35,948 nucleotides of DNA from Candidatus Moraniibacteriota bacterium (lineage in GTDB: Bacteria > Patescibacteriota > Minisyncoccia > Moranbacterales > GWC2-37-73), in contig JAAXUC010000001.1 of NCBI GenBank assembly GCA_013336225.1, forward strand, positions 1 through 35,948, given 5' to 3'. Made by a program: the position numbers and the translations under genes. The notes under the pieces are model-generated. The model saw nothing but the letters and a program-made list of their open reading frames with translations. It had not been told where the DNA came from and searched no databases. This document shows positions 1 through 35,948 of this stretch, one piece after another. How positions within the stretch are numbered: the stretch's first letter is position 1; each line of letters begins with the position of its first letter.

Positions 1-969
1 GCTATTGCCAAAGATGGTGGAATGTTGGAAATTCCAACATTTAATAGATCTTCGCAAGAACTTTGCAGTGATGAGCAGGGAAAGATTGCTTGCTATGTGA
101 CTAAAAATCAGATTTTGGGACTTGAAGTGCCTAGTGGAGCAAATGGCATAACTAATGTTTCTTGGAAAGTAAATGGGATTGAGATGGCATGCAATACATC
201 CATTTCAAGTCAATGCTCTGATGGTGGCAGAATCCTGTTCTTTCCAATAATTGGAAATGTTGGAGAAGCGGTGGATGTGGTGGCAACTGCTTTAAATGAT
301 AAAAAAGAATCAGTAGAGGTCAGCAGACACTTTGTGATCGGGTCAGCTCAACTGCAAATAGTTTCAGCAGATAACCCAAGCAGTTATTGCAGCATTGATT
401 GTATAAATGCACTAAATGCTTGTCCGAAATATTTGGGACACTATAATTCATTGGATGGTTCCAAAAGTCCCGATTGTTCTTTGAAAGTTTGGCAAACAAC
501 AGAAGGAAAAACCGTCACACTTAGCGCTCCTGGTCAATCAGGTTTTGATTGGTCAATCGACGGACAAATAATCGCTGAATATCAAAATCAAAATCAAATA
601 CAAATATTGATAGATAAAACAGCGGGAGAAAGTTATAATATTGGACTCACGACACATTTATTGCCTGGAGGTAGAAGTCAGCTTAATAACACAAGACTAG
701 CTCTCTATAAAAATTGGAAAGTGGCGCCAGAAGAGGCCACTGAGGAAAATCAAGCTACCGACATTCAATTGGATGTGGTGGCGTCTTCAGGACAAGCTAT
801 AGCAAAAGCAAAAACAGGAATTTTTGGTGCCAGCTTGATCACACATTTGCCTGAGCAGTTAATGTTTTTGCTGAAAATTTCCTTGACATCAGTGCTGATG
901 TTTTTGGTGACTGGACTGATATTTGCAATTATTCCCGAGACATTGTTCAAAAAAGAAGAGTTGAATTAA
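1..969 (+). CDS. C-terminally membrane-anchored surface protein, 5'-partial
   Basis: The reading frame is open from base 1 with no stop before the first ATG at 22, so the gene most likely starts upstream of the window and only its last 322 codons are seen. The visible part is a Cys-containing extracellular-type sequence with beta-rich segments reminiscent of Ig-like/PKD folds (for example SWKVNG and FDWSIDGQ). It ends in one hydrophobic helix (LLKISLTSVLMFLVTGLIF) and a short charged tail, a layout that fits an outward-facing protein anchored at its C-terminus. It lies 30 bp upstream of the pilin-hydrolase gene on the same strand and may share its transcript. I do not recognise a specific family; a role in the adjacent secretion/pilus locus is inference from position. 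Confidence 0.75.
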   Translation, partial: AIAKDGGMLEIPTFNRSSQELCSDEQGKIACYVTKNQILGLEVPSGANGITNVSWKVNGIEMACNTSISSQCSDGGRILFFPIIGNVGEAVDVVATALNDKKESVEVSRHFVIGSAQLQIVSADNPSSYCSIDCINALNACPKYLGHYNSLDGSKSPDCSLKVWQTTEGKTVTLSAPGQSGFDWSIDGQIIAEYQNQNQIQILIDKTAGESYNIGLTTHLLPGGRSQLNNTRLALYKNWKVAPEEATEENQATDIQLDVVASSGQAIAKAKTGIFGASLITHLPEQLMFLLKISLTSVLMFLVTGLIFAIIPETLFKKEELN

Positions 970-999
970 GATTTTTTTGAAAAAAGTTCAAAAAAAAGA

Positions 1000-2118
1000 T
1001 TGAAAATAAAAATGAAAAACAAAACACAAAACAGGGAATTATTTTTTATAATGCTTTTGGCATGCCTGTTTTTTGGTGGAGTATTTGTTTCAAGGGTTTT
1101 TGCATTAACACTGGAAGAGCAGTGTGTTGCAAGTGGTGGAAAATTTGGTTCAACAACCAATAGATGTACCGAATGTCCAGCTGGAAAAGTTACTGGGGCT
1201 GGACAAGGTGCTGTTTGTCAAACTCAAGCAGATTACGATGCCAGTGTATCTTCTGCTAATCCCGCAGTGGATGCACACCCTGAGATTGTAGCTGGCGCTG
1301 GAAGTATCTATGCAACATCAACAACAACCCAACCTTCCACCAAACAATTCAATTACAAACTCCTTGGATCATTCCCAGGCTTTTTTTCTGCAGGACAAAC
1401 AATGAATGACTTTCCAGCTCTAATAATCGCAATCTATAAATTTGGCATTTGGACCGTAGGTATTGCAGGACTCTTTATGTTAGTAGTGGGAGGCTTTATG
1501 TATATGGCTAGCGCAGGAAACACTTCCACTGCTGGAAATGCTCGCGGAATAATCTGGGACTCTTTGCTGGGCATCGTGGCAGCCCTGGGAGCATATCTGA
1601 TTCTGTATGTGATTAATCCAGACCTGACCAAGATTAATTTGAATTTTACGCCGGTGGAAGTGACGGAGGGCACACCAATGGGACCTGCAGGTATTTGTAA
1701 GCCAGCCACAACTGCTGAATGTAGTGTGTCTGCACTAACGCCAGTGTTTGGCGCAAAAGCAACAGAGGCTTCAAGCATTTGCAATGGAGAAAGTGAGGGA
1801 AAATCTGTCCCAAGTGGCGTAGATATTTGTGCTGATGGGAAACCAGCATCATGGGGACTTTTCCAAATAAATATTACAGTGCATAAAATTGGCGGATTTG
1901 ATTGCCCCAGTGCTTTTTCTGGAGGTGCATATACGAGTACAAATCATAATTGCAGAGTAAAGGGTGATGCCGCCTCATTAGCAACTTATCAAAACTGCAT
2001 TACAGCAGCAAAAAATGCTTCAACAAATATAGCTCTTGCAAAGAGTCTTTATGTTGGAGCTAAAAACAGTTGGGGACAATGGGGGGCAAACGAGCGCTCA
2101 AAGTGTTTTTTCCATTAG
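1000..2118 (+). CDS. Secreted T4SS-pilin-like hairpin fused to a lysozyme-like domain
   Basis: A 372-residue protein. It has a signal peptide (about residues 1-36, ending VFA), a Cys-bearing N-terminal segment (42-73), then a two-helix module at about 115-221. Helices at about 141-168 and 184-205 flank SAGNTSTAGNARG and are followed by INPDL, the pattern of the VirB2/T4SS-pilin family common in Patescibacteria. Residues about 248-372 look like a lysozyme/transglycosylase fold: GES (candidate catalytic Glu264), SWGLFQIN (284-291) and NSWGQWGAN (356-364), which match the usual ES.., G.fQIN and W..W elements. VirB1-type lytic transglycosylases open peptidoglycan for T4SS assembly; carrying one on the pilin itself is unusual. 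The hairpin is almost identical to that in the gene at 3332. The ATG at 1000 gives the best signal peptide, with no SD. Pilin-like module secure; catalytic assignment probable. Confidence 0.82.
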   Translation: MKIKMKNKTQNRELFFIMLLACLFFGGVFVSRVFALTLEEQCVASGGKFGSTTNRCTECPAGKVTGAGQGAVCQTQADYDASVSSANPAVDAHPEIVAGAGSIYATSTTTQPSTKQFNYKLLGSFPGFFSAGQTMNDFPALIIAIYKFGIWTVGIAGLFMLVVGGFMYMASAGNTSTAGNARGIIWDSLLGIVAALGAYLILYVINPDLTKINLNFTPVEVTEGTPMGPAGICKPATTAECSVSALTPVFGAKATEASSICNGESEGKSVPSGVDICADGKPASWGLFQINITVHKIGGFDCPSAFSGGAYTSTNHNCRVKGDAASLATYQNCITAAKNASTNIALAKSLYVGAKNSWGQWGANERSKCFFH

Positions 2119-2191
2119 AGAACGTGTTGTTCTTGAGATTAGGGTTTGAAATAGCTTAGTTGGGTACTCTTGAATTTTATTTTAAATAAAA

Positions 2192-3316
2192 ATGAAAAAA
2201 CTATTTATAATATCAGCAATTTTATTGGTGGTGGTGCTTATTTTTTTGGGCATCTATAATTTTGCGTTTAAAAAAGACGCTCCAACGACGCAGCAAATTA
2301 TTGCGCCTGTTGTGGATACTTCAAAAGCTTTGTCTGGAGTGAAAACTGAAAAAATAACAGCGATCAGTGACGGCGGAGTGCTGGGCGCAATTATGGATAA
2401 AAAAACTGAAGAAATTAAATATTATGAAACTTCAACCGGGCTTGTTTGGAAAATGGATGCAGAAGGCAAGGGAAAACAGCGCATTACAGATGTGAAAGTT
2501 TTGGGGCTTAAAAAAGTTTTATGGTCAATTGATGCCAGTAAAGTGCTCACTGTGACTCAAAAAGAAGGACAAAATTCTTTTTATATGTATGATTATCGCA
2601 CGCAAAAAGGAACATTGCTCAAAAATGGTTTGGATACGGCTGTTTGGGATAATTTGGGAACAAAGATTTTTTATAAATATTTTGACAATGCTTCACAAAA
2701 AAGAACCATGGATATTGCAAATCCTGATGGAAGCGAGTGGCAAAAAATTGCTGACATTACAGCGAGAAACATTGTAATTGCTCCGGTGCCACTGACCTCC
2801 CTGGTTTCTTATTGGAACGCTCCAAATGCCTCAGAGGAAACTCAATTGCAAATAGTTGGTGCAACTGGAGGAGATGCTAAAACTATTTTGAGTGGAAAAT
2901 ACGGTGCAGATTATTTGTGGTCTCCAGATGGCAACAAGGCGCTGGTAAGTTCGCTTTCAAGTAACAAGAACATGACACTTGGAATTGTTAGTATGGATGG
3001 CACATATCAAGATTTAAACATTCCAACTTTCGTTTCAAAATGTGCTTGGTCGCAAGATGGAAAAACGGTATATTATGCTCTGGCTGGTGGAATTCCAACT
3101 GGCGCAAACATGCCAAACGATTATCAAGAAAATAAATTCAATACAGAGGACACTTTTTGGAAAATGGATATTGCCACCGGCAAAAAAGATCGCATCATTG
3201 AAACTTCAGAAATCAATGGAAAATACGACTCCAGTGAGCTGTTTCTTTCTGTCACAGAAGACGCACTTTATTTTGTGAATAAAATTGATAAGAAATTATA
3301 TAGACTAGAGTTTTAG
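2192..3316 (+). CDS. Membrane-anchored beta-propeller (TolB/WD40-like) protein
   Basis: 374 residues. One N-terminal membrane helix (about residues 4-24, no lipobox) is followed by a linker and a long domain with PD40/TolB-like repeats, for example YLWSPDGNKALVSS and CAWSQDGKTVYYA, plus weaker copies (VLWSIDASKVLTVT, AVWDNLGTKIFY). This predicts a beta-propeller outside the membrane that could serve as a binding scaffold. It lies between the two pilin-hydrolase fusion genes on the same strand, 73 bp after the first and 15 bp before the second, so cotranscription is likely. No enzymatic motif is visible; a structural or assembly role in the envelope apparatus is inference. The ATG at 2192 has no SD. 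Confidence 0.75.
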   Translation: MKKLFIISAILLVVVLIFLGIYNFAFKKDAPTTQQIIAPVVDTSKALSGVKTEKITAISDGGVLGAIMDKKTEEIKYYETSTGLVWKMDAEGKGKQRITDVKVLGLKKVLWSIDASKVLTVTQKEGQNSFYMYDYRTQKGTLLKNGLDTAVWDNLGTKIFYKYFDNASQKRTMDIANPDGSEWQKIADITARNIVIAPVPLTSLVSYWNAPNASEETQLQIVGATGGDAKTILSGKYGADYLWSPDGNKALVSSLSSNKNMTLGIVSMDGTYQDLNIPTFVSKCAWSQDGKTVYYALAGGIPTGANMPNDYQENKFNTEDTFWKMDIATGKKDRIIETSEINGKYDSSELFLSVTEDALYFVNKIDKKLYRLEF

Positions 3317-3331
3317 TTCTTAGACTAGCAA

Positions 3332-4546
3332 ATGAAGATGAAAGGAAATTATATAAAAATAAGAATTCTATGTCAGCTGCTGATATTTGTTGCTGGATTT
3401 TTTGTGGTTGATTCTTCAACTGTTGCAAAGGCGGATAATGCTCTGGCAGTTTCATGTATTTGTAAAAAGTCAGTTGATTCTTTGGAGCATACCGCGACAA
3501 AATTTTTTGCTTCTGAGGCAAATTGTGATCAAAATTGTGCAGACACATATGGCGCAAATGCTGTGTATGCTCTTGGTCTTGGTGGTGGAACATATAAACC
3601 AGTTACGAAAACAGCTGGTGGTTCGGCAACCATTGTGCGTTCATGCACCTGTTCAAGTGGAGCAATATATGAGAATGCGATTACGGGACCTTTTATTGTG
3701 ACAGATGAAGGTGGTTGCATCACTCAATGTAGAAGCTCAAGCTCAAAAATATATCAATATGATGTTGATCCAACCTGGAAAGACGTTCCTATTGAGGGTC
3801 AAGTTCAACCCTCCACCAAACAATTCAACTATAGACTCCTGGGTTCTTTCCCTGGGTTCTTTCAAGCAGACCAAATCATGAATGATTTCCCAGGCCTAAT
3901 AATTGCAATCTATAAATTTGGAATCTGGACCGTAGGTATTGCAGGACTCTTCATGCTAGTGGTAGGTGGCTTTATGTATATGGCTAGCGCAGGAAATACA
4001 TCCACTGCAGGAAATGCCCGAGGAATAATCTGGGATTCCTTGTTGGGCATTGTGGCAGCCCTGGGAGCATATCTGATTCTCTATGTGATCAATCCTGATC
4101 TGACTAAGATCAATTTAAGCTTTACGGCTGTGGAAATCAAATATGATCAAATCGATGCCAGCAACCCAAACAGTTCCAGGGCTTGTCAGGATTGTGTCTC
4201 TGTTGTGGATATCTGCAAAGAAAATCCTTGTTCGCTAAATAAGGTGTTGGCTGGGAAATTGCGAACAGCATTAGTTGGAAAAAATGCAAGAATAACAGAA
4301 GGCTGGCCAGCAACAGTCAATCATTCAAGCTCGTGTCATGGCAATGGAACATGCGCTGATGTTAATTTGACTGAAAATAAGGGCAATGTGCAAGAAGTTA
4401 AAAAGCTTTATGATGCAATGAAAGCAGCTGGCTTAAAACCAATATATGAAGACACGGCTTTGAATTGTGTTAAATATACAGCTGTGGATGTTTATTGTCA
4501 TCCATATGCAACAATGACGTACCCATCTTTTCATGTAAGCATGTAA
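3332..4546 (+). CDS. Secreted T4SS-pilin-like hairpin fused to an M15-peptidase-like domain
   Basis: 404 residues. Signal peptide about 1-34 (ends AKA). Two Cys repeats follow (about 41-73 and 104-134), each with C-x-C near the start and C-x3-C at the end. Then comes the two-helix T4SS-pilin-like module (about 160-268), nearly identical to that of the gene at 1000. Residues about 300-404 contain H336-x2-G-x3-D343 and end near H401 (SFHVSM). This resembles the zinc-binding SxHxxGxAxD ... H pattern of M15/VanY D-Ala-D-Ala peptidases, although an expected Arg-rich SGYR element is only weakly matched (TEGWP). The family call is therefore tentative; the paired H/D/H arrangement is seen. The stop codon abuts the stop of the convergent gene at 4547 with no base between. 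No SD at the ATG; 3338 is an alternative start. Confidence 0.78.
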   Translation: MKMKGNYIKIRILCQLLIFVAGFFVVDSSTVAKADNALAVSCICKKSVDSLEHTATKFFASEANCDQNCADTYGANAVYALGLGGGTYKPVTKTAGGSATIVRSCTCSSGAIYENAITGPFIVTDEGGCITQCRSSSSKIYQYDVDPTWKDVPIEGQVQPSTKQFNYRLLGSFPGFFQADQIMNDFPGLIIAIYKFGIWTVGIAGLFMLVVGGFMYMASAGNTSTAGNARGIIWDSLLGIVAALGAYLILYVINPDLTKINLSFTAVEIKYDQIDASNPNSSRACQDCVSVVDICKENPCSLNKVLAGKLRTALVGKNARITEGWPATVNHSSSCHGNGTCADVNLTENKGNVQEVKKLYDAMKAAGLKPIYEDTALNCVKYTAVDVYCHPYATMTYPSFHVSM

Positions 4547-5770
4547 TTACTTTTGTTCATTTGAAAATTCTTTTATAGACAGCATGATGAAAAGGCAAAT
4601 CCAAAACAAAAAAGCGAGATCATTTTTCCAGTAAGTTGTGTCGATAAGTCCATGTAAAATAGTGTAAAGGAAAAAACCAAGAAGCGGTGCAGCTAGAACT
4701 GCGCTTTTTTTGTTGCTCAATAATTGCCAAAGTGTTTTGAAGATAAAAAATAGAAGCATCAAAAAACCAACAAACCCAAGCAAGCCTGCCTGCAACCAAA
4801 AAGCCAAGAAAATGTTGTGTGGCTGTGGAACTGCCCATTCTAGATAGGGTGGAAAATATTTCTGAACTGCCAAATAAGAATTTTGAAAATTTCCAGGTCC
4901 GATGCCAAAAATGGGATTTTCCTTGATCAGCAGTGCTGATGAATTCCAGATCATCATGCGCGAAGCAAAAGATGAGCGCGAAGAAAATTGTGAGAAGGAT
5001 GTGAACTTTTGAGTGTTTACTTGAGAAAAAAACAAAAGAAACCCGCAAAAAAGTAGCAATAAAATACCTAGTAAAATATTTTTTCTAAAGGGCTTCAGCA
5101 TCCATAATACTATTGCTAGCGCAACAATAATCGATAGCCATGCCCCATAGGAAAAAGTGTAAAAAATTGGAATCAGAATCACTACTGGTGGCGCGCTGTG
5201 CAGAAAAAAAGTTTTCGAAAAGTTTTTCTGCAAAAAAGATTTGATTGAAAAATAAAAGCCAAAAAATAGCCCAGAAGAAAGATACATCGCCAGATAGTTT
5301 GGTGATAAATAAAAAGCAGTCAATCTATTGTCATAAGTAACTATTCCAAAAAGCTTATAAATAATGGCGATAATGCCAACAGCTGCCGCAGAAAGATAGA
5401 GGCTTAAATATATTTTTTCAACATCCTTTTCTGAATTCATTGTCAGATAGAGTGCAAAGGAAAAAATAACCGGCAAGACAAACCAGCTTTTAAAAATTCC
5501 AAGACCAACAAGGTGATTGTCGTTAAGTAAGATAGACAACAATAAGCCAAATATAATCAAAACACTGCCTAATAAAAATATTTTTGGAAGTTTTAAGAAT
5601 TGTGATTTGAAAGCGGTTCTTTTTTGCAGAAAAGTTGTAATAATCGCCAGGAGGGCTAATAATTCAAGAAGATTGGTAGAAAAATTCAAAAGATTAACTT
5701 TAATAAGATAAAGAGGGGCGCAAAAAATCGTTAGTAGTAAAAGATTTTGTAGGTTAAACAGTTTTTTCAT
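4547..5770 (-). CDS. O-antigen ligase/polymerase-like membrane protein (Wzy_C)
   Basis: 407 residues with about ten to twelve hydrophobic helices. A Wzy_C/WaaL-type segment in the last third (NPIFGIGPGNFQNSY, followed by PHNIFLAFWLQAGLLGF) has the extracytoplasmic loop with the conserved His. Family members link or polymerise lipid-carrier-borne glycans outside the membrane. The gene overlaps the 3' end of the next polysaccharide gene by 17 bp, as in a tightly packed operon transcribed right to left. Ligase and polymerase cannot be told apart from sequence alone. No SD is seen at the ATG. Confidence 0.85.
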   Translation of the reverse strand: MKKLFNLQNLLLLTIFCAPLYLIKVNLLNFSTNLLELLALLAIITTFLQKRTAFKSQFLKLPKIFLLGSVLIIFGLLLSILLNDNHLVGLGIFKSWFVLPVIFSFALYLTMNSEKDVEKIYLSLYLSAAAVGIIAIIYKLFGIVTYDNRLTAFYLSPNYLAMYLSSGLFFGFYFSIKSFLQKNFSKTFFLHSAPPVVILIPIFYTFSYGAWLSIIVALAIVLWMLKPFRKNILLGILLLLFCGFLLFFSQVNTQKFTSFSQFSSRSSFASRMMIWNSSALLIKENPIFGIGPGNFQNSYLAVQKYFPPYLEWAVPQPHNIFLAFWLQAGLLGFVGFLMLLFFIFKTLWQLLSNKKSAVLAAPLLGFFLYTILHGLIDTTYWKNDLAFLFWICLFIMLSIKEFSNEQK

Positions 5771-7061
5771 TATTTTGAACTGAAAAACTTAGTGCTAGGA
5801 TAATCAGAAAAATTGTGAGAATATGGACTGAATATAGGGGTGTTTCAACCATAGAATGAATGCTAAAAATGGTGAGGCTTGCGACCCCAGCAATAAAGAA
5901 AGGATTAATTTTTGCTGCTTTCCAGAAAAGAGTTAAGCTAAAAGTTAAAAGAGTAATAAAGATGATAAGAGCAGGAGTGCCAAGTTCCGCAGCTATGTCT
6001 AAATATAAATTGTGAGCATAAATAGGTTCACGATAGTCGGCGTCTGGATTTACCGCCAAGGAATACATGCCGATGCCAACACCAAAAGGATTTTGTGTGA
6101 TAATGAACAATGCCTGTTGCCAATTGGAAAGTCTTCCTTGATTGGAACCTTCTTTGACATCAAAAGAAGATGTGAGTCTGCCGGTGACTGGACTGCTCGG
6201 AGTGATGATGAATAAAAAAGCAGTAACAACAATAGCTCCTAATATTTTTTTAAGTTCACTTTTGGAAACTAATGGCAGAATTACCAAAGCTCCTGCAATA
6301 AGTGCCAAATAACCACCGCGCGTAAAGGTGCATATATCTGCAACAAACAGCAAGACACTAGAGATTAGAAACCAATGTGAATATTTTTTTGAGGTGGTCC
6401 AAAGTATGATTGACCATGGCAACAGCATCCCAAAATAATAGGAAAGCATGTGAGGATCAGGAAAAATAGCTGTAGCCCTCATATAGGTTATGCCGCCAAC
6501 ATTCACCAGCCAACTTGGATAAGCCAAGACAGATTGAGCAAATGAATTGCCAAGAAAAAAAGGTGCAAAGCTGTGGGCCAGGAAATTGTAGACAGGATTG
6601 ATGCCAAAAACAAATTGAGCAAGAAATTGCAGGATGGCAACAATTGCAAGAGCAGTGGCTCCACTTACGAGCGCCATAATTGCGCTACGCTGCCTGCTTT
6701 GATTGTTTAATAGGGATGAGGCAATGAAATAAATTGGAAAAATTGAAAACAGGAATAATAATTTTCGCAGTGACCAAAAAAGATTATGCGAGAAAAATAA
6801 GGACAGTGTAGCCAAGAATAGAAAAACAATAAGCAGCCAATAGTCTTTATTGACTGTGGGACATCTTTTATTTTTAAATAAGCTGAATATTAAAATAAGA
6901 AAGAATGCTGGAATTAGTACTCTGATCATTGCTAAATCAAAACCAGGGGCAGGGTTGAGTGCAAATTGAAAAGGCAGCAACGCGCAAAAAACAACCAAGG
7001 CATGAAATAGCCCATTGCCGTCAGTGATTATTTTTAATTTTGATAGTTTAACTGAAAACAT
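5754..7061 (-). CDS. O-antigen ligase/polymerase-like membrane protein, second copy
   Basis: A second multi-helix Wzy_C-type protein (435 residues from the ATG at 7061). The signature is NPFGVGIGMYSLA followed by YAHNLYLDIAAELGTPAL, equivalent to the GIGPGNF...HN pattern of the neighbour. The frame is open to a TTG at 7115, but that start would overlap the upstream glycosyltransferase by 40 bp. The ATG at 7061 lies 14 bp after that gene's stop and is preferred. Two adjacent members of this family may split polymerase and ligase duties, or act on different glycans; which does which is not decidable here. Confidence 0.82.
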   Translation of the reverse strand: MFSVKLSKLKIITDGNGLFHALVVFCALLPFQFALNPAPGFDLAMIRVLIPAFFLILIFSLFKNKRCPTVNKDYWLLIVFLFLATLSLFFSHNLFWSLRKLLFLFSIFPIYFIASSLLNNQSRQRSAIMALVSGATALAIVAILQFLAQFVFGINPVYNFLAHSFAPFFLGNSFAQSVLAYPSWLVNVGGITYMRATAIFPDPHMLSYYFGMLLPWSIILWTTSKKYSHWFLISSVLLFVADICTFTRGGYLALIAGALVILPLVSKSELKKILGAIVVTAFLFIITPSSPVTGRLTSSFDVKEGSNQGRLSNWQQALFIITQNPFGVGIGMYSLAVNPDADYREPIYAHNLYLDIAAELGTPALIIFITLLTFSLTLFWKAAKINPFFIAGVASLTIFSIHSMVETPLYSVHILTIFLIILALSFSVQNNEKTV

Positions 7062-7075
7062 GAATACTATGCTTT

Positions 7076-7849
7076 TTAAAAAATCATCGAAAGGCTGCGT
7101 AATAATTTCAGGCAAAATAATTGAAATTGTCCAAAATGTTTTTTGAAATAATAATCCTGAGAAGCGTAGTATTGTTTTTTTTGTTCAGCTGTTGTTGAAG
7201 CGCTTTGCCCTCCAATGTGCAGCACTTGAACAGTTGGCAGGATGACCATTGTTAAAGATTTTTCTTTAACTCTCTTGCAAAGATCAACATCCTCAAAGTA
7301 CATGAAAAAGTTTTCATCAAAGCCTTGAATGTTTTCAAATAAGGATTTTTTTATTGTTAGCGCTGCGCCACTAACCCAGTCTGGCGTCAAATCTGAACCC
7401 TTGCTCCAAAAAATTTTACTATGAATATATCCAAGATTGTTGGCTAAAATTTCCCACAAGCTTATCTTGAAACCAGCATTCCAGGGTTGTATTTTTGTTG
7501 GAGATATTAAGAGTTGCGGAGCAACGATGCCAACCGAGGAATCATTAAAAGCGTTTTTCAGGTCAACAAGATTGCCAAGCAAAATTTCAGTATCAGGATT
7601 CAGAAAAAAAAGAATCTCACCCTTGGCCAGATTGGCAGCCTTATTGCAAGCCTTGGCAAACCCCTCATTTTGTTGGTTATGGATGATATGCAAATCATTA
7701 GCTGGACAAAGGCTGAGTAAATCACTTTCATCGTTGTTGATGACAATAATTTCATATGCAAGACCAGTCAGATGCTTTCGCAATGAATCAAGACAGCGCA
7801 CTAGATAATGTTCACTCTTGTAATTAAGAATGATGATAGAAATGTCCAT
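7076..7849 (-). CDS. Glycosyltransferase family 2 (rhamnosyltransferase-like)
   Basis: 257 residues. A GT-A fold family 2 enzyme: the N-terminus SIIILNYKSEHYLVRCLDSL, nucleotide-sugar region INNDESD, DxD-type element NPDTE, and acceptor/catalytic region WVSGAALTIKK...GFDENFFMYFEDVDLCKR, typical of the WbbL/rhamnosyltransferase-like branch. It would act at the cytoplasmic face, adding one sugar to a lipid-linked glycan. It sits in the minus-strand polysaccharide operon between the second GT2 and the ligase-like genes. The sugar specificity cannot be read from sequence. ATG start at 7849, no SD. Confidence 0.9.
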   Translation of the reverse strand: MDISIIILNYKSEHYLVRCLDSLRKHLTGLAYEIIVINNDESDLLSLCPANDLHIIHNQQNEGFAKACNKAANLAKGEILFFLNPDTEILLGNLVDLKNAFNDSSVGIVAPQLLISPTKIQPWNAGFKISLWEILANNLGYIHSKIFWSKGSDLTPDWVSGAALTIKKSLFENIQGFDENFFMYFEDVDLCKRVKEKSLTMVILPTVQVLHIGGQSASTTAEQKKQYYASQDYYFKKHFGQFQLFCLKLLRSLSMIF

Positions 7850-7867
7850 ATACTTTCGCGGTGGTGA

Positions 7868-8734
7868 TTAATTGGGCAGCTTTTTAAAATCACGATAAGC
7901 CCTTTGTACTTCGAGTGCAGTAAGGTCGTTTGTGAAATGAATTTTATAAAAATTCTTTATTTTTCTAAGATTGATATACAGAAATAGCCACACTCTCTGC
8001 TTGGAAGACGTATGTATTTTGAAAAAGATAAGTCCTGATAGCACAAGCCAATAAATTTTTGAATTATTGCCAGTGCTTTGCTCAAGATGTTGAATGTGCG
8101 CAATGGGTGCAATCATGAGACTGAAGCCAGCCTTGGATGCGCGCAAGGAAAAATCAGTGTCTTCATAATACAGAAAAAAACGTTCGTCAAAGAGTCCGAT
8201 TTTTTTGAAAACTTCTTTTTTGATCAGCATGGCACAGCCGCTCAGATATTGGGAAGAATATGAGTTGCCAGAAGTTTTTTCTGTCAAATGCAAAGTCTTC
8301 ATTTTATGCCATAAGATTTTTCCACCTGAAAACCAAACAGAGGCATTGTTTTTATTCATAATAAGCGGACTGATGATGCCCGCATCAGAATTTGAGATGG
8401 CAACTTTTACCAAGGAAGATAGGGTGGCCTTTTCAACGATGGTGTCATTGTTTAGTACAAAAACGAAATCAGCAAATTTTTCCAAGGCAAATCTGATGCC
8501 CACATTGTTGCCTTTTGAGAAGCCAATATTTTCGGAGTTTTTGATGAAGTGACAGCGAGAGAATTTATCCTTAGCTTGTTCAAAAGAGCCATCCCTGGAA
8601 TCATTATCCACAATCACAATTTCAAAATTTGGATAATCTGATTGAAAAACGGAGGTAAGACACGCGGGCAAAGTGAGTGCGCCATTGAAATTTAAGATAA
8701 CCACAAAAACTTTTGGAAAATTAGAGTCCGTCAT
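7868..8734 (-). CDS. Glycosyltransferase family 2
   Basis: 288 residues. GT2 features: VVILNFNGALTLPACLTSV at the N-terminus, VDNDSRDGS, the DxD-like NNDTI, and YLSGCAMLIKKEVFKKIGLF followed by FFLYYEDTDFSLRA. The C-terminal about 60 residues are hydrophobic then basic and may lie on the membrane. It is a paralogue of the neighbouring GT2 (18 bp away) and presumably adds a neighbouring sugar in the same repeat unit. ATG at 8734; nothing resembling an SD precedes it. Confidence 0.9.
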   Translation of the reverse strand: MTDSNFPKVFVVILNFNGALTLPACLTSVFQSDYPNFEIVIVDNDSRDGSFEQAKDKFSRCHFIKNSENIGFSKGNNVGIRFALEKFADFVFVLNNDTIVEKATLSSLVKVAISNSDAGIISPLIMNKNNASVWFSGGKILWHKMKTLHLTEKTSGNSYSSQYLSGCAMLIKKEVFKKIGLFDERFFLYYEDTDFSLRASKAGFSLMIAPIAHIQHLEQSTGNNSKIYWLVLSGLIFFKIHTSSKQRVWLFLYINLRKIKNFYKIHFTNDLTALEVQRAYRDFKKLPN

Positions 8735-8810
8735 AAGATACGAGTAGATATGTTAAGAAAATAAATAAATCAAAATAGCCAACATGAGAATGATATATAA
8801 CCCATACTCC

Positions 8811-10226
8811 CTAGCTATTATTCACAATGCTGCGCAATTCTTTGAGTGTAATGGTTCGAGTCAGCCAAAGTGATAAAATATAAACAGCTGCGCCCGCGAG
8901 AGTCGACAAGATGAAACTGTGATCTTTAAAAGCAAACAGAAATGCTCCCATTATGAATCCTGAAAAAAGAATTTGTGGAACTTTTTGGATGGATGGTTTG
9001 TAGCCGGTATATTTTATGGTTAATACTAGTCCAACTGTTGCAACAAAAAATTCTGTCATCGTTGAGATGATGGCAGCCGCAGTGTATGAAAAAGTCGGAA
9101 TGAAAAGCAGATTTGCACCAACATTGAAAATTGCACAACCGACCAGCATCCAAAGCATTTTCTTTTGATGGTTGCTGGCAATCAGAATGTTATTGAAAAG
9201 TCCGCCAAAGAAGATGAAAGCCAAGGCAAAGATTAAAATGCGCAAAGTGTTGGCAGCCTCAGTGAAAGCTGCTCCACCAATGAGATGAATGATGCCTTCA
9301 GAAAGAAAAAGTGTGCCAATGACGAGCGGAACAATGAGGATGATGAAAACCTTGAGTGTTTCATTGGCCAAATGCGCAAAATGCTTTTTGTCTGAAATGA
9401 TGTGGCGTGAAAACATGGGAAACATTAATCCAATAATCATCGCTGGAAAAAAAGAAAGATTTTCAATGACCTTATAGGCTGCATTGTAGATTCCAACCTC
9501 GGTGTTAGTTTTAAGGATAGATAGTATAATCGTGTCTATCTTGAAATAAACAAAAATCACAATTGCTGAGATGCCCAGCGGGGCAGATTCTTTGAGGAAT
9601 TTTTTCCAATAAGTAAAGTCAAACTGTAATTTAATGGGAATGTATTTTTGTACTAATACCAAGACAATGGCAAAGTTGAAAATCATGGCTGCCAGAATTG
9701 ATGATATGATAGTGATAAATCCAAGGTCATTTTTTACTGCAAGAATAATAATTCCAATTTGAATTATTTTCCCCAAGACTTCAGCGGTGGCAACCTTATC
9801 CATGGCAAGATTTTTTTGAAACACGCCATTGAGTACCATGTAAGTAGATGAGAAAACAAAGGAAGCGGCCGCGATAAGAATTCCAATCTTCACGTCGTTT
9901 GAATAGGGTAGAAAGAAAACTAAAACGGGAGTTATTAAAAAAACAGCAATTGAAGAAAGTAGTCGCAGGGCAAAAGCGTTGCCAAGAATCTTTTTTTCAT
10001 CAGCGCCAGCTCGGGAAATTTCGCGAGCTGTGATGGTGTATAGTCCCAAATCTGCAACGGAGCCAAAAAAAGCAAAGAAGGCTAGAACGGTGGAATAATC
10101 ACCGAAGCCGTCTTTGCCCAGATAACGTGTGATAAAACCAATCCCAACCAGCGCTAAAATGGTGGAAAGAATTTTAGTGATTACATTGAAAATCACGTTG
10201 TAAGCAATTTTTCTTGCGATTGCCAT
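8811..10226 (-). CDS. Wzx-type polysaccharide flippase (MOP superfamily)
   Basis: 471 residues with about 12-14 hydrophobic helices. The N-terminal pattern (ITRYLGKDGFGDYSTVLAFF, then TITAREISR) is characteristic of polysaccharide transporters of the MATE/Wzx family. It should flip the undecaprenyl-linked oligosaccharide made by the two GT2 enzymes to the outer face, where the Wzy_C proteins act. It is the most upstream gene of the polysaccharide cluster and lies 33 bp after jag on the same strand, with a short inverted repeat (GTGAA...TTCAC) between them. No SD; ATG at 10226. Confidence 0.9.
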   Translation of the reverse strand: MAIARKIAYNVIFNVITKILSTILALVGIGFITRYLGKDGFGDYSTVLAFFAFFGSVADLGLYTITAREISRAGADEKKILGNAFALRLLSSIAVFLITPVLVFFLPYSNDVKIGILIAAASFVFSSTYMVLNGVFQKNLAMDKVATAEVLGKIIQIGIIILAVKNDLGFITIISSILAAMIFNFAIVLVLVQKYIPIKLQFDFTYWKKFLKESAPLGISAIVIFVYFKIDTIILSILKTNTEVGIYNAAYKVIENLSFFPAMIIGLMFPMFSRHIISDKKHFAHLANETLKVFIILIVPLVIGTLFLSEGIIHLIGGAAFTEAANTLRILIFALAFIFFGGLFNNILIASNHQKKMLWMLVGCAIFNVGANLLFIPTFSYTAAAIISTMTEFFVATVGLVLTIKYTGYKPSIQKVPQILFSGFIMGAFLFAFKDHSFILSTLAGAAVYILSLWLTRTITLKELRSIVNNS

Positions 10227-10259
10227 GGGCGGTTATTGTGAAAAGTTCACTAAAAACAT

Positions 10260-10733
10260 TTATTCAATCATGTTGGCTGGCTTGATGACAATTTTTCGAG
10301 ATTCTCCTTCGCCAACACTCTCAGTTCTAACTTCGGGATTGGTTGAAAGCTCAAGATGAACAATCCTTCGTTCATATGTTGTCATGGGATCCATGAAAAC
10401 GCTTCTGCCCTGGCTGATTGCTTCACGTGCAGCAAACTTCGCTTGTTCAATGATTGATTGATTTTTTTGTTGTCGGTATTTGTTGATATCAAGAGTGAAA
10501 CGAATTTTTTCTGGAATATGCTTTCTGACAATCAATCTGGCCAAGTGTTGAAGCGCTTGCAAATTGATTCCATGTTGTCCAATAAGGAAATTCGAATCAA
10601 CGTCGGTGGTGATGTCGCAAGTGACGCTGTCAGCCTCAGTTGATTCAGCAATAGTAACTTCGCCGGAAAAACCCATCTTAGTGATCAATTCTTCTATGGT
10701 TTTTTTGATGGTTGAGGTGATTTTTTCGTCCAT
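10260..10733 (-). CDS. jag: Jag/KhpB-like RNA-binding protein (KH + R3H)
   Basis: 157 residues. A KH domain with the loop LIGQHGINLQAL (GxxG, about residues 50-61) is followed by an R3H domain (RRIVHLEL, the R-x3-H element, near residue 120). The separate N-terminal Jag_N domain of Bacillus SpoIIIJ-associated proteins is absent or very short, so this is a compact version. Jag/KhpB binds RNA and in Firmicutes influences cell division and envelope synthesis. The gene follows yidC, the conserved jag-yidC-rnpA-rpmH order next to the origin. Confidence 0.9.
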   Translation of the reverse strand: MDEKITSTIKKTIEELITKMGFSGEVTIAESTEADSVTCDITTDVDSNFLIGQHGINLQALQHLARLIVRKHIPEKIRFTLDINKYRQQKNQSIIEQAKFAAREAISQGRSVFMDPMTTYERRIVHLELSTNPEVRTESVGEGESRKIVIKPANMIE

Positions 10734-10804
10734 GTTCAGTGGAGGAAATTCAAGTGGGCGTTGCCCAGGTGATTTCCAAATATTAAAATTGATTATATGT
10801 AGAT

Positions 10805-11548
10805 CTATTTAACAGTAACACTGTTTTCTTTGGAATTCTTTTCAATTAAAATTTGCTGAACTAACATGAACAATGTTCCAGCCAGCCAATAGAGTGACAA
10901 TCCTGCGGGAAATTTAATACCAATAAATAAGGTTAGAAATGGTCCCAGATATAGCATTTGTTTACTCATCATTTGCGCCATATCAGGTTGTGTCGAATCA
11001 GTTTTCTTTTCAGGAGTGGGTTGACTGGCCATCAGCATCTTGGTTTGAAAATACTGAGCAATTGCTGCCAGAGCGGCGATAACAATGCTTGGCTTGGTTA
11101 AATCAACGATAAAAATGAAAAACTGATTAATCTTGCCAGGGTCTGTCACGAAAGAATAAAGTTGAGTCGGATCAGCCACGAGTCCATTTTCTGAAATATT
11201 AATCAGAACTTGATAAATTGCAATCAAAAAAACCAATTGAACAATAAGAGGCAAACAACCAGAAAAAGGATTGGTCTTGTGCTCCTTGTATAGTTCCATT
11301 AGTTGCTTGGTTTGTTGTTCTTTGTTGTCCTTAGTTTTTTCTTGCAGCGCTTTTATTTTAGGCTGAAGCTCTTGAAGTTTCTTTTGGGATTCAACTTGCT
11401 TCTTATAAAGTGGAATAAGCACGGTTCGAAGCAAGATGGTGATGAGAATGATCGAGATTCCGAAATCTTTTCCTGGAACAATGTTGTAAAACAAGATCAG
11501 AATATTATAAAGTGGTTGATAGATAATTGTATGAAAGAGTGCTAGCAT
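10805..11548 (-). CDS. yidC: Membrane protein insertase YidC/Oxa1
   Basis: 247 residues. Short YidC of the Gram-positive/Oxa1 type, without the large periplasmic domain of enterobacterial YidC. The first helices contain TILLRTVLIPLYKKQ with the conserved Arg of the hydrophilic groove. A cytoplasmic coiled-coil-like segment (KKLQELQPKIKALQEKTKDN) and the NPFSGCLPLIVQLVFLIAIY helix follow. It inserts membrane proteins, with or without SecYEG. Its place between rnpA and jag is the standard one. No SD directly before the ATG at 11548. Confidence 0.95.
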   Translation of the reverse strand: MLALFHTIIYQPLYNILILFYNIVPGKDFGISIILITILLRTVLIPLYKKQVESQKKLQELQPKIKALQEKTKDNKEQQTKQLMELYKEHKTNPFSGCLPLIVQLVFLIAIYQVLINISENGLVADPTQLYSFVTDPGKINQFFIFIVDLTKPSIVIAALAAIAQYFQTKMLMASQPTPEKKTDSTQPDMAQMMSKQMLYLGPFLTLFIGIKFPAGLSLYWLAGTLFMLVQQILIEKNSKENSVTVK

Positions 11549-11584
11549 TTTGTTTTTTTATCATTCCACCAAAAGGGAGAATGT

Positions 11585-11926
11585 TTACATAAGTAAATTA
11601 GCTTTAAGAAAAACCTTCTTTAACTCAGTGATAACTTTTGCAAGTTCAATGTCTTGATAGGCAGGTTTGATGAGGATGATGATGTCAAAACCTGGCTTGA
11701 GCTGACTCAGATATTCCTGGCAAGCCGCCCTCAGAACTCTGCGAGTGCGATTTCGGACGACTGCTTTTTTGGAATAATTTTTTCCAACAGGAAAGCCAAT
11801 CCGGAAAACATCAAGAGAATTCTTGGCATATTTGATGGAAAGGTTTTCAAATGAAGCATACGCTCCCCTGGAGAATACGAAGGAAAAGTCAGTCTGTTTT
11901 TTCAATCTATGTTTAATTGGGAGCAT
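11585..11926 (-). CDS. rnpA: Ribonuclease P protein component
   Basis: 113 residues, the usual length. Recognised by the N-terminal LPIKHRLKKQTDFSFVFSRG and the RNR motif VRNRTRRVLRAAC (about residues 55-67), which contacts RNase P RNA; the C-terminal FDIIILIKPAYQ strand also fits. It helps the RNA subunit mature tRNA 5' ends. It is encoded directly after rpmH (40 bp gap). The RNase P RNA gene itself is not in this window. Confidence 0.95.
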   Translation of the reverse strand: MLPIKHRLKKQTDFSFVFSRGAYASFENLSIKYAKNSLDVFRIGFPVGKNYSKKAVVRNRTRRVLRAACQEYLSQLKPGFDIIILIKPAYQDIELAKVITELKKVFLKANLLM

Positions 11927-11966
11927 GTATGTTTGTTAAACTAGTACATCAAATAATGATGCAGCT

Positions 11967-12101
11967 TTAAACTGAAAGCTTTTTGCGACCACTTTGTCGT
12001 CGTCTTTTGATTACAGCAGCTCCATTGCTGGTGCTCATTCGGTGCAAGAATCCATGACGGCTTTTTCGACGACCCTTTTTTGGTTGATATGTACGTTTCA
12101 T
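11967..12101 (-). CDS. rpmH: 50S ribosomal protein L34
   Basis: A 44-residue protein read directly from the minus strand, beginning [18 protein letters not shown] and ending SGRKKLSV: complete L34. L34 sits near the exit tunnel region of the large subunit. It is the first gene of the leftward rpmH-rnpA-yidC-jag run. A sigma-70-like promoter (12216-12243) lies about 115 bp upstream. There is no SD before the ATG. Confidence 0.97.
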
Positions 12102-12215
12102 AGTAGGTATTTGATTAATTTATTAATATGAAAACTCGTCTTCCTGTTATCGTTGCTTTATAAAAAATGTTTCACTAATTCTTAAACGGCATGACCTCTA
12201 GGAATACTATAAACA

Positions 12216-12243
12216 AGTGTACCAGGACACACGAAAAAGTCAA
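12216..12243 (-). promoter_or_regulatory. Promoter for rpmH-rnpA-yidC-jag
   Basis: On the minus strand: TTGACT (12238-12243), a 16-bp spacer, then TACACT (12216-12221) preceded by TGG, an extended -10. The position, about 115 bp upstream of rpmH and directed away from dnaA, fits the leftward origin operon. Confidence 0.6.
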
Positions 12244-12328
12244 CCCAAATATTTTGAAAAAATGGCGCAACAGAGGTTTAATTTTAGTATGACCAATTAA
12301 ATATGATTAGAAATATCACTAAAAATGA

Positions 12329-12358
12329 TTGACAAGAGTGGATAAGAGGGGATATTCT
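12329..12358 (+). promoter_or_regulatory. dnaA promoter candidate containing a DnaA box
   Basis: TTGACA (12329-12334), an 18-bp spacer, then TATTCT (12353-12358). The near-consensus DnaA box 12337-12345 lies inside the spacer, so DnaA binding would be expected to block RNA polymerase: a plausible autoregulatory arrangement. It would give a leader of about 325 nt to the dnaA start. Confidence 0.5.
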
Positions 12359-12501
12359 AAGTTTAGAAGGTAAATTTGGAGGCAGACTTCTCTTGAAATG
12401 GGTAAAATAGAGCTAAATAAAAGGAAAAAACAGAGTTATCCACTTATCCACACATTATTAACAGTTGCAGGGCTAATTTGCTAGCGAGAGCTACTCAGAC
12501 A

Positions 12502-12510
12502 TGATATAAT
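12502..12510 (+). promoter_or_regulatory. Extended -10 promoter upstream of dnaA
   Basis: TGATATAAT, a perfect extended -10 (TGnTATAAT), 180 bp upstream of the chosen dnaA start. The -35 region is poor. The same nonamer occurs before the genes at 22354 and 23704, and TGCTATAAT before 32510. Confidence 0.5.
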
Positions 12511-12689
12511 TTTCTGTACACTACTGATAATGCTGGATTTTCGAATAAGACAGCCTAAGAAGAAGAGGAAAGGAGGAAATTAGAAAAAATAGCAATTAAA
12601 ATATTTTCGATAAAAAGGTGCGTTAATCTTAACAATGGTTTAAAGTGATTTTATTTGAGCTTTGCTCATCTATATTTCTACTACCGGAT

Positions 12690-14111
12690 ATGAACAATGC
12701 AGAACTTTGGCAAGCAGCACTTGGGGAAATAGAACTTTCTATCTCAAAAGCAAACTTCAGCACGTGGTTCAAAAACACAACAATTCTTTCCAATGAAAAT
12801 GGCAAAGTTGTTATTGGCGTGCCTAATGGTTTTGCAAAGGAATGGCTGGAAAACAAATACAACACCTATATTTTCAGAGCACTGCGAAATTTTCGTGATG
12901 ACATACGTGAGATAAGTTGCATTATCTATAGCAATGAGCAAGCTCCTGCTGGCGCTACCAGGAAAATGGATTCAGTGGCTCAAGTTGCAGATCAGCAGTC
13001 ATCCGCAGAAAATTATCAGGCAAATACCTATGTGCAACAACCATTGCAGGGAGCTATGAATCCTGCTGCCCCCAATGCTGCTTTTGAAAACAACATCAAT
13101 TCGCGCTATACATTTGAAAATTTCATTATTGGTGAAAACAATGAATTGGCGCGCGCAGCTTGCTTTGCAGTTTCTCAGAATCTTGGAAAAATTTACAATC
13201 CACTTTTCATCTATGGCGGCGTGGGTCTCGGAAAGACGCACTTGTTGCAATCAATTGGAAACGAGGTGCTTGCCAATGATCCTTCTCGCAGAATTAAATA
13301 CATCACTTCTGAGCGTTTTGCCAACGAATTGATTGACTCCATCCGCAATCAGACAGTGAATGATTTCAAATCCGCCTATCAAGCCATTGATTTGCTCATC
13401 ATCGATGATGTGCAATTTTTGGCTGGAAAAGAGAAAACTCAAAATGAATTTTTCCATATCTTCAATGCGCTCTATCAAATCAATAAGCAAATCGTGATCA
13501 GTTCTGATCGCCCTCCAAAAGCCATCGCAACCCTGGAGGATCGCTTGAGATCACGCTTTGAAGGAGGAATGATTGCTGACATTGGAAAACCTGATGTGGA
13601 AACGCGCATCGCAATTTTGAAAACTAAGTCTGCAGAAAATAATTTCTACATGGATGAAGAGGCGATCAGGTTTATTGCTGAAAATGTGAAGAACAACATT
13701 CGCGAACTTGAAGGGGCGCTCAATCGAATCATTGCAGCTTGCGAATTCAACAAAAAATTGCCGACTTTGAAATTTGTGCAACAAGCTTTGGCTGAAATCA
13801 TTTCCAGTGGAAAAAAGAAAGGCATCCAATCGCAACATGTGATCGAAGCAATTTCTCAATATTTCAACATTTCAACCAGGGAGCTTATTGAGAAGGGACG
13901 CAAGAAAGAAATAGCTTATGCGCGTCATATCGCGATGTATTTAATGCGTAGTGAACTTAATGTTTCCTATCCCAGTATTGGATCTCAATTTGGGGGACGC
14001 GACCACACAACGGCGCTTCATGCCTATGAAAAAATCAATAAAGAATTGGAAAATGACGAGAAGGTTCGCGAGGATGTGACCATTTTGAGAGAAAGAATTT
14101 ACGCCGTGTAG
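12690..14111 (+). CDS. dnaA: Chromosomal replication initiator DnaA
   Basis: 473 residues from the ATG at 12690; an in-frame GTG at 12645 would add a 15-residue tail not expected for the family. Domain I (residues 1-80) has WFKNT and FAKEWLENKY. A Gln/Ala-rich linker follows (about 85-135). The AAA+ domain has Walker A GGVGLGKT (176-183) and Walker B LLIIDDVQF. Domain IV has the DnaA-box-binding signature GGRDHTTALHAYEKI near the C-terminus. It binds the boxes on both sides of the gene to open the origin. All catalytic motifs are intact. Confidence 0.98.
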   Translation: MNNAELWQAALGEIELSISKANFSTWFKNTTILSNENGKVVIGVPNGFAKEWLENKYNTYIFRALRNFRDDIREISCIIYSNEQAPAGATRKMDSVAQVADQQSSAENYQANTYVQQPLQGAMNPAAPNAAFENNINSRYTFENFIIGENNELARAACFAVSQNLGKIYNPLFIYGGVGLGKTHLLQSIGNEVLANDPSRRIKYITSERFANELIDSIRNQTVNDFKSAYQAIDLLIIDDVQFLAGKEKTQNEFFHIFNALYQINKQIVISSDRPPKAIATLEDRLRSRFEGGMIADIGKPDVETRIAILKTKSAENNFYMDEEAIRFIAENVKNNIRELEGALNRIIAACEFNKKLPTLKFVQQALAEIISSGKKKGIQSQHVIEAISQYFNISTRELIEKGRKKEIAYARHIAMYLMRSELNVSYPSIGSQFGGRDHTTALHAYEKINKELENDEKVREDVTILRERIYAV

Positions 14112-14120
14112 GCTGCGCTC

Positions 14121-14140
14121 TGTGCATAACTTGTGAATAA
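14121..14140. promoter_or_regulatory. Two DnaA-box-like sites between dnaA and dnaN
   Basis: TGTGCATAA (14121-14129) and TGTGAATAA (14132-14140) each differ by one base from the reverse box TGTGGATAA and lie in the same orientation, two bases apart. They could form a second half of a bipartite origin or regulate dnaN. Confidence 0.45.
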
Positions 14141-14222
14141 ATAAATAACTCTGGAAAAAATGGCCAAGGAAAGGGATAAAGTGAAATTGGCAGCAATGTA
14201 AATAGCTTAAGAAATACCTATT

Positions 14223-15371
14223 ATGAAATTAACGTGTACTCAAGAAAACTTCAAAAAAGCCATTTATAGCACTGAAAGAGTTGTTGGCAAGCAAATCACT
14301 TTGCCAATTTTGGAAAATATTTTGCTTGAAACTGACAATGGAATGCTTAAAATTTCAGCAACCAATCTTGAAATTGGAGTTTTCTTGAAAATTGGAGCGA
14401 AAATTGAAGAAGAAGGCAAAATAACCGTTCCAGCAAGGCTTTTAAGTAACTTCGTGAATAACATTCAGAATGTAGGTACGGTTTCCTTGAGTGTGGTTGA
14501 TCAAACCCTGCACATTGAAAGCGGTTCATCTAAGGCTCAAATAAAAGGTTTACAGGCCACAGACTTCCCAATCATCCCAGAAATGGAAGGCGAATTTCTT
14601 TTTTCCTTGCCAGCTCAGGAGATGAAAGAGGCAATCCCGCGTTTGATGATCTGCGTTTCCTTGGACAGCACTCGTCCAGAATTGACTGGGCTCAACTTTG
14701 TGCTTGATAAGTTGGAAGTGCGAATTGCCGCTACAGACAGCTTTCGTTTGGCTGAATCAGTGGTGACACTGATCAAAGACAATGCGCAAGCCTATGACTT
14801 GTTTATGGAAAAAACCACTTCAATTATTGTCCCTCTCAACACCATTTCGGAAGTTTTTCGCGTGATCAATCCTGAAACTCAAAACATCAAAATTGGTATC
14901 GAAGAAAGTCAGATATTTTTTCAAATTGACAATGTCCGCATTGTTTCAAGGCTTATCAACGGCAAATATCCTCCATATCAACAAATCATTCCAGAAACAT
15001 TTGCCACCAAAGTGATTCTTTCAAAAGAAGATGCGCTGCGAGCAGTGAAAATTGCTGGAATTTTCACCCACAGTAAAGCAGGAGAAGTTAAATTTAGCGT
15101 TAATGCTGAGGACAAAGAAGTCTTGGTGCAATCTAAAGCGGAAGAAGTGGGCGAAAATAAAACCAACATCAATGCGGAAATTGAAGGTCCTTCTGTTGAG
15201 GCCCTGTTTAACCCTCGCTATATGGCAGATGGACTTCAAGCTGTTTCAACTTCATATTTGGCACTGCTCATGAATAGCGGTTCATCTCCAGCAGTTTTGC
15301 GCATGGTGCAAGGCGAGAAAAAAGAAGAGATGCTTAATTACACCTATATAATCATGCCGATTAAAAACTAG
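14223..15371 (+). CDS. dnaN: DNA polymerase III beta sliding clamp
   Basis: 382 residues, normal length. Three repeated clamp domains begin MKLTCTQENFKKAI. Recognisable segments include LPILENILLET, ATDSFRLAE (domain 2) and INGKYPPYQQIIPE. The C-terminus (VLRMV ... YTYIIMPIKN) keeps the hydrophobic-pocket end. It is the processivity factor for replicative and repair polymerases and follows dnaA by 111 bp. No SD; ATG at 14223. Confidence 0.97.
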   Translation: MKLTCTQENFKKAIYSTERVVGKQITLPILENILLETDNGMLKISATNLEIGVFLKIGAKIEEEGKITVPARLLSNFVNNIQNVGTVSLSVVDQTLHIESGSSKAQIKGLQATDFPIIPEMEGEFLFSLPAQEMKEAIPRLMICVSLDSTRPELTGLNFVLDKLEVRIAATDSFRLAESVVTLIKDNAQAYDLFMEKTTSIIVPLNTISEVFRVINPETQNIKIGIEESQIFFQIDNVRIVSRLINGKYPPYQQIIPETFATKVILSKEDALRAVKIAGIFTHSKAGEVKFSVNAEDKEVLVQSKAEEVGENKTNINAEIEGPSVEALFNPRYMADGLQAVSTSYLALLMNSGSSPAVLRMVQGEKKEEMLNYTYIIMPIKN

Positions 15372-15466
15372 CATTTATCCGGTTTGAATATTCAAAATGA
15401 GATTTTGTAATCGCAGGAAGTTGTTTTTTCGCACAATTAAACTTAAAATCTGAAGATAAATTTATT

Positions 15467-15479
15467 TGGGCGTAGCCCA
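15467..15479. repeat. Short dispersed hairpin TGGGCGTAGCCCA
   Basis: A 13-bp near-palindrome. A sibling, TGGGCGTTGCCCA, lies at 10755-10767. Both stand in gaps just upstream of a coding start (jag and the DciA-like gene). Function unknown. Confidence 0.4.
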
Positions 15480-15498
15480 TTTGAATTTTCATTACTTG

Positions 15499-15783
15499 AT
15501 GAAAACCCTTGGATCTTTTATAGACAAAAAAACTCTTGTTCGCAGAACAGTTATTGATGAAAAAAGCGTTTTCTATGTTTTTGGCCTGATAATTAAGGAG
15601 GAATATGGCAAACAAGGCGCTGAAAACATAACACCGGTTTTTTTTAAGGATAAAAAGATTTTCATTAAAGCTTCTGGCTCAACTTGGGCAAGTGAAATTT
15701 GGCTCAGGAGAAGCTATATTGTCAAAAAAGTTAACAAGGAGCTTGGTGGGGAGGAAATTATTGATTTGGCTATGAGTCAATAG
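15499..15783 (+). CDS. DciA-like DUF721 protein
   Basis: 94 residues from the ATG at 15499 (an in-frame ATG at 15466 adds an unlikely 11-residue extension that includes a dispersed hairpin). The central and C-terminal part, with ITPVFFKDKKIFIKASGS, WASEIWLRRSYIVKKVN and a final GGEEIIDLAM, fits the DUF721/DciA pattern (strand, then S.W...L, helix, lg...v.di). DciA helps load the replicative helicase in bacteria lacking DnaC/DnaI. Placement right after dnaA-dnaN supports the call. It is short compared with proteobacterial DciA, so orthology is probable, not certain. Confidence 0.65.
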   Translation: MKTLGSFIDKKTLVRRTVIDEKSVFYVFGLIIKEEYGKQGAENITPVFFKDKKIFIKASGSTWASEIWLRRSYIVKKVNKELGGEEIIDLAMSQ

Positions 15784-15798
15784 ACTTTTTCATTATCT

Positions 15799-15920
15799 TT
15801 CTCCCCTCAGATGAGGGGAGATGCCTGAAAGGCAGAGGGGTTTGAGTTAAGTCCTGGAGATAATTCTATCTGACCTCTCTGTCTTGCGTACAAGACATCT
15901 CCCCTTAGCAAAGGGGAGAA
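15799..15920. repeat. Dispersed paired-palindrome element, copy 1
   Basis: A 122-bp element with terminal inverted repeats. The left arm begins TTCTCCCCT and folds on itself (CTCCCC...GGGGAG); the right arm ends AGGGGAGAA and also folds on itself. Inner stretches ATGCCT/AGACAT and CAGAGGGGT/ACCTCTCTG pair across the middle, giving a cloverleaf-like structure. A second copy lies at 32751-32850, its left 23 bases identical. No coding capacity; MITE- or REP-like. Confidence 0.75.
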
Positions 15921-15945
15921 CAAATAAGAAGAAATCCTTGAACCC

Positions 15946-15974
15946 TTGCCAAAAGACTTGATGCGTGTTAATAA
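15946..15974 (+). promoter_or_regulatory. Promoter for rpsT
   Basis: TTGCCA (15946-15951), a 17-bp spacer, then TAATAA (15969-15974) preceded by TGT, an extended -10. It would give a leader of about 85 nt before the GTG start of rpsT, room for autoregulation. Confidence 0.6.
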
Positions 15975-16065
15975 TATATAGAACCAGATATTTGTAAACA
16001 ATTAATTTTATCGAATTTGCCTTTTCCTAATGCTCTCAGGAATAAGTAAATTCCCAATAACCCTC

Positions 16066-16338
16066 GTGCCAATCAAAAAATCAGCCAAAAAATACATGCG
16101 AGTGACTGATCGCAAGACAATCAAAAACAAGGTTGTGAAAGGAACTTTCAGAAATGCAATCAAAGAAACAAAGGAAAACATTGCTGCTGGCAAAGTTGCT
16201 GAAGCGCAAGAACTTTTGAAACGCGCCATCAAAGCTTTAGACAAAGCTGCTCAAAAGAATGTGATCAAGAAAAACACTGCTGCTCGCAAGAAATCACGAT
16301 TGAACGCTGCTGTGAAAAAACTTGCTCTAAAAAAGTAG
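16066..16338 (+). CDS. rpsT: 30S ribosomal protein S20
   Basis: 90 residues beginning at a GTG (16066), read as MPIKKSAKKYMRVTDRKTIK. S20 proteins normally start MPxxKSAxKR, so this start is preferred over the in-frame ATG at 16030. The rest is the expected Lys/Ala-rich helical bundle ending AAVKKLALKK. It binds 16S rRNA early in small-subunit assembly. The start codon is not ATG and has no SD; a weak non-AUG start is also known for E. coli rpsT, which is translationally self-regulated, but regulation here is inference. Confidence 0.95.
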   Translation: MPIKKSAKKYMRVTDRKTIKNKVVKGTFRNAIKETKENIAAGKVAEAQELLKRAIKALDKAAQKNVIKKNTAARKKSRLNAAVKKLALKK

Positions 16339-16365
16339 TCTTAGCAAAAACCTTTTAGGTAAAAG

Positions 16366-16398
16366 AAAAAACCAATGAAGAAATTCGTTGGTTTTTTT
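16366..16398. terminator. Terminator between rpsT and holA
   Basis: A-run, stem CCAA-TGAA / TTC-TTGG with a short loop, then seven T. The A/T tracts on both sides allow it to serve the convergent holA as well. Confidence 0.75.
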
Positions 16399-16409
16399 GT
16401 AATAATTTC

Positions 16410-17375
16410 TTAGAGTGAAACAATAAAGATGTCTAGAGCAAGGATGGGGTCGACTTTGCCGGTTTTGGCAGCAAAGTCAATTTCGGCCAAGTCGCGGAGC
16501 ATTTGTTTGGTTTTGGCTTCGGAAAGATTTCGAATTTGGGAAAGGGATTTTTGCACAACATAGGGATGAAGGCCGGAGGCTTGCGCAATTTGTGGGGCGC
16601 TGGTCATGCCTTGCCAATAAAAATCCCCAATCTTGAGCAAGGTGCGAATTTGATAGGTATACATGGAGAGCACATAGAAAACATCTTCTCCTTTGGCGAT
16701 TTGTTCATGAAAAAGGGTCAGGGCGCGCGCTTTGTTGCCAGCAGTGAGGGCTTCAATGGTTTCAAACATGGTGGAATCGATTTTTGATTTCACCAACAGG
16801 ATGATATCTTGCTCAGAGATTTCTTTGCCATCTGTATAATTGACCAGCTTGGTTATTTCATTGCTAAGAATGTATAAATCGCTGCCAGTTGCAGCCAAAA
16901 GCATATTCAGGGCGCTTCTGGAAAAAGAAGCTTCAGGCGAGAGCGTTTTGGCAAAATCAGTGGCCCAAGTGGCAAGCTGAGTGCCTTCCAGGGAAACAAA
17001 TTCCTGTTTTTTGGCAGTCTTGAAAAGAAATTTATAGAGTGCTCCATTTTTTTTGGGGCTGCCAGCTTCAAAAAAAATGACAACCGTGTCAGGATCTTTT
17101 TCGATGGTTGCGTCAGTTTTAAACGTTGCTAAAATTTCTTTTTGCTGCTCTGGGGAACCTTTAGTCATGCTATTTTTGATGAGTACGAGTTTCTTGTTGG
17201 AAAAAAGTCCTTGGGCTGAAAAAATGTTGGTCAGAGGTTGGATTGAAGAAGCTTCTCCATAATCAAGAACGCTCAGGTCTGTGCCTGAGCTGTTCTTTTG
17301 CAAAAAACTATTTTTAAGGTCGCTGAATTTTTCCAGGCAGCGGAAAGAGTCAGTACCATAAAGAAAAAGTATCAT
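16410..17375 (-). CDS. holA: DNA polymerase III delta subunit
   Basis: 321 residues. The N-terminus (ILFLYGTDSFRCLEKFSDLK) and following region (NIFSAQGLFSNKKLVLIKN) match the clamp-loader delta fold. The middle has LYILSNEITKLVNYTDG and a lid-type helical part with TMFETIEALTAGNKARALTL. It opens the beta clamp as part of the clamp loader. Its ATG lies 4 bp after the DUF3048 stop, so the two are cotranscribed leftward. No SD is seen. Confidence 0.92.
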   Translation of the reverse strand: MILFLYGTDSFRCLEKFSDLKNSFLQKNSSGTDLSVLDYGEASSIQPLTNIFSAQGLFSNKKLVLIKNSMTKGSPEQQKEILATFKTDATIEKDPDTVVIFFEAGSPKKNGALYKFLFKTAKKQEFVSLEGTQLATWATDFAKTLSPEASFSRSALNMLLAATGSDLYILSNEITKLVNYTDGKEISEQDIILLVKSKIDSTMFETIEALTAGNKARALTLFHEQIAKGEDVFYVLSMYTYQIRTLLKIGDFYWQGMTSAPQIAQASGLHPYVVQKSLSQIRNLSEAKTKQMLRDLAEIDFAAKTGKVDPILALDIFIVSL

Positions 17376-17379
17376 ATTT

Positions 17380-18483
17380 TTATGCAGCTGGCGTCCATCT
17401 TAGAGCCTGGCCCGGATCAATGATGTCAACCCAAATTTGACCTGGAACGAATTTAATTTCTTGTCCTTGCTCATCTAGAAAGGTGAGCTTGCTGTTGATT
17501 TTGGTCTTATCTTTCTTCCAGGTTCCTTTGTATTGCTGCCCATTCATATAAAAGAAAGCTGAGCCTGAATCTGCTTGATCAAACCATGGATCTCCGATTT
17601 GAACATTGACATATTGTTCTCCAACCTTGATTGGAGCAGCATCAGCGATCATGACCACAATGTTTTTTGGGGCAATTTTCTCTTTGTTGTTTCGGTCAGT
17701 GTCGGCCACGCCTCCCCAGGTGCGGAAATATGAATTGCTGGCCTTGTCGTAGTCATATTCTGCATCAAATGGTTTTGCATAGGCAACGCGAAGGTTTCCT
17801 CCACTGGGACGTTGATCAAGAGCGGCATCTTCTTGATGAGGATAGCCAGCAAATTTGTTTTCCATGCTATAGCCAAAAGCTTTGGCACCCTCAATTAAGC
17901 TGGCAAATTTTGCATAGCCGGTGTCAACTCCACGCATGTTGCCGCTGGCTTCTTTGCGGAAACAATATTTTCCTGAAGATTTCCCAGCATCATCATTGCA
18001 GTTCATGTCATCAATAATGCCACTGCCAAGAACTTCTTTGAATTGTTCAATATCTGCTCGTCCCCAGTGAACATAGATCGAGTCAAGACTTTTGGCAAGG
18101 TGAACGAAATCATGGCGAGCACTGCGCAAGGAACCAACTTCTTCTGGATTATTGCAACCATAAACTCCCATCAGGCGAGTGATGCTGCCATAGACGGCGA
18201 CCATCTCAACCACCATGTCGGCTTGAGAAAGGCCAGCTAGTGGCCTGGCGGCGACATCGGCTGGTTGCATCACAGCAAAGGAGCGACCATTCCAATTGTC
18301 ACAAGCGACACCGGAAATCGGACTGACATTGCCAATGTTGGCTGGGCCACTTGGTTTTTCGGTCGTGCCATTGAGTTGAATTTGTTTCACGCTGACACTC
18401 TTTTTTCCTTTAGTGAGATAAAATCCAATCCCAACGACGATTGCGGCTACAAGCACAATTAAACCAATTTGTTTTCTAGACAT
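17380..18483 (-). CDS. DUF3048 (YerB-like) envelope protein
   Basis: 367 residues. A single N-terminal helix (about residues 5-23) anchors a large outer domain. DUF3048 features: NWNGRSFAVMQPADVAARPL, QADMVVEMVAVYGSITRLMG, VGSLRSARHDFVHLAKSLDS and, near the C-terminus, GTWKKD with the PGQIWVDIIDP strand. The family is widespread in Firmicutes and Patescibacteria with no firm biochemical role. A lipobox is absent, so the anchor is a plain signal anchor. Leads the DUF3048-holA pair; a word-repeat stretch lies upstream (18500-18566). Confidence 0.88.
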   Translation of the reverse strand: MSRKQIGLIVLVAAIVVGIGFYLTKGKKSVSVKQIQLNGTTEKPSGPANIGNVSPISGVACDNWNGRSFAVMQPADVAARPLAGLSQADMVVEMVAVYGSITRLMGVYGCNNPEEVGSLRSARHDFVHLAKSLDSIYVHWGRADIEQFKEVLGSGIIDDMNCNDDAGKSSGKYCFRKEASGNMRGVDTGYAKFASLIEGAKAFGYSMENKFAGYPHQEDAALDQRPSGGNLRVAYAKPFDAEYDYDKASNSYFRTWGGVADTDRNNKEKIAPKNIVVMIADAAPIKVGEQYVNVQIGDPWFDQADSGSAFFYMNGQQYKGTWKKDKTKINSKLTFLDEQGQEIKFVPGQIWVDIIDPGQALRWTPAA

Positions 18484-18499
18484 AGACGTGATTCTAATC

Positions 18500-18566
18500 C
18501 GCTAATAAACACTAATCTACTAATTACGAATTCGCGATTCGTGGATTGGCATTTATTCGTGGATTT
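18500..18566. repeat. AT-rich word repeat upstream of the DUF3048 gene
   Basis: Contains CTAAT three times about 8-10 bp apart (from 18502) and ATTCGTGGATT twice (18537-18547 and 18555-18565). No coding sense is evident; it fills most of the 98-bp gap between mutM and the DUF3048 start. Confidence 0.5.
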
Positions 18567-18581
18567 GTATGACTTTATTAT

Positions 18582-19406
18582 TTATTTTTGGCAGGCTGGG
18601 CAATGAAAAGTGCTTCGCTGCTCAACGATGTTCTTTACGATTATTGTATCACAGGAAAGGCATTTCTTGCCAGCTTTTCCATAGACTTTAAGATGATTTT
18701 GGAAATTGCCTTTTTGGCCCTTGGCATCGCGATAATCGCTAATGGATGTTCCACGCAGCTTGATGGCTTTAGTTAAGATACTGAGAGTTGATTTGTATAG
18801 CGCTTGGATTTCTTTTTTGTTGAGACTTTCAATTTTTCGCAAGGGATTTAATTTGGCATCATAGGGAATTTCGCAGGCATAGATGTTTCCAATTCCAGCG
18901 ATGAGCGTTTGATTCATGAGTACACTTTTAATGTTCTTATTCTTCTTGCTTAAAATTATTTTTTCAAAATTTTGCAGCGTGAAATCTTTGGCAAATGGAT
19001 CAAGACCCTTGGTTTTTTTGATTTCTAAAAATCTTTTTTCATCAACCAATTCAAGAGTCGCAAATTTGCGAATGTCATTAAAGTTCAATTGGCCATTTTT
19101 TTGTAAATAAAAAACATGATGCAGATGTTTTTCGGGGAAGATTTTAGCTGTTAGCTTTTGGCTTTTAGTTAATATGAGCTTTCCAGTCATTTTCAAATGC
19201 AGCAAAATAAAAGTGCTATTTTCCAATTCAATGACAATATTTTTACTGAGTCTTTGAATACTTTTAATTTTTTCGCCAACGATTTGTTTTTTTAAATTCG
19301 CAGTCTTAATGGCTTTTTCAAAATCAGACCAAAAACCGATGATAGTATCACCGGTCAATATTTGTAAGTCATTAACAACTGTTTGTACTTCTGGAAGTTC
19401 AGGCAT
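18582..19406 (-). CDS. mutM: Formamidopyrimidine-DNA glycosylase (Fpg/MutM)
   Basis: 274 residues from the ATG at 19406, chosen because mature Fpg must expose Pro2 (MPELPEVQTV); the longer frame to 19436 would bury it. It has the catalytic P-E pair, the HLKMTGKL segment with the beta-hairpin Lys, the H2TH region (LMNQTLIAGIGNIYACEI) and a C-terminal zinc finger (CLSC...CPAC). It removes oxidised purines such as 8-oxoG and nicks the strand. The loop after HLKMTGKL carries KSQKLTA, encoded by a 17-bp word also present inside tsaE. Confidence 0.96.
   Translation of the reverse strand: MPELPEVQTVVNDLQILTGDTIIGFWSDFEKAIKTANLKKQIVGEKIKSIQRLSKNIVIELENSTFILLHLKMTGKLILTKSQKLTAKIFPEKHLHHVFYLQKNGQLNFNDIRKFATLELVDEKRFLEIKKTKGLDPFAKDFTLQNFEKIILSKKNKNIKSVLMNQTLIAGIGNIYACEIPYDAKLNPLRKIESLNKKEIQALYKSTLSILTKAIKLRGTSISDYRDAKGQKGNFQNHLKVYGKAGKKCLSCDTIIVKNIVEQRSTFHCPACQK
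19152..19168. repeat. Intragenic repeat word inside mutM
   Basis: TAGCTTTTGGCTTTTAG. It is identical but for one base to 24989-25005 inside tsaE. On the coding strand both are read in the same frame, giving KSQKL. Confidence 0.65.
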
Positions 19407-19414
19407 ATTTGAGT

Positions 19415-19510
19415 AGCTTATTAGCTTGTTAGGCATTAGCTTTTTAGGATTTGATTCGCAGTTTTAAATATGTTTTCTGAAAAGCTAATAAGCTAATGCC
19501 TGATAAGCTG
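19415..19510. repeat. AGCTTA/AGGCATTAGC word repeat between polA and mutM
   Basis: Two arms, 19415-19446 and 19480-19510, are built from the same words in opposite orientation: AGCTTATTAGCTT and AGGCATTAGCTT. The word GCTAATGCCT also stands just before yebC (35640-35649). The whole 106-bp gap carries no gene. Confidence 0.6.
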
Positions 19511-19512
19511 TC

Positions 19513-22218
19513 CTAGATCTCTCCCCAGTTGTCTCCAATTTTTGCATCAACAATAAGGGGCACGGCAAGGGGATAGACATTTTCCATCACTTCTTTCAAT
19601 TTTTTGGCTGCCATTTCGGCTTTTTCATTTTTCACTTCAAGAATGATTTCATCGTGCACTTGCAAGATCATTTGAACGTCGCTGTCGCCTGCAAAGGCGC
19701 GAGCGGTGCCGATCATGGCTAACTTCATGATGTCAGCTGCCAAGCCTTGAATCGGCATGTTGATGGCCATTCTTTCAGCTCCAGCTGCCACTTGAAAATT
19801 TGGTGAGTTGATTTCATGCAAATTTCGTCTTCTGCCAAGCAACGTTTCCACATATCCATTAGTGCGCGCCAATTCGCGCGTTTCTTTCATGTATGAAGCC
19901 ACGCCGGAAAATTTTTCCATATAGGCGTTGATGAATTTCTGTGCATCTGAGCGATCGATTCCTGCTGATTGTGAAAAGCCAAAAGAGCTCATGCCATAGA
20001 TGATGCCGAAGTTCAGAGCTTTGGCGCTGGAGCGCATTTTTTCCGTAACTTGTGAAAGCGTGACGCCATTTATTTGGGCGGCTGTGATTTTGTGAATGTC
20101 GTCGCCTCGATGAAAAGCTTCAATCAGTTTCTTGTCTTTGCTGACATGAGCCACACAGCGAAGATCAATTTGGGAATAGTCAGCGCCAACCAATTTGCAG
20201 CCTTCTTTGGCAACGAAAGCTGTCCGCAAAAATTGTCCCAATTCAGTTTTAATGGGAATGTTTTGCAAATTTGGTTCAGTCGAGGAAAGCCTTCCAGTGG
20301 CAGTCACTGCTTGGTTGAAGGTGGTGTGAATGCGGGAGTTTTGGTCAACCAATTTTGGAATGGCATCCAGATAGGTTGTTTTCAATTTGAAAAGTTCGCG
20401 ATATTCTTCGATTTTTTCAATGATTTTGTGTGAATCGCGAAGCTTGGCCAGTTCAGCTGCAGCAGTGGAAAGTCCTTTTTTGGTTTTTTTGATGTCAGCA
20501 GTGGAAAGACCCATGGTGACGAAAAGAATTTCAGAAAGTTGTGAAGGGGAATTAATATTAAATTCTTTGGTGGCCATTTCATAGATGGATTTTTCCAGAT
20601 TTTTGAGAGTGGTGGTGATTTTTTCTGAAATACCTTTGAAAATGACAGTGTTGAGTTCGATGCCAGTCAATTCCACTTGGGCCAGGATTTCCACCATCGG
20701 CATTTCCATTTGTGAGAAAAGTGTTTCCAATGTGCCATCAGTGAGGCCAGCGCTCTTTTGCTCAGCACTGATTTCCATAATTCTTTTTTCCAAAACAACT
20801 TTCAATTTCAGGGCGTAGTCAGCTTTTTGGCAAACAATGTTTATGCCCAGTTTTTCATCTTCAGGATCAGCTACAAGCGAAAGTTGTCCTTTGGATTTTT
20901 TTTCAAAAACAATTTCTTCGCCAAGCTCGGAAAAAACAATTTTTTCCAATTCCAGTTTTTCTCCCGGGTTGAGAACATAGGCAGCCAGCATCGCATCGAA
21001 AGAGATTCCTTGCAAGATGATTGCTTCGCGCGCAAGTTGCTTGTAAATCAGTTTCAAATCCCAGCCAACTTTTTTGATGTCAGCATTTTCCAAGATTTTT
21101 TTCAATTCGCCAAAAGAAGAGAGGAAAGTTGGGAAAAAAGTGGCGCGTCCTGTTTTCCAAGAGATTGCAATTCCGCTCAGTTTTTCTTCACTAACTTCAG
21201 TTGCAAGGGAAATCTCAGTTGCATTGGAAAATTCCAAAAGCAATTCAGCTGAATTTTTTTCCTCAGCAATTGTATACTTAAAATCCTTCACGCCGCTGTT
21301 TTCTTTTTTAATCTCTACGCTTTCTGATTGCTCTCCTGAGCCAGGCAGTCTTTTAATGAGACTGAAAAAATTTAGTTCAGAAAAAAGCTTCACAATTGTT
21401 TCGCGATCAAAATCATGCAGCACTGCTTTTTCCAGCTCAAACTCAATAGGCACTGCAAGATCAATAGTTGCCAAATCTTTGCTCAAAAAAGCCAAGGCTT
21501 TGTCGCGCTCAAGCTTGTCTTTCACGGCGCCTTTGAGCTCGCCAATATTCTCATACACACCTTCAATGTTGTGATATTTTTGCAATAGGGTGGTGGCAGT
21601 TTTTTCTCCGATGCCTTTCACTCCTGGAATGTTGTCAGATGGATCACCGCGCAGGCCCTTATAATCAATCATTTGCGCTGGAGAAAAACCATAACGCTCA
21701 AAAACTTTCGCTTCGTCATAGAGATGCGAATCAGAAAGGCCACGACGCATGGTGTAGACCTTGGTGGAATCATTCACAAGTTGCAAGGTATCCATATCGC
21801 CAGTGACGATGATTGTTTCAACATCTTCCTTGTTGGCTTTGATTTGGGTGGCAATTGTTCCAATCAAATCGTCAGCTTCAAATCCTGCAATTTCATAGAT
21901 GGGAATATTGAAGGCTCTCACCACTTCTTTGACGCGCGGAATTTGCACATACAAATCATCGTCTCCTTTCACTCGATTGGCTTTATATTCCTCGAATTTT
22001 TCGTGGCGAAAAGTTTTGCCAGCCAAATCGAAAGACGCCACCACATAGTCAGGCTTGAATTCGGCAATCACGCTGAGCAGGGTTGAGGCAAAGCCATACA
22101 CTGCATTGACCAGCTCTCCCTTTTTGGTGGTGAAAGGTGGGAGCGCATGATATGCCCGATGAATGATGGCATTACCATCGATGAGGATGAGTTTCTTTTT
22201 GTTATTTTCTTGAGACAT
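19513..22218 (-). CDS. polA: DNA polymerase I
   Basis: 901 residues with all three Pol I regions. The 5' nuclease (about 1-290) has LIDGNAIIHRAYHALPP and GLRGDPSDNIPGVKGIGEKT. The polymerase (about 500-901) has motif A VGADYSQIDLR, motif B RSSAKALNFGIIYGMSSFGF and motif C QVHDEIILEV with His855/Asp856. The middle 3'-5' exonuclease fold seems inactive: the DxE site reads ATE and the second motif reads GWDLKLIYKQ, both missing expected acidic or Asn residues. It fills gaps and removes RNA primers. Divergent from the gene at 22354. No SD at the ATG. Confidence 0.97.
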   Translation of the reverse strand: MSQENNKKKLILIDGNAIIHRAYHALPPFTTKKGELVNAVYGFASTLLSVIAEFKPDYVVASFDLAGKTFRHEKFEEYKANRVKGDDDLYVQIPRVKEVVRAFNIPIYEIAGFEADDLIGTIATQIKANKEDVETIIVTGDMDTLQLVNDSTKVYTMRRGLSDSHLYDEAKVFERYGFSPAQMIDYKGLRGDPSDNIPGVKGIGEKTATTLLQKYHNIEGVYENIGELKGAVKDKLERDKALAFLSKDLATIDLAVPIEFELEKAVLHDFDRETIVKLFSELNFFSLIKRLPGSGEQSESVEIKKENSGVKDFKYTIAEEKNSAELLLEFSNATEISLATEVSEEKLSGIAISWKTGRATFFPTFLSSFGELKKILENADIKKVGWDLKLIYKQLAREAIILQGISFDAMLAAYVLNPGEKLELEKIVFSELGEEIVFEKKSKGQLSLVADPEDEKLGINIVCQKADYALKLKVVLEKRIMEISAEQKSAGLTDGTLETLFSQMEMPMVEILAQVELTGIELNTVIFKGISEKITTTLKNLEKSIYEMATKEFNINSPSQLSEILFVTMGLSTADIKKTKKGLSTAAAELAKLRDSHKIIEKIEEYRELFKLKTTYLDAIPKLVDQNSRIHTTFNQAVTATGRLSSTEPNLQNIPIKTELGQFLRTAFVAKEGCKLVGADYSQIDLRCVAHVSKDKKLIEAFHRGDDIHKITAAQINGVTLSQVTEKMRSSAKALNFGIIYGMSSFGFSQSAGIDRSDAQKFINAYMEKFSGVASYMKETRELARTNGYVETLLGRRRNLHEINSPNFQVAAGAERMAINMPIQGLAADIMKLAMIGTARAFAGDSDVQMILQVHDEIILEVKNEKAEMAAKKLKEVMENVYPLAVPLIVDAKIGDNWGEI

Positions 22219-22262
22219 AAAATGAAATATTTGAATAAATTGAGCCTTCTAATGGTATTTTA

Positions 22263-22290
22263 AGTATACCGCGGTGAGAGAATAATACAA
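22263..22290 (-). promoter_or_regulatory. polA promoter candidate
   Basis: On the minus strand: TTGTAT (22285-22290), a 16-bp spacer, then TATACT (22263-22268). A GGTAT...ATACC inverted repeat (22254-22270) overlaps the -10 and could be an operator. Confidence 0.45.
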
Positions 22291-22319
22291 ATAAAGGGAT
22301 TTTATATATCATAAAAGCG

Positions 22320-22340
22320 TGATATAATAATGGGTATAAT
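22320..22340 (+). promoter_or_regulatory. Promoter of the gene at 22354
   Basis: TGATATAAT (22320-22328, extended -10) followed closely by a second TATAAT (22335-22340). The first in-frame ATG (22330) lies within or before the expected transcription start, which is why the later ATG at 22354 is chosen. Confidence 0.55.
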
Positions 22341-22353
22341 GGTAGAAAAAATT

Positions 22354-23229
22354 ATGAACACTTTTGAAACTCCAGCTGCGCAAGCAGTTGGCATAACCAC
22401 AACTGATGCAAAAATAAAAAACTCTGGCATTAAGACGATGCAGGGAATTTTTGAAATGTATAAGAAAAAAAATGATAAGCTTAAAATGGCTGATTTTGCT
22501 GATGTTTATTCTGAAGAAGAAATCATGAAAGACAAAGGAAGAGTGGAATATTTTAAAAAAAGTAAGGACTATAATCAACCAACCGAACATGGGATTGTGC
22601 TGGAAAACATGTTTTGCGATTTGGTTGAGAAATATGAATGGTTTGGCAAGGGAGCAAAAGTCGTGCAATTGAGTGAATTTGATGACATGAATGCCAATGG
22701 TGCACATTGTGACGCAGTGCTGGAAATTCCCATGGAAGATGGCTTCGTGGTGCGAGTTGGCATTGATCTGACTACAGCTGTCAATTATGACGTGCTCAAT
22801 AAAAAGAAATCAAAATGTATGGATGGTGTTTTGAGTGGAAAATTATTCAGTGTGAAATATTTCAAATCTAAAGTTGATCAAACAAAAAGAAGAATTAGTG
22901 ATGTCCCAGTGTTGTTCGCTGGCATGAACAAGGAAAATCTGGAAGCTCTTTGTGCAAGCATTGCAAAACAAGAAAACACTGAAAAAGACATCGTTTCAAA
23001 GATTGACACACAATTCATGTTCTTTGATCAATTTTCAAGTCAACTTGAAAAATATGCTGATATGGCTGAAGAAAAGCATGGCCCAGATGCAGTTGTGACC
23101 ACTTGGCTGGAATTTTACAGAGAGCTTTTTGAATGGATTGCTGAAAATAAAAAAAGCCTTCGTCCAAATAATTTTGGACAGAAGGCTTCTGGCGACGAAG
23201 TGTATAAATATATCACACGTTTCGTCTAG
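22354..23229 (+). CDS. Hypothetical protein, 291 aa
   Basis: I do not recognise a family. It is a soluble, acidic/basic mixed protein without signal peptide or membrane helix. The stretch HGIVLENMFCDLVEKY, then HCDAVLEIPMEDGFVVRVGIDL, has the spacing of a PD-(D/E)xK nuclease-like core (E ... D ... (E/D)-x-K), but the Lys is Thr (IDLTT), so this is only a weak idea and any such site would be degenerate. Start chosen at 22354, downstream of two -10 elements; 22330 and 22339 are in-frame alternatives. The 3' end contains a minus-strand terminator, and its stop TAG overlaps the stop of the convergent small gene in a shared CTAG. Confidence 0.7.
   Translation: MNTFETPAAQAVGITTTDAKIKNSGIKTMQGIFEMYKKKNDKLKMADFADVYSEEEIMKDKGRVEYFKKSKDYNQPTEHGIVLENMFCDLVEKYEWFGKGAKVVQLSEFDDMNANGAHCDAVLEIPMEDGFVVRVGIDLTTAVNYDVLNKKKSKCMDGVLSGKLFSVKYFKSKVDQTKRRISDVPVLFAGMNKENLEALCASIAKQENTEKDIVSKIDTQFMFFDQFSSQLEKYADMAEEKHGPDAVVTTWLEFYRELFEWIAENKKSLRPNNFGQKASGDEVYKYITRFV
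23146..23187 (-). terminator. Terminator of the small-gene operon, inside the 22354 gene
   Basis: A 14-bp stem (AGCCTTC-GTCCAAA against TTTGGAC-GAAGGCT, one bulged A, loop TAAT). On the minus strand it is followed by TTTTTTATTTT. On the plus strand no T-run follows, so it acts on minus transcripts only. It is embedded in the coding sequence of the convergent gene. Confidence 0.8.
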
Positions 23230-23387
23230 TTGGTTATTTTGCTCATCTGCGCTTCTTTGTGGCGAGCTATGCCTCTGAGCATTACTCGTATGGCAGTTTC
23301 CTTTCCCATTTTTTCGCACAAGAGTTTGAAATCAAGTGCAATAAGGCATTTTGGATGATCTTTTTTAGATGTCTCGATATGGTGCAT
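23226..23387 (-). CDS. Small hypothetical protein, 53 aa
   Basis: Starts MHHIETSKKDHPKCLIALDF. The start is decided by a perfect SD (AAGGAGG, 23393-23399) five bases before the ATG at 23387; longer readings to a TTG at 23417 ignore it. The protein is basic and helical-looking with no membrane segment. It is the second gene of a two-gene minus-strand unit (34-bp gap after the 58-aa gene). Family unknown. Its stop overlaps that of the plus-strand neighbour. Confidence 0.72.
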   Translation of the reverse strand: MHHIETSKKDHPKCLIALDFKLLCEKMGKETAIRVMLRGIARHKEAQMSKITN

Positions 23388-23421
23388 TGCATCCTCCTTG
23401 TGTTTTCCTTGAGACAATATT

Positions 23422-23598
23422 TTATATCGTCAGACCTAAGCATGCACTGCAGGAATCATTCTCTTGATTGTTGCCTATGGCAAGATACACCTTCGTGGCA
23501 ACATCTATTCCAGCGTTTTCACGCAGAATGCCAAAATTCAACTTCACGAGACACTTTTGACCACATTTGTTGTGTTGCAAATCGCTCGAACGAGTCAT
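23422..23598 (-). CDS. Small Cys-rich hypothetical protein, 58 aa
   Basis: Starts MTRSSDLQHNKCGQKCLVKL. An SD (AAAGGAG) stands six bases before the ATG at 23598 and excludes the upstream GTG/ATG codons. Four cysteines occur as C-x3-C (NKCGQKC) and C-x2-C (SCSAC), so a small metal-binding knuckle is possible. It is the first gene behind the TTGACA promoter at 23646-23674. No known family recognised. Confidence 0.72.
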   Translation of the reverse strand: MTRSSDLQHNKCGQKCLVKLNFGILRENAGIDVATKVYLAIGNNQENDSCSACLGLTI

Positions 23599-23645
23599 TG
23601 TAACTCCTTTTCTTGAGATTGGTACCATCACTAAGATGGACTAAA

Positions 23646-23674
23646 AGAATAGCACTGTTCCGTGTCTTTGTCAA
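23646..23674 (-). promoter_or_regulatory. Consensus promoter of the two small genes
   Basis: On the minus strand: TTGACA (23669-23674), a 17-bp spacer, TATTCT (23646-23651), with TGC before the -10. Its -35 overlaps the -35 of the divergent promoter at 23668-23696. Confidence 0.8.
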
Positions 23675-23696
23675 GCTTGGCGATGGGTGATATAAT
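23668..23696 (+). promoter_or_regulatory. Promoter of the CDF transporter gene
   Basis: TTGTCA (23668-23673), a 17-bp spacer, TATAAT (23691-23696) with TGA before it. Transcription would begin near 23703, at the ATG at 23704, so the mRNA may be leaderless. Confidence 0.75.
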
Positions 23697-23703
23697 GACG
23701 CTT

Positions 23704-24711
23704 ATGAATACAAAAAACTCACATGGATCCCTGCCTGTCTTGGCGGCTTTGACTGGAAATATTTTCATTATGATCATTAAGTGGCTGGGTTTTTTTGCGA
23801 CTGGCTCTGGCGCACTTTTTTCAGAGGCGGTGCATAGCATTGCTGACGTGGTCAATCAAATTTTGCTGATGATTGGGATCAAAAAATCTCAAAGACCGTC
23901 TGATGAAGATTTTCATTATGGCTATAGCAATGAAAGATTTTTTTGGGCACTGATTTCTGCGTGCAGCATTTTCTTTTTAGGTGCAGGTGTGACGATCTAT
24001 CATGGAGTGATGGGGTTTATGCATGGAGAAAGCATCCACATCAGTTCAATTGCATTTATCATCTTGGCTGTTTCATTTGTAATTGAAGCGGGGACATTCT
24101 TGATAGCGCTGAAAGAACTTCGTTTGAAAAACAAAAAAAGAAAATGGCGAGAGACACTGGAATATGGAGATCCAACGACGATCGCGGTTTTGCTGGAAGA
24201 TGCGGTGGCAGTGCTTGGTGTTAGTGTGGCTTTTCTTAGTATTCTCTTGTCGAAAATAACTGGTAATCCGCATTGGGATGCAGCTGGTTCAATTGTGATT
24301 GGCGTGCTGTTGGGAGTGATGGCTGTTATTTTAATCAATATTAATCGGGGATTTTTGCTTAGAAAATCCATTCCGGAAGAAATTGAAGAAAGAGTGAAAG
24401 ACATCTTGGAAAGTGATCCCGCCGTTGAAAAGGTGATTGATTTCAAATCAACGGTTATTGATGTCGGATCCTATCATGTGAAATGCGAAGTTGAAATAAA
24501 CGGATCAGCCCTCATGAGAAAAATGTATCGCACAAATGATCTTAAAATTGAGTTTGCAAAAATTGATGGGGAATATGATGAGTTCCTGCGCTTTTGCGTG
24601 GACTATGCTGACCGCGTGCCGCGCTTGATTGGCACCAGAATTGATGATGTTGAAAAGAAAATCAAAGAAGAGATTCCAGAAGTGCGGCATATTGATATTG
24701 AGGTCAACTAG
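23704..24711 (+). CDS. Cation diffusion facilitator (CDF) family transporter
   Basis: 335 residues from the ATG at 23704; earlier in-frame codons (23662, 23695) lie in the promoter. About six membrane helices. The second helix has FSEAVHSIADVVNQILL and the fifth has LLEDAVAVLGVSVAFLS. The HSxAD..NQ plus ED pattern is that of the SLC30A9-like CDF branch, with a C-terminal cytoplasmic ferredoxin-like domain (about 230-335). Family members export Zn2+ or other divalent cations in exchange for protons; the metal is not predictable here. Ends 51 bp before the shared terminator with tsaE. Confidence 0.9.
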   Translation: MNTKNSHGSLPVLAALTGNIFIMIIKWLGFFATGSGALFSEAVHSIADVVNQILLMIGIKKSQRPSDEDFHYGYSNERFFWALISACSIFFLGAGVTIYHGVMGFMHGESIHISSIAFIILAVSFVIEAGTFLIALKELRLKNKKRKWRETLEYGDPTTIAVLLEDAVAVLGVSVAFLSILLSKITGNPHWDAAGSIVIGVLLGVMAVILININRGFLLRKSIPEEIEERVKDILESDPAVEKVIDFKSTVIDVGSYHVKCEVEINGSALMRKMYRTNDLKIEFAKIDGEYDEFLRFCVDYADRVPRLIGTRIDDVEKKIKEEIPEVRHIDIEVN

Positions 24712-24712
24712 A

Positions 24713-24742
24713 AAGTTTCAAGTTTATAAAGTTTATAAAGTA
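24713..24742. repeat. 9-bp-period repeat AAGTTTATA
   Basis: AAGTTTC, then AAGTTTATA twice, then AAGTAAAA. Close relatives of the same 9-bp word occur at 26066-26100 and 35569-35602. Confidence 0.65.
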
Positions 24743-24762
24743 AAAATACAGAAGTGCAAAAC

Positions 24763-24788
24763 AAAAAAGAGCTTAGCGCTCTTTTTTT
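24763..24788. terminator. Bidirectional terminator between the CDF gene and tsaE
   Basis: A6, stem AGAGC / GCTCT, T7. The loop holds the tsaE stop codon (24773-24775), so the hairpin overlaps the end of the tsaE coding sequence. Confidence 0.75.
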
Positions 24789-25219
24789 GATGACAAGGTA
24801 ATTTTTCTTTCTTGCTCGCTGAGCCACTGAAAGTTAATCCAGAGTGCTTTAGTGGGAATTAGCTTATGCACTTTCTCTGGCCACTCAATGATGGTGACAG
24901 AATTTTTTTTGCCAGCAAAATCTGCAAAGCCAATCTCTAGTAAATCTTTGGCGTTTATTCTATAAGCATCGATATGAAAAATAGCTTTTAGCTTCTGGCT
25001 TTTAGCTTTTAGTTTATACTCTTTGAGAATTGCGAAGGTTGGACTAGTATATGGACCTTTGATTTTTAGGCCTTTCAATAGTCCTTGAGTGAAAGTTGTT
25101 TTGCCAGCTCCAAGATCTCCAGCCAGGCAAATGATTTCTCCGCCAGAAAGTTCCTCAGCCAGCAGTGCGCCGAGTTTTTTGGTTTGAATTGAAGAGGTGG
25201 TGACGTATTCATTTATCAT
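24773..25219 (-). CDS. tsaE: tRNA t6A biosynthesis ATPase TsaE
   Basis: 148 residues from the ATG at 25219; the ATG at 25240 lies inside a possible extended -10 (TGCTATAT) and is less likely. Walker A GDLGAGKTTFTQG, the SPTFAIL switch element and the HIDAYR segment identify TsaE, the ATPase partner of TsaB/TsaD in making t6A37 on ANN-decoding tRNAs. Between LKEY and IFHIDAYR there is a Lys-rich insert (KLKAKSQKLKA) encoded by the repeat word shared with mutM. It extends the loop by perhaps six to eight residues relative to typical TsaE. Walker A is intact, so activity is expected. Confidence 0.94.
   Translation of the reverse strand: MINEYVTTSSIQTKKLGALLAEELSGGEIICLAGDLGAGKTTFTQGLLKGLKIKGPYTSPTFAILKEYKLKAKSQKLKAIFHIDAYRINAKDLLEIGFADFAGKKNSVTIIEWPEKVHKLIPTKALWINFQWLSEQERKITLSSKKER
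24984..25012. repeat. Intragenic repeat inside tsaE
   Basis: Iterated word GCTTTTA / GCTTCTG / GCTTTTA / GCTTTTA. The 17-bp core 24989-25005 (TAGCTTCTGGCTTTTAG) matches mutM 19152-19168 with one change and is read in the same frame. Confidence 0.65.
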
Positions 25220-25255
25220 ATAGGTTGAAATATATAGCATAAAAGGAAATTTTGC

Positions 25256-25293
25256 AAAAAAAAGAGCTCAATCGAATTGATCGATTGAACTCT
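25256..25293 (-). terminator. Terminator of the lipoprotein operon
   Basis: On the minus strand: stem GAGTTCAATCG / CGATTGAGCTC (one G-U) with a 7-nt loop, then eight T. Confidence 0.85.
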
Positions 25294-25301
25294 GTGGATT
25301 C

Positions 25302-25574
25302 TTATTGCCGCCGAGGAAAGCGTAGTCCTCGAGGAAATGCATGTCGTTGATGGGAATGTCTTCCATTGCCATCAACGATAATTGAAAAGAAGAACCCGGG
25401 TTGGGCCGGAAGTTCGTACCATCCCCAGATAGGCCCTACATAAACAGGTGGTGGTGTGGTATGCACCTGGACTGGTACGCCATAAGGATAATCAGCTGGC
25501 CGTACTGGAATATAAACACAGCTTGCTAACAGGAGTGAGGAAATAACAATAGGTATAACTAATATTTTTTTCAT
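25302..25574 (-). CDS. Small Pro/Tyr-rich lipoprotein
   Basis: 90 residues from the ATG at 25574 (the ATG at 25577 is only three bases from the SD). A basic n-region, hydrophobic core and lipobox LLASC (about residues 15-19) predict a lipid-anchored protein. The mature part is Pro/Tyr/Trp-rich (VQVHTTPPPVYVGPIWGWYE) and then His/Arg-rich. The SD TAGGAG contains the stop codon of the upstream lipoprotein, implying translational coupling. No family recognised. Base composition looks richer in G+C than the housekeeping genes around it, which may indicate transfer. Confidence 0.78.
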   Translation of the reverse strand: MKKILVIPIVISSLLLASCVYIPVRPADYPYGVPVQVHTTPPPVYVGPIWGWYELPAQPGFFFSIIVDGNGRHSHQRHAFPRGLRFPRRQ

Positions 25575-25583
25575 CATCGTCTC

Positions 25584-25916
25584 CTATCGTCGTTTTTTTT
25601 CTTTGAGAGCGCCTTTGCCATAAACCACTTCAAAAGGGGTTGGCCCTCGAGGTTTGGCTACATGCGCTGGCGTGTTTCTTTTACTATGTCCGCCACCTTC
25701 AATGAATATGCCTCCAATTGGAACACCAGGGTTCATATAATAGGGTGTTCCAGCAGTGCAGCATATCTGTCCATTGCCACATGGTCTGCAATGTGGAGGA
25801 ACAACTTCATTCTGATACGTAACAGGTGCGATATAGCTGCCAGGCACAGCATAGACCATGCAACCGCACAAACTGGCTGTCAAAAAAACCATCAGTATCT
25901 TTATTGCTACTTTCAT
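25584..25916 (-). CDS. Small Cys/Gly/Pro-rich lipoprotein
   Basis: 110 residues. Signal sequence with lipobox SLCGC (about residues 15-19), then a Pro/Gly-rich mature region with a Cys cluster (HCRPCGNGQICC), and a basic C-terminal tail (KGALKEKKRR). A strong SD (AAGGAGG) stands eight bases before the ATG at 25916. It is the first gene of a two-gene lipoprotein operon with its own consensus promoter and terminator. No known family recognised. Lipid-anchored proteins would sit on the outer face of the single membrane, possibly touching a host cell; that is inference. Confidence 0.78.
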   Translation of the reverse strand: MKVAIKILMVFLTASLCGCMVYAVPGSYIAPVTYQNEVVPPHCRPCGNGQICCTAGTPYYMNPGVPIGGIFIEGGGHSKRNTPAHVAKPRGPTPFEVVYGKGALKEKKRR

Positions 25917-25976
25917 GATGTGTCCCTCCTTGGGAGCTATTTTATTGGGAATGAACTGCTATTGATATAACCATAT

Positions 25977-26005
25977 ATTATACTCCCAAAACGTCTAAAA
26001 GTCAA
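25977..26005 (-). promoter_or_regulatory. Consensus promoter of the lipoprotein operon
   Basis: On the minus strand: TTGACT (26000-26005), a 17-bp spacer, TATAAT (25977-25982). About 60 bp upstream of the first lipoprotein start. Confidence 0.85.
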
Positions 26006-26065
26006 GTATTTATTGACATAGCTCAAAATGCCTGCTATTTTATATTACTTAGTCGAAAACATAAT

Positions 26066-26165
26066 AAGTTCATCAAGTTCATAAAGTTTGTAAAGTAAAA
26101 AAGTAGAAAATTCTGAAATTGAATCATTGAAAATTGCTTGGAAATTGAAAATTAGAAATTAAAAA
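26066..26165. repeat. AAGTTCATA and AAATTGAAA word repeats upstream of the DHH gene
   Basis: 26066-26100 is AAGTTCATC, AAGTTCATA, AAGTTTGTA, AAGTAAAA (9-bp period). 26101-26165 continues with AAATTGAAA/GAAATTGAA-type words. It runs to ten bases before the coding start at 26176. Confidence 0.6.
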
Positions 26166-26175
26166 TTTTTTACCC

Positions 26176-27315
26176 ATGAGTTTGGATCTTGCGCAACAAT
26201 TGGAAAATGTTTTGAAAAACGCTAAGCATGCGCTCATCTTTATGGCGCAAGATTTTTCTGGCGATGCTGTTGGAAGTGCGTGGGCAACATATTTCTTTTT
26301 GAAAAAAAATAATATTGAAGCAACCGTGGTGGTGCCAAGCGATGAAAATTATTTGCAACGTTTTTCTTTTTTGACAAAACCAGAAGACATCATTGATTCT
26401 TTGGCAGGCGCGAGAGATTTTGTATTGGCTTTTAATACTGAATTTAACAAGATCACTAATGTGCGCACAGAAAGAGTTGATCAGGAACTGCGAATTTTCA
26501 TCACGCCAGAAAAAGGTTCCATTGATCCGCGCGACTTCTCTTTCATTCCGGCAAAGTTCAAATATGATCTTGTGATCGTGCTGGGATCACCAGACAAGGA
26601 ATCACTTGGAAAAGTGTATGAAGAAAATCCTGACATTTTTTATGAAGTGCCAGTGGTCAACATTGATCATCACACCGAGAATGACAATTTTGGACAAGTT
26701 AACATTGTGGACATCACAGCATCCTCAACCTCGGAAGTCGTGGCTGATCTTTTTATGAAAATAAATGCGAAAAATGTTGATGAGGCCATGGCTGAAAGCT
26801 TGCTCACTGGAATCATTGATGCAACTAACAGTTTTCAGAAAAAAAATACCACGCCAAAAGCGCTGCAGATTGGAGCAACTTTGATGACCAAAGGCGCTGA
26901 TCAACAAAAAATTATCAGATATTTGTATAAAACTCAGCCGCTGCATTTGCTCAAGCTCTGGGGACGCGTGATGGCGCGACTATATTGGGAAGATGAAATT
27001 GCCTTGGCTTGGGCGCCGGTTTTCTTGGAAGATTTTGTGCAAAGCCGCTCAAAGCCAGGAGACGTGCCTTTTATTTTGGATAAAGTTAAGGAGAACTATT
27101 CCGCCGGCAAGATTTTCATGGTGTTGTATAATGAAACGGCTGATGAAGTGCGAGGCGTGATTAAATGCATCAATGCTGACCAATTGAAAAAAATTGCTGA
27201 GATTCTTGAAGTGAAAGTTGTTGGCGACACTTGCGAATTTTCGCAGCAATCCGGAGACACCTTGGAAGCTGGGCAGCGCACGGTGGAAAAATTGCGCGCA
27301 GGATTGGTTGGATAG
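26176..27315 (+). CDS. DHH/DHHA1-family phosphoesterase-like protein
   Basis: 379 residues. The DHH motif is present in VVNIDHHTENDNFG (about residue 160) followed by ITASSTSEVVADL, the NrnA/RecJ-like arrangement, and the C-terminal part is DHHA1-like (DEVRGVIKC). Family members degrade nanoRNA, pAp or cyclic dinucleotides with two Mn ions. Here motif I, normally PDGDAIGS, reads FSGDAVGS, and motif II reads VIVLGSPD where an Asp is expected, so two metal ligands appear lost. It may be a degraded enzyme or bind ligand without hydrolysis. No SD at the ATG. A terminator follows directly. Confidence 0.85.
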   Translation: MSLDLAQQLENVLKNAKHALIFMAQDFSGDAVGSAWATYFFLKKNNIEATVVVPSDENYLQRFSFLTKPEDIIDSLAGARDFVLAFNTEFNKITNVRTERVDQELRIFITPEKGSIDPRDFSFIPAKFKYDLVIVLGSPDKESLGKVYEENPDIFYEVPVVNIDHHTENDNFGQVNIVDITASSTSEVVADLFMKINAKNVDEAMAESLLTGIIDATNSFQKKNTTPKALQIGATLMTKGADQQKIIRYLYKTQPLHLLKLWGRVMARLYWEDEIALAWAPVFLEDFVQSRSKPGDVPFILDKVKENYSAGKIFMVLYNETADEVRGVIKCINADQLKKIAEILEVKVVGDTCEFSQQSGDTLEAGQRTVEKLRAGLVG

Positions 27316-27341
27316 GATAAATTTGCAATAGGATATTTTAT

Positions 27342-27371
27342 AAAGACTGACTGAGGTCAGTCTTTTTCTTT
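27342..27371 (+). terminator. Terminator of the DHH gene
   Basis: Perfect 10-bp stem AAAGACTGAC / GTCAGTCTTT, loop TGAG, followed by a T-rich run. Confidence 0.9.
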
Positions 27372-27399
27372 TGCGGAGAAACAATTTTCAGGGTATAAT
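27371..27399 (+). promoter_or_regulatory. Promoter of the double PilB gene
   Basis: TATAAT (27394-27399) at 17 bp from a weak -35 (TTGCGG, 27371-27376). It would give a leader of about 100 nt containing the 8-bp repeats. Confidence 0.5.
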
Positions 27400-27463
27400 A
27401 TAAATAGGAAATTCTTCGGAAACAAAAAATTTTAAAAAACAAAAACAAATTTATTCTGCATTC

Positions 27464-27503
27464 ATGTTTGCATGTTTACATGCTTGTATGTTTGCATGGT
27501 TAT
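27464..27503 (+). repeat. 8-bp tandem repeat carrying ATG codons at the PilB start
   Basis: Four units ATGTTTGC, ATGTTTAC, ATGCTTGT, ATGTTTGC and a diverged fifth, ATGGTTAT. Each unit supplies an ATG, and because 8 is not a multiple of 3 successive ATGs fall in different frames. Confidence 0.75.
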
Positions 27504-27504
27504 T

Positions 27505-30500
27505 ATGGTTAAAGTTTCTCACAAACAATTGGCGCATGATGGTGATAAAGATGAACAGGCTGGCAAGATTTTGCAGCGTATGCGTGGAGAATCAGAAGAG
27601 GAGCGCGCTGCGCAATTGGCAACCGAATATGATCTTGCCTATGTGGATCTTAATATTTTTCCAGTGGGCGCTGATGATATGCGCACGATTGACGAAGCTC
27701 AATCGCGCGAATTTGAGGTTTGTGTTTTTCAAAAAGCAGGCAGGGAGTTGCGCTTGGGGATGGTGGATCCGGCCGATGAAAAATCACTTGCCTATGTGGA
27801 AAAATTGAAAAGTGACAATGGCTGGACGATTCATTTGTATGTGATTTCCAAGGCTTCTTTGGAAAAAATTTGGAAACGCTATGCTGAAATGCCGCTTTTG
27901 GAAAACTTGGAAGCACTTCAAATCACGCTGAGTGGAGAAGACTTAGAGAAATTTGAAAAAGAATTTGGCAGCATGTTGGATTTGAAAAAGCGCATTAGGG
28001 AGATTCCAACTACGCAAATCATTGCGATCATCATGGCTGGGGCAGTGAAAATGAAAGCCAGCGATGTTCATTTTGAACCGCAAGAAGAAGAGGTGAGAAT
28101 GCGTTTTCGTATCGATGGGGTGTTGCAAGATGTGGGGAAATTTCCAAATGACACCTATCGTTTCATTTTGTCTCGTCTTAAGATGATGGCAAAAATGAAA
28201 ATAAATATTCGCGACATTGCACAAGATGGTCATTTTTCAGTGGATTTGGAGAATGGAAAAATAAATGTCAGAACGAACATTATTCCTGGAAATCATGGAG
28301 AATCTGTGGTGATGCGACTTCTTTCTCAAGCTGACATCTTGCTTTCAGTGGAAGATTTGGGGCTGCGAGGTTTGGCATATGAACGCGTGCAAAAAGAAAT
28401 TGCCAAACCGCATGGCATGATTCTTACTACTGGCCCAACAGGCTCAGGAAAAACAACCACCCTATATGCTTTGGTTAATAAACTTAATACGGCTGGCGTG
28501 AAAATCATTACGATTGAAGATCCGATTGAATATGAAGTTAAAAATATTTCGCAAACACAAGTTGCTAAAGATCGAAATTACACTTTTGCGGAAGGCTTAC
28601 GCGCGGTGGTGCGTCAAGATCCGGATGTTATTTTGGTGGGTGAAATTCGCGATGAGGAAACAGCTGACATTTCAGTCAACGCTGCACTCACTGGACATCT
28701 AGTGCTTTCCACCTTGCACACCAACAATGCGCCAGCTTCCATTCCGCGTTTTATTGAGCTTGGAATCAAGCCCAATTTGATTGCGCCTTCAGTGAATGCT
28801 TTCATTGCTCAACGCTTGGTGCGCAAACTCTGTCAGCATTGTCGAGAAGAATATGTGCCAGCGCGAGAGACGAGTGACAGTGTGAAAAAAATTCTTTCGA
28901 TTATTTCTCCTAAAGCTAAATTGGAAATTCCTAAGACCATTGATAAATTGTATCGTCCAGTGGGCTGCGACAAATGTCACGGGCTGGGCTTCAAGGGGCG
29001 CATTGGAATTTTTGAGGTGCTGACAATTTCGGAAAACATTGAAAAACTTATCTTGGAAATGGGCGGCGAGCGAGAAATCACGCAAACAGCGTTGGAGGAT
29101 GGCATGATCACGATGGCGCAAGATGGAATTTTGAAGGCTGTGGACGGACTGACTTCTATGGAAGAAGTGTGGCGCGCAACCGGACAGACAGAATTTTTGG
29201 AAGAGATCTATGAAAAATTGATGTCACAATCAATGTCGCGCGCAATTGACATCACCGAGGAAGACATGCAGTTGGTTTCTGATGCCATGGGCTCGATGGA
29301 AACGCTCAAAAACTTGATTCAAGATTCAAATCAAAAAAGCTCCGCCAAATATCTTTTTGCCAGCAGTTTACTGCTTAATGTTGGCGATATTCATATTGAG
29401 CCGGAAGAGAAAAGTGTCAAAATTCGTTATCGCATGGATGGAATTTTGCAGACGATCGCCGAGATTCCACTGAATGAATATCCAAGCTTGTTGGGTAGCA
29501 TCAAATTCTTGAGCGGATTTTCCACGGAAGTGCGCGGCGGTGTGATGGATTCTCGTTTTTCAATCGCCTTGGAAAAACCATTCAAAAATGTCACGGAAAC
29601 AAAAGTTGATGTCCGTGTGTCAATAATTCTGGGTGGCTATGGCGAAACAGTGGTGATGCGCTTGCTCAACAAATCTTCGGTTGCTCTTGATCTTGAGAAG
29701 CTGGGAATCAGAAAGCAAAATTTGGAAAAAATTCTGGCCGAAACAAAAAAGCCAAATGGAGTGTTTTTGACGACTGGCCCAACTGGCTCCGGAAAAACCA
29801 CCACTTTGTATAGCGCGCTTAAAGTTTTGAATAATCCTGAAGTGAAAATCATCACCGTTGAGGATCCAATTGAATATCAATTGGATGGAATTTTGCAAAC
29901 CTCCGTGAATGACAAAGAGGGATATACTTTTGCCACTGCGCTGAGGGCATTGCTTCGTCAAAATCCAGACATCATGATGATTGGTGAAATTCGCGATGAA
30001 GAAACTGCCAACATTGCCATCCAAGCGGCGCTCACTGGTCATTCAATTCTTTCTACCTTGCACACCAATGATGCTGCTGGATCAATTCAGCGCTTGGTGA
30101 ATATGGGTGTGCGCTCAGATGATTTGGCCACTGCAGTCAATGCGGTGATGGCTCAACGTTTGGTGCGCAAGCTTTGTGACTGCAAAATCGAGAGGCAATT
30201 GAATCCGGCTGAAATTGCCCAGATGAAAAAAGTTTTTGAAAATGTTTCAGAAAAATCTGGCATCGTGGTGCCAGCCTTGGAAAAAGTTTTTGAGATCAAA
30301 GGTTGCGACAAATGCAACAACATTGGATATAAAGGCAGAACCACCATCAGTGAAATTTTGGTGATCGATCGAGACATTGAAGAATTGATCACACAAAGTG
30401 CTTCATCTTCTCAGATTCGCGACAAAGCCATGGAAAATGGCATGATCACCATGGAGCAAGACGGTTTGCTTAAGGTTCTGGAAGGAGAAACGACGCTGGA

Positions 30501-30522
30501 AGAAGTGGAAAGAGTGGTCTAA
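27505..30522 (+). CDS. Tandem double-module PilB/GspE-type secretion ATPase
   Basis: 1005 residues from the ATG at 27505 (in-frame ATGs at 27472 and 27496 lie in the 8-bp repeat). Module 1 has an N-terminal MshEN/T2SSE_N-like part (about 20-150), Walker A GPTGSGKTTTLY near 311, Walker B VGEIRDEETADI and a four-Cys zinc site (CQHC ... CDKC). Module 2 (from about 580) has its own N2-like domain, Walker A near 758, MIGEIRDEETANI and a zinc site of C-x-C ... C-x2-C form. Both have intact Walker motifs, Asp boxes and His boxes (STLHTN). PilB hexamers power pilus extension or type II secretion; ordinary PilB is about 550-580 residues, so this is a covalent dimer. A six-site ring would need three chains. 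Confidence 0.95.
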   Translation: MVKVSHKQLAHDGDKDEQAGKILQRMRGESEEERAAQLATEYDLAYVDLNIFPVGADDMRTIDEAQSREFEVCVFQKAGRELRLGMVDPADEKSLAYVEKLKSDNGWTIHLYVISKASLEKIWKRYAEMPLLENLEALQITLSGEDLEKFEKEFGSMLDLKKRIREIPTTQIIAIIMAGAVKMKASDVHFEPQEEEVRMRFRIDGVLQDVGKFPNDTYRFILSRLKMMAKMKINIRDIAQDGHFSVDLENGKINVRTNIIPGNHGESVVMRLLSQADILLSVEDLGLRGLAYERVQKEIAKPHGMILTTGPTGSGKTTTLYALVNKLNTAGVKIITIEDPIEYEVKNISQTQVAKDRNYTFAEGLRAVVRQDPDVILVGEIRDEETADISVNAALTGHLVLSTLHTNNAPASIPRFIELGIKPNLIAPSVNAFIAQRLVRKLCQHCREEYVPARETSDSVKKILSIISPKAKLEIPKTIDKLYRPVGCDKCHGLGFKGRIGIFEVLTISENIEKLILEMGGEREITQTALEDGMITMAQDGILKAVDGLTSMEEVWRATGQTEFLEEIYEKLMSQSMSRAIDITEEDMQLVSDAMGSMETLKNLIQDSNQKSSAKYLFASSLLLNVGDIHIEPEEKSVKIRYRMDGILQTIAEIPLNEYPSLLGSIKFLSGFSTEVRGGVMDSRFSIALEKPFKNVTETKVDVRVSIILGGYGETVVMRLLNKSSVALDLEKLGIRKQNLEKILAETKKPNGVFLTTGPTGSGKTTTLYSALKVLNNPEVKIITVEDPIEYQLDGILQTSVNDKEGYTFATALRALLRQNPDIMMIGEIRDEETANIAIQAALTGHSILSTLHTNDAAGSIQRLVNMGVRSDDLATAVNAVMAQRLVRKLCDCKIERQLNPAEIAQMKKVFENVSEKSGIVVPALEKVFEIKGCDKCNNIGYKGRTTISEILVIDRDIEELITQSASSSQIRDKAMENGMITMEQDGLLKVLEGETTLEEVERVV

Positions 30523-30525
30523 AAA

Positions 30526-30560
30526 TGTATAATGTATCTTGTATAATGTATTTTGTATAA
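30526..30560. repeat. 7-bp tandem repeat TGTATAA after pilB
   Basis: Five exact-length units: TGTATAA, TGTATCT, TGTATAA, TGTATTT, TGTATAA, beginning three bases after the pilB stop. Confidence 0.8.
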
Positions 30561-30565
30561 AAATG

Positions 30566-30594
30566 AAAAAGCGGGGCCATTTGGCTCCGCTTTT
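30566..30594. terminator. Bidirectional terminator
   Basis: AAAAAGCGG-GGCC ATTT GGC-TCCGCTTTT: a strong G+C-rich stem with A/T tracts on both sides. It serves pilB (plus) and the 82-aa gene (minus). Confidence 0.85.
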
Positions 30595-30607
30595 GTGTAG
30601 CTTGATT

Positions 30608-30856
30608 TTAGGGCTGGTCGTGAGTGGTGATTTTCCTGAGAATAATAATTTGTTCATTGCTATCTCTTATCGTGACCGAATCTTGAACAGAAGTATTTTT
30701 TGCATAGGTTAAGAAAGGGTTTTCACATCTGAAGCTGTGTTCCTTGAACTTGTAGTCAGCGCTTAGAACAGTTCTTGTTTCCTTGTCCAGCTCCTCGATG
30801 GCTTCCGAGGCTTTGCTAATGGGCATTATCTTCAAGAGCGTAACGATCGCATGCAT
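30608..30856 (-). CDS. Hypothetical protein, 82 aa
   Basis: Starts MHAIVTLLKIMPISKASEAI. A strong SD (AGGAGG, 30861-30866) stands four bases before the ATG. It is a soluble, acidic/basic protein with a helical N-terminal half and strand-like segments later (TVLSADYKFKEHSF, EQIIILRKIT). No signal peptide, no family recognised. It is a stand-alone unit with its own promoter (30916-30943) and terminator (30566-30594). Confidence 0.72.
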   Translation of the reverse strand: MHAIVTLLKIMPISKASEAIEELDKETRTVLSADYKFKEHSFRCENPFLTYAKNTSVQDSVTIRDSNEQIIILRKITTHDQP

Positions 30857-30915
30857 TCTTCCTCCTGGTGTGCGTGGGGATATTTTTTTAAATAACCATT
30901 TTTTAAATATTTATC

Positions 30916-30943
30916 AGTATACACTATGATTTGAAAATAACAA
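30916..30943 (-). promoter_or_regulatory. Promoter of the 82-aa gene
   Basis: On the minus strand: TTGTTA (30938-30943), a 16-bp spacer, TATACT (30916-30921) preceded directly by TG. Confidence 0.6.
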
Positions 30944-30978
30944 AAAAACCTTCTCGCGCTAAGCTAAAAGGTTTTTTT
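30942..30978. terminator. Terminator of the candidate RNA
   Basis: A7-CCTT / AAGG-T7 stem around a 15-nt loop. On the minus strand it ends the RNA; its A-tract overlaps the -35 of the next minus promoter by two bases. Confidence 0.7.
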
Positions 30979-31191
30979 CGGAAACAAGTGCAACTTGTGT
31001 TCATTAATCTGTAGACATATCCCAGAAGATAGATCCCCCGGGGAAGTTGCAGTGTCGAGGTGCACAGCCGCCGAAACCGCCGTACCCATGTCTGGACAAA
31101 AAAGCAACCGATATTGATGACAAAAGATAGAAGTCACCAACTGTCTACAGGTTAATAAAAACAAATATTTTTTAGGAACTTCCTCGTTTGA
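30942..31191 (-). ncRNA. Candidate structured RNA, about 250 nt
   Basis: A transcript predicted from a consensus promoter (31198-31226) to a terminator hairpin (AACCTT...AAGGTT with T7, 30942-30978). Helices seen in the minus-strand RNA: a perfect 9-bp pairing CUGUAGACA (31150-31142) with UGUCUACAG (31017-31009) closing about 125 nt; inside it UUGGUGAC/GUCAUCAA (31140-31133 with 31121-31114, one G-U); outside it ACAAGU-UGC-ACUUGU just before the terminator. A 66-codon frame (30964-31164) starts at a TTG with no well-placed SD and an ordinary-looking protein is not apparent, so RNA is preferred. It does not match 6S, SRP RNA, tmRNA or RNase P RNA by eye. Confidence 0.5.
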
Positions 31192-31197
31192 TTGTTC

Positions 31198-31226
31198 AGC
31201 TTAGCACGCCTTGGAATATTTGTCAA
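31198..31226 (-). promoter_or_regulatory. Consensus promoter of the candidate RNA
   Basis: On the minus strand: TTGACA (31221-31226), a 17-bp spacer, TAAGCT (31198-31203) preceded by TGC (extended -10). The remaining gap to ruvB (31227-31456) is AT-rich and shows nothing else I can name. Confidence 0.75.
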
Positions 31227-31456
31227 GAGGTATTTTGGTACTCAATCAACAAAGGCTCAAAAGTGAGGCTTACTGTCTAATACGTGGCCGGCGTATGTTT
31301 ATTTCAAATAAAGAGAAATGGCTTATTTCAGCTATTTAAAATGCATCTAAGCTATTTTGATTTAAAAATATCACTATCTTTTTTATTGCTAATAGATTAA
31401 GATAGGTTTATATGGGATCAATCGGATGCATGTCTTATGTTGTATGATTTAAAAAT

Positions 31457-32458
31457 ATGATTACTACTTCGGAAGAACAAGAAGATGATGTGGTGTTGGA
31501 CACAACACTTCGGCCACAGCGGCTGAGCGAATATGTTGGACAACAGAAAATCCGCAAAAATTTGCAGATGTTTATTGATGCTGCCAAAAAACGAGGAGAA
31601 TCAATTGAACATGTGCTTTTATATGGTCCAGCTGGGCTTGGAAAAACCACTTTAGCGCACATTATCGCTAAGGAGATGGGCGTGAACATCAAAGTGACTT
31701 CGGGGCCAGCCATTGAAAGAGTTGGTGACCTGGGGTCAATTTTAACCAACTTGCAGGACGGAGACGTGCTTTTCATCGATGAAATTCATCGCTTGAACAA
31801 GTTGATTGAGGAAGTGCTCTATCCAGCTATGGAAGATTATAAATTGGATGTGATTATTGGCAAAGGACCGTCCGCGCGAACATTGCAACTTGATCTGCCG
31901 AAATTCACTTTGATTGGCGCGACCACCAGACTAGGGGCGCTTTCAAACCCACTTAGAAATCGTTTTGGAGCAATTCATCGTTTGGAATTTTATGATGAAA
32001 ATGAAATGAAAAGCATCATCGCGCGCTCCGGAAAAATCTTGGGAATTGAATTGAATGATAGTGGCGCGCGTGAAATCGCCATTTCAAGTCGCAAAACTCC
32101 GCGTGTAGGAAACAGAATCATCAAAAGAGTCAGAGATTTTGCGCAAATCAATGATCATGCAATGATCGACAGCGCGATTGCACGCAAAGCGCTCGACATG
32201 ATGGATGTGGATCCACTTGGGCTTGAGCCGACTGATCGTTTCATTTTGGAAACCATCATTAAAAAATTTAATGGTGGGCCAGTGGGAATTTCAACCATTG
32301 CTGCCGCCACTTCCGAAGAAATTGAAACGATTGAAGATGTTTATGAACCGTTTCTCATTCAATTGGGATTTTTGACGCGCACACCGCGCGGGCGCATGGT
32401 GACAGAACATGGATATTTGCACATGGGACTTGAAATGCCAGAAAGAAAAACTGAATAA
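31457..32458 (+). CDS. ruvB: Holliday junction branch-migration helicase RuvB
   Basis: 333 residues. The N-terminus has the signature [19 protein letters not shown]. Walker [10 protein letters not shown] (57-65), Walker [11 protein letters not shown] (104-113), sensor 1 GATTRLG and the arginine-finger region NPLRNRFG follow. The C-terminal winged helix ends with [20 protein letters not shown]. RuvB hexamers drive branch migration with RuvA. ruvA and ruvC are not adjacent in this window. No SD at the ATG. Confidence 0.97.
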
Positions 32459-32468
32459 AATTATAGTG

Positions 32469-32477
32469 TGCTATAAT
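32469..32477 (+). promoter_or_regulatory. Extended -10 before the 73-aa membrane protein
   Basis: TGCTATAAT, 33 bp before the ATG at 32510. No good -35. Confidence 0.5.
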
Positions 32478-32509
32478 ATAAAAAGAAAAATAATAGATAT
32501 AAAAATAAA

Positions 32510-32731
32510 ATGTTAGTTCCACTTTTTCAAATTTTATATTTCTTGGTGTTTTTTGTGATGCTTCTTATTAGCATCTTTATTGTTTTTCATATTGTTTTTT
32601 ACGCCTATTCCTTCTTTTCAAAATTATTGATGTTGGCCATTTTTGTGCCGGTGGCTGGGGTGCTTTTGTTTACAAATTTTTTGTCATTTAGTGCGATTGA
32701 TTTGCGGCAGGTTTTTGCAGGACTTATTTGA
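32510..32731 (+). CDS. Small two-helix membrane protein, 73 aa
   Basis: Very hydrophobic: helix 1 about residues 5-30 (LVFFVMLLISIFIVFHIVFY), helix 2 about 37-58 (LLMLAIFVPVAGVLLFTNF), few charges (one Lys, one Asp, one Arg). It lies between ruvB and the PH-domain gene on the same strand, with an extended -10 directly upstream, so it is probably real and may accompany the PH-domain membrane protein. No family recognised; function unknown. Confidence 0.6.
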   Translation: MLVPLFQILYFLVFFVMLLISIFIVFHIVFYAYSFFSKLLMLAIFVPVAGVLLFTNFLSFSAIDLRQVFAGLI

Positions 32732-32750
32732 TAAATTTTTATTCATAATT

Positions 32751-32850
32751 TTCTCCCCTCAGATGAGGGGAGATGTCCGAAGGATAGAGGGGTTTGAGCA
32801 GCTCTGGGCTCAACCTCACCCCAGCCCTCTCCTTATTTAAGGAGAGGGAG
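32751..32850. repeat. Dispersed paired-palindrome element, copy 2
   Basis: 100 bp. The left arm TTCTCCCCTCAGATGAGGGG is identical to copy 1 (15799), then ATGTCCGAAGGATAGAGGGGT, similar with changes. The centre TTGAG...CTCAA pairs, and the right arm folds as CCCTCTCCTT / AAGGAGAGGG. The right arm ends six bases before a TTG codon of the next gene and supplies a purine-rich GGAGAGGGAG. Confidence 0.75.
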
Positions 32851-32873
32851 TAACATTGAAGAAAACTATTATT

Positions 32874-33452
32874 ATGGATCGATTTTCAAAATATCATTTC
32901 AAGGATCTTAATGAAGGGGAAGCCATCGTGAAGGTTGTTCACCGCAATTGGTTTTATTTGTTGGAACAATTTTTTGCTGTTTTTGTAATTGCCGGAGCAT
33001 ATCTGGCTGGTATTTTTTATTTGCCATTGATGTTCCCAGAAGTGGTTGGTGGGCAATATCAGAAATTGGTGGCCTTTGTGGAAAACTTTTTTGTGCTGGC
33101 CCTTTGGATCTATAGTTTCTTGATTTGGGTGGATTATTATTTTGACATCTGGATTATCACCACTGAAAGAATTGTTAACATCGAACAAAAGGGCATGTTC
33201 ACACGCACTGTTAGTGAATTGCGCTTTTCAAGAATTCAAGACATCACCACTGAAGTGATTGGATTTTTGCCGACCGTCATCAACTTTGGGGATGTGAAAG
33301 TGCAAACTGCTGCAGAGGAAGGCGAATTCATTTTTCGCACAGTTTCTGATCCATATCACATCAAAAACATTATCATGGAACTTCAGAAAAAAGCTGAAAC
33401 AGCCAAGGCGCAAGATTTGGGAGAGTTGATTAAGGAAAAAATGGAGGGATAG
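32874..33452 (+). CDS. Membrane protein with bacterial PH domain (bPH_2)
   Basis: 192 residues from the ATG at 32874. Two membrane helices (about residues 25-48 and 65-90) are followed by a PH-like domain. It begins WIITTERIVNIEQKGMFTRT and continues SELRFSRIQDITTEVIGFLP, the pattern of YdbS/bPH_2 proteins, and ends in a charged helix (KKAETAKAQDLGELIKEKM). Roles of this family are poorly known; membrane stress and envelope functions are proposed. An in-frame TTG at 32856 lies five bases behind the purine-rich end of the repeat element and is an alternative start. Confidence 0.85.
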   Translation: MDRFSKYHFKDLNEGEAIVKVVHRNWFYLLEQFFAVFVIAGAYLAGIFYLPLMFPEVVGGQYQKLVAFVENFFVLALWIYSFLIWVDYYFDIWIITTERIVNIEQKGMFTRTVSELRFSRIQDITTEVIGFLPTVINFGDVKVQTAAEEGEFIFRTVSDPYHIKNIIMELQKKAETAKAQDLGELIKEKMEG

Positions 33453-33464
33453 TTTTTTATCGCG

Positions 33465-35189
33465 GTGGGGGGGCTCAAAATTCGGGTGAAAAACAAGCAA
33501 AGACAAAAAATCCGTGGCTTTTTATGGCTAGGGATAAAAAAATCACTTATATATCAAACACCATTAGTGCTGCTTTTTGCAGTGCTTTTTGTTTTTTGCG
33601 CCATTTTTCATGTTAAGGCTGAAGATGTGGGTAAAGCTAATATTACTGAAATAATGGACGATCCGATTGAAAATATTGAAAAGCAAAAAACTGAATGGAT
33701 AGAGTTGCATGTTAATGAAAAAATTGAAATTCCAGCTTCTGGGAGTGCGGAATATAAAAAAATAAAAGATTTTTATGTTTGCGCTAAAAAAGATGCCGCA
33801 GAAAATCCCGCAAGTTTTTGCAAGAATTCGTATCCTGTTTATTCTCAGGAAAATGTTTTCGTGGCTAATGCTGGACAATACATCATCATCGCTAAAGACC
33901 CGGCCATTTTTAAAAGCACTTATCAGAAACTGAATTTTGATGAAATTATTCTATTGAAGTCTAATTTTAATTTACTGGGCACTGATGATGCGCATCTGTC
34001 GCTTTCATGGGATGGCAAAAAAACATGGCAAGAAAGATTTGATTACGCTTCCTTTTCTTTCGCACGCGAGAAAAATCATTCCTTGGAACGCATCGATGCT
34101 GGAAAATCCTGCGAAAATTTTTCCAACTGGCAGCAAAGTTCTGATGTGGGAGGGACGCCTGGCTCAGCAAATTCTGCTGGACTGGCTTTGGCAACACAAT
34201 CAAATCCCGCTCAAAGTGTTGTCATGGGAAAGCTGACAATGGATGAAAACATTTATGAAAATGTATATGCTAATTTTGAAATTCAAAAAAAGGCGGATGA
34301 GAAAGTGACTTGGACCTTTGGCGATGGTCATAAAAGTTATTTGGCCAAAACCAGACATAAATTTGAAACCAAAGGAATATATGCGGCAAGTGTGAAGGTG
34401 TACAAGGGAAAAAATAATACAGTTCAAAATTTCACAATCAGTGTGGAGTCTTTTCCGCATCCCGAGTTTCGCATCGTTGAAATTGTTGCCAATCCAGAAG
34501 GTGTGGACACCAGCAATGAATATCTGGTGATTCAAAACAAGTCAAAAAAGAAAATAAATTTAAAGGGTTGGAGCATTGCCACTGGCTGGAAAGATTTCAT
34601 CAATCACCCGATTAGGAAAGATTTAATGATTGAAAAAAATAAATCCAAAAAGATCACCAGCGAATTTTCAAGTTTCACCCTCAATAATGCCAAAGCCAAA
34701 ATTCAGCTGCGTTATCCTGATGGAAAAGTGGCACATGAAGTGAAATATAAATCTCCAGACAAAACAATTGCAGACGGGGAGGTATATAGGAAAGTTAAAA
34801 GCGGATGGGCGTGGGTAGGAGTTCAAAAGTCATCAGCAATCAGTAAGCAGTCATTAAAGAATACAAGCTCATTGCTAACCATTGAGCCACAAGCAATTGA
34901 AAATACAGAAATACAAGAAGTGAAGGAGACTAAAGCTGAAGAAGTTGTGACTGTGCCAGTTGAAATTTTTGAGAACAAATTAATTTCACTGAGAAATGAG
35001 AATATGAAAATTGAATTGCTGAAAAGCACGCCGCGAGTGCTTGGCGCGGAAACAGTAAGGGAAATTGACGGCATCTATTTTTTAACTTCGCAAATGCCTG
35101 AGCAGCAGCATTATGCAACGGTGTTTCTGAAAAAACTTGTTGCTAATTTTAATTTTAAAGTGAATATTTCGTTGAATTATTTTCTTTAA
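33465..35189 (+). CDS. Secreted lamin-tail / PKD / lamin-tail surface protein
   Basis: 574 residues from the GTG at 33465 (GTG at 33486 is an alternative). A signal peptide (about residues 25-50, ending VKA) is followed by a first lamin-tail-like domain (about 55-240; NITEIMDDP, TEWIELH, GGTPGSANSAG). Next is a PKD-like domain (about 260-330; VTWTFGDGHKSYLAKTRHKF and the YAASVKVYKG strand). A second lamin-tail domain follows (about 335-450; FRIVEIVANPEGVDTSNEYL, INLKGWSIATGWKD). The last 120 residues are low-complexity. Lamin-tail domains in bacteria occur in secreted proteins and nucleases; no nuclease domain is visible here, so adhesion or binding is likely. A repeated CAGCAATCAGTAAGCAGTC-like stretch occurs in the linker near 34840. 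Confidence 0.82.
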   Translation: MGGLKIRVKNKQRQKIRGFLWLGIKKSLIYQTPLVLLFAVLFVFCAIFHVKAEDVGKANITEIMDDPIENIEKQKTEWIELHVNEKIEIPASGSAEYKKIKDFYVCAKKDAAENPASFCKNSYPVYSQENVFVANAGQYIIIAKDPAIFKSTYQKLNFDEIILLKSNFNLLGTDDAHLSLSWDGKKTWQERFDYASFSFAREKNHSLERIDAGKSCENFSNWQQSSDVGGTPGSANSAGLALATQSNPAQSVVMGKLTMDENIYENVYANFEIQKKADEKVTWTFGDGHKSYLAKTRHKFETKGIYAASVKVYKGKNNTVQNFTISVESFPHPEFRIVEIVANPEGVDTSNEYLVIQNKSKKKINLKGWSIATGWKDFINHPIRKDLMIEKNKSKKITSEFSSFTLNNAKAKIQLRYPDGKVAHEVKYKSPDKTIADGEVYRKVKSGWAWVGVQKSSAISKQSLKNTSSLLTIEPQAIENTEIQEVKETKAEEVVTVPVEIFENKLISLRNENMKIELLKSTPRVLGAETVREIDGIYFLTSQMPEQQHYATVFLKKLVANFNFKVNISLNYFL

Positions 35190-35195
35190 AAAATA

Positions 35196-35226
35196 AAAAG
35201 ACCAGGGAGAATTCCGTGGTCTTTTG
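35196..35226. terminator. Bidirectional terminator
   Basis: AAAAGACCA / TGGTCTTTT stem (9 bp) around a 12-nt loop, seven bases after the surface-protein stop. It also faces the end of the minus-strand zinc-ribbon gene. Confidence 0.8.
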
Positions 35227-35243
35227 GCTTGATTTTGACATTG

Positions 35244-35435
35244 TCAGCGGTGATGCTTGGATGGAGGCGGAGATTTTTTGGGAAGCAATATTATTTTTCT
35301 GGCTGGCGCTCGGCAATGAGGACAAATTGAGGGGGCAATGTCAGCTGAAATTGTTTCGTGACACGTGCAACACTGGTATTTGTTCTTGGGTGTTTTAAAT
35401 AGGTGTTCTAATAGTTTAGTGAGAAATGTTAGCAT
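35244..35435 (-). CDS. Small zinc-ribbon-like protein, 63 aa
   Basis: Starts MLTFLTKLLEHLFKTPKNKY at the ATG 35435, six bases after the SD AAAGGGAGG. A longer reading to 35516 overlaps the -35 and is rejected. Two C-x2-C pairs (QCCTCHE, ICPHCRAP) form a small rubredoxin/zinc-ribbon-like knuckle; the N-terminus is an amphipathic helix and the tail is Pro/Lys/His-rich. It stops with TGA, evidence that TGA is a stop here. Own promoter and terminator; family unknown. Confidence 0.78.
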   Translation of the reverse strand: MLTFLTKLLEHLFKTPKNKYQCCTCHETISADIAPSICPHCRAPARKIILLPKKSPPPSKHHR

Positions 35436-35487
35436 GTAAAACCTCCCTTTAGAATTGTTTTTGAGTTGATTGTAATGAGCTAAATCA

Positions 35488-35516
35488 ATCCTATGTGGTA
35501 AAGATGGTCCTGTCAA
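35488..35516 (-). promoter_or_regulatory. Promoter of the zinc-ribbon-like gene
   Basis: On the minus strand: TTGACA (35511-35516), a 17-bp spacer, TAGGAT (35488-35493). Confidence 0.75.
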
Positions 35517-35568
35517 AGATTTCCGCTTGAAATGCTTGAGTCGCAGTGCTAAGATTGTTAATAGTTAG

Positions 35569-35660
35569 AAAGTTTATCAAGTTATAAAGTTTGTAAAGAA
35601 AATTCTTGAATTAGTTTTAAAGCTTTAAGAAGCTAAAAAGCTAATGCCTAAGAAGCTAAT
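35569..35660. repeat. Word repeats upstream of yebC
   Basis: 35569-35602 holds AAGTTTATC, AAGTTATA, AAGTTTGTA, AAGAAAA, the family of 24713 and 26066. 35620-35660 holds AAGCT/AGAAGCTAA words and GCTAATGCCT, the family of 19415-19510. Two families thus lie side by side, ending a few bases before the yebC start. Confidence 0.6.
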
Positions 35661-35663
35661 ATT

Positions 35664-35948
35664 ATGAGTGGACATTCACATTGGGCAGGAATAAAGCAAA
35701 GAAAAGGGGTTAATGATGCCAAGAGGGCAAATGTTTTTACCAAATATGGGCGTCTCATTACGATTGCGGCCAAGGAAGGCGGTGGAAAGCCGGAGATGAA
35801 TTTTAAATTGCAAATGGCCATCGATAGGGCGCGGCTTGAGAATATGCCCAAGGACACCATTGAACGTGCCATCAAGAAAGGCACAGGAGAATTGAAAGAT
35901 GGAGCAGAAATTGAAGAAATTATTTACGAAGGTTATGGTCCTGGGAAT
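35664..35948 (+). CDS. YebC/PmpR family protein, 3'-partial
   Basis: The first 95 codons of a YebC family protein: [20 protein letters not shown], then [12 protein letters not shown], then the helix [20 protein letters not shown] and IYEGYGPG at the window edge. Full-length members are about 240 residues. The family acts as a transcription regulator in some bacteria and has been linked to translation (TACO1-like) in others. No SD; ATG at 35664. It probably heads an operon continuing outside the window. Confidence 0.95.

Follow-up and report, generated by a model that had tools for sequence, protein, structure and literature searches.

A pilin-type membrane hairpin joined to a lysozyme-like domain in a Moranbacteria-type genome: a probable T4SS-associated cell-wall hydrolase

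Genes at the start of the contig

The analysed stretch of 35,948 nucleotides, hereafter the window, opens contig JAAXUC010000001.1 of a Candidatus Moraniibacteriota bacterium (assembly GCA_013336225.1). A gene encoding a hairpin-lysozyme protein lies on the plus strand at 1000-2118, at the start of the contig in this 1.1 Mb genome and about 10.5 kb from dnaA (window 12645-14111). Its reading frame is open throughout from a TTG at 1000 to the stop ending at 2118 (372 aa); because the proteins of relatives begin at a Met equivalent to the in-frame ATG at 1012 (MKNK...), that ATG is likely the true start, giving 368 aa. Residue numbers are nevertheless counted from the TTG at 1000. The ORF is conserved in the genus, the order and the class, and the same-genus relatives carry the labels Moranbacteria or Moraniibacteriota. 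The protein is arranged as a signal peptide (1012-1104, plus strand, about residues 5-35, a hydrophobic stretch ending VFA-L that begins at the relatives' start Met), a Cys-rich N-terminal stretch, a two-helix membrane hairpin of T4SS_pilin/VirB2-like type (1411-1614, plus strand, residues 138-205) and a lysozyme-like domain of catalytic type (1705-2115, plus strand, residues 236-372). A sequence-only reading had described the same order of signal peptide, two-helix module and lysozyme-like C-terminus, together with the motifs GES (containing Glu264, codon 1789-1791), SWGLFQIN (residues 284-291, positions 1849-1872) and NSWGQWGAN; the ORF and the AlphaFold2 helices and fold agree with that order, and all three motifs are located where it had placed them.

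That reading treated 1000-2118 as a single protein and overlooked a second hairpin-hydrolase encoded on the plus strand at 3332-4546, as well as the wider set of fusions to which both belong. The second protein contains a signal peptide, a Cys-rich region, a hairpin (3812-4138) and a LAS/M15-type domain at about 4184-4543, with H336, D343 and H401. Between the two fusions lies a gene for a membrane-anchored TolB-like propeller protein (2192-3316, plus strand; TolB TIGR02800 at 1.1e-5, below cut-off), which adjoins hairpin-hydrolases across the order and has a homologue (2e-15) in a VirB4 cluster of Nomurabacterium. Upstream, at 1-969 on the plus strand, the contig end cuts a large secreted beta-rich protein, leaving its C-terminal part, which ends in a membrane helix. 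In relatives, homologues measuring about 1000-1260 aa lie upstream of the hairpin-hydrolase, and no convincing similarity was detected between the beta-rich protein of the window and its upstream counterpart in locus L108. The other neighbours comprise cell-envelope genes, namely O-antigen ligase-like, glycosyltransferase and flippase genes, and the origin region. Two small adjoining lipoprotein-like ORFs rich in Pro, Tyr and Gly were also seen on the minus strand at 25302-25916.

The lysozyme-like domain

Pfam, NCBIfam and PHROG scans of the hairpin-lysozyme protein itself returned nothing useful, and for this reason both of its domain assignments were built by passing through relatives, in combination with profile alignments and structure. 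Scanning genome contigs with the single protein recovered no relative, whereas an alignment used as query did. For the lysozyme part of the window protein no Pfam model matched at E <= 1; among 12 homologues, SLT_3 (PF18896) matches nine (best 3e-11) and SLT (PF01464) four, both tallies being counted at E <= 1 rather than at the Pfam cut-off. All 27 aligned sequences agree in the columns E-S, D, S.GLFQIN and W and in three Cys columns, so that the motif does not arise by chance. With these 27 sequences, AlphaFold2 modelled residues 108-372 at a mean pLDDT of 85.8, and at 92-98 across most of the lysozyme part; the predicted structure contains both a lysozyme-like fold and a two-helix hairpin. 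The best VIA-align match of the model is hen egg-white lysozyme (1lzg, Z 9.3, 105 residues, 3.1 A), followed over residues 236-372 by 7ave (Z 8.9) and Bombyx lysozyme (Z 8.8). Foldseek alone against the PDB gave nothing significant for the model (best E 2.8), and the fold call is thus derived from the VIA-align result, the motif and the SLT_3 matches in relatives. A profile search of solved structures with the lysozyme alignment brought up ribonuclease A (E 0.075 upward), a match discarded as Cys-driven chance because the motifs and the fold do not agree with it.

The column two positions before GLFQIN, which we take to be that of the second catalytic Asp of C-type lysozyme (Asp52 in the hen enzyme), is an invariant Ser in all 27 aligned sequences, as placed by motif register rather than by superposed coordinates. 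Since the second acid of C-type lysozyme (GH22) is replaced in this way, a mechanism with one Glu, as in a lytic transglycosylase or a goose-type enzyme, appears more likely than a GH22 mechanism. A domain profile search located the lysozyme-like domain in five of six same-genus genomes (all but G004), in 19/131 genomes of the order and in 18/384 genomes sampled across the class.

The membrane hairpin and the second fusion

In the AlphaFold2 model the hairpin is formed by helices 138-170 and 175-205, and a signal peptide plus two membrane helices with a short loop are present as judged from the hydropathy of close relatives and from these helices. The proposed assignment to T4SS pilins draws on relatives: in the window protein, PF18895 (T4SS_pilin) aligns to positions 1432-1614 with 14.2 bits, under its cut-off of 26.6, whereas relatives of the same architecture score in the range of 27-36 bits, with L098 (32.9), L105 (36.4), L120 (29.4) and L126 (33.9) over the cut-off. 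T4SS_pilin and SLT_3 both exceed their cut-offs within one ORF in L098, L108 and L126. The conjugation pilus 8dfu also matches the hairpin in VIA-align (Z 7.9); it is tied with unrelated hairpins, and two-helix hairpins are common, so this match was discarded as proof of pilin identity. Judging from the topology, both ends of the hairpin would lie outside the membrane whether the signal peptide is cut or kept, and the enzyme domain would then face the wall.

The hairpins of the 1000-2118 and 3332-4546 proteins are 91% identical over 111 columns. In the latter protein, H336-x6-D343 and H401 correspond to invariant H, D and H columns in alignment A6. Its C-terminal model is weak (pLDDT 64), and nearly all of the top structural matches of the domain are LAS or Hedgehog proteins (Ply500, ChiX, T5 endolysin, VanXY and LdcB). 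Sonic hedgehog (E 0.002) was the best sequence match in a profile search, no curated M15/VanY model matched the 3332-4546 protein, and its relative L067 matched VanY at 0.026. We read this C-terminus as an M15/LAS-type metallopeptidase-like domain. Matches to PPR designs were set aside as short helical chance matches.

Spread of hairpin-hydrolase fusions

Hairpins of this type occur in 57/57 genomes of the order, and many of the hairpin ORFs fetched carry a C-terminal hydrolase-like domain, which may be lysozyme-like, LAS-like, VanY-like, SLT or C39; the LAS-like assignments in relatives come for the most part from recognising the H-x6-D...H motif by eye. Fusions of hairpin and SLT in one ORF are exemplified by L086 (1.6e-13) and L091 (4.3e-13), and a fusion with a C39 peptidase by L110 (2.3e-13). 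Among sampled loci, which do not represent counts for the phylum, a hairpin lies in the same ORF at 11/30 SLT loci of the order and at 27/36 named lysozyme loci (two as fragments), the remainder of the latter being truncated or provided with other membrane anchors. The domain order described by the sequence-only reading was recovered in Patescibacteria at the level of genus, order and class. On the strength of these ORFs, the hairpin-lysozyme protein is one member of a widespread group in which several types of hydrolase are fused to a hairpin, and not a one-off. In L104, L113, L117 and L118, the lysozyme-like domain is located on long, low-complexity, non-hairpin membrane proteins.

Further arrangements were seen at single loci. 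At L110:2136-6438, three hairpin-hydrolase genes (LAS-like, C39 peptidase and lysozyme-like) are neighbours, two of them with identical hairpin DNA. In Doudnabacteria (L104:3793-6405), a non-hairpin lysozyme directly follows VirB4, in the slot taken by hairpin fusions elsewhere. A lysozyme-like domain (SLT_3 1.9e-5, below cut-off) was also found on an 881-aa non-hairpin membrane protein at L116:3808-6450 (JACPJU010000001.1); this contig is binned as Aenigmatarchaeota, and a truly archaeal origin is suggested by its Alba-like ORF (2864-3148).

Within single genomes, hairpins joined to unrelated enzyme domains have identities of 91-100% at the protein level and 85-100% at the DNA level (six Moranbacteria-type genomes, namely five relatives and the window's own), and between genomes the identity reaches at most 87% in protein and 81% in DNA. 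The hairpin DNA of the lysozyme and C39 genes in L110 is 100% identical over 330 bp. A hairpin tree has few well supported forks, and the claim of homogenisation is accordingly placed on the identity table instead of the tree. Such within-genome near-identity fits gene conversion or recent shuffling, and it suggests that the hairpin proteins all have to fit one common partner. Split hairpin genes in two genomes, G001 and G002, were considered as frameshifts or inversions and rejected in favour of assembly gaps, being runs of N in G002 and contig ends or a collapsed stretch at near-identical repeats in G001; the near-identity of the hairpins probably breaks both assemblies.

Linkage to T4SS genes

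The genome to which the window belongs encodes VirB4, PrgI, a VirB6-like protein and short pilins on contig C12, away from the window; the VirB6 and PrgI labels on C12 depend on resemblance to known positions and on a weak PrgI match in L097. Because the VirB4 cluster lies on this other contig, with short pilins of its own, the T4SS link of the hairpin-lysozyme protein rests on its relatives and family: co-location is seen in the same and in other orders, and the fusion of the window's genome is itself not beside VirB4. Within the same order, L177 shows VirB6-PrgI-VirB4 ... hairpin, hairpin/SLT, propeller, O-antigen ligase and flippase, and L180 shows VirB4 ... hairpin/SLT, hairpin/LAS, propeller, ligase, flippase, YidC and DnaA. 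In Nomurabacteria, hairpin/lysozyme genes lie downstream of VirB4, with DnaA nearby in L108, L121 and L125; the order VirB4 ... hairpin/lysozyme is found in these three loci and in L097, the VirB4 of L108 matching PF19044 at 1.2e-26. A fused gene is further embedded in arrays of short pilins in L103, L115, L119, L120, L122, L124, L127 and L178. The proposal of the sequence-only reading that the hydrolase is placed on a VirB2/T4SS-pilin-type scaffold thus gains support from relatives with T4SS_pilin and SLT_3 or SLT in the same ORF, from the lysozyme fold and from this synteny. The same reading also supposed that the protein may be a self-clearing appendage subunit or may be delivered into a host or neighbour cell. 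An unfused SLT protein is encoded on contig C22 of the window's genome, so the hairpin-lysozyme protein is not the sole possible VirB1 there.

Two further features of these clusters were recorded. In Ryanbacteria (L119:3975-10002), a hairpin-lysozyme gene is followed by about eight hairpin ORFs, forming a large pilin array. In most clusters outside the window's genus, the hairpin-hydrolase is followed by a small exported protein of about 150-185 aa that ends in YGLSFCPNG and has no Pfam match (for example, L108:6412-6966 and L098:1017-1463).

Proposed function and alternative readings

The layer with direct support consists of the predicted folds, the domain order, conservation, T4SS synteny in relatives and the near-identity of hairpins within genomes. 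On this basis, the hairpin-lysozyme protein is probably a T4SS-associated, membrane-tethered peptidoglycan hydrolase in the role of VirB1. As its signal peptide implies, it would be exported by Sec, after which the VirB2/T4SS_pilin-type hairpin would insert into the cytoplasmic membrane, its loop on the inner side and the lysozyme-like domain in the wall space. Packed against pilins or the VirB6/PrgI base, the hairpin may hold the enzyme at the T4SS, and the single conserved Glu would cut glycan strands, the motif register pointing to a lytic transglycosylase or a goose-type muramidase. Its partner from 3332-4546 would contribute a LAS metallopeptidase for the peptide stems on the same type of hairpin, such that glycan and peptide cutters could be brought to one site. 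Counter-evidence to this reading comes from the separate contig of VirB4 in the window's genome, the unfused SLT protein on C22, the scores of the window protein below the Pfam cut-offs for both domains and the commonness of two-helix hairpins. It also comes from the four loci mentioned above (L104, L113, L117 and L118), in which this lysozyme domain is attached to membrane proteins lacking the hairpin, an indication that the pilin hairpin is not strictly needed. It is conceivable, though doubtful, that a broader principle operates, wherein hairpin subunits with interchangeable wall-cutters (lysozyme, SLT, LAS peptidase and C39) form T4SS pili or bases and are kept compatible by homogenisation of their hairpins within each genome, so that the machine opens its own and the host's wall with no separate VirB1.

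The main rival to a tethered, VirB1-like function is display on a pilus: the proteins would be true minor pilins whose hairpin polymerises into the T4SS pilus or caps it, presenting the enzymes outside to act on the host wall. The near-identity of hairpins within genomes, up to the 100% DNA identity over 330 bp in L110, would be expected if they pack in one polymer, and the fused genes do occur in pilin arrays; moreover, two publications (PMC12857230 and PMC10633639) describe Patescibacterial T4SSs as thought able to build pili and as essential for host life. Homogenised hairpins are, however, equally expected if both proteins dock on a shared membrane partner, or if simple gene conversion took place. 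A pilus would also be crowded if each subunit bore a domain of about 130 residues and a large N-terminal region. No description of such a pilus was found for these lineages, and display on a pilus is considered unlikely.

The hairpin might alternatively be a plain membrane anchor for ordinary wall enzymes of growth or division that lie near T4SS genes and the replication origin by chance. The cell-envelope genes and origin region around the fusions in the window, and the use of other anchors in some relatives, are in line with this explanation; but a single N-terminal helix would suffice as an anchor, the hairpin is specifically T4SS_pilin-like, and the cassette directly adjoins VirB4/PrgI/VirB6 in several families and is found in pilin arrays, so that a plain anchor seems improbable. 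Lysozyme-type effectors are known for bacteria-killing T4SSs, and delivery of the protein by the T4SS into neighbour cells as an antibacterial effector would have a precedent in them. Its signal peptide and hairpin instead point to Sec export and retention in the membrane, no obvious adjoining immunity gene was seen, and the gene recurs next to VirB4 as a stable part of the operon in distant families, all of which renders an effector role very improbable. The tethered, VirB1-like hydrolase remains the preferred reading.

Comparison with known systems

VirB2-like pilins were reported in 1,948 assemblies by Quinonero-Coronel et al. 2025 (PMC12102498). These authors note that most Patescibacteria genomes with VirB2 are without VirB1, conclude that the pilus apparently does without it, and place T4SS genes near dnaA in many Paceibacteria. 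The pilin cluster is called unusual for monoderms in a 2025 T4SS review (PMC12857230) and in Wang et al. 2023 (PMC10633639). The T4SS is essential for host life in the one Patescibacterium studied genetically. No mention of pilin-hydrolase fusions was found in the open-licence literature as far as its texts were available, including passages of PMC12102498, PMC12857230 and PMC10633639. The fusions suggest a direct answer, open to testing, to the question of the missing VirB1, and may explain wall passage without a separate enzyme; they also provide a sequence signature by which to recognise, in a large uncultivated group, enzymes that may come into contact with the host's wall.

The described Patescibacterial VirB2-like pilins (PF18895) share with the hairpin-hydrolases a signal peptide, a two-helix hairpin, a SAGN-type loop and sequence kinship via intermediates over the cut-off, but they are short and arranged in arrays, whereas the hairpin-hydrolases measure about 260-520 aa and bear C-terminal domains of catalytic type. 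SLT_3 (PF18896) covers the same motif and region and matches most of the homologues, the window member falling below cut-off; no stated T4SS role was found for this domain model. The 3332-4546 protein resembles LAS/M15 enzymes (Ply500, T5 endolysin and VanXY) and the Hedgehog N-domain in its H-x6-D motif, its C-terminal His and its top structural matches, and differs from the LAS/M15 enzymes by the pilin-type hairpin and by the weakness of its sequence matches, with Hedgehog the best. VirB1 and the monoderm VirB1-like hydrolases (TraG of pIP501, PrgK, CD419 and TrsG) are alike in having an exported, envelope-tethered lysozyme- or SLT-type domain encoded with a T4SS and in the pairing of glycan- and peptide-cleaving domains. 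These known hydrolases are separate from the pilin, and several monoderm ones combine SLT and CHAP in one protein, whereas in the window the anchor is a pilin-type hairpin and the putative peptide-cutting domain belongs to a second protein that shares this hairpin.
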